Assembly (NCBI GenBank): GCA_030549335.1 | Contig: CM060183.1 | Coordinates: 33,788,768 to 33,852,767, forward strand | DNA: 64,000 bases | Direction of reading: 5' to 3' | DNA from: Pontederia crassipes | Taxonomy: Eukaryota > Streptophyta > Magnoliopsida > Commelinales > Pontederiaceae | Shown: positions 1-64,000 of the stretch, in pieces | Numbering within the stretch: the stretch's first letter is position 1 | Layout: the number at the start of each line of letters is the position of its first letter | Notes under the pieces: generated by a model | The model's input: the letters and a program-made list of their open reading frames with translations, nothing else | What the model was told of the DNA's origin: nothing | The model's database searches: none | Program-made: the position numbers and the translations under genes

Positions 1-1981
1 GGCTGTTGCTGTTCATCCTTCCGGCCGATGCTGCTGCAGCTGAACCAAGTTTCCGTCAGTGAAATGCCTCCAACTTTTAAGTGGTCGAGGGTGCTATTCC
101 TTTTGAAGTGGAGAAGGAATCTGAATCTTTTGCAAAGAGCACGTATTCTCTTATGCCCATCTCCAATCTCGATCAAGCATAAATCCACGAAGAATCTTAG
201 TGGATAATGGACGACTGATACTTTTTGTCGTCGGCTTCTCTGCACTGACTGGAAGTAGTGATGCCTTATTATAACTGGCAACTGGGAAGATTGACCATCT
301 TGTAAAAATTGCATCACTGACCACCCTGTGGCCGTGTTTGATTTGGGAACATTTTGCGGAACATCGCGAAATGTTCTCAAAGAGGTTACGTGACGTAATC
401 TCGAACAAGAACATTTTGACAAATGTTCTCGTCCAATGTTCATTTGAATGTTCTTTGCCGAAGGCAAGAACATATCAACGTTTGACCTTTTTTATTTCAT
501 CTATTTTTTAAATTATTTTTTAATGTATGTATATATAATTTATAATATATTATTAAGAATATTATAAAATAATTTATTAAATGTTATTAATTAAAACTAT
601 AAAATAATTAGTTCTAATAATTAATAAATATTTTATTAATTAAACTATTCAATTATTTTTAAAAAAAATAAATTATATTTGGATTTTAAAATGTACGTAA
701 ATTATAATATTAATAATATTTAAAATGTTTAATCAAAATAAATAAAAATAATATTAACAATATAACAATTTACGTAAATTATAATATTAATAATATATTC
801 TTATTTATTATAATTTTATATCTTATAAAATAATAAATTATATTCTTAGTTTTTACTTTTTATTCAAACAACCATTAAAACTTATCCATCACATCAACTT
901 TTTAAATCTTCATCATTACACTTTTTCATCCAAACACCAATCCAAACTTTTCTATCACATCAATTAGTTTTCGAGAACAAAAGTTATCTCAATGTTCCCG
1001 TGCCAAACGTTGTCTGTAAGAACTTTACAAAGCTCTAGTTGACACAAAAATATTACGTGATGAAGTGAATGAACAGATAGCACAATAAATTCAATTTTGA
1101 TTAGTCGGATTCCCCTTCTGTAACCTTGGTGAATCTGTGATATCACGTCCTTTTTTTATTTAACTAGTCTCCAGTGCTACAATTTAACTAATCCGATTAA
1201 GTCATCCCATCGTCGACTGAGATTTTTTTTAAAAGTTTACCACGTATCTATTATCAATAGCTGTCTGCACGGACTCGGAGAACCAAATTGAGATGAGACT
1301 AACATTACCCGCTAACCCCCTCAGGGGTTACTCCAACTTTTGTAGGGCTTTATCGGGGTCATTTTTTAATAGATAATCAATTTCCTTTTTCTTCAAAAAA
1401 TGAAAAAAAGAAAAGAAAAGGAAGTGCCCTCTGAGTGAGTAATCCTCCAATGCACGTTCAAATCATGGTAATAATACTTTTTTTCGATCCATCTTTTGGG
1501 GACGAGAGAGAAAACGGAACAAGAGAGGCATCAACGATGCGTATTAAACAAGTTTGGCCGTTTAACGTTATAAAGAACCCCATCATAGCACAGATTCTGA
1601 TAAAAGGATTAGCACACTTTTAAGATCGAAAGCTGATAAAGACAGAGAACATTAAAAGAAACAAAACAAGCGTACGAACAGAGAAGCTGACGTCCGGCAA
1701 AATTTGAGAGAAGAAAATGCTTCCAACAAAGGGAATAACATTTGCAGAGCAACATTGGCAACCTACAAGAAGTTAACAATGATTGGGCCAAACAAAATCT
1801 CGCCCTCAGATTTCTTCAATTTTCTTTATGAATATAACAGTTATAAATCAACATCCTGTTCCAAGATCTAATATTAGTTTCTTCCCAGCAAATAAAATCA
1901 GGGAAGCAAAAAATCAACAGCACTATCTGAGGCAAGCGAACACCTCCACTTGCTGCCTGTTAACTAGTAAGCTTCGACAGA
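1..1981. other. Left flank, no supported gene
   Basis: No coding region is supported here. From about 480 to 960 the DNA is extremely AT-rich with many short TAAT/ATTA runs, inside a possible TIR element listed separately. The part just left of 1982 is downstream of the minus-strand Mpv17/PMP22 gene and probably holds its 3' UTR and polyadenylation signal. Bases 1-330 look less AT-biased, but I recognise nothing in them. Confidence 0.5.
332..1012. mobile_element. Possible non-autonomous TIR DNA element
   Basis: The left end (CGTGTTTGATTTGGGAACATT, about 333-353) resembles the reverse complement of the right end near 991-1009 (CGTTTGGCACGGGAACATT). The interior is about 600 bp of AT-rich non-coding DNA. 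The terminal repeats are imperfect and I found no convincing target-site duplication, so the superfamily is not assigned. hAT or PIF-type MITEs are both possible. Confidence 0.3.
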
Positions 1982-4900
1982 TTACTTGCTCATGGTTGTC
2001 GACAAATAGAAGTTCCAAAAGATAGAACAAGTAGACATGAAAGCAACTCGAGCAGACAGAGGAATCAACCTGAAAAAAAGAAGTGAAAAACTATGAGATG
2101 ACTCAAAGCACCCCATATTACATACAAGTTATCGACAATATGATTAGTACAGTCTTTTAGGAGAAAATCACTAAGATTGTGGTTATCTAACTGGACTGTT
2201 AGAAAAGTACATAAGCAGTTTTCGGTGACACAAATAAGATACAATCAAGTTCTAAAAGTATTGGCTAGATGACTGTAAAGGTAATGCATTTTACACGACA
2301 ATCGCACCAAATTATATATAGTAGTCTTTGCTGGGATATATATTCTCATTCATGAAAGGGCAAATCCTGTGCATAAACAGCTCCCAGGGTCCCAGGTGAA
2401 GAGGTAGCTACACCCAATCTTTCCACTGCTTTTAGCAGAAAGACTATTTCTATGGCTTGAAACAGTAACTTCTCAGCAACCAAATGAGTGATTTAATCAT
2501 TACACCAAGGCTTGCTCTATTCACAAATCAGGTCTATAAGAGACAGGGGTGCCTGATGGAGATCTATATCGTTAATCTACTTCCATGGAAGATAATGGTT
2601 AGAAACTATGTTTTGGTGTTATCAGATATCTTATTTGGAGATGTTATCAGGGATCTTAACAACAACAACAAAGCCTTATCCCACTAGGTGGGGTCGACTA
2701 CATGGATCATACGACGTCATATTCGTTGATCCATGTTCATGAAATTCGACAGAATTTTACGCTGACTGTCGGGGCCTAACACGACCCTCCTCCTTTATTA
2801 GGGATCTTAAATGGAAATTAAAACAAGATATTTTAGAGGAACACAGATGAAGACACTTCTTAACATTACAATTTATAAGCTGACATGTTGTTCCTCATAT
2901 AGAAAGGCTAAAACCCACATTTTCCCTAAATCTCCACATGTTAGCTACCAGATCGAACACACCATGAAGACATTTAAACAAGCTAAACATTGTAAATTCT
3001 GACATTACGCTAGGAGTAACCGTAAACCACTTTCACCTCCAGTTTTGAAAAGCATTTCAGGTTTATTAGACAGAGTACTTACGCGAAATTGACAATAGAA
3101 ACAGGGATCCAGAATCTGAAGCCTGCATTCACAAGATAAAAACAACAAAATTACGTAAGTTTTTATTGTTTGAGAGGGAAATAAAGATTAGATAAGTCAT
3201 TGTCCAGTAACCCTGCCAACTGAAGAACAATTTGAAAAGGATGAAAACAATCACCATAAAGAAGTGTTGGAAGGGCATCCTTTTGATATTTGGTTGGCAA
3301 CTCTGCTAATTTTCCTAACCACAAATTGTTCCAGGCAAAAATAACAGCAATGACACATGGACCAAGAACTATCTGATTTAGTACAACCTGAAATAGCATG
3401 CAAGCAAAAAATTAAATAACAAGTTTCGTGAAGGATGTTCCAAAGAGCTGTCACAGTTGAATCCAGATTTCAAATCAAGTACCTTCATTGACAGATTAAA
3501 GAATGTTGGCTGCGGAATTTGATGATCAAGAAACTTATACCATGCATAAGAGCCTGGACCATAAAGAAGAAAGCCATAGGAAGCTATTCGTAGTGCACGA
3601 AGCCAATCATGGTCTGATAGGTCTGATAGAAGAGCTGATACTATTCCCTAAAGTTAAGTATATTTTCAAAGTTGAGATACCAAAAGGCAAAATGAGAAAT
3701 ACATAGAGAATCAAAGATACAAAAGAGCCAAGCATACAGTAGTTCACATACCTAATAAAAATGTGACAATTAAGCCAAAAGACAGAAAATAGCACACCTA
3801 AGTATAAGGAAAAATCTGATATGGGAGATTGCATCAAGTTCACAAAGAGAGCTTCAAGCATATTTATGTTAGAATGGAAAAACGAAAGGAAACTACTACA
3901 GAAACCAAATGAGGATCTGACATGATGGTGCAATGATATTTTAAAATAATTCCTCACTGTTGTAACTTAAAAAATGTCATACAAGAGAAACCTCAAATTA
4001 ACAGAATGATACAGAATACAGGCACACCAGATGCTAGGTAATTTGAGAATGTCATGCAGAATAGATATTTTCTAATGCCAAAGATCAAGACAGCATTGGC
4101 TGCGCATAATAGAATGTCCTAAGATACAATTCATCCGAATTCAAGCTTAATGGACTAACTCCGTCTATGTTTTATAGCCGGTCCCAAGCCCGAATAAAGG
4201 AGGAGGGTTGTGTTAGGCCCCGACAGCCAGCGTAAAACCCTGTCGAATCTCATGAACATGGATCAACGAATTGAGATGGTTTGGTCATGTTCAGAGAAGA
4301 CCATTAGATGCGCCAGTAAGAAGAGGAGATCAAATAATCTGGAGTCCAATTAAAAGAGGGAGAGGGAGGCCAAGGCGAACACTTGGCGAACTAATAGAGC
4401 AAGATCTATTGGTGAATAATATACCGAAAGGTTTGGTTACTAATAGAGCGGAATGACGTCGTATGATCCATGTAGCCGACCCCACCTAGTGGGATAAGGC
4501 TTTGTTGTTGTTGTTGTGGTGGGACGAGAGTTAAATTTTACGAATAGAAAAGCTTGATGATGTAACAATTCAACGTTAATGTCAACATTATTCAGTAATC
4601 TGGCAACATAATTTCCGACTTGCCATTGGGCAAAGCATTGCAGGTTAGCTCAGGGCTGCATCTAAGCAGTTCGATTGCCAAAACAAGCCTTTGATATGCA
4701 GACCATAGGTTGGAGCAACCAAAAACAATTGAAGAGCTAGGGGCCAAGGTTCACTCCATGACAAGTACAAGGAAAAAAAGGAAATGTGGTGGCATGTCCA
4801 TGCAAGGGATGCAATTGTGTTTACTGCATTGAAACGTAATCTCCAGTGTTAGGAGCAAATGGATAATCACTAGGCTTGAGATCATAGACTGACAAATACA

Positions 4901-5441
4901 AAGACAAAGTTCAACTACATTTCACAGCGTCATTAGATACTACTTCAAGAACAAAGCTTTATGCCGCTTCGGAGTATATCGTTGGAGCATATCAGTTTCT
5001 TCGACAAAGCATTCAAGGACAGAATAAAACATTTACCGAAAAAAAGGACAAAATAAAACGGAACAGGAGAAATCAAAGAACTGCTGGAGTCTTTCCGACT
5101 TCAATAGCTAAGTTATTCAAACACTTGCATACGAGACAGACGCCAAGGAAGGAAAGGAAGAAGAAGAAAAGACAACGCGATTAGACCTCGTCCTCGGAAT
5201 CGAGCTCGCTGCGACGGCGGTGGGCTAAGAAACGGGCCCTGAACTGTGCGATGGTGTCACCGGTTAGGGTGAGGGAGGCGGCGACGGCGGCCTGCTTGAG
5301 TGGGAAACCGGAGAGGGGTCGAGGGGCATCGACGGACTCCGACGACGAGGAGGAGGATTTGGGTCTGCGGGGCCGGCGGCTCTTGCGGCCTCCCGGCGGC
5401 AACTTCCACCAGAACGATGCCCCGTTGCCGAGAATATCCAT
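1982..5441 (-). CDS. Mpv17/PMP22 family membrane protein, five exons
   Basis: Exons on the minus strand are 5441-5187, 3647-3483, 3387-3255, 3122-3083 and 2069-1982, giving a 226-residue protein with matching phases at every junction. The GC-rich first exon starts [12 protein letters not shown] and contains [21 protein letters not shown]-like sequence, the N-terminal GD-x-xAQ signature of Mpv17/PMP22. Exon 2 carries [10 protein letters not shown] and [11 protein letters not shown]. Exon 3 carries [15 protein letters not shown]. The last exon ends [11 protein letters not shown]. The family are four-helix proteins of peroxisomal, mitochondrial or plastid membranes thought to form small channels; this copy's organelle cannot be told from sequence. 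The first donor (GAG/GTCTAA) is weak and is the least certain junction. Introns 1 and 4 each contain an RTE-derived insertion. The gene diverges from the translocator at 6624. Confidence 0.88.
2660..2799 (-). mobile_element. RTE-LINE-derived short insertion (Au-SINE-like tail)
   Basis: It lies in intron 4 of the Mpv17 gene. It begins with (AAC)n followed by AAGCCTTATCCCACTAGGTG, the reverse complement of the family's 3' tail, and runs to GGCCTAACACGACCCTCC. The 5' end is truncated relative to fuller copies. The 11-bp direct repeat AGGGATCTTAA flanks it (2649-2659 and 2800-2810), as expected of target-primed retrotransposition. Confidence 0.8.
4159..4516 (+). mobile_element. RTE-type element retaining the end of a reverse-transcriptase ORF
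   Basis: This is the longest member of the family here, in intron 1 of the Mpv17 gene and antisense to it. It starts with the same head as the short copies (CTCCGTCTATGTTTTATAGC, then GGCCCCGACAGCC). It then continues into about 185 bp encoding [10 protein letters not shown]...GRGRPRRTL...NNIPKGL, which resembles the C-terminal end of plant RTE-clade LINE reverse transcriptases. The frame hits TGA at 4454-4456, where other copies and the ORF logic suggest TGG (Trp). It ends in the shared tail GCCGACCCCACCTAGTGGG and (TTG)n. I found no clear target-site duplication, so the boundaries come from similarity to the other copies. Confidence 0.8.
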
Positions 5442-6623
5442 TTTTTTAGGGGAAAGAAAAGGGAAGAAGAGCTCGATTTTGTTCCCTTTTTATTCCCTAC
5501 GCGAGATTTGTCGACGGGGACGAGATGGATATCGTCTCGCTTTTTTTTCAATTTTGTTTTTAAATTTTTTGGGTAAAAAATGTTCCACACTATTTTTATA
5601 TTTTACCAAAATAAATATGTATTTTCACAATAAAGATTTTTTAAGGCACTTGGGCACATGACGAGAAAAAAGTGTCTTACCAAACACGTTTGAGAAATTA
5701 CTTCTCTAAAAAATATTAAAAGTCATATGTTTCTAGCTTAATTATTTAGGATTATTTTACATTGATTTTTTTTCGTTTTATTCCCTACTTTTTTGATGAG
5801 TTAATTCCTACATCATATTTCGTCTATAAAATATCATATTTTTCTCCATGTCCGACACCAAAATCTTAGGCAGTCCGTTACTGGATACTTTACTAGATCC
5901 GCGAAAAATCTTTAAACAAATGTTTTTTTTATCCGGCGATTTTAACTCCTAACAATAGCCGATCCCACTTAGTGGGATAAGACTTTGTTGTTGTTGTTGT
6001 TGATTTTAACTCCTAACAAATTTTCACCTTCTCTGCACTTAAAAAAAGAAAAATATTAAATCTTCATAAAATTTTATCTAAAATCTAATACTCACATTTT
6101 TAAATCACTCTCAAAAGTTGATAAATTTATATGAGGTGCTTGAATTAGGAGATTAAATCCTTCTAAATTAGAAGGATATAGCATTGCCAAAAAAAAGCCT
6201 GCATTGTTTCTTTGACTAAAATATATCGGCGAAATTTATGTAATTTTTATATATTTTTTAATTTACTCTTTTTGTACTTTGCCGTCTTTGAGATCGAAAA
6301 AAAAACCTATATATAGATGATGCTCGCGCCGACAACTCTCACCAGTCAAAAGAGGAAAATAAAAGGAAAAAAAAATCCCAAATCTCCTCGAAATCTAGTC
6401 AACACTTTCTTTTCTTTTCTTTTCTTTCTTTTCTTATTTTTGCTTCTTCCAATTCTTTTCATCAATCCAAAACGGAGAACTTTGCTGCGATTCTTGCCGC
6501 TGCTTCTTGCATCTGTTCTTGCTGGAATTCGATTCCATATTGGTACTCAGAAGTCCTCGCTTCTTGCTTGAAATCTGTTCTTGCCGCTGCTTCTTGCTTG
6601 TCGTCTAGAGCTGGAAAATTGAT
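5442..6623. promoter_or_regulatory. Divergent promoter region between Mpv17-like and translocator genes
   Basis: This 1.2 kb region separates two head-to-head start codons. A TATATATA box lies at 6308-6315, about 310 bp before the translocator ATG. It is followed by a pyrimidine-rich leader (CTTTTCTTTTC runs, 6405-6440) typical of a plant 5' UTR. The middle is AT-rich and carries a 46-bp retroelement tail. I saw no clear TATA box for the minus-strand gene. Confidence 0.5.
5956..6001 (+). mobile_element. 46-bp 5'-truncated RTE-LINE/SINE tail with 18-bp target-site duplication
   Basis: Only the last part of the family is present: AGCCGATCCCACTTAGTGGG, then ATAAGACTTTG and (TTG)n. The 18-bp direct repeat beginning GATTTTAACTCC flanks it exactly (5938-5955 and 6002-6019). 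It is therefore a genuine, extremely short insertion rather than a decayed larger copy. Confidence 0.88.
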
Positions 6624-9600
6624 ATGATGGAAGAGAGTAAAGTTGCGGTCGACGACGAAGTAGAAGAAGCAATTGAATCCGACGAGGATGGCAAAAAGAA
6701 GAGTCCTACGCTTCGACGGGAGCCTTCCTTCTCGCGGTGGTGCGACGAGAATGGGACGTCGAGGTCGAGCGCCGCGGAGGACGGATCTTGCGAGGCAGGC
6801 GCGCCCGAAGAATCTGATGACTTCGAGCTGCCGCTGCTCGCCGCGGGGGGCAAATCTGGGGACGGGAGTTCGTCGCTGGCTGGAAATCGGAGTTTCGACG
6901 TTTTCCGATCACGAAGTATGCCGTCGAGCGCGACGGCAAATGGTGACGGCACGAAGTACTCGTCTTTGGATGTGGAGAGTGGATTGCGGATTAGTGATTC
7001 GGTGGCGAAGCTTCAGACGTTGGAGGAGTCCCGGCGAAGCCCCATTTCCGCGGCCGTGGTGCTCAAGACTCTGTTTTTTATATTGCTTTGGTATACATTT
7101 AGTACCTGTTTGACAGTGTGAGTACTTGTGTTCATCTCTCAGCGACCTTTTATTTCTGTTGCAGGTTTCTGATTCTATACTTATTTCACTTTCTCGGTTC
7201 TTTTTTGCTTCGATGTTTTTAGGTACAATAAGATGTTGTTGGGGAATCACTTGGGGAAATTTCCTGCTCCTTTGTTGATGAATACCATTCATTTCTCAAT
7301 GCAAGCTATTTTGTCGAATGCAATTTTATATGTTCAATCTCTCCTTTCTGGAAGCAGCAGGGTTAAGATGACATGGAGGGATTACTTTGTCAGAGGTAGA
7401 TTATATCATGGTTTATCTCTGATTTTATGGCATTAGCTAGGGGATGCATAATTGGAGTAAAGGAGGTTAATTTAGTGTTGTATATGTTCATCAATCTATA
7501 AAATAGATAAAAGAGGCAGGCAGAGTCATTGGCACTTTGGTTTACTTTATTCACAGGTTCTTAGAGTAACAATGTCTTGTCATTATTGAAATTGTTAACT
7601 CATAGCATTCTCTTCTTATTATTCCATTAAGTTTGATCTAGAATTGATCTGTCATCATTCTCTTTGCAATCCAATCTCTAAATTATTTTCACTACTCTTT
7701 TGGTTATTATCTTTTTGCAGTTATGCCTACAGCTCTTGGAACTGCTTTGGATGTGAACCTGAGCAATGAGTCTCTCGTTTTCATATCTGTCACATTTGCC
7801 ACAATGGTTGGTTTTGCCAATTTATTAAAATGTAGTCATTACTTTTTCTTCATAAGAAATCTCACTGATAAAACAACCTTTGCCGCATTAATGATTAGCG
7901 AACTAAACACACTTTCAACTAGTTCAATGTATATTCTATACATTGATTGTCATTCTTCGATTAGTGTACTGAATTGTCCAGGAGCAGAATGTGATGCACT
8001 TGTGTGATCCATTAGTTAAAAAATTGTTGCTTATTTTGCAGTGCAAATCTGCAGCTCCAATATTTCTTCTTATGTTTGCTTTTGCATTTAGGTGAGACCT
8101 GTTGCACTTCACCCTCTATGATCTTCTTTAGCAGTATCTTTCCTTTTCTAATTATATTTTAATCTGATGTGGAAGGTTGGAGACTCCCAGCTTTAAACTT
8201 GTAGGCATTATATTAGTCATTTCAGTTGGAGTTTTATTAACAGGTATGCAGTTTCAATATTTGTGCTATCTTAGCCAATATGCGTAAAGTACAATATGAA
8301 TCTTAGAAGATGCCATATTTGTCACGTTGAGACAAAATTTTGTGTTGTCAGCATATATCATCAAATTGTCAGGACTGTGTTTCATGTTGTAGTTGAGTCA
8401 GTGCACATCTTATTTTGTGTAAAATCATCCCATGATAGATGTTTCATATTGATGCACACAATTTTCAAGTGTTTCCTCTCAACCAAAATTTTTTTTGGAT
8501 GATGAGATGCTACCATGCCGACCCCACCTAGTGGGATAAGGCTTTGTTGTTGTTGATGAGATGCTACCATGTTGTGTTGATGTAGAACAGAATAGTAACT
8601 GAAAGTTTAAACAAATAATAGAGGAAACAAGATAAGGTTCTAACTAATCTGAAATTAATAGATTCCTAACTAATATGTCTTGCATTGTGTGTTGACCTAT
8701 CATGTTTGTATCAGTTGCCAAGGAGACAGAATTTGAATTCTGGGGATTTCTCTTTGTAATGCTCGCTGCTGTTATGTCTGGATTTCGGTGGTGTATGACT
8801 CAGATACTTTTGCAGGTTGGTATTCTAATAGCTATTGTAGTTTTATATGCTTCACTAATTGTATTTTCTTTCTTCTAGCAGAAAGGAGGAGAGGACTTAA
8901 AATTTGTAGTTTTGATAAAATTAGTTGCCATTGTCTTTCCTTATCTTATTGCTTACACTGTTTTTTTTTTTCTTTTTTCTGTGCATGTTGCTTCAAATTT
9001 AACATGAAGAAAGAGGCATATGGTAAGCAATCCGATGCAACTCTTTTTTATTGTGAGGAGAAATTTAGAGTTTTATGTCTGTGTAGTCTTAGGACAAGGA
9101 ACACCCTTTAAGGTGGGCATAAAATTGCTCATATTGGGAACATTCCTTCTTGGATGGAAGGAAGAGCTTAGAATTTTGATATAACTTATAGTTTAAGGAG
9201 AATCTATTGAAATATATGATCATATCATGTATGTGCAGGACTGAGAAATCCAATCACTCTGATGAGCTATGTTGCACCAATAATGGCAGTACTAACTGCT
9301 TTCCTTTCTATTTTCTTGGATCCATGGCATGAATTCAAGGGAAATAGTTATTTTGACAGTTCAAGCCACATGATACGAAGTTCTCTACTAATGCTCCTTG
9401 GAGGATCATTAGCATTTTTAATGGTAAGAGTTACGAACTAGAGCTCATCTTTAGTGGAACAAGTATTGACAATAAGACACTTCATGCATGATGATTAAGC
9501 TGAAATTTCTTATTCCTGGTTCCAATGTCTTGTCACTTGTGTAATTTCGTTGCCTGAAATTGTTTACTGAAGGATGACAACTTGTTATTGTGCAGGTTTT

Positions 9601-10460
9601 AACTGAATACATTCTTGTTTCGGAAACCAGTGCAGTAACAGTTACAGTTGCAGGGATTGTGAAGGAGGCTGTCACTATTCTGGTACGACAGGCGTTAAAT
9701 CTCCGTTTCTGAATCATGATAATTTATTATTTCTCTTGTTGATAAAATTGATACATCTAGTGTACATATTACTAATTTTTCATATCAAAATGCACCTTGA
9801 GGGCACACATGCCAAATCAGATATCACAAGTACTAGTAAAAAAAGGCGTCCAAACTTGTCCAACCTTTTGTGGTTCCACAATTGCCATGGTTATGAGTTG
9901 GCATTAAAAGCTTTACCAGAATAAACTTATAGCTGGTTACTTGAGCGCAAAAAGATTTAATCCAATAGTTCCGAATCCTCATTGTGATCGTAAGCAGTAA
10001 TGATTCTCATACATCAATGTTACAGGAAAATAATATATATGTAATTACATAAATGCATGTGTTATGATCTGTTGTAGTTTGGTTTAGCAATTTTCATCAT
10101 TAGTGCCATGTATTTCAGGTTGCAGTATTTTATTTCCATGATCAGTTTACCTGGATAAAGGGGTCTGGGCTTGTGATTATTATGGTTGGTGTCAGTTTAT
10201 TTAACTGGTACAAGTAAGTTGGCTCATCCTTCTTTAATGTTATTTACTTAGGAGAATCAATCAACAGAGTAGCGCACACACGTTGAACATTTATGCTTTG
10301 TTAATAACGTGTTTTGCTTGTTTGTTGAATCTGTAGATATCAAAAGATGAGAACTGGTCAGCATAGTGCAAATGAAGGAACAAGTTCTGCATCTGCAAAT
10401 GGATCTGCTAAGTATGTGATCATTGATGAAGATGTCGAACTTCAGGATGATGCTAGTTGA
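6624..10460 (+). CDS. Nucleotide-sugar / triose-phosphate translocator-like protein, eleven exons
   Basis: Exons are 6624-7117, 7223-7395, 7721-7806, 8042-8091, 8176-8243, 8715-8815, 9010-9022, 9239-9423, 9596-9682, 10119-10213 and 10337-10460, encoding 491 residues with every phase closing. Residues 1 to about 145 form an acidic, serine-rich cytosolic tail. About ten hydrophobic segments follow, starting with VVLKTLFFILLWYTF near residue 150. Later segments include VTFATMCKSAAPIFLL, SGFRWCMTQILLQ, VTVAGIVKEAVTI and GVSLFNWYKYQK. These match the drug/metabolite transporter superfamily and especially the plant clade of Arabidopsis At1g06470 (putative sugar-phosphate/phosphate translocator); the substrate is unknown. 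The C-terminus ends with acidic VIIDEDVELQDDAS. Exon 7 is a 13-nt microexon. ATGATG at 6624-6629 gives two possible starts; the first is used. Exon 1 is GC-rich and the others AT-rich. Confidence 0.9.
8518..8553 (+). mobile_element. 36-bp RTE-LINE/SINE tail in translocator intron 5
   Basis: The sequence is CCGACCCCACCTAGTGGGAT followed by AAGGCTTTG and (TTG)n. An 18-bp direct repeat beginning TGATGAGATGCT flanks it (8500-8517 and 8554-8571). It is the shortest copy in the window, showing extreme 5' truncation at integration. Confidence 0.88.
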
Positions 10461-11853
10461 TTTTAAATTCTATGTTGATGCAATTTCGATGAGGATCACA
10501 GGTATATGAATACATTCTAAAAAAAGGTTTTCTCTTGTAATCTCTGAACCCCATGCAAAATCATCGTGATTGTTATCCTTTGATCAAGGGCTTCAACATT
10601 TATTCACAAACTTCTGAACTTACTGCATCTCAGTTCATGATTACTTCTGAACTTCTAGAGCATGTATTATGTTAATTTTAGAAGGCAAAATCAGTCACAA
10701 CTCTTTAGAAACTTGAATCTTTTTTGTTGTGCAGGTAAAAGTACGGTCCTATAAGCTTCCCAAGCATTTTCGGATTGTGCACCAAGGACATGATTAGATG
10801 TCCGGTTGTGGATAATATCCTGAAACAACAAAGAAGCGTGCACCTTTGCCCTGTGATCCGCACTAAAATCCGTATACATGAATACATGATACTCTGGAGT
10901 TTCGGATAAGCAGTCTTGCAGGTTCATTCTCTTGTAGTTTGATCTGCTAGGCTCCCATGTACCAATAAAATATTGATATTTTTATTTGTATCTCATTTTT
11001 CTAATTTTTATTGGCTTTTTAATAATGAAAGGAGGGCCTCATAAGATAGGGTGATATAGTAAATGTTGGTAAAATTGTGAGGTGATATTTGTTGGATTAA
11101 TTTAACTATTTTTTGTTTGGATAAAAAAATACTATATTGATTAAGAGAGGTTAAGTTACACGTCTATTACTCTTAGATGAATTTCATTTAATTGAGAAGA
11201 AATAAAGAGTAGAATATGTAGAAATATATTTTACTTATAAAATATCACAAATTTGATGGATTTTATTTTTAATTCATATTTACGTCATCTCACTAGAAAT
11301 AAATTTAATTCATATTTTCGTAATCTCTCGTCCAAACAAAGTTTAAATGTTTCCTTTGTTAGCCTAAGCACTCACGAATTTTTTTATTCTCCTTGAAATG
11401 AAATTTAATGGAACGAGAATGAAAACGAGAACCAAGACTAGCATAAAAAAAAATAGTTGGAAGGCGACGAGCTCATGAAATACTATGTTGGATTAACTGT
11501 AAGTATTTACTTTATTGCGAAGGGTATCATAAAATGAAAAGATAATTAATTTTTTTTGAATGATTATGATATTTTATAATGCACATAACCTTAATCTGTC
11601 GAATATTTCAATTCATTATAACACTAAGGTTTTATACGCTGTTGAAAAATATCCCACCATTCCGAATATTATGATGTCAATTAAATTAAGCTACAAAACC
11701 ACGTACAGTTTACTTCTAACTTTTCCTTTTTGGTTGAATCCAATTTTAACTTCCCGTTTCTTCGTTCTATGAGTCAATATATTTTAAATTCCTAAATATG
11801 TATATAAATAATTCGTCTCATGAAAAATGGTATAAGATTTATTCTTCCTCTTA

Positions 11854-12546
11854 GGCTCTCATTGACATAATTAATAATTTGACGAGTAGATAGCAGTTTA
11901 ACAAGCGGATATCGATTAAATAGCGAATAGCAGATAACGACTGATGATTAGCGATTAACGATTCATTTAAGATATTAATAAATAAACGTTTGATAAACTT
12001 AACGATGGAATTAACAGATGAATATAAAATGACATAATTAGACATACAATAAATTATTCAATTCAATCGCTATATAAATTTTATTACAATTTAATATAAA
12101 TAATTAATATCTCAATGAAATAAAATAAAATTTCACAAGTAAATTTTTTTGTTAAATTATATTTATAATACATTTTATATAGTTCACACATGTTCTAAAC
12201 ATATTAATTATTAAATTAATTTTTATATCCATTGTTAATAAATAAATATTTTGTAATTAATTAAATATGAATATAAAAGGAATAATGTTGAATGGTTGAT
12301 AAAATAAAAATTATAAAATAATAAGTTAAATTTAAAAAGAAATAATACATTTGAATAAGGATAAAATCGAAAAAAATATAAACTTCTAAACGTTAAAAGC
12401 TAAATGCTAGCAGAAGTAGCTTTTCAATTTTTTCATTCAAAACGTTAAACTCTACTTGATTATATGTGCAATCAAATAGATAAAATAGCGTTTCAACCAC
12501 TAAAACACTACTTGAAACATTATTTTTGATATTGCCAAACAGAGAC
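11854..12546. mobile_element. Tourist-like (PIF/Harbinger) MITE, TSD TTA
   Basis: The left terminus GGCTCTCATTGACATAATT matches the inverted right terminus GTCTCTGTTTGGCAATATC in its main positions. Each end is bounded by TTA (11851-11853 and 12547-12549), the PIF/Harbinger target duplication. The 693-bp interior is AT-rich and has no coding potential, as in MITEs. Confidence 0.6.
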
Positions 12547-13689
12547 TTAGTTTATTTATAAAAGAAAGCTACCACTTGATACATACTGTAACAAAAAGAA
12601 ATCAACAATTTGTTATGAATTATATTACATAAGCATTGTATTGGTTTTGATTTGTATTAAAATTTAGGATTTTCGACAACATCCGCCTGTGACTCGAGTG
12701 GTTGAAGCGTGTCATGAATTGGTGGTTGGGTCTCCATGTCGAAACCGGCCGAGTCAAGCTGTGACGATATTATCATGTTGTGATCAATGGGTTCATCACT
12801 ATTTCCTCTATTCGAGGAATGCAATATGACGCATCGGAGCTCCATTTTTTTATTGCTCTTTTATTTTATGACGTTTGTCAGTTTTTTTATTTTTACTGGT
12901 ACAGCCCAAAATATGATTGACATAAAAGAGATCTAATCCATTTTTTTTATTCTTTTTAATCTTACCTTTAGTTCGGTTCTAATTTTCGTGGTATCACATG
13001 CGAAAAATACAAATTGCACTAAATTATGTCTTATGACTCTCCTTTCTTTTTCTTTTTCTTTTTCTTTTTTCATCTAAGGCGAAATGTCATCTTAAATAAT
13101 ATGACACTCTGCGTCAACGTGAAAAAGGGTTTTATATAAAGAACCCAACCAAGGGGGAAAAACATCATCTTAAATTAAAATGCATCTTTCAAGACTGTTT
13201 TAATAAAAAGCTTTATGATTTTAATAATAGTATCACAACAAGACTTCATCAAATCTAAAAAAAGTGTGTTCTTTTATCCCCATTTGACCTCAATTAGAAA
13301 AAAAAATATTACTGTTCAAGAACATGGAGATAAAATAGAGGGATTTCATTTTGAAATTTGCCTGATCACAAATTAATGTAGTGACTCACTTCTCCTTTTT
13401 TGTCATCATGAATAAGTCCTTGTTATTTACGGTTGAGGGGATAATTATTGTCCAGTCCTACTATTTTTCATGCGAAACATTGAACACTATTTATTTTTAT
13501 CATTTACTAAATTAAATGATAACAGTTTAATTATTTGAAATATTAATTTTGCTATTATCAAACAGAAACTTACACTTAAGACAAGTGTCCATGCCGGACT
13601 AAAAATTTATAATTAATTGCTGATAAATTTAAAAAGTACAAAAATGGTGTTTTTTATTTTCTAAAAAAATATTTATATGTATTATAAAT

Positions 13690-14215
13690 TAAAAATATTG
13701 AAAAGTTACTTCTACTAAAGTTTAACGATTAGAAGTTAATGGTATATATTAATTTTCAATTCTATCATTCTTCAAATATTTCTTTCTCAACTTATCTTAT
13801 TTTTTTTCATTTTTATTTTATCATCATTTAACTATATTTCTTTTTATATTAATGCTTAATTAATTACAAATTATTTATATGTTGACAATGAATAACAAAT
13901 TAATTTAATAGTTAATATTTTTATATGGTGTGTGCACTCTATACAATTGAATGTCATATAAATTGTTATATATTTTAAAAAATTTAATTGTAAGATTTTA
14001 TTTTATTTAATTGAAAATATAAATATAGAGCGAAATGACGTCATATGATCCATATAGCCGATCCCATCTAGTGGGATAAGACTTTATTGTTGTTGTTAAA
14101 AATATAAATAAATTATTTGTTGCATTATAATAAAATTTATATAATACTTGAATTAAATAATTTATCATATGTTCAATTATGTTATTTTATATTTATTAGT
14201 TAATTTTATTGTTAA
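13690..14215 (-). mobile_element. Inverted, diverged relative of the 11854 MITE
   Basis: Read on the minus strand, 14215-14100 resembles the left half of the 11854-12546 element (ATAAATTATTCAATTCAA-like, then ATATAAATTTTATTA). Bases near 13695 (ATTGAAAAGTTACTTCTACT) match the reverse complement of that element near 12410 (ATTGAAAAGCTACTTCTGCT). Clear ends were not found. An RTE tail has inserted into it at 14026. Confidence 0.45.
14026..14098 (+). mobile_element. 73-bp RTE-LINE/SINE tail
   Basis: It runs from AGAGCGAAATGACGTCATAT to GACTTTATTG(TTG)n and includes the last codons of the LINE ORF (same TGG-to-TGA change as the 4159 copy). AAAATATAAATA flanks it as a 12-bp direct repeat (14014-14025 and 14099-14110). 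It is nested in a MITE-like sequence. Confidence 0.78.
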
Positions 14216-14479
14216 ATTTATTAAATACTTATTTCTTAAAATTTCTAATCGTTAATATCTTTCGCCGTTAATTCAATCAAACCGCGAATAATAATAAAAA
14301 CTAAGCTCAGGATGAAATGACCAAGTTGCCCTTGCTGTTAACGCCATCCGGCTTTTGATCTGCTTGTCCTAATTTGTAATTTGAATCCCACTTCTCGCTT
14401 GCGTGTTTGCTTTCCTAAAACCCGCCTGCTGCTTTGTACTTGTTGCCTCTTCCACTCCCAAATAGGAACCCAACAATAG

Positions 14480-21406
<6,927 letters not shown>

Positions 21407-23113
21407 GTAATGGAAACCAATGACTATTTCCTCTTTTGAGGCAAGCTTTCCATTCCATGTTAACATTCGGTTTAGATTATTAATTTATCAAAAACTTAAG
21501 ATTTTATGGAATTTAATTTCTGCTTCATTGATATTTCAATTTAAATCAATCATTGAATGACTTTGATTCTTAAAGAAAATGGGTAACCACTAACTGGGAT
21601 TGTACAAAGGCTAAGGTCTCAATGTCTCAGCTTAGTTGCCAGGGCATCAACATTCCTTTGATAAAAGGTCTCAATGTTCTGGGTTCATGTTCTATGTGAT
21701 GTATGGTGAGTATTCAGTTAAGTAGCAATTCTGTCTCATGGAGGACAAATTAGGATTAAATAAAGAAACATGGATAAGCTCACCACTTAAAATGCATAGC
21801 AATGTGCAATGTCGTCAGATGGAAATATGTCATATGAGGACTGCATTTTCTTAGCGAATAAGAGATTATTATGAAATTTGCATTCTCCAACCATAATTAT
21901 AATTTTGTTCCAAGAAAGTGTGCACATGAATTTAAGTTTGGAATGCAGTAAATGGTGGTCAGGAAATATCAAAGTGAAAATTTCATTTGTGTTACATATG
22001 TCAAGAAAAAAAAGAAAAAAAGAAAAAAATTCTTTCCTGTACTATGCATGTTTTCTTTCTTAATCAACTTGCTTAGCATTGCAGGGACGAAACTGTACAA
22101 AAAGTTGAACTTTCCTTGAAGTGGGTGACCATTGCAGAAGCATGTTCTTATTGTTTATAGTAGAACCATTATGTTAACTGTTGGAAGTCCTAGATCATTT
22201 CAATCCAGAATTACATTTTAAAATCAAACTTCGAGCCCAGGAAAAAAAATCTCTGGTGCTGGAAAGTAAGACCGGACTTAAATGTTTGTATACTTGGATG
22301 AAAGATCAACTGGGACTGTTCATGGAAAATACCGAGGTGTAGGAAGATGACTTGTTGCATGTTTGCATTTGTGTTTATTTCTATAGGATCTTGACTCTTT
22401 TGGGAGTAAGACTCCAAGCAATACTTTTCAATTGTCTTGGCACTCAAACCTTGTCATGCTTGCTGTTGTTGTCGTGAAAGATGTGTGCTTTGTTATATAT
22501 CCCATTCTTTTCATCGACATTTGTTTTTCACCAAGTCGAATTGGTTTATTTATTTTTGATAATCCAGAAGCATATCGTTTCTATTTAGTACACCAGAATT
22601 GTCTAAGCAACTATAATGTGGTCTATGATCTGATTATTCATCTTTACAGATATTATATTTCACTCCATGTTTGATTAAGGATTAATCATATATTGGGAAT
22701 ACAGATTGGTAGTTTACACTTTATGCCCCATTTGGATGTTTCAATCCTTGTTTCAGGAATAGGGTCTCAATGTTATCATTTTATTTATATTTCTTTACAT
22801 CTTTTTTTGTTTGGAAGAGATGAGAACATCTTTTTATTTTTTCTTATAAAGTGTTTGGATATAAAAAATGGTAACCTAGAACATGCAGTATGTTGTTCCA
22901 CCTCCTCCTCAGAACATTTTGTTCTCGTGTTCACTCCTAATCCATGGACAAAATGTTGTGGATCCTACGTGATTAAATTTAAAGGTTGTTTGATCGCTAA
23001 CTTCAGTTATGCACCTTATTTTTCTCTCAAATATTCTCGTACCAAACACTCAGATCTCTATATTTTGGTTGGAAGCTTGGTGTCCTCAAATTCGAATATG
23101 AGATTTCATCACT

Positions 23114-24036
23114 ATTAAGGTCAACTTTTTTGTTTTTTTGATTAAGTGTCGTTGATCACCTTCCAATTTGATTAATTTGATGTCGTTTCACAGTACATTT
23201 GACTACAAGAGATGTCCTCAGATGTGTTCTTAAAAACGAACACACAAATCAAGTAAGGCCTTGTCATGTCGTACGCACCATGTCTTCATCAGTTTTACGA
23301 CTGCCCTGATATTTATCTTCGTTCATGGAAAACGATCGAATTTTATTAAAATAATATTATTTATAATAATTATAAATATATAAGTTATATGAATATTATA
23401 GTAATAACTTATTAATAATATTGAAAAATAATATAGCATAATTTTTATTTATTAAAAGTTTTAATAATGATAAATAATAATGATTAGTATATAAATATAA
23501 ATAAATTATTATTAATTTAGTATCTATTATTTAATGATGATAAATGCTATATTAATAAATTTTATTCAAAATTATTAAGGTCAACTTTTTTGTTTTTTTG
23601 ATTAAGTGTCGTTGATCACCTTCCAATTTGATTAATTTGATGTCGTTTCACAGTACATTTGACTACGAGAGATGTCCTCAGATGTGTTCTTAAAAACGAA
23701 CACACAAATCAAGTAAGGCCTTGTAATGTCGTACGCACCATGTCTTCATCAGTTTTACGACTGCCCTGATATTTATCTTCGTTCATGGAAAACGATCGAA
23801 TTTTATTAAAATAATATTATTTATAATAATTATAAATGTGTAAGTTATATGAATATTATAGTAATAACTTATTAATAATATTAAAAAATAATATAGCATA
23901 ATTTTTATTTATTAAAAGTTTTAATAATGATAAATAATAATGATTAGCATATAAATATAAATAAATTATTATTAATTTAGTATCTATTATTTAATGATGA
24001 TAAATGCTATATCAATAATTTTTATCCAAAATTATT
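23114..24036. repeat. 460-bp tandem duplication
   Basis: Two head-to-tail units start at ATTAAGGTCAACTTTTTTGT (23114 and 23574). They share the GTCGTTGATCACCTTCCAAT block, the ACGACTGCCCTGATATTTAT block and the AT-rich second half. Only a few substitutions differ (for example ACAAGAG/ACGAGAG), so the copies are nearly identical. No coding content. Confidence 0.9.
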
Positions 24037-26391
24037 CTCTTTTTTTTTTCTTTAACACTTTTTTTTTTATTTTCTTTATTTACGTCATTTGATAATTTTC
24101 CATTTTAGTGTTATTTAATTTTAAATACTTACTTTTTATTTTAATTCTTATATAATTTTATATATATCATATTTCCTCCTCTTTAATTTTCTTTTTTTTT
24201 CCTTTTTTTATTTTTATCATTTTTTAATTTATTTTTTAAAATTTGAATTGAACCGAATTGAATTGGTTCAATTGAATTTTTTTTTATTTAATGCTAAAAT
24301 CAATTTTGACATGTAACCAAATCAAATCATCGACTGATACTCAGTTAAACCCACAAATCCGATCTAATTTGATAACATTGTGTTTAATTTTGATAACATA
24401 GAAATGATCATGCTTCTTATCCTCCTCCCGGACAAGTGTTTTCTTTTCTATTTTCCTTGTTTTCTTTTGAATATTCCAAATTTATCGGAGTCGGACGTGG
24501 ACGACCATCATTCTCTATCACAAGCCCACGTGGTGGATGTTAAATGGGATTTTGGCCTTTTGAGAGGGAACTTTCTTTTGATTGATTCGACTAATTAACA
24601 TTAATAATTGCCTCAATAAAAATATAAAATCAATCTTTATTTCAAATTCTATTAGTTGACAACACAAAAATCTGCATTCATTGTATTATGATATGATATT
24701 TTCTTCAAAATTTTCTCTCTTTTTTTCTCGTTATGTTTCCTTCCTTCCAATGCGATCATTTAAGTTTGGGAAATAATGGAGAAAAAAAAACTTGACGTCA
24801 ATACATTCTTTTAGATTTTTTTTTATTATTTTTTCAAATATTAAGAGCATAAATATAATGATAAATATATTTATAATAACGTAAATTTATCGATAAAAAT
24901 GCTATCTTATTAATAATACATTGTGCCTCTAGCGATGTAAAAATAAAAAAAAACATTTAAAAACCTAAAAAACCGATCCCATTCTGCATAACACTTTTAG
25001 ATATTTTTTATATTGAAAATTTTAGGAGGTTTTAAATTTAAGAAAACCACCCAAAGATCGAGCTCAATGGAAACCTACGTAACTAAAAAAAATTATATAA
25101 AAAAATATGCATTAGTATCATCTTTAAAAACGTGTAAATTACTCAATTAACATAATATTTATTCTATTATATATAGAAGAATTAGTATAAGTCATAAATA
25201 GCACTATTACGATATATTGTACGTGAATGACGTTAATTTATGAAATAAAACACATCTCGATATTATTTTATAAATATAAAATGTATAAGATCTAGGGCTC
25301 TGAAAAAATATTAAAAAATGATAATTTTTTTAAATTTTAAAAATACAATCCAAAAAATAGGATGATTTTTCCAATAAAAAAAATCACCTGACGTACCACT
25401 TTCACCCCTACATTATGCCCGTCAACTTGGTCCTTAAGCTAGAGATCCATGTTATTGATTATAATTAACTAAATGAAAATAAAAAAAAAGTTATTTTACA
25501 TCTTCGGGTAGAAAAAAAATTAACGTGCAGTGAGGAGTTATATGATTTCTGTCTGTCTTATACAAAATGGGCTCAGGTTATTATAATGTTAAAGTAGATA
25601 TAAAAATTAGGAAGGCATCCATAATATATAAAAATTAGTAGATATAAAAATTAGGAAGGTGTGCCAAATTTGATCAAGGTTGCGGGTGTTAATTTACATA
25701 TATGTTGATAATTTGTTAATTTATCGCTTATTTTTCGCCCAAAATATACAGTTAGAACCCTAAAAATAAAAAATCCAAGGCATAATATGCTGAAACATAA
25801 TTCTATGCTTGGGAAATCTATCCATCTTTCAAATTTGTTTGAATAGAGAGCTTCATAGATATGAATTAAGTTTAGTTGGAACAGGAGAACCAAAATCTTT
25901 TTTTAATATTAATTAGAAAATAAGTAAGATTAAATTATTAATGATTATAAGCGCATCAAGTAACGTAAAAATAAAACTCGTCAAATTGATAATTTTTTTA
26001 GATTAAAAATAATTATACCAATTCCATCTTTTATTTTTTTTTCCGTAGATCAAATTAGAAGTAAATAAAAAAAAACATTTAATTCAAACCAATCCACAAG
26101 AGGGCCAACACGCGTGAAAAACGTGGTGCATACCTTTGAAATTAACGAGGGGACGCGCAAAAATTTAGAAACGCCAAGAAGACCCCACCACTGTCCCCAA
26201 AAAATGTCTAAATCTAAATCTCCTCCAATTAATTCCTCAAATAATTATTATTAATAATAATTATAATTATTATTATCACTATAAATTATAATAATTTCCA
26301 GCTCAATTGAAAGGTACGAAAGACGACGACGAAAGAGCAAGCCGCCGGAGGGCCCTTCCCGTAACCCGACATCGCCACCCACAAAAACCCA

Positions 26392-26393
<2 letters not shown>

Positions 26394-26472
<79 letters not shown>
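26394..26472. repeat. (CT)n microsatellite
   Basis: About 39 uninterrupted CT units lie about 320 bp beyond the WRKY stop codon. Two copies of GATATAAAAAATTGCTTTTC follow directly (near 26477-26530). Frames through it yield only RE or LS dipeptide repeats. Confidence 0.95.
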
Positions 26473-26475
<3 letters not shown>

Positions 26476-26660
26476 TGATATAAAAAATTGCTTTTCGCAA
26501 TTTCTCCTGATATAAAAAATTGCTTTTCGCAAACGCAAATGGCAAAAGAAAGCAAAACTATTTTATTGGATGCGTTGTCGTCGTCGATGACAAAGATGAG
26601 TTTAGCGATAATAAATTAAATTAAAGAAAGCAAAAAATAAACTCCGCAACAGAAAGCAGA

Positions 26661-26685
26661 ATATATATATATATATATATATATA
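26661..26685. repeat. (AT)n microsatellite
   Basis: About 12 AT units lie just beyond the WRKY stop, probably within its 3' UTR. Confidence 0.9.
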
Positions 26686-26788
26686 CGTCAGCGAGCGAAA
26701 CAAAGAAAATGATTAGCCCAATCGTACGCCGCACGACACTCCCGCTCGATCCAATCAAACGGCCACCCGTTCCGCACGCCGAGACCGC

Positions 26789-27926
26789 TCACCCGTTGCC
26801 GGTGGTCCCCATCCACGCCGACGCCGACGCCGCCCCTCGCCGGAACACCACGGAGTACTCCGGCAGCTCCCCCAGCCCGTCGAACATCGCGTCGTCCTCG
26901 CAGCCGCCGCCCGCGGACGTGCTTTCCTCCCTCTCCTCCGGAGGGAACCCCGTGGTCGCCGTCGCGGTGGGTCCGCCGAAGAAGACCGAGCCGTAGAGCA
27001 GCTCGTCGGAGCCGCCGGGGGAGGTCGAGGCTGGCGAGCCCACGTCGCGGAACCAATTGAACCCGCTGTCGGGCATCAACAGGGAGGATTCCTCGTCGCC
27101 GATGAGATCCGAGAACTTCTCGTCACGGTCGGCGGATTCAGGAGGGCTGGACTCCGTCGTCAGCGTGTGCTGCTGGTGTTGCTCCTCTTGCTGCTGTACT
27201 ATAGCCGGCAGAGGAGTCTGCTCCTCGTCGGGCGCCGGCTCCGGTGCTGCCGCAGGTGATTTATGATGGTGATGGTTCTTGGAGATCGGCCAGGCGTGGT
27301 TATGGTCGGCGGAGTAGGTGACGACGATCATGGAAGGATCCACGCGGCTGCGCTCCACCTGCTTCCTAGCCGGGCATCCTTTGGAGCTGCTGCACCTGTA
27401 GTAACCCCTGCGCGCCAATTCCCGACAGGTCTAATTAGAGGTCCAATTCCGGTACATATACATGTATGGATGACCAAAATGATGCTTTACCTTGGATAAG
27501 GTGACCCCTTGATCGGCTTCTGGCCATACTTCCTCCACGCCCACGAGTCCGAAGGCGGAGCTCCCTCGCCGGCGCCGCCCTTCGTCTCGGAGATCGGTAC
27601 CGTCACCACTCGCTTCTGAACCGGCCGGCGACTGTTCAACATCCATAGAAGAAGGATCAATTAAGGATAATACATGCATGAGAAAGTGACAAGCCGCCGC
27701 AGGGGGTGGGCGGGGAGAGCGAGCAGGAAGTATGCAGCAGAGACGTCGCCGCCCACCTTCGCTTGGCCGAGGGCGAGGAGGCGGAGGAGTCTGCGGCTGC
27801 CTGGTAACGCTGTCTGGGCTTCGTGCCAGTCCCGCCGCTGGATCCGCTGGAAGGAGGGCTCGGCGCGAACCCGAGCTCCTCAGGTTCGCACGAATCAAGC
27901 TCGCTGCTACAGTGGTGGCCGTCCAT
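26789..27926 (-). CDS. WRKY transcription factor, group IIe (WRKY65/69-like), three exons
   Basis: Minus-strand exons 27926-27757, 27631-27491 and 27407-26789 give 309 residues with consistent phases. WRKYGQK lies at residues 89-95 and the zinc site is C109-x5-C115-x23-H139-x-H141, the C2H2 spacing of group II. The run [16 protein letters not shown] before the domain and [14 protein letters not shown] match the WRKY65/69 branch of group IIe. The intron interrupting the domain after PYPR is the conserved R-type WRKY intron. The N-terminus ([12 protein letters not shown]) is acidic and serine-rich. The C-terminal half is Pro/Gln/Glu-rich with an acidic stretch near the end, a plausible activation region. 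The protein should bind W-box DNA (TTGAC) in the nucleus. GC content is very high in exon 3. No close neighbour suggests its pathway. Confidence 0.93.
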
Positions 27927-30900
27927 GAATCACCAGAGAGCTACAGATGCCTAATTGTGGCCGTACTTGTCCTCAACAGCGCTAGATTTGTGGACGTACT
28001 TTACTTAAACAGTCCGAGCCCTCACTTTTTGCTCCACCAGTACATGAAAAAAGCTCCTGCACACGGCATAACGGAAAGGAAGAGATCTCCTCTTCCTCCT
28101 CCCCCTTTTTTTTTTTTTTGCCACAAGAAGAGATGAGAAGGTTAAAAGAAGAATGGAAAGGAGCAGAAAGGTTGGTGGCAGTGGCCGGCAGGCATGAAAG
28201 CTTTTGCTCGGTGCTGTGATGGCCGGTAATGGCGATGTGGGAGAGGGTACTGATCAAATGGCGACAGATGTGGCAGTTCGAGTAGTCATGCAGTACATGA
28301 CATGGCCGTGCGTTAAATAAAATACCAGTGGGAGGCGTATAAGAAATATACTTCGAGGCCTGTCGTTTCTTTGGAGTTTTTATATACCATCGAGGGCGGC
28401 TCTGCTCTTGTACATGGCTGAGGAAGGTGGGGGCGATGGACGTCGACTAAAGTATTAAGTATTCATGGCAGGACAGCAACACCTCCTCCACCCTGCACAA
28501 ATTTTCCACCTCAACGTTTTGATGGGGAGCCAAACCACGATTTGATTATTACTTTACCTCGTTGTCAGCATGATGTGAGATGAGATGTGATCCTCCCCTT
28601 TGTGCTGTGCATGAATTAAGCTCTGGTTAATTATATAATTTAATGTAACCCTGGTTACAGCTTTAACACCAGGCATGTGAGTGGTTGCAAGTGAACTTTT
28701 TTAACATGACCCCCCAAAAAATAATAGTATTGGTAGATTCGGATAAAGTGGTGACCCATTGAATCCAAGTTGCATCTTCTATCTCGTGCTCCAATGGTAT
28801 ATAGAGGTGACAGCAATGGCAAAGTGTATTAGATTAAGCTGAAACAAGTGTAGTTTTTTGTGTTAATTATCTTTTGTGTTTCAGTTTTGTTTACTTCTCT
28901 CTGTATAAACGTTATTTAGCTCATCAGATTGCCTGAGATACTGTATATACAGTGGTAGCGACAGTAATATATATGCTTGTTAAGATGCTTTAATTATTTA
29001 CCATGTTACGCATGCATCTAATCAAATCCAAATCTGCTGAAATTAACAACCAGTTCATGCTCCGCGTTCTACGTTTTGATCAGGAGCAGCTAGCCAATCA
29101 CTCAGTTATGTGGATTATCCTATTCATATGTCCACATTGGGAGCAGTCATGGAGTTAATGACATCAACAACTTGCAGTCTCTCTCTCTCTCTCTGTCTTT
29201 CTCTCTCCTGTTTCATATTTTTTAGTACGACTCCATTAATTGACTTGCTCTTCATGCCAGTGGGGGGCATCTTTGATTCTTTTTATATATCTATGCATTT
29301 GGTCAAACTCTTGAACCATACATATTATACACTGTGGATAGCATCTTCCTGTTATATATGCAAATGCTGCAGCCCTCGCCAGTGTATATATACAATTCAC
29401 ATGTGAGTAGCCAAACGTGGTGACGGAAGGGTGCACGCGATGTGGAGATCTTGTTTGTGCGTGTAGGTGGGGGGTTATAACCTCGTATTTGGCTTTCCCT
29501 GTCTCGTGATACAAGTCTACCGTAGCAAATTGGCTGAAGGATACAATTCTGTCACAACTCTTTAATTTTCCCTTCTCCTTCAGCATGGAAGAATGATATA
29601 ATGATTAATGAATAAACTCGTCCCTGGTACCAGTGACGTCCTTGGCACACAGATAAAAGTTGCTTCCGGAAAGAACAAAAAAAACAGTTCAAACTGCTCC
29701 AGATCCCAGAAGTAACATAGATTTCAGTTCATACGTACTGACGCCTGAATCCTGCAGAAGAAAAAGGAAGCTGTCGCTTATCAGTCGACGTTGAGAATTA
29801 TTGTCCGCAGATCGACGTGATACCTTGTGATACATGATACATCACCACCCTTTAGAACAAGTAGGATTGATTTTTTTCTCTCAGCAATTCCGTGGTCGTG
29901 ATCAGCTTCTCCACATTTGTTTAAGCCCACTGTAGCAGTTAAATGCAATTGACTTTGATTTTTTTTCCTGCCGTCGTCGTTTTCATGACATTATTCCCAA
30001 GTTTCAGACCTTAATTAAAAGCTACGTTCAAACTCACAAGTGATGATCGTGATCATTTTTTGCTTTGCAAAAGGGATAATCATCTCTTATCTTTTGTCTC
30101 TTTTTTTTTTTAAAATGAGATGGATCGACAAGAAATCTATCTTGACTGAGTTCAATGACGGGCTTCAAACAAAATTTATCAACTCACGAATTATTTTTAT
30201 TGGGTTACCATAAAGAACGAAAAAGTAAAGACATGTGAAGATCATATGTGCGAAGATTAATCAGTCTAACCTTATGATTGTTTAAATCTGAACCTTACTT
30301 TTTTAAAAGAAGTAAGTGTACAAAGTATTCATAGGATGCATCTTATTAGATGTGTCTTTGAGAGCATTTACATCATCAATCTATCAATACCATGCATTCT
30401 TCTGTGCGAGTAGATCTTGCTAGCAACTTGGGGTCCACGTCTTGGTCATGCTTATAATAATTTGGATGTTGTGTTATACTTTCTGTTTCATACTTTTATG
30501 GTACATGGATAAAACCCCATACTTGTTTTCGAATGATTTTCTCGTTTTTCCCCTAAAAATATTTCTAGGACCATTTTGATCAGCTTTATTGTAGTTCTTC
30601 AACTTGGCTTATATTTCATTTTGATCTGAAATCTTTATTTCATAACAAATTTTATCCTTCAACGTACAAATGACAAAGAAAATGATTCATGTGATGGATA
30701 AGCGTACATAAAACAAATCATCCCGGTGACATCTGCATGACTTTCAACTCAAATGATTTGTTATTTTTAGATATAAAATGTATTAATATATAATATTTAC
30801 TAATAAAAAAAGATTTAATGGGCGTTAATGGGGTTGCATCCAACGGAGGGTAGATTAGGGGAGAGTGTCCATCCCATTTTAATGAGGTGGACGTTTATCA

Positions 30901-30964
30901 AACCCATAAAAAATGACATGCACTTTTTTTTTTATTTTTTCATCTTACATAATATTATATATAT
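27927..30964. other. WRKY upstream region and intergenic DNA, no supported gene
   Basis: The part nearest 27927 is the WRKY promoter and leader, including a CCTCCTCCCCC(T)n pyrimidine tract at about 28090-28120. Beyond about 28500 the DNA is ordinary low-GC intergenic sequence with a short CT run near 29180. No coding region, tRNA or microRNA was recognised. Confidence 0.45.
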
Positions 30965-33196
30965 TGTAACGCCTAGAACCTTTAAAGAAAAAAGAAGAGA
31001 AAGATTAAAATTAAATTATAGGAAAAGGTATTAAATCTGATAAACTAAATCAAATCTTTTAAATTAAACTCATATTTGATTTCTTTTACCCTACAAATAT
31101 ATGGGCCAATCAAACTCCTTGGGAATCCCATGTTTTTGTATGCCGCCCCTGCCTCCCTATCTCATGTCTCCCTGTCTCACGTTTCCCTCTCGTGTTAGTA
31201 TCTTTTTGTCTCCCTAAGCCTTGACGATCGTGAATTGTAGGACACGTGTGAACCGAGGATGATCGCAGGAAGAAGAACTTGACAGGTTTCATCTGAAATT
31301 TGTAAAGTATGTATGTTAAACATGTTAGTAAGATTATGATTTTTGACTCGAAGCATGATGATGATTTGGGGCTACCTTACTCACAATCCATTATGTATAT
31401 ACGATGACTTATGATGTTGATGAACTTTGGTGAAATGGCCAAAAAAACGCAGTGCACACTGCATAATTTTTCAAATACCGGAATCCGACCTAGATTTTAT
31501 GTAATCCGGTGTGGGCCTACCAAAATTGGATCGAGTTCTCTTGAACTCAGCTTGGATCCTCCATGGTCGACCTCTGCAAGGTTTGCAACTCGATGACTCA
31601 GACCAAATTTTCGATACCCCGACCCAAGCACCATGAGTAAGAAGATCATGTCGGCGCTCCACACATTGTAAGTAGGGTTTCAATCTAGGCACCAGTGAGA
31701 AAGGTATCCCATCGAGGGCTCCTCGCCCGACCTTTGAATATAGTGGCCCGATACCAATCTGGCCCGAGTATATCCCCAACCTAGCATGGTGCCCATGTAT
31801 TTTTTTAATATGATGATTTTTGAACTCGGCAACCTTGATTTTTGTCATTAATCTTTATTTATGTTATGACAATAACTACTATAATTATGAAACCTTGATT
31901 ACTCTCCATAATCGTATCTTATGGCCCCTTATTTAAGTCACATACGGTTATAAGAGTGGTGTCCAATACGATTCCTGATCATTGCGATCTCATGGTCTTA
32001 CGACTTCTTGATTTAAAGTCCTCTATGAATATCATGATGATGTCCAATGATCCTCAATGATTTATGATTCTATGATCTAATGTTTCTCCTTACGTGGTTT
32101 GATATGTTTATGTCTTTGATTAGATTGATCATGCTCTTCTAATCCTTGATTTAAAGTCTTCCATGATCCTAAAGATGATGTCCCATAATGATCTTTGATG
32201 ACTTATTATCCTATGATATTTCTTATTATGAACCTATCATGATTTATGAGATCATAAAAAGATTAATAAAAGCTTACAAGATAAAAGGCGAAAAATGTAC
32301 TGAAGAGTTCTTATGATGGTGAACTCGTGATGACCAATTGGGAGTGAGTTCACTCCTCCCACACTTTATTTTATTGAAATTGAAACATAATCCCTCATGA
32401 GTTAAAAGATACCCTACGAGTTGAAAGATACTCACAATAAGTAAAAAAATGAAATAATAAGATGATCATGATGATGATGATTGACATTTGTCATTTTATG
32501 ATTATGATCTCTTTTGTTCCTTTCTAATCTTATATTAATACGATTTAACAAAGATGATTCACTCCATCATTATTTACTTATACTCTTATAATGATTTTGG
32601 TCATTGACATAATGAAGGCCTCACGATGATTAATAATACTCATAATTTTATGATGATTTATGTTGATCATATGTCATCTTAATCTATTAATCTTTTATGA
32701 TCATTTTCTTTGTTATTGTATGATGATATATTAGGATGCCAGTTATCATAATCTTTATGATTTTTTTTATTTACATACTAAGTTACAAAATTCATTGTGA
32801 GGTTTTATCTTCCCTGCATCTTCATATGTGCAGACCTAGCTCTTAACGATGAAGAGAGCCAACGATGACGTATTAAGTTAGTAGTAGCAGTACATAAATA
32901 TCTTGAGTCATTTTATTTATGCCTTAGTTATCTTTTTAGGATTATTAGAATGATGTATTAGATGATCCACTCATCGCTTATATGTTGATTTTTCTGTTAG
33001 TCTTTTCGCACATTATGGTGATATTATTTTTCTTTATGGTTTATTTATAATGTTCACTCTTCTGCATTTGATTCTATTATAGGTTGACTAGTTAAAGTCT
33101 TCTTTCTGATTAATATGTTGTCTAAGTATGTATGGATCATAATGTTCTCGAGAGGTATTCTGCCACGTGGCAAGTTACATTTTTGGGGGAATTACA
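30965..33196. mobile_element. Probable 2.2-kb solo LTR (Ty3/gypsy type)
   Basis: It begins TGTAACGCCTAG, a start common in plant Ty3/gypsy LTRs, and ends GGGGGAATTACA, giving TG...CA ends. The 5-bp TATAT lies on both sides (30960-30964 and 33197-33201). There is no internal coding region and no second LTR. The interior is non-coding with many ATGATGATG/TGATCAT stretches and a GC-richer patch at 31480-31800. The flanking duplication is low-complexity, so it is weak evidence, and an earlier CA end at 33179 is possible. Confidence 0.5.
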
Positions 33197-34555
<1,359 letters not shown>

Positions 34556-34716
34556 AATTAAATTCATTAGTTTCACAAGAGAAATGTTGCCTTCATGTTC
34601 GATTCCAAAAGTGTGTAGTTGACATTTTCCTCTACTCATGAATTGATCGATAAAAAAAACTTAAGATCTCTTAATCAAGTAAGTGAGGTGTGTAATTCCA
34701 CGTCACATGGTCATTA

Positions 34717-35235
34717 GGGGCCATTTGACATATTACCAAATTAATTAATCAATATTTTAGATCATTATTTAAATAGATTATCACTATTTAAATTATCGAT
34801 AATATTATATTAGAGTGTTTGATAAGTACTAGTAATATAAATAATAGTCAAAATAGATAATGAAAAAATGATCAAAATACTCTTAAAATTTATTTTAGAT
34901 TTTAATAACATATTATTATAAATAAACAAATAAAAAATACAAAAGAGAATACATATAAAAAAAAGATGAGATAAAATTAAGAGTTATTTGTAAAAGATTT
35001 CAAGTAATAAAGAAGTTGAAGTTGAATGATATTTATTTATTCATAAAATATTTAAAATAAAAAATTTAATTGAATGAATATTTTCATCTGCTATTTAGAT
35101 CACCAACGATGTGATAATTAAGATTATTGAAGTAATTAAAATTATGATAATGAGTCATATCCTACTAAACTAATACGATGGACTTTAAATTTTTTAAATA
35201 AAATAATCGATAATATTACCTCGTGTCAAACGCCC
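34717..35235. mobile_element. Tourist-like (PIF/Harbinger) MITE, TSD TTA
   Basis: The left end GGGGCCATTTGACA and right end TGTCAAACGCCC are imperfect inverted repeats, continuing inward as TATTACC / GGTAATA-like sequence. TTA lies directly outside each end (34714-34716 and 35236-35238). The 519-bp AT-rich interior is non-coding. Confidence 0.6.
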
Positions 35236-37390
35236 TTAATATTTATATATCAAGAACGAGCCCAGAAGGAAATGTATATGCTCGAGATGGATATTGGACG
35301 CCGATTTGGAGTGGGCCGTCAACGGCGTTTGGTTCTTTGTACTCGGCCCATAAATTTGAAAGAATATCAAGTAAATATATCATATATTACTATATATATA
35401 TAATATTTATTACTTGTATTTCGATAAGTTCGTTTAAAATAATAAAATGTTTTCAAATTTTATTTTCAGATTAATTTTTAATTAATTATCTGTAAGTAAT
35501 TAGTAATTGGTGGGTACGCATACAGAAAAATATAATTGGAGAGTTGATTTAATGTGTAAATCGTTTTTTTAATCTACACATGCATTTTACTCAAACGCAT
35601 CATTAATTATTTTTTAAAGATACAAATTAATACATAATTCTCAAATTATATAATTCAATAATAATCTAATTATGCGTTAAGTCAAAGGATTTGACATGGT
35701 CATTAAATTAGACTCCCTACAGTAAGTCATACGTTCATGTATATTTTCATTTACTTCTGTAAAAATAAAGAGAAATTTGAAGTTGGGAAAAAAACTGAAA
35801 TGCAAGAAAGTATCATGTTCGGATTCTCAAAGTTTACTGGAGTTGAAGAGAAAAAGGAAATTAAAATATTGATTTATTGCCAAAGAACATAAGATAACAT
35901 TTTCTAGGCATGGGCGGACTTACATGATCTTCTATGGGGTCAATTGACCCCATAAATTATAGCAATATTTATTATTATCTAGGGGGTTGTTTATTTTCTA
36001 TATTGCTCTTTAAAAAACATTTCTAAAAATTGCTATAAGAGAAGTATTGGATCATAAAATTATTGTACATTAACATATTCTTCTAAGCCTATTTTATTTT
36101 ATTTATTTCCATTAGACTCATTAACTTATATTTTTAGAAATTCATCATTATTTTTTAGGAAGAAATTCAATGCTATTAATTTATTAATGCTAACTTCAAG
36201 AGTTCATAATCTATGAACCCTTACAACATCCTTTAATTTATTAGACAATTAAATTAAAATAATAAATTATAGACACATGAAATAAAATTCTTTAATTGAT
36301 ACCATATTTTATTTTAGATGATGTGATTATTGAATACAAATAAATAATTCATCGATTAAAATTTTTTTATAGATCATAATCATTATATTTTAAAATATTA
36401 TTTTTTGAATATTTTATATATTATATTATTGTTAAAAGTAAGTAGTTATAATTTGCACTCACATGCAGCAGAGTCCTAGGTCCGCTCTTGTTTCTAGGCT
36501 AGAGTTTATTTATTACGAGAGGAAAATATGATGTCAAATTGAAGAGTACTCGTTAATGTAGTTGCTAGCCTTTTTCTGCAAATGGCGATAGAGAATGGAG
36601 ATAGATGAGCTTAATTAATGAGAATTAGAAAATATAATTACCACCAATCGAAACTAATTAATGTGATGGTTCCTCCTTAGGAAATGTTGCAAAAGGTGAA
36701 GTTGGAGGAACGCTGCGTGCAAGTTACGGTGACAATTTGAATTAGGATTTGACTCGACCTGACTCGACTCGGTCGATTTTGATTAGGTCGGATCGGATCA
36801 GTTTTTTTTAGGGTGAATCCGATTCAATCCACCCGATTCGGGTCGGGTTATTCGATCACCATTTTTTTAAATTTTTTTCTTACTTTTTTTATTATCTAAT
36901 ATAAAAATATGATATAATATTTATTTTAAAATCATAAAATAATCTATTAAACATTTATATTATTTTATATATTTAAATATTTTATTTAATTTTCTAGTAC
37001 AAAATATTGGCTGAAAACTAAAAAATAAATAAAAAAGTCAGGTCTTCGAATCGGGTCAACTCAGGTCGAAAAATTCTGACCCGTACCCGACCCGACCCAA
37101 GGTCGGGTTGAGGTCGGGTCAGGTATGACTTGACCACAGACTCGACCTGATCCAAACTGGCAGGTCGACCTGACCCGCAGAACACCTCTAATTTGAACTC
37201 GGCATAAAATATATAAGACTAATCGATTTGCAAAGTGTATGATGCACTATAAATAACTAAACTAAATATAATCATACCTCAAGTGTCAAAGTAATCGGGG
37301 CCTTAATTAATTGTATATCGAACTTTTGATATTAGTTGTCATGCCCATGTATGCACGTAGGTAGGTTGATCGAGCTAGCTAGAGAGAACT
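35236..37390. other. Intergenic DNA with a GGGTCGG-rich inverted segment, no supported gene
   Basis: Mostly AT-rich DNA. Between about 36735 and 37190 are two oppositely oriented clusters of GACTCGACCTGA / GGGTCGGGT-type motifs around an AT-rich centre, which suggests the termini of an unclassified DNA element. No protein gene is supported. Confidence 0.4.
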
Positions 37391-37530
37391 GTGAAGGCGA
37401 GTGGCAGGGCAATTCTCCTTTGGCAAGAACAGCAGAGATCAGTATTTTGCCAGCATATATACATGCCTTGACGGTTGCCATTTCCGACCAGCATTCGTGC
37501 CAAAGGAGGACTGCCTGTCATTCTTATACC
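37391..37530 (-). ncRNA. MIR399: MIR399 microRNA precursor
   Basis: On the minus strand, 37425-37405 is a 21-nt sequence starting TGCCAAAGGAG and ending TTGCCCTG. From memory this is identical to a canonical plant miR399 mature form. It lies on the 3' arm. The 5' arm (about 37517-37497) reads GGCAGTCCTCCTTTGGCACG and pairs with it: an 11-bp perfect core (CTCCTTTGGCA with TGCCAAAGGAG), more pairs on both sides, and a loop of about 60-70 nt. miR399 is known to be induced by phosphate starvation and to silence PHO2, a ubiquitin-conjugating enzyme that limits phosphate transport. A TATA box and two P1BS sites lie upstream on the same strand (separate entries). Precursor ends are estimates. The opposite strand can form a similar hairpin, but its arm differs from canonical miR399. 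Confidence 0.88.
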
Positions 37531-37574
37531 TCACACTCGGCACTGCCTCCGGCTGTTTCCTTCACTAAACTAGC

Positions 37575-37576
<2 letters not shown>

Positions 37577-37612
<36 letters not shown>
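37577..37612. repeat. (CT)n(CA)n compound microsatellite
   Basis: About 8 CT and 10 CA units. On the minus strand this falls between the predicted TATA box and the MIR399 hairpin, hence probably in the 5' leader of the primary transcript. Confidence 0.9.
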
Positions 37613-37613
<1 letters not shown>

Positions 37614-37675
37614 TCACTCTCATGTGATCACTCACTTCGGCGATGCCCATTACAGATTGCACAATGATTTGGTTT

Positions 37676-37683
37676 TTTTTATA
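37676..37683 (-). promoter_or_regulatory. Putative MIR399 TATA box
   Basis: TATAAAAA on the minus strand, about 150 bp upstream of the hairpin and 38 bp downstream of the P1BS pair. This spacing suits a phosphate-responsive promoter. Confidence 0.6.
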
Positions 37684-37720
37684 GCAGCACTTGCAGAGTA
37701 GGAGCAGAAGAACTGGACGC

Positions 37721-37740
37721 GGATATGCTGCAGGATATGC
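37721..37740 (-). promoter_or_regulatory. Two tandem P1BS sites (PHR1 binding) upstream of MIR399
   Basis: GGATATGC occurs at 37721-37728 and again at 37733-37740; both fit the P1BS consensus GNATATNC. PHR1-type MYB factors bind this element and activate MIR399 genes under phosphate starvation. Twelve-base spacing (about one helical turn) and position upstream of a TATA box support function. Confidence 0.7.
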
Positions 37741-39305
<1,565 letters not shown>

Positions 39306-39836
39306 ATGGACGACCACGAGGTGATCCTGCACCGATTCGACACCGTCTGGTTCTTCTCCAGCGTCCTCTCACCTCGCGCCCATAAGGACGCCCAACCCGA
39401 GAACGCTAATCCACCTCAAGCTCCCGAGACTCCGGACGCCTACGAGAACAGAGCACCGCCGGAGCCGACGAGAATTGAAGCAGGAAGCATCGAAGGAGCA
39501 GAAGAGAGCCCCAAGAAGCACCGCTCGGAGCAGAGGAGCAGAGGCAGAGACCAGCGCGGGAAGCAAATGCAGAGGCGGGCGGCGGCGGCGGTGGACAAGG
39601 AGAACAGAGAAGCTGCTGAAGGGGGGTTCCTGCATTTGGAGCTACTGAGGTCGGCCGGCACGCCGCGGGAGAAGGACGACCGCAGAAAATTGTGTCACCG
39701 GAGAGTGGCGTTCAGTAGCTGCTCCTCCTGCTCCTCCAACATGCCTTCTGCTATGTTGCATTCTGCTGGTGATGATTTCGCCATGAAGGAGCACCTCAGG
39801 TCGTGGGCTCACGCTGTTGCATCCGCTGTCAGATGA
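39306..39836 (+). CDS. Unknown small plant protein, 176 residues, intronless
   Basis: The ATG at 39306 sits in a good context (GGCCATGGAC); an in-frame GTG just upstream is not a plant start. The N-terminus MDDHEVILHRFDTVWFFSSV has an aromatic/hydrophobic cluster. The middle (residues about 25-110) is charged and low-complexity, rich in Pro, Glu and Arg, including a basic stretch (KKHRSEQRSRGRDQRGK) that could be a nuclear-localisation signal. The C-terminus has a serine/cysteine cluster (SSCSSCSSN) and ends with a predicted helix (MKEHLRSWAHAVASAVR). The GC content and codon pattern resemble a real monocot gene, and a G-box lies upstream. I recognise no domain and assign no function. It lies 1.05 kb before CESA8 on the same strand. 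Confidence 0.65.
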   Translation: MDDHEVILHRFDTVWFFSSVLSPRAHKDAQPENANPPQAPETPDAYENRAPPEPTRIEAGSIEGAEESPKKHRSEQRSRGRDQRGKQMQRRAAAAVDKENREAAEGGFLHLELLRSAGTPREKDDRRKLCHRRVAFSSCSSCSSNMPSAMLHSAGDDFAMKEHLRSWAHAVASAVR

Positions 39837-40214
39837 AACTGTACTACGGTGCACTGTACTATAATGAAATGTAATGTGACATAAAATGAGTCCAAATGGT
39901 GTCTGCTTGCTTGGTCCTGTTTGCAGTTTGAGTGCATGATATGTTGGTAACCTTTTGGAATGCTAACTTCGCTGTTAAATGCCATTCTAGTTGATTCTGC
40001 CAATCATCTCGTTTCAGCATTACTAAGTTTTTGGTGAATTAAATTGCACCTTTCCTCTCTGTGCCTATTTTTCGTTTGCATAAAATTTGGATATATGTAA
40101 TTTCCAGTCGCACACGCATGCATCAAGTGATCGAGTGGGATAAATAATGGGCCCCCTAAATAAGTTGACCGTTGCTACTCCAAAACACGGACCTCACGAT
40201 GGATTTCAGGGGAA

Positions 40215-40215
<1 letters not shown>

Positions 40216-40265
<50 letters not shown>
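40216..40265. repeat. (ATT)n microsatellite
   Basis: About 17 ATT units upstream of CESA8. Confidence 0.95.
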
Positions 40266-40267
<2 letters not shown>

Positions 40268-40683
40268 AATGATATTAGTACAGATTTTTGCTTACGTTAA
40301 AAAAGTAAGAAATTCAAACCTCTATTTTTTCATCCCTTAAATACTAATAAAAATAAAGGACATTGTTAATCCAACATACACTATTATACTAAAAACTTTT
40401 ATTTAACTGGATAAATGATAAAAACATATTTTTTTAAAAAAATAATAATCTGATTAAATCAAATCGCTAAAATGGTGCCACGACACGTTAGCGGGTCGAG
40501 CGAAGCGCGGAGCTGCGGCCCATCGGAGCCCAACACGAGTCGTTGCCTCCCGCCTTCCAAAATCCAAAGACGTTGCTCTTCCTTTTGCTTCGTAACGCCG
40601 CAAGGGGGGGCGACCCAACTGCCTCAAAAAAGAGGCGATCCCGGCCATCAACAGCGGCAGCTCGGAGCAAATGATCGAAATCG

Positions 40684-40699
40684 ACCAACCAACACCAAC
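40684..40699 (+). promoter_or_regulatory. Two candidate secondary-wall MYB elements (SMRE) upstream of CESA8
   Basis: ACCAACC (40684-40690) and ACCAACT (40693-40699) both fit ACC(A/T)A(A/C)(C/T), the element bound by MYB46/MYB83-type regulators of secondary-wall genes. They lie about 190 bp before the ATG. The motif is short and occurs by chance about once per kilobase, so this is suggestive only. Confidence 0.35.
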
Positions 40700-40885
40700 T
40701 CCAGACTTTGCTTCCCTTCTTTCCATCCACCTGCCGACGCCGACGCCCCAACCTTCCTGCCTAATCACGCTACAAAGCCCCAGTCCTACCACCCTTATGA
40801 TGCCCAGGTGTTCGCTCCATCGGCTTCTACTGCCAGGGAGGAAGAAGAGTAAGAAGGGAGGAGGTTTTGAGCTCCAAGGATCGAG

Positions 40886-43800
40886 ATGATGAAGGCCGAG
40901 GTGCCCCTCTGTAGTGGTTGCGGCCGGCCCGTCGGGTTCTCCGCCTCGTCGTCTTCGGAGGTCTTTGTGGCCTGCCAGGGCTGCAACTACCCGCTCTGCC
41001 GCGCCTGCCTCGAGGATGAGATCAGAGAAGAGCGCCGGAACTGCCTGCGGTGCGGGATGCCTTATGCTTATGCCGCCGGTTCGCTTCTCTTTCCCTCTTT
41101 TGATATCGCTCCAGAAAAGTTATCATGTCATCCATGTTTGGACGTAGATGAGATGATATTTTTCTTTGTTTAAAGGATGCTTTGTTTCTTCAATTCCATA
41201 TCATTTCTTGTTTTGCAAATTTATGATTCTTCGTGGACTCTGCAGAAGAAGTGGGTTCAGCTCATCAGGATTCAGCAGGCTCAATATTATCAGTGGCAGC
41301 GCGTCTCCAACGTTTGGAGGTAGATTCTCATCCCAAACCAATGCCTAATATTTTTTCTAAATATTGATTGAAGAGTTCTTACTTGTTTATGGATTTTATA
41401 CCTTTTTCCAAGATGTTTTATTACCAAATTCTGATGTTCTCATCAAAGTTTACCAAGTTCATGCTCTTTATTTCTCCCAGGAAAATAGAGTTCATGCTAG
41501 AAACGCGAGCAGCTTCTCAATAGCTGAAAGTGGTATGTGCTGCTCATCTTGAATACACTATATTCAGTTTCTTTTTCACTTTTTCTAGATCTTGCTCATT
41601 CCTTGCTTTTTCACTTTGTTTAAAGATACCAATGATGAATCTGGAAATCCACTATGGAAAAATAGAGTACAGAGTTGGAGGGAAAAGAAAGATAGGCAGA
41701 AATTGCCACAGAAGGATGAGAAGAACGAAATTCCTTTGGAACAGAAAATGGAAGACAAAGAGTAATAAATACTTCAAACTGAAGCCCATTCAAATTCTAT
41801 CGCATGACTATAGAATTCGTTGAAAATATAACTAGAATGCTATTAACATTTTTTACTTGGTTGTTGTAGATTGACAGAGGACTGGGAACCACTTTCAAGA
41901 GTTGTTCCACTTTCACCTAATTTGCTCACGCCATATAGAGCTGTAATCATAATGAGGCTGATTGTCCTTGGGCTTTTCTTCCATTACAGAATAACCCATC
42001 CTGTTGACAGTGCTTATGGTCTATGGTTGACATCAGTTATATGTGAGATTTGGTTTGCTGTCTCTTGGGTGTTAGATCAGTTCCCCAAATGGTTACCTGT
42101 CAACAGAGTAACATATATCGACAGGCTATCTGCAAGGTATCCATTTTGAAACAACTGAAGGCTGCTGAAATTTAGTACAAACATCAAGGGGAAAATTGCA
42201 GAAGAAAGACAGTTTTCGAGGGATGCATATATAATTAAGAATTCTTAAATCTCATTGGCAACAACTTTTTGGAGAATAAGTTTCTAGTGGAGACAACTGA
42301 GAAAATATATGAAACACGTGAAGTTTATTTCAAGAATTCACTAGTTAAGGGATGAATTGAGATATATGAACTTATAAACTGATGGTCTTCCCAAATTCAG
42401 TACAGAGCTTTTCTTATTGTCACATCGATCAGTGTTTTTTAAATTAGATTTGGCTCTTTGTCATCTTGAAGTATCATTTTGCATCCTAATAGTGTTCCGT
42501 TGTTTTATTTTAATGTTTATGCAAAATTGAGAAAATCTTTAAAGCAGATACATGACATTTTATGTCTATTGTAAGGTTTGGAGTAGACACTATAGCTATT
42601 AATATGATCTGTGATGAAAAATGTGCTTGCAACCAATTTTAACATGATTCATGACCCTACAGGTATGAGAAAGAAGGAGAATACTGTCAGTTGGCTGCTG
42701 TCGACTTTTTTGTCAGTACTGTGGATCCATTGAAGGAACCTCCACTGATTACTGCCAACACAGTTCTTTCTATTCTTTCCGTGGACTATCCAGTTGAAAG
42801 AGTTTCCTGCTATGTATCTGATGATGGTTCCTCCATGCTTACCTTTGAATCCCTCGCTGAGACTGCTGAATTTGCTCGAAAATGGGTTCCCTTCTGCAAG
42901 AAGTACTCGATTGAACCAAGGGCACCTGAGTTCTATTTCTCACAGAAAATTGACTATTTGAAGGATAAAGTACAACCATCTTTCGTCAAGGAACGCAGGG
43001 CAATGAAAGTAAGTAGATGGCTCGAATTAATGTTGTCATGAAACTTAGTTGTCAGCACTAAACTTAATTATCAAATACTATCATTACAGAGAGAATATGA
43101 AGAATTCAAGGTGAGAATAAATGCTTTGGTTGCAAAAGCTCAAAAGACACCAGAGGAAGGTTGGATTATGCAAGATGGAACTCCATGGCCAGGAAATAAT
43201 CCTCGTGACCATCCTGGCATGATTCAGGTTTGTATCCGTTGCTTATGCTACCGCAAACTCATTTGTTGTCACTCCAGTTCCTTACTTCAGCAATGGCTTA
43301 TTGGAATCTACCATGATATCCACTAATTTTGTCATTTCTAAAATCTTGCATAGTACAATGTTGGTGTTCCGCTAATTTTATCTTGTGAACTAATGTTGTC
43401 CAGGTTTTTCTTGGACATAGTGGTGCTCATGACATTGAAGGAAATGAACTTCCACGGCTGGTATATGTTTCAAGAGAAAAGAGACCTGGATATCAGCATC
43501 ACAAAAAAGCTGGAGCCATGAATGCATTGGTAATTCTCAAGAATTTTCTGTAGAAAACAAACCACTCTTACCTCTGATGATATGTTATCATAATTTTCAC
43601 AGGTACGGGTCTCAGCGATTCTTACAAACGCTCCTTACATCCTTAACCTTGATTGCGATCACTATATCAACAACAGCAAAGCAGTTCGTGAAGCAATGTG
43701 TTTCATGATGGACCCAGAAATAAATAGAGATCTCTGCTATATTCAATTTCCTCAAAGATTTGATGGTATAGATCGCAGTGATCGATATGCTAATAGGAAT

Positions 43801-46367
43801 ATTGTATTCTTTGATGTAAGATTACAGGACCTGCCTCTAATGATCAGCCTTTGTTATTTTTTTGCCTTATCTTTCACTTAGTTTTCCTTTGAAACTATTG
43901 TTGAGTTCGATTTTATCTCGTTCAGATTAACATGAAAGGACTTGATGGCATCCAAGGACCAGTTTATGTGGGAACTGGTTGTTGCTTCAATAGGCAAGCA
44001 CTTTATGGTTATGGGCCACCTTCATTGCCGGCCCTTCCCAAATCCTCAATTTGTTCATGGTGCTGTTGTTGCTGCTCAAAGAACACTTCAAAGGATCAAA
44101 ATGAAGTTTCCCGAGACTCCAAGAGGGAAGACTTGAATGCTGCCATATTCAATCTGAGAGAAATTGACAGTAAGAAGTTCTAACCTAATTCTGTTTGATA
44201 ATTTAGTTGATGAATATTTCTTAAATGGCAATGCATGCAGATTATGATGAATATGAGAGGTCCTTGTTGATTTCACAAATGAGCTTTGAGAAGACATTTG
44301 GACACTCTACAGTGTTTATTGAATCTACTTTAATGGAGACTGGAGGAGTGTCGGATTCTGCAAACCCGTCAACTTTAATAAAAGAGGCAATTCATGTGAT
44401 TAGCTGCGGCTACGAGGAAAAAACAGAGTGGGGAAAGGAGGTAAGCTTATAAATCTGCATCCAACCATAAAGTTATTCAAAAAGCTTCATTTTTGCTTGT
44501 TACATCCAACAAGTGGAACTTAAATTTGTGGACGTTGGCCTTTAGAATTGTTAGACTAGACTTGGAAAAGTTACTCTGGCTGTAACGACATGAGATCTAA
44601 GGACTAAGATGATCTTATCGAATAGTCTCACATGGGCAAAACACAGAGATGTTTATGAGCTTATATGTAACTATCCCCTTCACCTACCAAGACACGTTTT
44701 AAATTTATATGGACCAATAGGTCCAAAGCGAACAATATCTTGATTGGGCCGAGGGTGTTATAGAATTGTATCAGAGTCGACCTCGCGTGCTTGTAAGTCA
44801 TGTGGAAAACACAGGTCAAGAGAAACACGGGCCACGGGCTAACACGGACCCCGTTCAACGAGGACGTTGAACCCTAATGGGGGAAGATTGTAACGACTTG
44901 AGGTCTAAGGACCAAAATGGTTTCATCAAATAGTCTCAGCAAAATACGGAGGTGATCATGAACTTATATGTACCCCGACGTGTTTTAAATTCGTGCGGGT
45001 CAATGGGTCCAAAGCGAATAATATCATGATTGGGCTGGCAGTGTTACATTGGCAGTTGTCTATTATCTAAAATACCATATATAGAATTTTGATCCTAAGA
45101 TGTTTTAACCATGCTTATACTATTTATGAATTGATGTAAAGATGAAAGCACTCGATTTGGAACTGTACATGTAAACTGTGTAATTTGTTCTTGTTAATTC
45201 TAAATCTGTGTATTATTCTGAAAAAATCATGAATATCTAAATATTCCATCAGGCTCTTGGATATTCCTTATCCATGTGATATGCTGGGTCTCAATTCTAA
45301 TGATAAAGTTATGACTCCCCATTTCCTTCTTTCAGATTGGTTGGATATATGGATCTGTCACTGAAGACATTTTAACTGGTTTTAAGATGCACTGCCGTGG
45401 ATGGAGATCAATTTACTGCATGCCCACAAGGCCAGCTTTCAAAGGTTCTGCACCTATCAATCTCTCCGATCGTTTGCACCAAGTTCTTCGTTGGGCTCTG
45501 GGTTCCGTTGAGATCTTTCTTAGCCGGCATTGCCCCCTGTGGTACGGTTATGGGGGCGGTCGTCTCAAATGGCTCCAAAGATTGGCATACATCAACACAA
45601 TCGTCTACCCATTTACTTCGCTCCCACTCATAGCGTACTGCTCGCTGCCAGCCATTTGTCTTCTTACAGGGAAATTTATTATCCCAACGGTACCGCATTT
45701 AGCACTGCTCAAGTCCTTTTACTAATTCCATTGTTGCACCATCGTCTGAAGAATAATTCTTTCTGCTATCTTTCTCCACCAGCTTTCGAACATTGCAACG
45801 GTGTGGTTTCTTGGCCTCTTCATCTCCATCATCTCGACCAGCATTCTCGAGTTGCGATGGAGCGGCGTGGGCATCGAGGACTGGTGGCGGAACGAACAGT
45901 TCTGGGTGATCGGAGGCGTCTCCGCGCACCTCTTCGCCGTCTTCCAAGGGTTTCTCAAGATGATAGCGGGGATCGACACCAACTTCACCGTGACAGCAAA
46001 GGCCACGGATGACACGGATTTCGGTGAGCTGTATGCGTTCAAGTGGACGACAGTTTTGATCCCTCCAACCACTCTTTTAGTAGTCAACCTTGTCGGCGTG
46101 GTTGCTGGATTCTCTGACGCACTGAACAGTGGATATGAATCTTGGGGTCCTCTGTTTGGCAAAGTCTTCTTCGCGCTCTGGGTCATCCTCCATCTCTATC
46201 CGTTCCTCAAAGGCCTCATGGGGAGACAGAACAGGACTCCGACCATTGTCGTTCTTTGGTCAGTGCTGTTGGCCTCAGTTTTCTCTCTCCTTTGGGTAAA
46301 AATCGATCCGTTCCTGAGCCATTCGACCGATACGGCATCGACCACCTGCATCTCCATTGATTGCTAA
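40886..46367 (+). CDS. CESA8: Cellulose synthase catalytic subunit, secondary-wall CESA8 clade (rice CESA4 type)
   Basis: Thirteen exons (40886-41078, 41246-41319, 41481-41532, 41626-41761, 41870-42136, 42663-43008, 43090-43227, 43404-43529, 43603-43815, 43926-44169, 44241-44440, 45336-45689, 45783-46367) encode 975 residues; all phases close. Residues 9-56 hold eight cysteines of the RING-type zinc finger used for CESA assembly. Two membrane helices follow near 170-230. Then come the catalytic DDG (294-296), DCD (461-463), TED (672-674) and QVLRW (712-716), then six C-terminal helices. The class-specific CSWCCCCCS region lies before exon 11. The start (MMKAEVPLC), short variable N-terminal region and C-terminal SIDC place it with Arabidopsis CESA8/IRX1 and rice CESA4. 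It polymerises UDP-glucose into cellulose in the plasma membrane during xylem/fibre wall thickening, with CESA4- and CESA7-class partners. The usual zinc-finger glycine is glutamate (E49). Intron 11 carries a TRIM element. Confidence 0.96.
44581..45048. mobile_element. TRIM (miniature LTR retroelement) in CESA8 intron 11
   Basis: Two direct repeats of about 182 bp (44581-44762) and 160 bp (44889-45048) begin TGTAACGAC and end GTGTTATA / GTGTTACA. Right after the first is TTGTATCAGAGTC, close to the initiator-tRNA-Met primer-binding site (TGGTATCAGAGC). Just before the second is GGGGGAAGAT, a polypurine tract. The internal part is only about 126 bp with no ORF. Flanks CTGGC (44576-44580) and TTGGC (45049-45053) are a 5-bp target duplication with one mismatch. 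The LTRs have diverged, so the insertion is not recent. Confidence 0.85.
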
Positions 46368-49300
46368 GCTTTGCTTCTGAAAAATGTAAGACCTGCATTT
46401 TGTTTTCTGTAGCTCGTTGGGTTTTTATGGAACGAACATATGAGACGAAGAGTTTATCGGAACGTGGATTAGTTGATTTTCCCTTCAAAAGTTTTGTTCC
46501 GTTTTAAGCATGTAACAGTGTGATAAAACTTGGTGCTACCACTAATTATAATACATATTTTGTCCGTCTACAGTTGTTTTACACGTAGAAGTTTTACTAC
46601 AGTAAAGTTGAATTTTATATTTCTTGATTGAGTGAGGTGCTATTGTTTTTCTTTTACATATAGTTGGTTTAACGTTTGTTTTTTTCTTATTCTATTTAGC
46701 TTATTAAGAACCAATAAGTACAACAAGTCCTTATCGGCAAGCATGCACTGGAGTCCATGAAAATATATAATACATATTATGGACAACCAGAAGTTGATTT
46801 AGTACTTCGCAGGATATTGAATGCTTGTATAGAATATTATTATTCGGTGTTTCATTTATTATAGATTAATTTATAGATCAGATATTACAATAAATTTTTA
46901 ATTGGATTATAGTTTCATATATTGGGGTGATAATAAAATAATAATATACACGGGATAGAACTTCAATCAAGTGTCCGACTTAACTGATATAAAATGGTTG
47001 ATAAGTTGGTGTGAGTAATTTAATAGTTGAAATTAATTTTAAAAAATAAGTAATTACACACTTGATAATAAAAAAATTATAAGCTATTATTATATTTAAA
47101 TGTCCAAAAAGTTTTTAATATTATAATAAATAAAATATGCGATGAAAAATTATATATATTATAAGGGTATATATTTTATTGATTAAATTGATTAGCTTTT
47201 TCCGTAAGCTTATTTTTCTGATTTATAAACAGGTAAAATAAATGCTTATTAATTCTCTCTTTCAGTTATCAAATGGAGTTGAAAATTCTAAAATTGCTTA
47301 TACTCAAACACCCTCTAAAACTCATTAAATGGACCTTAATTTCTCCGACATTGGTTTTTAAATTGTAATCTCTTTTCATGAGTTAATTAATTGGAACGCT
47401 ACCATTCATTTCTATTTTCTTTCTGTGCATCTTATTTATTGCTGTAATAATCAGATTTTGCCCACTTTAATTGTGTAGTCTAATATCCACTCTTGGAGAA
47501 TCAGACAGTCAAACAATTGATGAACAAATAGTTGACTGGGTGAAATACATTGAATTTGAAAATTGCCTGATTGCTGAACCTTTTAATTAAAAAGGATGAT
47601 ATTGAACCAAACTAGTTATCCATGCAGAGAATTAATAGTTTCCTACTCAAATTTTAGAGTTTTCAAGTTAATTAGTGGAACGTTCATTCACAAAAACAAT
47701 GTATTATCAAGCTTTTCTTAAAGAAAGAAAAGATAATGTCATAATCAAACATTGAGCTTATTGATTATTATTATATATAATGTCTAAATTTGTCGAAGTT
47801 GACAACACATACTGGCTATGCCATCATTTTCAATGGTATAAATTTGCAAATGTACCATTGTTTTTTTCACCGTAAACTTAATTTATATATTTTAAATCTC
47901 ATGCCATGTGGTTATTAAATTAAAAATGTGCTATATTCTTGAAACTCTTGCATCTCCTATAAACAAAGTAATCACAATTTGCTAAAAAAAACAAGTAGTT
48001 TTATCTTAATTTGATCAACAGATAAATTATGAAGTATGCCACAACAATAGCAAAAATGTGTACGTAATTGTTATTATTATTGTTATAATTTAATAACTCG
48101 TATTTGTTTTATATTTATTATTATTGTCCTCTAATAAACAGAAAGTAGAAATATTACGATCTTAAGTCTCCAATAATATCCGATGTAGAAGCGTCCGAAC
48201 CAACCGAACAATAAATCATCGTTGAATGGCGACGTCATAAGTTATCATAATTTAATATTAAGGAATCAATCAATATCTAAAGCTAATAAATACCGACAAA
48301 AACATGAATTATAATTAATTATATAATATAATTGTATTTTTTTTCGGTAACCTGAAAATAAAGTAAATAAGATAGCTATTTATAAATTCATGGCAATCAA
48401 GATACCTTCTTTGGATATTAACTTAGTTACTAGTAAAAATATTAGTCTAGTTAATATAGTTCAAAATGTTCGATTAAAAATATAAAATTGATGATGTTGT
48501 CTTTTCCAATGAATTGATCAGCACATCAAATTGTATAAGAGCAAAAGGTTAAGAATTCAAATATCGTTAGAAAATATTATCGATGTGATGGTAGTCAGCA
48601 ATCCATACGTGAGAGGATGTTAAGAATATAAAATTTTATTTTAAACTTTTAAAAAAATAGATTAACATATCAAATTTAATATGTTGAATAAGATATAATT
48701 AAGAGAACATTTTCATATTTTGAATTTAAACTGCAATCAACCAAAATATTTTAAGACAACTTATTGTGTGGATCAACCTGTCCACGTGTGAACTGCTCGC
48801 AGCAACATGAACTGTAGTTACTTAAGGTGTTGTCTAGCGATGACAGAAGAGATGATTTGTAGCTGCTCCATGTCTTGGTGTGGATGGATACTTATTGCCG
48901 TCGTTATCTTATACTTTTTTTCTTTCTTACGTACACCACTGACAGAAGGCTATACGTAGGTTTAGAATGATCAATTTGTTCTTTGTTAAGGTCCAAAATG
49001 TTAACGAATGATTAATTTCCTCACCAGTTAATTAATGCAGATATATAGAAGGTAAACTAATTAATCCCCATGCAATCATGCAAGTAGCAATTGTTCAATT
49101 GTAAGAATTCTCCTCGCTAACTAACTAATTATATGAAACTTTAACTTTAATTAACATTAATTGTGAACGTATATATCAAGACTTCATCAAACATTTTGAC
49201 ATGAAATTAGGCTATAAATGAACAAAAGAGAGGATAGTAGGTATTGGTGAAACATCGATTCAGAAGAAAGCTCCACTTATGATCATAAACTAAGAAAAAG

Positions 49301-50069
49301 TAAACGATTTATACATATGCATACCTTCCTTTGGCGTACGTATAAACGAAACCCTGAAACAGATAGATTTGATTAATTTGAACAGTTGAATGTACTCTTG
49401 GTATCGCCTTTCAACCTGCAGAAAAGATTCGATCAGAAACTATTGACCAAAATTAATTGGACAACATGAAAACACGCAATTACATTCTTCTGCATCAACC
49501 GCCCTAACATACTTATTCCTTCAGGCATACTATATAATATATATGCATTTGTGTATCAATTGATGATAATACTTTGAGCAAAAGTTTCAGCTGACTACTA
49601 CTTTTAATGTCTCTTGGCTTCAGACTTAATTTGGAAGGCACCCTTACGAGAAGTAACTTCCTTCCATCTTTTCTTTAATATATTATTTTTCGAACAGAAG
49701 AAAAGAATAGGAAATAAATTGATAAATAAAAAAGTACTGCAGTTTTATAAAATGAGGATTGTGTTATATATATACTTAGTGATCGATCCAACTGCTTCAT
49801 ATATGTGTCACAATCATCTGGATGCGATGCATGCATGCTTAGTTAGCAGGTGCATTCTTATATACATAGTATTAGTATATTGTATTGTCAGCTGAAGATA
49901 TATATATAGCAAGCAATTAAGATCCCTCCGCCACCTCCTCCATGAATAGTTTAAGACCACCACTTTCACTTCATTAGTTACCGGGAAGCAGCCCTTAATT
50001 AAAACTCGCAAAGTCCAACTAAATCACCATGTTGCCCAAACCCAAATGGATGCTCCATCTGATCTCCAC
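46368..50069. other. AT-rich intergenic DNA between CESA8 and the TED7-like gene
   Basis: The first 200 bp are the CESA8 3' UTR. The rest is AT-rich without a supported gene. A miR156-like string at 48843 was checked and rejected. The last 600 bp are the upstream region of the 50186 gene. Confidence 0.5.
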
Positions 50070-50077
50070 TATAAATA
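50070..50077 (+). promoter_or_regulatory. TATA box of the TED7-like gene
   Basis: TATAAATA about 109 bp before the ATG, with a plausible transcription start and CT-rich leader (CCTCTCTTCTTG) between them. Confidence 0.65.
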
Positions 50078-50166
50078 CATGCAAATGTTGACAACAAGTG
50101 ATCGATCGATCATAAGACTAGCACTGCAGTCCTAGTCCTCTCTTCTTGTAGTTATCTCTCTTCATT

Positions 50167-50173
50167 ACCTACC
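50167..50173 (+). promoter_or_regulatory. Candidate SMRE (ACCTACC) in the leader of the TED7-like gene
   Basis: It fits the MYB46/83 element consensus and lies 13 bp before the ATG, in the probable 5' UTR. It could also be chance. Confidence 0.25.
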
Positions 50174-50185
50174 CGTCTACTCACC

Positions 50186-50980
50186 ATGAAGACCTCCTTG
50201 TGCGCTACTGTCTTAGCACTCTTCTGCCTTCTCCAGCAAAGCCATGGCAATAGCTCTTACTACTACCAGTCTCCGCCGCCACCCCCACCGGCAGGATGCA
50301 CGCCACCACCACCACATGCTCCTCCGTCTCCGTCGACGCCGACGCCACCATCTCCTTCGCATTCGACGCCCCCGTATCCATCGCCAAACACCCCGTCGCC
50401 TCCATCGCCGAACACTCCCTCGCCTCCATCGCCGAGCTCCCCGTCGCCTCCATCTCCGAGCCCCCCGTCGCCCCCATCTCCGAGCTCCCCGTCGCCTCCA
50501 TCTCCGAGCTCCCCTCCAACTCCGTCCCCAGCAACACCGTCAGCGCCGCCATCTCCGTCAACGCCGGATTCACCGCCCTCCACTCCCCCGTCACCCGCTC
50601 CACCTACTCCAGGAAGCACTCCACCTTCTCCCTCAACGCCAACGCCAACTTCTCCCGCGTCCCCGACGACCCCAACATACGGAGGGTCCCCGCCGCCGCA
50701 GCCATCTTCTCCGACTCCAACGTCGCCGCCAAGTCCGCCGTCCGGAGATCACCACAAGGTGTACATAGCCGTCTTCGTGCCGGTCGGGTTGTTCTGCGCC
50801 GCGGCCCTCGCCGGGTGCCTGTTCTGTGCCTTCAAGAAGAAGAAGAAGGAGTACGGGGAGGAGGAGGTGGTGGAGCACGTCCACGTCGAGCAGACCACCG
50901 TGACGGAGCCGTGCGGCGAGCAGGTCGTGACCACGACGGTCGACGAAGAGATCGGAATCCGAGAAGAGATCAGGCGGTAA
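50186..50980 (+). CDS. Proline-rich single-pass membrane protein, TED6/TED7-like (or extensin-like)
   Basis: Intronless, 264 residues. Residues 1-21 are a clear signal peptide ([16 protein letters not shown]...SHG). Residues about 28-185 are an extracellular low-complexity Pro/Ser/Thr domain of SPPSP, TPSPP and SPSTP repeats, without the SPPPP-Tyr cross-link motifs of classical extensins. A 25-residue transmembrane helix (192-216) is followed by KKKKK, the stop-transfer signal. The acidic cytosolic tail of about 48 residues reads [15 protein letters not shown]...[13 protein letters not shown]. This tail resembles the ends of TRACHEARY ELEMENT DIFFERENTIATION-RELATED 6/7 proteins, which are reported to bind secondary-wall cellulose synthases through their cytosolic part. 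That assignment is from memory of the family. Presence 3.8 kb downstream of CESA8 on the same strand fits a shared role. The alternative is a generic proline-rich extensin-like protein. Confidence 0.75.
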
Positions 50981-51705
50981 ACTAATTGAGCTGCGCCACG
51001 TCTGTGCGTACGTACGTAGGCTCCAATCTTATTCCGCGCCCGTCACCTTTAATTGGTGGGTTTGTTGATGACTTTTGGCGACGTCAACTTGTTTTGGCTT
51101 TGGGTGCTTGACGTGGTCGATCATGTCGTTCGGAAGGGGATCTTTGTGTGTGGAGAAATATGGATTGTTTTGCGTCGTATTTGTTCTATCATTGTATTGT
51201 AATAAAAATTCGATGGAAATGTTTATATGCAGATTTGTTGTACCATTATAATAATTTCGACCTTAATAATATTTCTATCTAGAATAGAAAATAATTGTGG
51301 CCTGTAATCTTCGTCCAATGGTATTATATAATTGGTCATCCAGTCAATGCACCTGCATACAGCTGGATTAATAGGGGACGAAATGTTTGCTCGACTATTT
51401 CTTTATTATTATCATTATTTTGAAGAGTATATATATATATATATTGAAGAGTATATATATACACGTACGTACATATATACTTGGCAATGTGATAAGACAT
51501 ATTTGGAGGGTTCAAATATAAAAAGTGTAACCGAAAAATATATATAAAAAAGTAAAATCGTTAGTATATAATTTATCTCAACACGCAAGAGACACGAAGT
51601 GTAGTTGCCATGATGTTGCTGCAGGGTGACTCCATGCTTTATTTTGCTGTTCCTCCTCGGGAAGAAAGAGACGAAAGGGTTCCATCCAACGGAGAACGTC
51701 CATGG

Positions 51706-51745
<40 letters not shown>

Positions 51746-54560
51746 ATAACTTGGACTGCCTTGCGGTTACCTTTTCAACGGCTCTTCATGGAAATGAAAT
51801 AACAATTATGTGCTGGTCGTTGTACAGCATTACGTGTAGTAAGTAATTCACAGGGCTTCGATTGGATGCCTTAACATTTATATAGAGGGGAAAATTTTGA
51901 GTTTGTATATCAAAAATTGAAAATTAAATTTTCTTAGAGTTCTAATCGATTTTGTTTTTACTACGATTACGTATTTGATCTAAAACTAATATCTGAACAC
52001 TACATATGTTCAATAACATATATGATAAAAAGATACCACATATTTTTTTAACGTGAAAAAGGTTATAAATATGATGGAATATATAATTTATTCGCAATAT
52101 TATTTTTATAGAATAATGAATAGTATTCGATGTGCTTCCGCGTGGAATGTTCAAAACTTATTTTAATTACCTTTCGTAGTTATTGCAGATATATGGTTAT
52201 ATAAAAAAAAAGCAAGCTAGGTATTTAAAAAAATATTTTTTGCATTAATATGGTATTCATTTAAACACAGATCTAAATTGAAATACAAAATCAAATTAAC
52301 AAATGATCTGGATCATATTGTTAGTGTCAACGTTGCATATTAGTTAATAGTAAAAATACTTAATTATATGTTATATCATGTTAATCTCCCTTCTATATTC
52401 AGCTTCCACGTTTTTTCTGTTTTAGTTATTATCATATTGGGGCCAGGTTATTTTTCTCCATCGATCTGAACTCTTTCATTTTTTTTAAAAAAATATTTCC
52501 TTTTTAAAGATTGAGATCAAATATTTTTCTCCATCGATCTGAACTTTTTCACCAAAAAATTTTGAACTAAATTGAGATCGAGAGAATGTTCAAATTTTAA
52601 ATAAACGCTCTATAGGTACATTAATCTATATATATATATATATATAATAAATAATAGAGAAATATTAAAATATTTCACATTCTTTGCTTATTAGTCATTT
52701 ATGTACCTACTACTCAGAATTTAGAACTCGTGAAGCAGGGAAAAAAAGACATACATGTGCATAATCTTTTTTTTTTTGTTTTTTGCTGTTAGACATTATA
52801 TATTCTGATTATAATATGACTTATTCAAATTTGAAATGAGAATGTCATGCATGAAATATATCTGTTTACAAAAAAAAAATTGATAAATGTGATATTTTTA
52901 TGAGGATTCAACTAATAATTATGTCGGCCAACTAAGGCGGCGAATGGGTCACCTCGTTAATGGTGATGTTGAATATATTGGATAAGACTCATGTGCACAT
53001 GGCAACTTGGACGACCATAAAAGAAATGTTACAACTATAAATGTCGTCTTTTTTTATCTTCCTGATGGAAAAAAAATATATAAATGACCAAGGAATCATC
53101 CTGACGGAAAAATAATTGAAAGACAGAAGAACATAAAAAAATTAAGCTGTTGATATTTACCAAAATTCGAGCCCCTCCTGATTTATAAGTCGAAAATTCG
53201 AATTTGTTTTGTTTATTTTTTTCTGTTAAAAAAAAAGAAGAGGTGTTTTGAAAATTTGTGTGGAATGCATTAAAAATGGACAATACCAACGGAGTCATTT
53301 TGCAATGTTGTTTGCGGCCGTGGGCTTTTTTTATTTTGCTCTCAACTATTGAACAGGTTGAAATGTATGTAATGGGCCTATGAGGGTTTTAGTCCTCTGG
53401 GCCCAAATTACTCTCGGCAATTTATCTCGACTCTGTACCTTTTTTTGTTCATATTGTTATTTCTTTTATCAATTAATTTCTTTAGTGGAGCGATTAATAG
53501 TTTAATTTTCATAGAGGTCAAGGGTTAAAGTTTTAAACGGAATGGTTTATTTTTACATTTTTTTTTACTATATTAGTAGCAATGGATTAAGAAAAAAAGA
53601 AGTTTCTTTTTTGTGCACACGAGTTAAAAACTTTAGATGTAAGTCTCTTTTTATACAAATTAATGTACCTTAATTTCTTAGGTGTCAAATTATGTTAGTG
53701 CACTTTTTTATTTTGTTGGATAACAAAAAGAGGGGCATGATTCGTTCTCCTACTAAAAAAAATTAATTAAAACATAAAAAAGAATGAAAGTACTCTTCAT
53801 TCATGTGATAAGATGTGGACACGTGGATCATGGAATTCTTCTGGTATAAAATTTTTTATTTCTTTTTTCTTTTTTTTTTGACACATTTTAAGGTAGAATT
53901 CTGTGATAAGTCCTCCAATTATAAAACCAGTTGTCTGAGAATATGACCAACGTTTTGGATCTGCTAGCATTATCAATCTGGAACAACTATGATTTGCCAT
54001 GTCAATGCGGTCTCTCCTACATCCGCATTTCCTGTCATGTTCTTTGTGACAAACAGAAACATTCAAGTAAATGATGAATGTGATAATCATTAGCATTTCC
54101 GATAAAATAAATACTTTCGGATTTGATCTCTAAAATTATTAATTTAATAGAACTTATCATTTGTCCTGTTACAAAAAAAAAAAAAAAGATAGATTGTACA
54201 ATCACATAAAACGTATCATATTTAGAAGTTACATCTTAAATCGGATTATATCTTCCAGATGGCTCTTTTTATTATGAAAAAATAATAATTTCAAGCATAA
54301 GAAATAATTCAATAATCTTGAAGTTTATATAAAAAATTTTAATATAAAATAAAAAATAATAATCCTCTCATTGCTAAAACGCTTGATTATATAAAGAGTC
54401 ATATAAAATTATAAGTAGATTCAAATTCAAAGTATTATCAACATGTCTTTATTTAAATATTGAATTAATAAGTTCAAATATTGATGGTTCCACGCCGAAA
54501 AAATTAGCAAGAAAATTTTTATGTTCTTGTTACAGTAATTAAATTTTTCTAGGACTAAAA
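50981..54560. other. AT-rich intergenic DNA, no supported gene
   Basis: The first 250 bp are the 3' UTR of the TED7-like gene. The remainder is AT-rich. A 24-bp string (TATTTTTCTCCATCGATCTG and onward) is repeated with a 76-bp offset near 52449 and 52525. A GA microsatellite lies at 51709-51743. Nothing else is recognised. Confidence 0.5.
51709..51743. repeat. (GA)n microsatellite
   Basis: About 17 GA units. Confidence 0.95.
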
Positions 54561-56024
54561 TTAGTACAAACTCCTACAAACACTTCGACCCACCGTAATG
54601 TTACCGCATAATCCGTTTATATAACAATAAGAAATAAGAAAAATGAAAAATACAAATCGAGAAAGAATGTTTGACCCCAACGTTGACCCGTTTCCAGACA
54701 CAACCTGAACCTGCTTCATCCACACACCTTGGACAAGCAAACTAAGAAGTAAGAAGATGACCAGAAACACGAAGCAAGACAACCCGATGGCCACGCCTAG
54801 AACAAGCTTACTGGGCCCATGGCGTCCCCCACCACCTCCGCCGCCGTTATCGTCGCCGCCATCGTCTTCCGGGTAGTCGGACGGGGAGGACTTGTCGGGC
54901 GGCGGCGACATCGGCATCCCGTACTTGTTGCAGGATGCGATGCCTAGCTCGAGCTTGGAGGAGAGCAGAGTTTGCTGTTGCCCCCGACCTTGAACACCTC
55001 AAGCTTCCTGAGGAACGACGCGTTGAAAGGGAGCACTCCATGGAAGTTGTTGTTCTCCAGGCTCAAGAACTTGAGAGCCTTCATCTCGGCAAGGAACTTG
55101 GGGATGCTCCCGTTGAACTGGTTCGAGCTGAGGTCGAGGTGTTCCAGCGCCGAGAGCTGCGCTAGAGAGTCTGGGATCGGCCCGGAAAGAGAGTTGAGCG
55201 CGAAGGACGCGTTCCGCAGGTCAGCAAGGTCGCCAATGGAGTCCGGGATTATGCCGGCCAGCGCATTTGAGCTGAGATTGAGGGTCTGGAGCGAGGCGAG
55301 TAAAGAGATGGAACCGGGGACCAGGCCGTGGAGAAGGTTGGAAGAGAGGTCGAGGTGAAGCAGACCGAGACTGTGCCAGTGGTGAGGGACGACGCCGGAG
55401 AGGTTGGCCGCGGAGAGAGTGGCGGAGCGTAGGAGTCGCATGTGGGAAAGGACGACGGCGGGGCTACCGGAAGAGGAGATAGGGACGTCAACGACGGCGA
55501 GGTCGGTGAGGTTCTGGAGGCGGGAGAGCCAGACGGCGGAGAGGCGGCGGAGGGAGGATACGCAGGAGAAGGAGCGGAGGGAGGAGGCGAGGGAAAGCGG
55601 CAGGCGACGAGGGGCGGAGATGGGGCAGCTAACGAGGGAGAGCGAGCGGAGAGTGGAGAGTGCGAGGAGGGCGGTGGAGGAGAGCTCGAGGTCCGACGAG
55701 CAGTTGGCAAGGCGGAGTGCAACGAGGTGGCGGAATGGGGCGCCGCCGTCGCAGGTCGTGGCGTTGTCGAGGGACGCACAGGGGTCGCGTCCGAAGGGGA
55801 AGCCCATGGACTCGAGGGCGGTGAGCTGTCGAGGGTCAAGGGCGGAGCCGTGGCCGCCGCCAGCATCAGTCAAAGAAGATGACGAGGCCTGTGCAGACGG
55901 CGAGGGGGAGGTGGCGGCAACATTACCGTCGGCAAGTGCGCGAAGAGAGGAGGAGGAGGAGGTGGAGGACGACAACGAGTAGGGGAAGTATTAGAGCTAA
56001 GAAGGGAGGTTTACGAGGAGCCAT
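54561..56024 (-). CDS. LRR receptor-like protein with two apparent frameshifts (possible pseudogene)
   Basis: The central frame (55970-54944) encodes about 340 residues with leucine-rich repeats such as [37 protein letters not shown] and [16 protein letters not shown]. The order matches plant receptor-like proteins: cap, LRRs, juxtamembrane, single helix and a short tail without kinase. That frame has no ATG near its start. A proper signal peptide ([20 protein letters not shown]) starts at 56024 one frame away and would need a single-base shift in the CTC-repeat near 55950. At the other end the frame stops after [11 protein letters not shown]. The expected continuation [15 protein letters not shown], then an acidic/glycine-rich spacer and a helix ([20 protein letters not shown]), lies in another frame. 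The gene is very GC-rich and intronless. Either a recent pseudogene or two assembly errors; the 3' limit is uncertain. Confidence 0.7.
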
Positions 56025-56326
56025 TGGAGCACGGACAGTGAGAGCAGCGAGAGCGACAGAGTTGAAGGGTTTTAGGACGGAAGAAGAAGACCGTTGTTTG
56101 CTCGGAAGCAAACAAAAAACAAACATTAATTTTGGGCCTTTTGGGGCTTCGTGTGAATGGGTTTTGCACTTTTGCTTCTCTTTTTTTTTTCTCACAGCTG
56201 ACGAAAAATAAAAAGTAAAAGGGAATAAAAATGGAAAACAATTAATATTAAGTATTGAATAAATAAATAAATAAATAATTTTTTTTTGTAACCAAACTCG
56301 ATTATTTGAACAATTTATCCATTGAC

Positions 56327-57270
56327 TTAATTTATTTTGGGTGCTTCATTCAATGGGTTTGACTTCCTACATGCACAGATGCACTGGTGGGTAAGTGGTA
56401 ATATTGAGTGGTCTTCTTTGTCATCCATTAGTGTCCAACCGAGAGGAGTTATGACGTCTGCAATTCTCGTCTTCATCACGATCACTCTTGAATATTGCTT
56501 CCATGGTCGTCCTAAATAACCCTTGCGTGATCCCATTTGGAATTCTACCAAAAATATAACAACATTGGATCACGATACCTGTTTTATCTGCCATGTCCTC
56601 CCTACCAGAGGCCGTGATCACGTTCGTTGTTGCATCGTCACTTGGCTTTCGAAATATGATGTGGCACTTCTGTAACACCATTTGGGCAACCCGAAGATAA
56701 AGTCGATGGACATTCGCTGAAGAAATGTCTACCAATAACTCTCTTATCATTGTTCTTCTTGCCATTCACATATAAGATGTCTTGGTAGCCCCTAAATTCA
56801 CATTTGTAGAAAACATTCAAGTCACCTTCACTTACGCAATGCCACGACCTGACCTTTATCATCATGAGAAATATTCTCAAATGTTATACATTTGAGGATG
56901 CAATTATCACCGACTGAGTGTTGCATTGACGATAGATTGAATTAATATATGTCCATAAATGGAAAAAATAAAATAAAAAATTAGTATGTGCTAATTATCT
57001 AATGTTGCAATATTTTTAATGTCATGCCTCGAACTTTGATTGCGTTGACTACGAAGAATAGTTCTTCCTTTACCATCCCCAACTTTAGTGATATTGGATC
57101 TCATCATGACGATATTTTCATCGTAAATTCCAGCTTTTATGTATATCACAAATTTTCCTAAAATATTATCAGGAATTCGCTTGACAGCTTCTTCCAAAGT
57201 GCGATAATTTCCATCACCTTGCGTGGAAACTATGACATGCGGAACAATGTTTAATCCATCACAATCTACA
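56327..57270 (-). pseudogene. Pectin methylesterase (CE8) pseudogene
   Basis: Pieces of the catalytic domain occur in order across different minus-strand frames. These are VIVSTQGDGNYRTLEEAV...GKFVIYIKAGIYDENI (57250-57080), then VGDNCILKCITFENISHDDKGQVVALR near 56950-56850. GYQDILYVNG (about 56790), ITASGREDMADKTG (about 56600) and YLGRPWKQYSRVIVM (about 56500) follow. These are the GxYxE, GYQDTLY and LGRPWK landmarks of plant pectinesterases that demethylate wall pectin. Frameshifts and stops separate them, the GTVDFIFG catalytic block is not recognisable and no signal peptide is attached. Almost certainly non-functional. Confidence 0.82.
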
Positions 57271-57296
57271 TGTAAACAGAAAAAATTAAAATATAG

Positions 57297-57800
57297 AAAA
57301 TTCATGACATGGTGCATTTGTTAATTTAACAAGAACAAAAGGAAAAAATGATGCAAGAAAAAAATTAATATCTAATATATTTGCACCAATACCCTTTATG
57401 GAAGCCATCAGCCACTTGGGAAAATAATAGCAAAGTAATAGCAGAGGAAATGAGGAGAGAAAAAGTTGAAAGGAAAAGCTTCTGGACATGCAAATTACCA
57501 AACCATGTTAACGGGAAATTGATGACATGATTTGATATAGAATATAGAAAATTTATAATGGGAAATTGATATAGAAAATTGATAACGGGAAATTGACATA
57601 GAAAATTGATGACATGGTGCATTTGTTAGTTTAACAAGAACAGAAGAAAAAAAAATGATGCAAGAAATAAAAATTAATATCCAATATATTTGCACCAATA
57701 GTCTTGAACGAAGCCATCGGCCACTTGGAAAAGTAATTGCAAAGGAAGACAACGAGGGAGGAGAGAAAAGCTTAATTATAATGGGAAATTGATAACTTAA
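57297..57800. repeat. Imperfect tandem duplication, period about 305 bp
   Basis: GAAAATT.ATGACATGGTGC and the following sequence (CATTTGTTA.TTTAACAAGA ... TATTTGCACCAATA, then GCCACTTGG) occur at about 57297 and again at 57601. Between them is a run of short GGGAAATTGATA / GAAAATTGATGACATG units. It lies directly upstream of the pectinesterase remnant and may duplicate part of its 5' region. Confidence 0.75.
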
Positions 57801-59129
57801 TTATCAAAACTTGTAAGATATTGACGCAAAATGAGTTTCCGATAAAGAATATAATATTATTCTTCATCATGTCAGTGAAGTGTCCCATATCCCAATTATG
57901 AGAATAAATTAGTTTATGACATTGAGGTGGTATGATATAATCAAGTCAGTGAAGTTTCCATCTATTCTATTTTTTATATGAGAAAATAACAAAAAACCAT
58001 ATTTAGAAATCGCATTTGCCAAGTATAATGGTGAATTAATCTGGATGCTTAATTTTCGAAAATTTGATAGGATATTTCTTTATATGCATATTTTTTTTAT
58101 TATATTTTAGGAAAAATGACATTAATGAGTATTCTATAAATGGATTCATCGATGATGAGATAAATTACAATATATGCCACGATTGATAAAGGATAACTAA
58201 CAATGATGCAAACAATACATAATATACCTTATTTGGAAACCTTTTTCTGCCGAGTAATTATTATAATTAATATATTATATCATAATTTTAGTGGTCATCA
58301 TATTAAGTATAGTAGAAATATAATGCGCCGAGGCTCGATAAAAGTAAAATTAATCCCTCCATTCAAGCATTGTTTATTGGAATGTATATCAAAATATTTA
58401 AAAGTTAATTATTATTATTATTGTTAGATTTTTCCACAAATTAATAAAATTTTATCTCAAAATATAATATATAACTATTATTCAAAAAATAATTTTGGAT
58501 TCGTTTTAAAAACTATATGGCTTTAATAAATATATATATATATATAATTACAATATCTTGAAAATGATATTTTTGTGTAAAATAATACTTTGTTAGTAGA
58601 AACGTTATCCTAAAATGCTTAAGTTAGTGTTAGTTGTCGAGGGAGATGGAGGTCGAGGGACCTGTCGAGTGAGATGTCCCCCTATTTTTTTTTTCAAAAA
58701 AAATGTTATAAAATAAAATTTTACATATTACTTTTAATAATAAATAAAATAAACATTTACATATTACATATTATGTGGATGTAGCCTAATAAACAAAATA
58801 ATTTGGAATTGTATAATCAAGGGTCTATTTTATTATAAATAAAATGGTGGACGACTAACTATAAGATAAAATTTGGGGATCAGAAGGAGTTGAGGGAGTA
58901 AATATAAAAATTAATTACACTCCCCTAAATTCATTGTATAGTTCAATAACTTGATCTCTCCATATGACCAATGAATGTTATCAATTTATTTGATTTTTGT
59001 TAAATAGGTTATTATCATCGTCTTTCTTTCTCTCTACATCACAAATATCATCTGACCATTTAAAAAAAAGAATTAAAAATAGAGAGAGGGAGAAAACAAC
59101 CATTTCTAAATTGAGAAGACGATGGTCGT
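57801..59129. other. AT-rich intergenic DNA, no supported gene
   Basis: Low-GC sequence with short ORFs only. No domain or element recognised. Confidence 0.45.
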
Positions 59130-60720
59130 TTGGATGCAGGATAACCCTTGCTCACACTTTTTGATGGCTCAATCTCCAAGTTGATAGCCCATTGAGCAAG
59201 CCACATGCCTAGGCTCCTACAACAATAAAGGAAGTGTTAGAGCTCCCAATAGCATAGCCTGCTCTCGCCAATGGTTCCATGAATGAGCTATCCGAATTGA
59301 GCAAGACCCAATCCACAGTGGGTGTTGGGGGATAGTCGCCTTAGGAACATAGATGTTCACATTTTCATTAAAAGCAACAATGAGCTATTCCAAAACACAT
59401 GGGAGGATTGTCCAGTACATCATTTTCTCATTGTCCAAATACCCCATAGACAACAAGCTGAAAGGAGATAAAATCAACTATTTTGATATCATGTCAACTT
59501 GATGACCTTCCTTGATTCAATCACCAAAGTGCCAAGTATCCAAAAACTCAAAGTTAAAGGAAAGGCTCGATTAAAACATATTCCATAAAGTAGTCAATAT
59601 TAGACACTCAAAGAACATATGCACATTCGTTTTTAGATGTAAACCATAGAGAGAGAACAAGAATCATTTATTGAATTGTCCATATGTAAAAAGTAATCCT
59701 TTTTAGGTAGGCAATTATGAGCCAAATTCCATAAGAAAATCAGAATTTTATTTGGGACCTTGATCCTCCATAATAAGTTCCAAGTCAATTACCCGGATGC
59801 TCACGGTGGGTATGCTAATGAATCTATAAACTGACTTGGTATTGGCACACATCTATGGGTGTCGGTCGCCCACACCCATGCATCGTCACAGACGATGTGA
59901 GCAAGTGCGGCACATGAACCCGGAAAGTAAATTCAAATAAATTTTTATACAAGAGTTGGTCCGAAATATTAATGTGACAAAACATTAATCCATGCATTAT
60001 GTAACATAAGATCAGCAACCATTAGAGTTAAGAGCAGCACATCCACATTCACAAAAAGTAGGTGAGAGAGAGAGAGAGGGGAGAATATATGCAAGCCATG
60101 GACCCTAGTCTATTGCCATCCCCAATGGCTAAAAAAAATTCAAACCATAACTTTTCCATGGCATTCCTAGTGATCTACCTGGGTTAGGCTTATATCTTGA
60201 CCTCTCTTGTAGGTTGAATCCAAGGATGTATACCACCATACTTCTCCCTCACCAATTAAGCCTACAGGCTCCCCTCCTCCCTTAAGACCTCCAGCACTCA
60301 CTCAGTCAGGAGAGCCATGCTGATGTGGGCTAGTTTTCTAACACCAAACCCCCATCTTTATTGGATAATTTCACGATTTATGAGTTAATCAAATGAAGTC
60401 CCCGCTTCTGTTCATTTGTGTCTCATAGGAAGTCTCGAGAGTATTTTTTCCTAAGATTCCAACACCCCAACTGAGACATGGGTGAATCCTAACAAGTAAA
60501 CTGTGAGAGAGTTTAGCACTGAGTTAATTAGAGTGGACATCTCAGCCTTACTTGGCACTCTATCCTTCCAACCTCCAAGCACATATTATATCAATTAGAA
60601 AACGTTTGCTCCTTGTTGAGAATTAGCTTGTAAGAAATTGGGATCCCTAAGTACGTGAAAAGGAATTGTCCCACCAAAATGTCAAGAGTCTACCTAAGGA
60701 CTCCCACCATATTATAATGT
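59130..60720 (-). mobile_element. Degenerate plant LINE (reverse transcriptase end, zf-RVT, RNase H)
   Basis: Minus-strand translations show fragments in the order of a plant L1-type ORF2. From 60720 to about 60430 there is a reverse-transcriptase thumb-like stretch (matching YLGIPIS...LINSVLNSL). From about 59800 to 59460 there is a zf-RVT-like piece with VHMFFECLI. From about 59350 to 59130 there is an RNase H-like piece (VDWVLLNSDSSFMEPLARAG, then an in-frame stop). Many stops and frameshifts interrupt it. The stretch around 59820-60370 is not assigned. Confidence 0.6.
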
Positions 60721-60831
60721 AACTATTTTGTAAGTTTCAAACAGAATATGCACAGTGTTTCAACTTCACAACGCATAAGATTTACAAGGACACAGATAGA
60801 TCTTACTAGTCTATTTTTCATGTGAGGGGCA

Positions 60832-61167
60832 TTGATGAGGGAAAAAATGTGGTGGAATTTAGTCAAGCTGAAAAAAATTTATGCAAAATGTTCATGCAAA
60901 AAGTTTGAACAAGAAGGAATTTTGTGCTGTCATGTTATCTGTATTCTGCATAAGAAAAGTGTGAGTTTCTTGCCTGAAGATTATGTGCTTTATCGCTGGA
61001 TCATAAATGCTAGATACACAAAAGCACATGACATTTATACTTATCAATCCACTTTCGACGATAGTATATCACCCGTTCAAAAATTATCTTGGCAAAGTAA
61101 TATGGAAAGTACAAACGATGGGTCTCATTTCACCTACGCATTTACAATGCGAGGCGTCAACTATAGA
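60832..61167 (+). pseudogene. FAR1-related / MULE transposase C-terminal fragment with SWIM zinc finger
   Basis: About 110 codons contain CSCKKFEQEGILCCHVICIL, the C-x-C...C-x-H SWIM motif, followed by LPEDYVLYRW. That order is typical of FAR1/FHY3-related proteins and Mutator-like transposases. The upstream FAR1 DNA-binding and transposase core domains are absent, and sequence on the left belongs to a LINE remnant. An isolated fragment, probably a decayed MULE or FRS gene. Confidence 0.7.
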
Positions 61168-61679
61168 TGATCTCAAATTGAAAATGAGTGTAATTCATGT
61201 GCCGAGTGAATCTATAGATGCAAGTGGAGCAAGGACCAGCCACTTTCAAACAACTCAATTTAGCACTACTGACATTTTCATCTCTCAAATTTAAATTGTA
61301 TTTTACGTATTGTGTCACATTAAATATGATCTTACTCATGAAAACTTGTATCACAGAGATATCTTGAAAACATATCACAAACTGTTCATACATATCTTGA
61401 AAACATATCGCAAACTATTATATGTTTTAATTGAACATATCATAGAGATATCGCAAATTTTTAACTGAACATATCGCAAACATATCGCATCATATAACAT
61501 ATCACAAATATATAACATGTCGCAAACATATCACAGCATATAACATATCGAAACATTATATCATCAGATTCTAATGATTACATACAAGTTCATTACAAAC
61601 TGTTATCACTACATAAAAAGAAGGGAACTAATGATTACAAACTGCTATCACTACATAAAAAGAAGAAGAGAACTAAGGA
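61168..61679. other. Short intergenic stretch with CATATCGCAAA-type repeats
   Basis: From about 61360 to 61560 the motif ACATATC(G/A)CAAA recurs about ten times in degenerate form (for example 61400, 61470, 61530), a minisatellite-like array. No coding content. Confidence 0.5.
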
Positions 61680-62212
61680 TTACAAACCCTGCAAATACAG
61701 AAAGTTCATTTTAACTAATACAAATGATATTATCATTCCAAGAAGTAAATACATGATTTTATCTCTCCTTGCAACATCTTCATAGGCGATAATTTTATTG
61801 AGCAATCCTATTAAAATGATCCTATATTTATCCGATCTTCGCCTTTGAACTTTTTCATCGTCCTTTAGCAAGCTTCTTAAAATATTCTTATGCCGATCAT
61901 CCATAGTTGGATCGAACCACTGAAAAAAATTACAATCTTCGTGTGGAGGCTTACCCTGTAAGAACATTATACACAAAATGAACATCAAATGATGAACATT
62001 ATACACAAAATTAACATTATACAATGAAACAAAAATGAAGGCCAAAATATATTACTTATTTGCAATGAAAATGTTTACCCGATAATGAGAGCACTCCAAA
62101 ATCGCCTCCCAGAATTAGTATTTGTCCATGAAGTTTGTAATATTGTCTTATCACCACACGCACAAAAAGGAATATCTAATTGACGTGATATGAAAGAGGT
62201 AGAAGATGACAT
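61680..62212 (-). pseudogene. GRF-type zinc-finger protein gene with a frameshift
   Basis: Two minus-strand exons, 62212-62079 and 61955-61680. Exon 1 gives DIPFCACGDKTILQTSW, then NSGRRFW. The family expects ECSHYR next, which is present one frame away (GAGTGCTCTCATTATCGG), so a single base is missing around 62095. Exon 2, after acceptor TTACAG, gives GKPPHEDCNFFQWFDP with the last zinc ligand, then a charged segment and a C-terminal hydrophobic helix (MYLLLGMIISFVLV). This is the usual layout of small plant GRF zinc-finger membrane proteins; their function is unknown. The frameshift removes the third cysteine, so the copy is likely inactive or the base is an assembly error. Confidence 0.65.
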
Positions 62213-63041
62213 GCATGCACCTATGAAACAAGAAGACATGCATGCATATATGAACACGATGAAGTAACATGAAACAAATAAGTACAAAGAAGATAATTAA
62301 GTACAATTTACGATGAACATTTACAAAAAGGTATCACCTTACAAAATATCTTTGCTCCCAATTTTTTTAGTAACTTTTTGCGATCAATAACTAGGCAGAA
62401 TATACCAACAACAACAGCAGCAAATAGACCAAACATTTAATGACTATGCAACAAACATATTAATGACTCAGCACTACAGACATCCTTCTTCATTGGAAGA
62501 GCATTTTAATGCCTATGCAGCAAACATGTTAATGACTCAGCACTACTTGCATCTGCACTAAGACTTTTTTTCCAAATTGGCCAAGACGTCCAACATCCTT
62601 ACAGAAATATGGCCATCGGAAGGAAACTTATTGCCTCGTAGAATATTTTTGCAAAACTTATTTGAACATTTACAAAAAGGTATCATCTTGTAATGCTTGG
62701 CAGATACCTTGACTAATCTTGGTAGACAATCGACTAATGATATTTTTTGAGAAGGTAATTCACCTCCGGATATCCTCCATAGTTTGTATCCATCTTCAGC
62801 TTAATGAATGCATCTTTATTTCAAAAAAAATGCTGAAACTCTCTATACCATCTCACCTGTTCATTGTTCTCATCGCATGTCTATTAAAACCAATGTGAAG
62901 AAAAAAAACCAATGTGATTGTGCCTATAGTATTAAGTTAATGCTGCATTCTCTTGGTCCTCAATTTACAGCTTGTTGGTGTGCCGTCGATGCACAAAGTG
63001 AGACAATTACAAAAGGGTGTTCATATTGTCACTCCTCAAAT
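62213..63041. other. Intergenic DNA, no supported gene
   Basis: The phrase ATTTACAAAAAGGTATCA is repeated at about 62320 and 62668, and TTAATGACTCAGCACTAC at about 62460 and 62530, so some local duplication has occurred. No gene recognised. Confidence 0.4.
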
Positions 63042-63994
63042 ACTTAATGTCACTCCAAATTCATCATTTTATCCTTCGTTTCATCTAACTTTATTTTTTA
63101 TTCTCTCTCTTTGAGTCTCATTGATTTTCACCCTCCCTGTTTAATCATCCCACACACACTCTCTCTCATGATGCTATTAATTATTTAGTTAATAAAAGTT
63201 AAATTACTGGACAAATATATTAATTTAATTAATATGAAAATCATAATAAGATTAGACACAAAAATTAGGTATATACAAAATAAAGTAAAAATAGCAAAAG
63301 CGAACAAATATTAGAAAAATATTTTTTAAAATAATTAAGTTTCTGAATAGTGTTTTGAACAATCAATTATTTGCAGTTAAGCAAATATTTTATTAAGACA
63401 TGGAGAAAAATTGGATTGGATCAACAAACTAATTAATTAATTAGAGGTTTGACATCAACTTGATAATTAGTATTTTTCTTAAAAATGAAAAAAGCGTACG
63501 CTTTGTAATGGTTCAAAGAAACAATTATTTAAGAATAAAGATAGTGAAAATGAAAATAAAGATAGTGAAAATGGAAATAAATTATTATAGATAAAAAGGT
63601 GAAAGTTTCATTTCAAAATAATTACATATATTGATTATTGGTCAAATTTTCACAATTTTTTATGACTAATTTATTTTTATTTTCAAAATAACTTTATATG
63701 TATATTACATTATTTAATATTTCTTCAATCTCATCTTATACAATATTATTATGTTTAATAAGTTGGTTGGATGTCCGAGATATATAGAAAAAGAGAGTAA
63801 CATATAAAAATGATAATATATTAAATTAATATAAATTAGATGGAAGATAAAGAGGCAAGAGAATATATTGATAATATTTAAATAAAAAAGGAGGTAAAGA
63901 ATGGTCAAAGAAGAGAAAGGTCATTAAAAAATGAATGAAAGAGAGTATGAGTATGAATGAAGGATAAAGTGGTCATTTTGGAGTGACATTAAGT
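63042..63994. mobile_element. TIR DNA element at the right edge of the window
   Basis: The left end (ACTTAATGTCACTCCAAATT, then CATCATTTTATCCTTCGTTTC) matches the reverse complement of the right end (ACTTAATGTCACTCCAAAAT, then GACCACTTTATCCTTCATTC) over about 40 bp. The 950-bp AT-rich interior has no ORF of note. The right flank is only 6 bp, so a target duplication cannot be judged and the superfamily stays open. Confidence 0.65.
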
Positions 63995-64000
63995 TTTTTA

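Follow-up and report, generated by a model that had tools for sequence, protein, structure and literature searches.

Control of miR399 by PHR1, which binds the P1BS element GNATATNC, has been described (PMC2936532), and the 5' leader of PHO2 is reported as the miR399 target (PMC7941915). Two printed mature sequences are of direct relevance here: tae-miR399b, which lies on the 3' arm of precursors from wheat chromosome 1AL (PMC3398953), and rice miR399b (PMC9138629). The window analyzed in this study, a stretch of 64,000 nucleotides from Pontederia crassipes (C1:33788768-33852767; assembly of 1.13 Gb in 43 contigs), contains a 21-mer identical to both. It reads TGCCAAAGGAGAATTGCCCTG at positions 37405-37425 of the minus strand. 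The initial annotation had proposed an MIR399 gene on this strand, with a canonical miR399 on the 3' arm of a hairpin, a partially complementary 5' arm, a loop of about 60-70 nt and no open reading frame. Each of these points was borne out by the analysis. The features of the hairpin are as follows:

37395 to 37527, minus strand: MIR399 precursor hairpin (RF00445, 51.0 bits; fold of 37391-37530, z -3.27)
37405 to 37425, minus strand: mature miR399 TGCCAAAGGAGAATTGCCCTG, on the 3' arm, with the same letters as tae-miR399b and rice miR399b
37496 to 37515, minus strand: inferred miR399 star, on the 5' arm (minimum-energy fold, assuming 2-base 3' overhangs)

Folding of the 140 bases from 37391 to 37530 (minus strand) gave a stable hairpin of -49.6 kcal/mol with the 21-mer on its 3' arm, and none of 200 shuffled sequences was equally stable. 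A wider fold of 271 bases retained the hairpin but was less exceptional (z -2.28, with 4 of 200 shuffles equally stable). In the 140-base fold, 17 of the mature positions 1-19 are paired. The unpaired bases are mature positions 12 and 17 plus one base on the star side, and 70 bases (37426-37495) separate the inferred star from the mature sequence. Plant miRNA duplexes contain up to 5 mismatches, few of them in bulges; when this rule was applied, the window duplex, with its two mature positions and one star-side base unpaired, stayed within it. No open frame of at least 150 codons overlaps the hairpin, and the longest ATG-to-stop frame within 37300-37660 (minus strand) has 49 codons.

The window was also compared with the Rfam model of the family, RF00445. 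The hairpin matched all 117 positions of the model (1-117), at 37395-37527 on the minus strand. This score of 51.0 bits lies below the gathering cut-off of 57 bits, which is a search threshold and not a biological definition, and the default Rfam scan of the window therefore missed the locus. Compared with the model, the match is full-length, but the window hairpin has a longer loop and its 5' arm is short of one base at each of two places. In a genome-wide search the locus reached an E-value of 2.7e-8. This search returned 25 matches at 13 places, namely 11 canonical loci and two weak variant-type loci (33.1 and 27.1 bits). The gathering score was passed by 9 of the 11 canonical loci; the window locus scored lowest, and its paralog on contig C6 (56.3 bits) also failed. 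With E-values up to 10 allowed, the model matched in 6 of 14 control genomes, in none of them above the cut-off. All 11 canonical loci matched the model on the reverse strand as well, with lower scores.

Two other explanations were discarded. The 19-base core of the miR399 family occurs once in the window at up to 2 mismatches, and none of 100 shuffled windows contained any match. A chance match was rejected on the uniqueness of this core against shuffles, the z-score of the fold and the genome-wide Rfam E-value. The reading of the locus as a miRNA target site, and not as a gene, was rejected too: apart from the opposite strand of the miRNA itself, no complementary site within 4 mismatches was found in the window, and the only site with 5 mismatches was the 5' arm of the hairpin itself.

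Upstream of the hairpin and on the same (minus) strand, a putative promoter was recognized from sequence only, with two P1BS boxes and a TATA-like box:

37733 to 37740, minus strand: distal P1BS (PHR binding box) GCATATCC, kept in the C5 and C6 paralogs
37721 to 37728, minus strand: proximal P1BS GCATATCC, 12 bp from the distal copy; no other two P1BS boxes in the window lie within 20 bp of each other
37677 to 37683, minus strand: TATA-like box TATAAAA, 57 bp downstream of the distal P1BS when measured from start to start

The presence of such boxes means little by itself. Over the whole window P1BS was not enriched (14 found against 19 expected), and two copies of GCATATCC appeared in 47 of 100 shuffled windows. 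Thus, the evidence for the predicted promoter is the close pair and its conservation, not the mere presence of boxes. The paralogs on C5 and C6 carry the same pair at the same spacing of 12 bp; the distance from the first box to TATAAAA is 54 bp there, versus 57 bp in the window. A P1BS pair with TATATAA was found at C13c and C14c. Altogether, 5 of the 11 canonical loci, the window locus included, combine two P1BS boxes at a distance of 12 bp with a TATA-like box downstream. The promoter block can be aligned across C1, C5 and C6, together with the stretch after the TATA box. In the range from -350 to -100, P1BS is present at 9 of the 11 canonical loci and was not found at C13b and C14b. This range, which was chosen once the positions of the boxes were known, amounts to 2750 bp and contains 14 boxes. 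The rest of the same loci, two of which (C13b and C13c) overlap, amounts to 29549 bp with 13 boxes. The density count leaves aside four variant loci with CGCCAAAGGAGAGTTGCCC, which have upstream P1BS boxes too. A scan for bacterial-type promoters and terminators was uninformative for plant DNA.

The place of the locus within the genome was assessed from its paralogs. The exact core pattern gave 23 matches genome-wide and none when read backwards. These correspond to 11 MIR399 loci, 10 sites at two PHO2-like loci (C5 and C6) and 2 sites at a third (C1). The closest relatives among the matches listed were C6:23013177-23013289 and C5:47365563-47365674, both 71% identical. The MIR399 copies at C5:47365567-47365671 (minus strand) and C6:23013180-23013285 (plus strand) have exactly the mature sequence and inferred star of the window copy, so that small-RNA reads alone cannot assign the copy of origin.

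The arms of each of these two copies are identical to the window copy at 79 of 82 positions (41/42 in the 5' arm and 38/40 in the 3' arm, in C5 without gaps). The loops differ in length, with 59 bases in the window versus 31 and 32 in C5 and C6. For C5 the loop alignment spans 59 columns with 28 gaps and 23 matches, that is 23/31 ungapped; for C6 the loop is identical at 25/32. Between the window and C5, the promoter block is identical in 97/111 ungapped columns, the 300 bases downstream in 171/264 and the region upstream of the promoter in 239/325. Against the 79/82 of the arms, identity over ungapped columns is 65-74% in the loop and the flanks, values for which the aligner was free to place gaps. 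Ungapped loop columns are no more diverged than the flanks. Thus, arms and promoter stand out in conservation, and the loop differs mainly by its length. The C5 and C6 copies are a 90-94% identical pair, in contrast to the 71% of the best listed match of the window copy. Of the 11 canonical loci, 10 form five look-alike pairs, and among the matches listed the window locus has no partner in the assembly. In an alignment of the 11 canonical precursors, none of 16 consensus pairs was changed on both sides, a result that supports neither way.

Open frames around the three copies indicate that the similarity extends beyond the hairpin. The anchors in the window are:

20942 to 21406, plus strand: Ras/Rab-type GTPase open frame (Pfam Ras), with relatives of 84% and 83% near MIR399 on C5 and C6
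26789 to 27430, minus strand: WRKY open frame (Pfam WRKY), with relatives of 78% near MIR399 on C5 and C6
54944 to 55990, minus strand: leucine-rich-repeat (LRR) open frame (Pfam LRR), with relatives of 83% and 87% (part of the query) near MIR399 on C5 and C6

Along C1, a Rab-type GTPase (+) is followed by WRKY (-), MIR399 (-), cellulose synthase (+) and LRR (-). On C5 the order is Rab (+, 47349773), WRKY (-, 47355223), MIR399 (-, 47365567) and LRR (-, 47405638), and C6 displays the mirror image, with LRR (+, 22958875), MIR399 (+, 23013180), WRKY (+, 23024336) and Rab (-, 23030781). The order Rab-WRKY-MIR399-LRR is common to the three, and the window MIR399 copy belongs to a duplicated block that is also present on C5 and C6. 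C13 and C14 also have Rab relatives (76%), at a distance of about 42 kb from their MIR399 clusters. The cellulose synthase exon is the exception in this order: among the matches listed, no relative exceeded 76% and none was near MIR399 on C5 or C6.

Three longer pieces around MIR399 are 90-94% alike between C5 and C6, and 68-74% alike between each of these and C1. Judged from these identities, the C1 split is older than the C5/C6 split. We take the duplication that separated C1 from C5/C6 to be the ancient grass genome duplication (rho), and we assume that the C5/C6 block, not the window block, is the counterpart of wheat 1AL. A maize study reports that miRNA genes survive genome duplication at a higher rate than expected (PMC2773440), so retention of MIR399 after a duplication is known behavior.

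At least 18 other matches to the cellulose synthase exon of the window were found. They form nine pairs of similar copies, each shared between two contigs such as C1 and C2, C3 and C4, or C5 and C6. This pairing suggests that the genome is tetraploid. Among the matches listed, C2 carries no homeolog-like copy of Rab, WRKY, MIR399, cellulose synthase or LRR, which may reflect loss of the segment or an assembly gap. C1 and C2 do pair at other cellulose synthase genes.

The initial annotation had also linked the locus to PHO2, and a scan for targets of the window 21-mer led to PHO2-like genes in the same genome. With up to 4 mismatches to full complementarity allowed, C5:45361000-45370500 has seven sites, C6:25164000-25168500 seven and C1:31105000-31114500 three. 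None of 1000 shuffled 21-mers reached these site counts at any of the three loci. The C5 gene, from which the domain evidence comes, encodes two UBE2O-type SH3 domains and a piece of UQ_con, which we take to be the domains expected of PHO2/UBC24. Thus, the genome that contains this MIR399 locus also has a PHO2-type E2 gene with complementary sites in its leader.

The copy on the contig of the window (C1:31109379-31117157) is different. In its first large exon, the similarity to the C5 gene is broken into pieces that lie in different frames. UQ_con matches are still obtained from the later exons, which resemble UBE2O-type E3-independent E2 enzymes of solved structure. The copy could be what is left of a PHO2-like gene, or a gene that has been reshaped. 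MIR399 and the PHO2-like locus are 2.7 Mb apart on C1 (window copy), 2.0 Mb on C5 and 2.2 Mb on C6, and these similar distances fit a block duplication. One could imagine that the duplicated block keeps an intact MIR399 together with a PHO2-like relic which, if transcribed, would be a natural decoy for the miRNA of the same chromosome; this idea is quite improbable. Among the papers listed, titles and the openings of abstracts described neither MIR399-PHO2 linkage nor a PHO2 relic, which is a weak negative.

A search with a target-mimic pattern that we take to be IPS1-like gave five matches, and none with the reversed pattern. The match at C4:3693298 is exact and the other four have one mismatch: C13:57862505 and C14:65788070, which are identical, C1:14902997 and C2:13095911. 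By their sequence, they are candidate miR399 decoy transcripts.

The mature sequence, its duplex, the full-length model match, the conserved arms, the P1BS/TATA promoter, the gene order shared with C5 and C6 and the seven complementary sites at PHO2-like loci all argue for a MIR399 gene on the minus strand, as first proposed, and the locus is most likely functional (probability about 0.92). It looks like an ordinary but genuine new gene of the known miR399 family. A decaying copy, whose hairpin and promoter boxes survive while the gene is silent or poorly processed, could account for the lowest model score among the 11 canonical loci and for a fold that is weaker than in each of the four paralogs analyzed (z -4.77, -5.66, -6.84 and -6.35, from 4 of the 10 canonical paralogs). 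The loop, nearly twice as long as in C5 and C6, and the disrupted frames of the PHO2-like copy on the same contig point the same way. Against decay stand a mature sequence and an inferred star identical to those of C5 and C6, arms unchanged at all but three positions in each comparison and promoter boxes at almost equal spacing, and we regard a decaying copy as improbable.

The strand of the gene also had to be considered, since the plus strand folds better than the minus strand (z -4.31 versus -3.27) and matches RF00445 at 44.2 bits. The gene would then be an antisense miRNA hairpin with a 3' arm reading TGCCAAAGGAGGACTGCC. The exact miR399 is nevertheless on the minus strand, and the P1BS pair and TATA-like box are placed upstream for that strand, whereas the nearest P1BS upstream for the plus strand is at 35274-35281. 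Moreover, the reverse-strand matches at the other 10 canonical loci, which are also lower scoring, indicate that a second-strand match is expected of such a stem. A plus-strand gene is very improbable, and was rejected on the side of the promoter and on the mature sequence.

For the minus-strand MIR399 gene, the steps that follow are those known for the family. Under phosphate shortage, PHR factors would bind the two P1BS boxes, the transcript would start near the TATA box, at around position 37650, and a Dicer-like enzyme would cut the hairpin. miR399 would then guide cleavage of the 5' leader of the PHO2-type E2 mRNA, and phosphate transporters would persist. With this locus, the phosphate-starvation circuit of the plant gains a well-supported gene, from a class that is missed by protein-based annotation and by the default Rfam scan. 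The conservation of the promoter between block duplicates provides a handle on PHR control.

Two further groups of elements were noticed. The variant CGCCAAAGGAGAGTTGCCC occurs at four loci (C5:17700274, C6:55769944, C9:69955134 and C10:7456610), each with P1BS boxes and TATAAAA upstream, and two of the four are the weak Rfam MIR399 matches. These loci probably form a divergent MIR399 subgroup.

Elsewhere in the window, a twister type-P1 ribozyme match was detected at 17644-17703 (plus strand), with 67.3 bits for a cut-off of 67.2. The match marks the 5' end of a short, SINE-like element (about 17650-17835) with terminal TTG repeats. Copies of the 16-base sequence TATATTTTAAAATATA flank this element at 17634-17649 and 17836-17851, and the ribozyme match overlaps the first of them by 6 bases. 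An inverted copy of the element is present at about 18764-18917. Genome-wide, the twister-P1 model gave at least 62 matches besides that of the window, at least 12 of them above the cut-off, and none in 14 control genomes. On this basis, the ribozyme-like fold seems to be part of a dispersed repeat.
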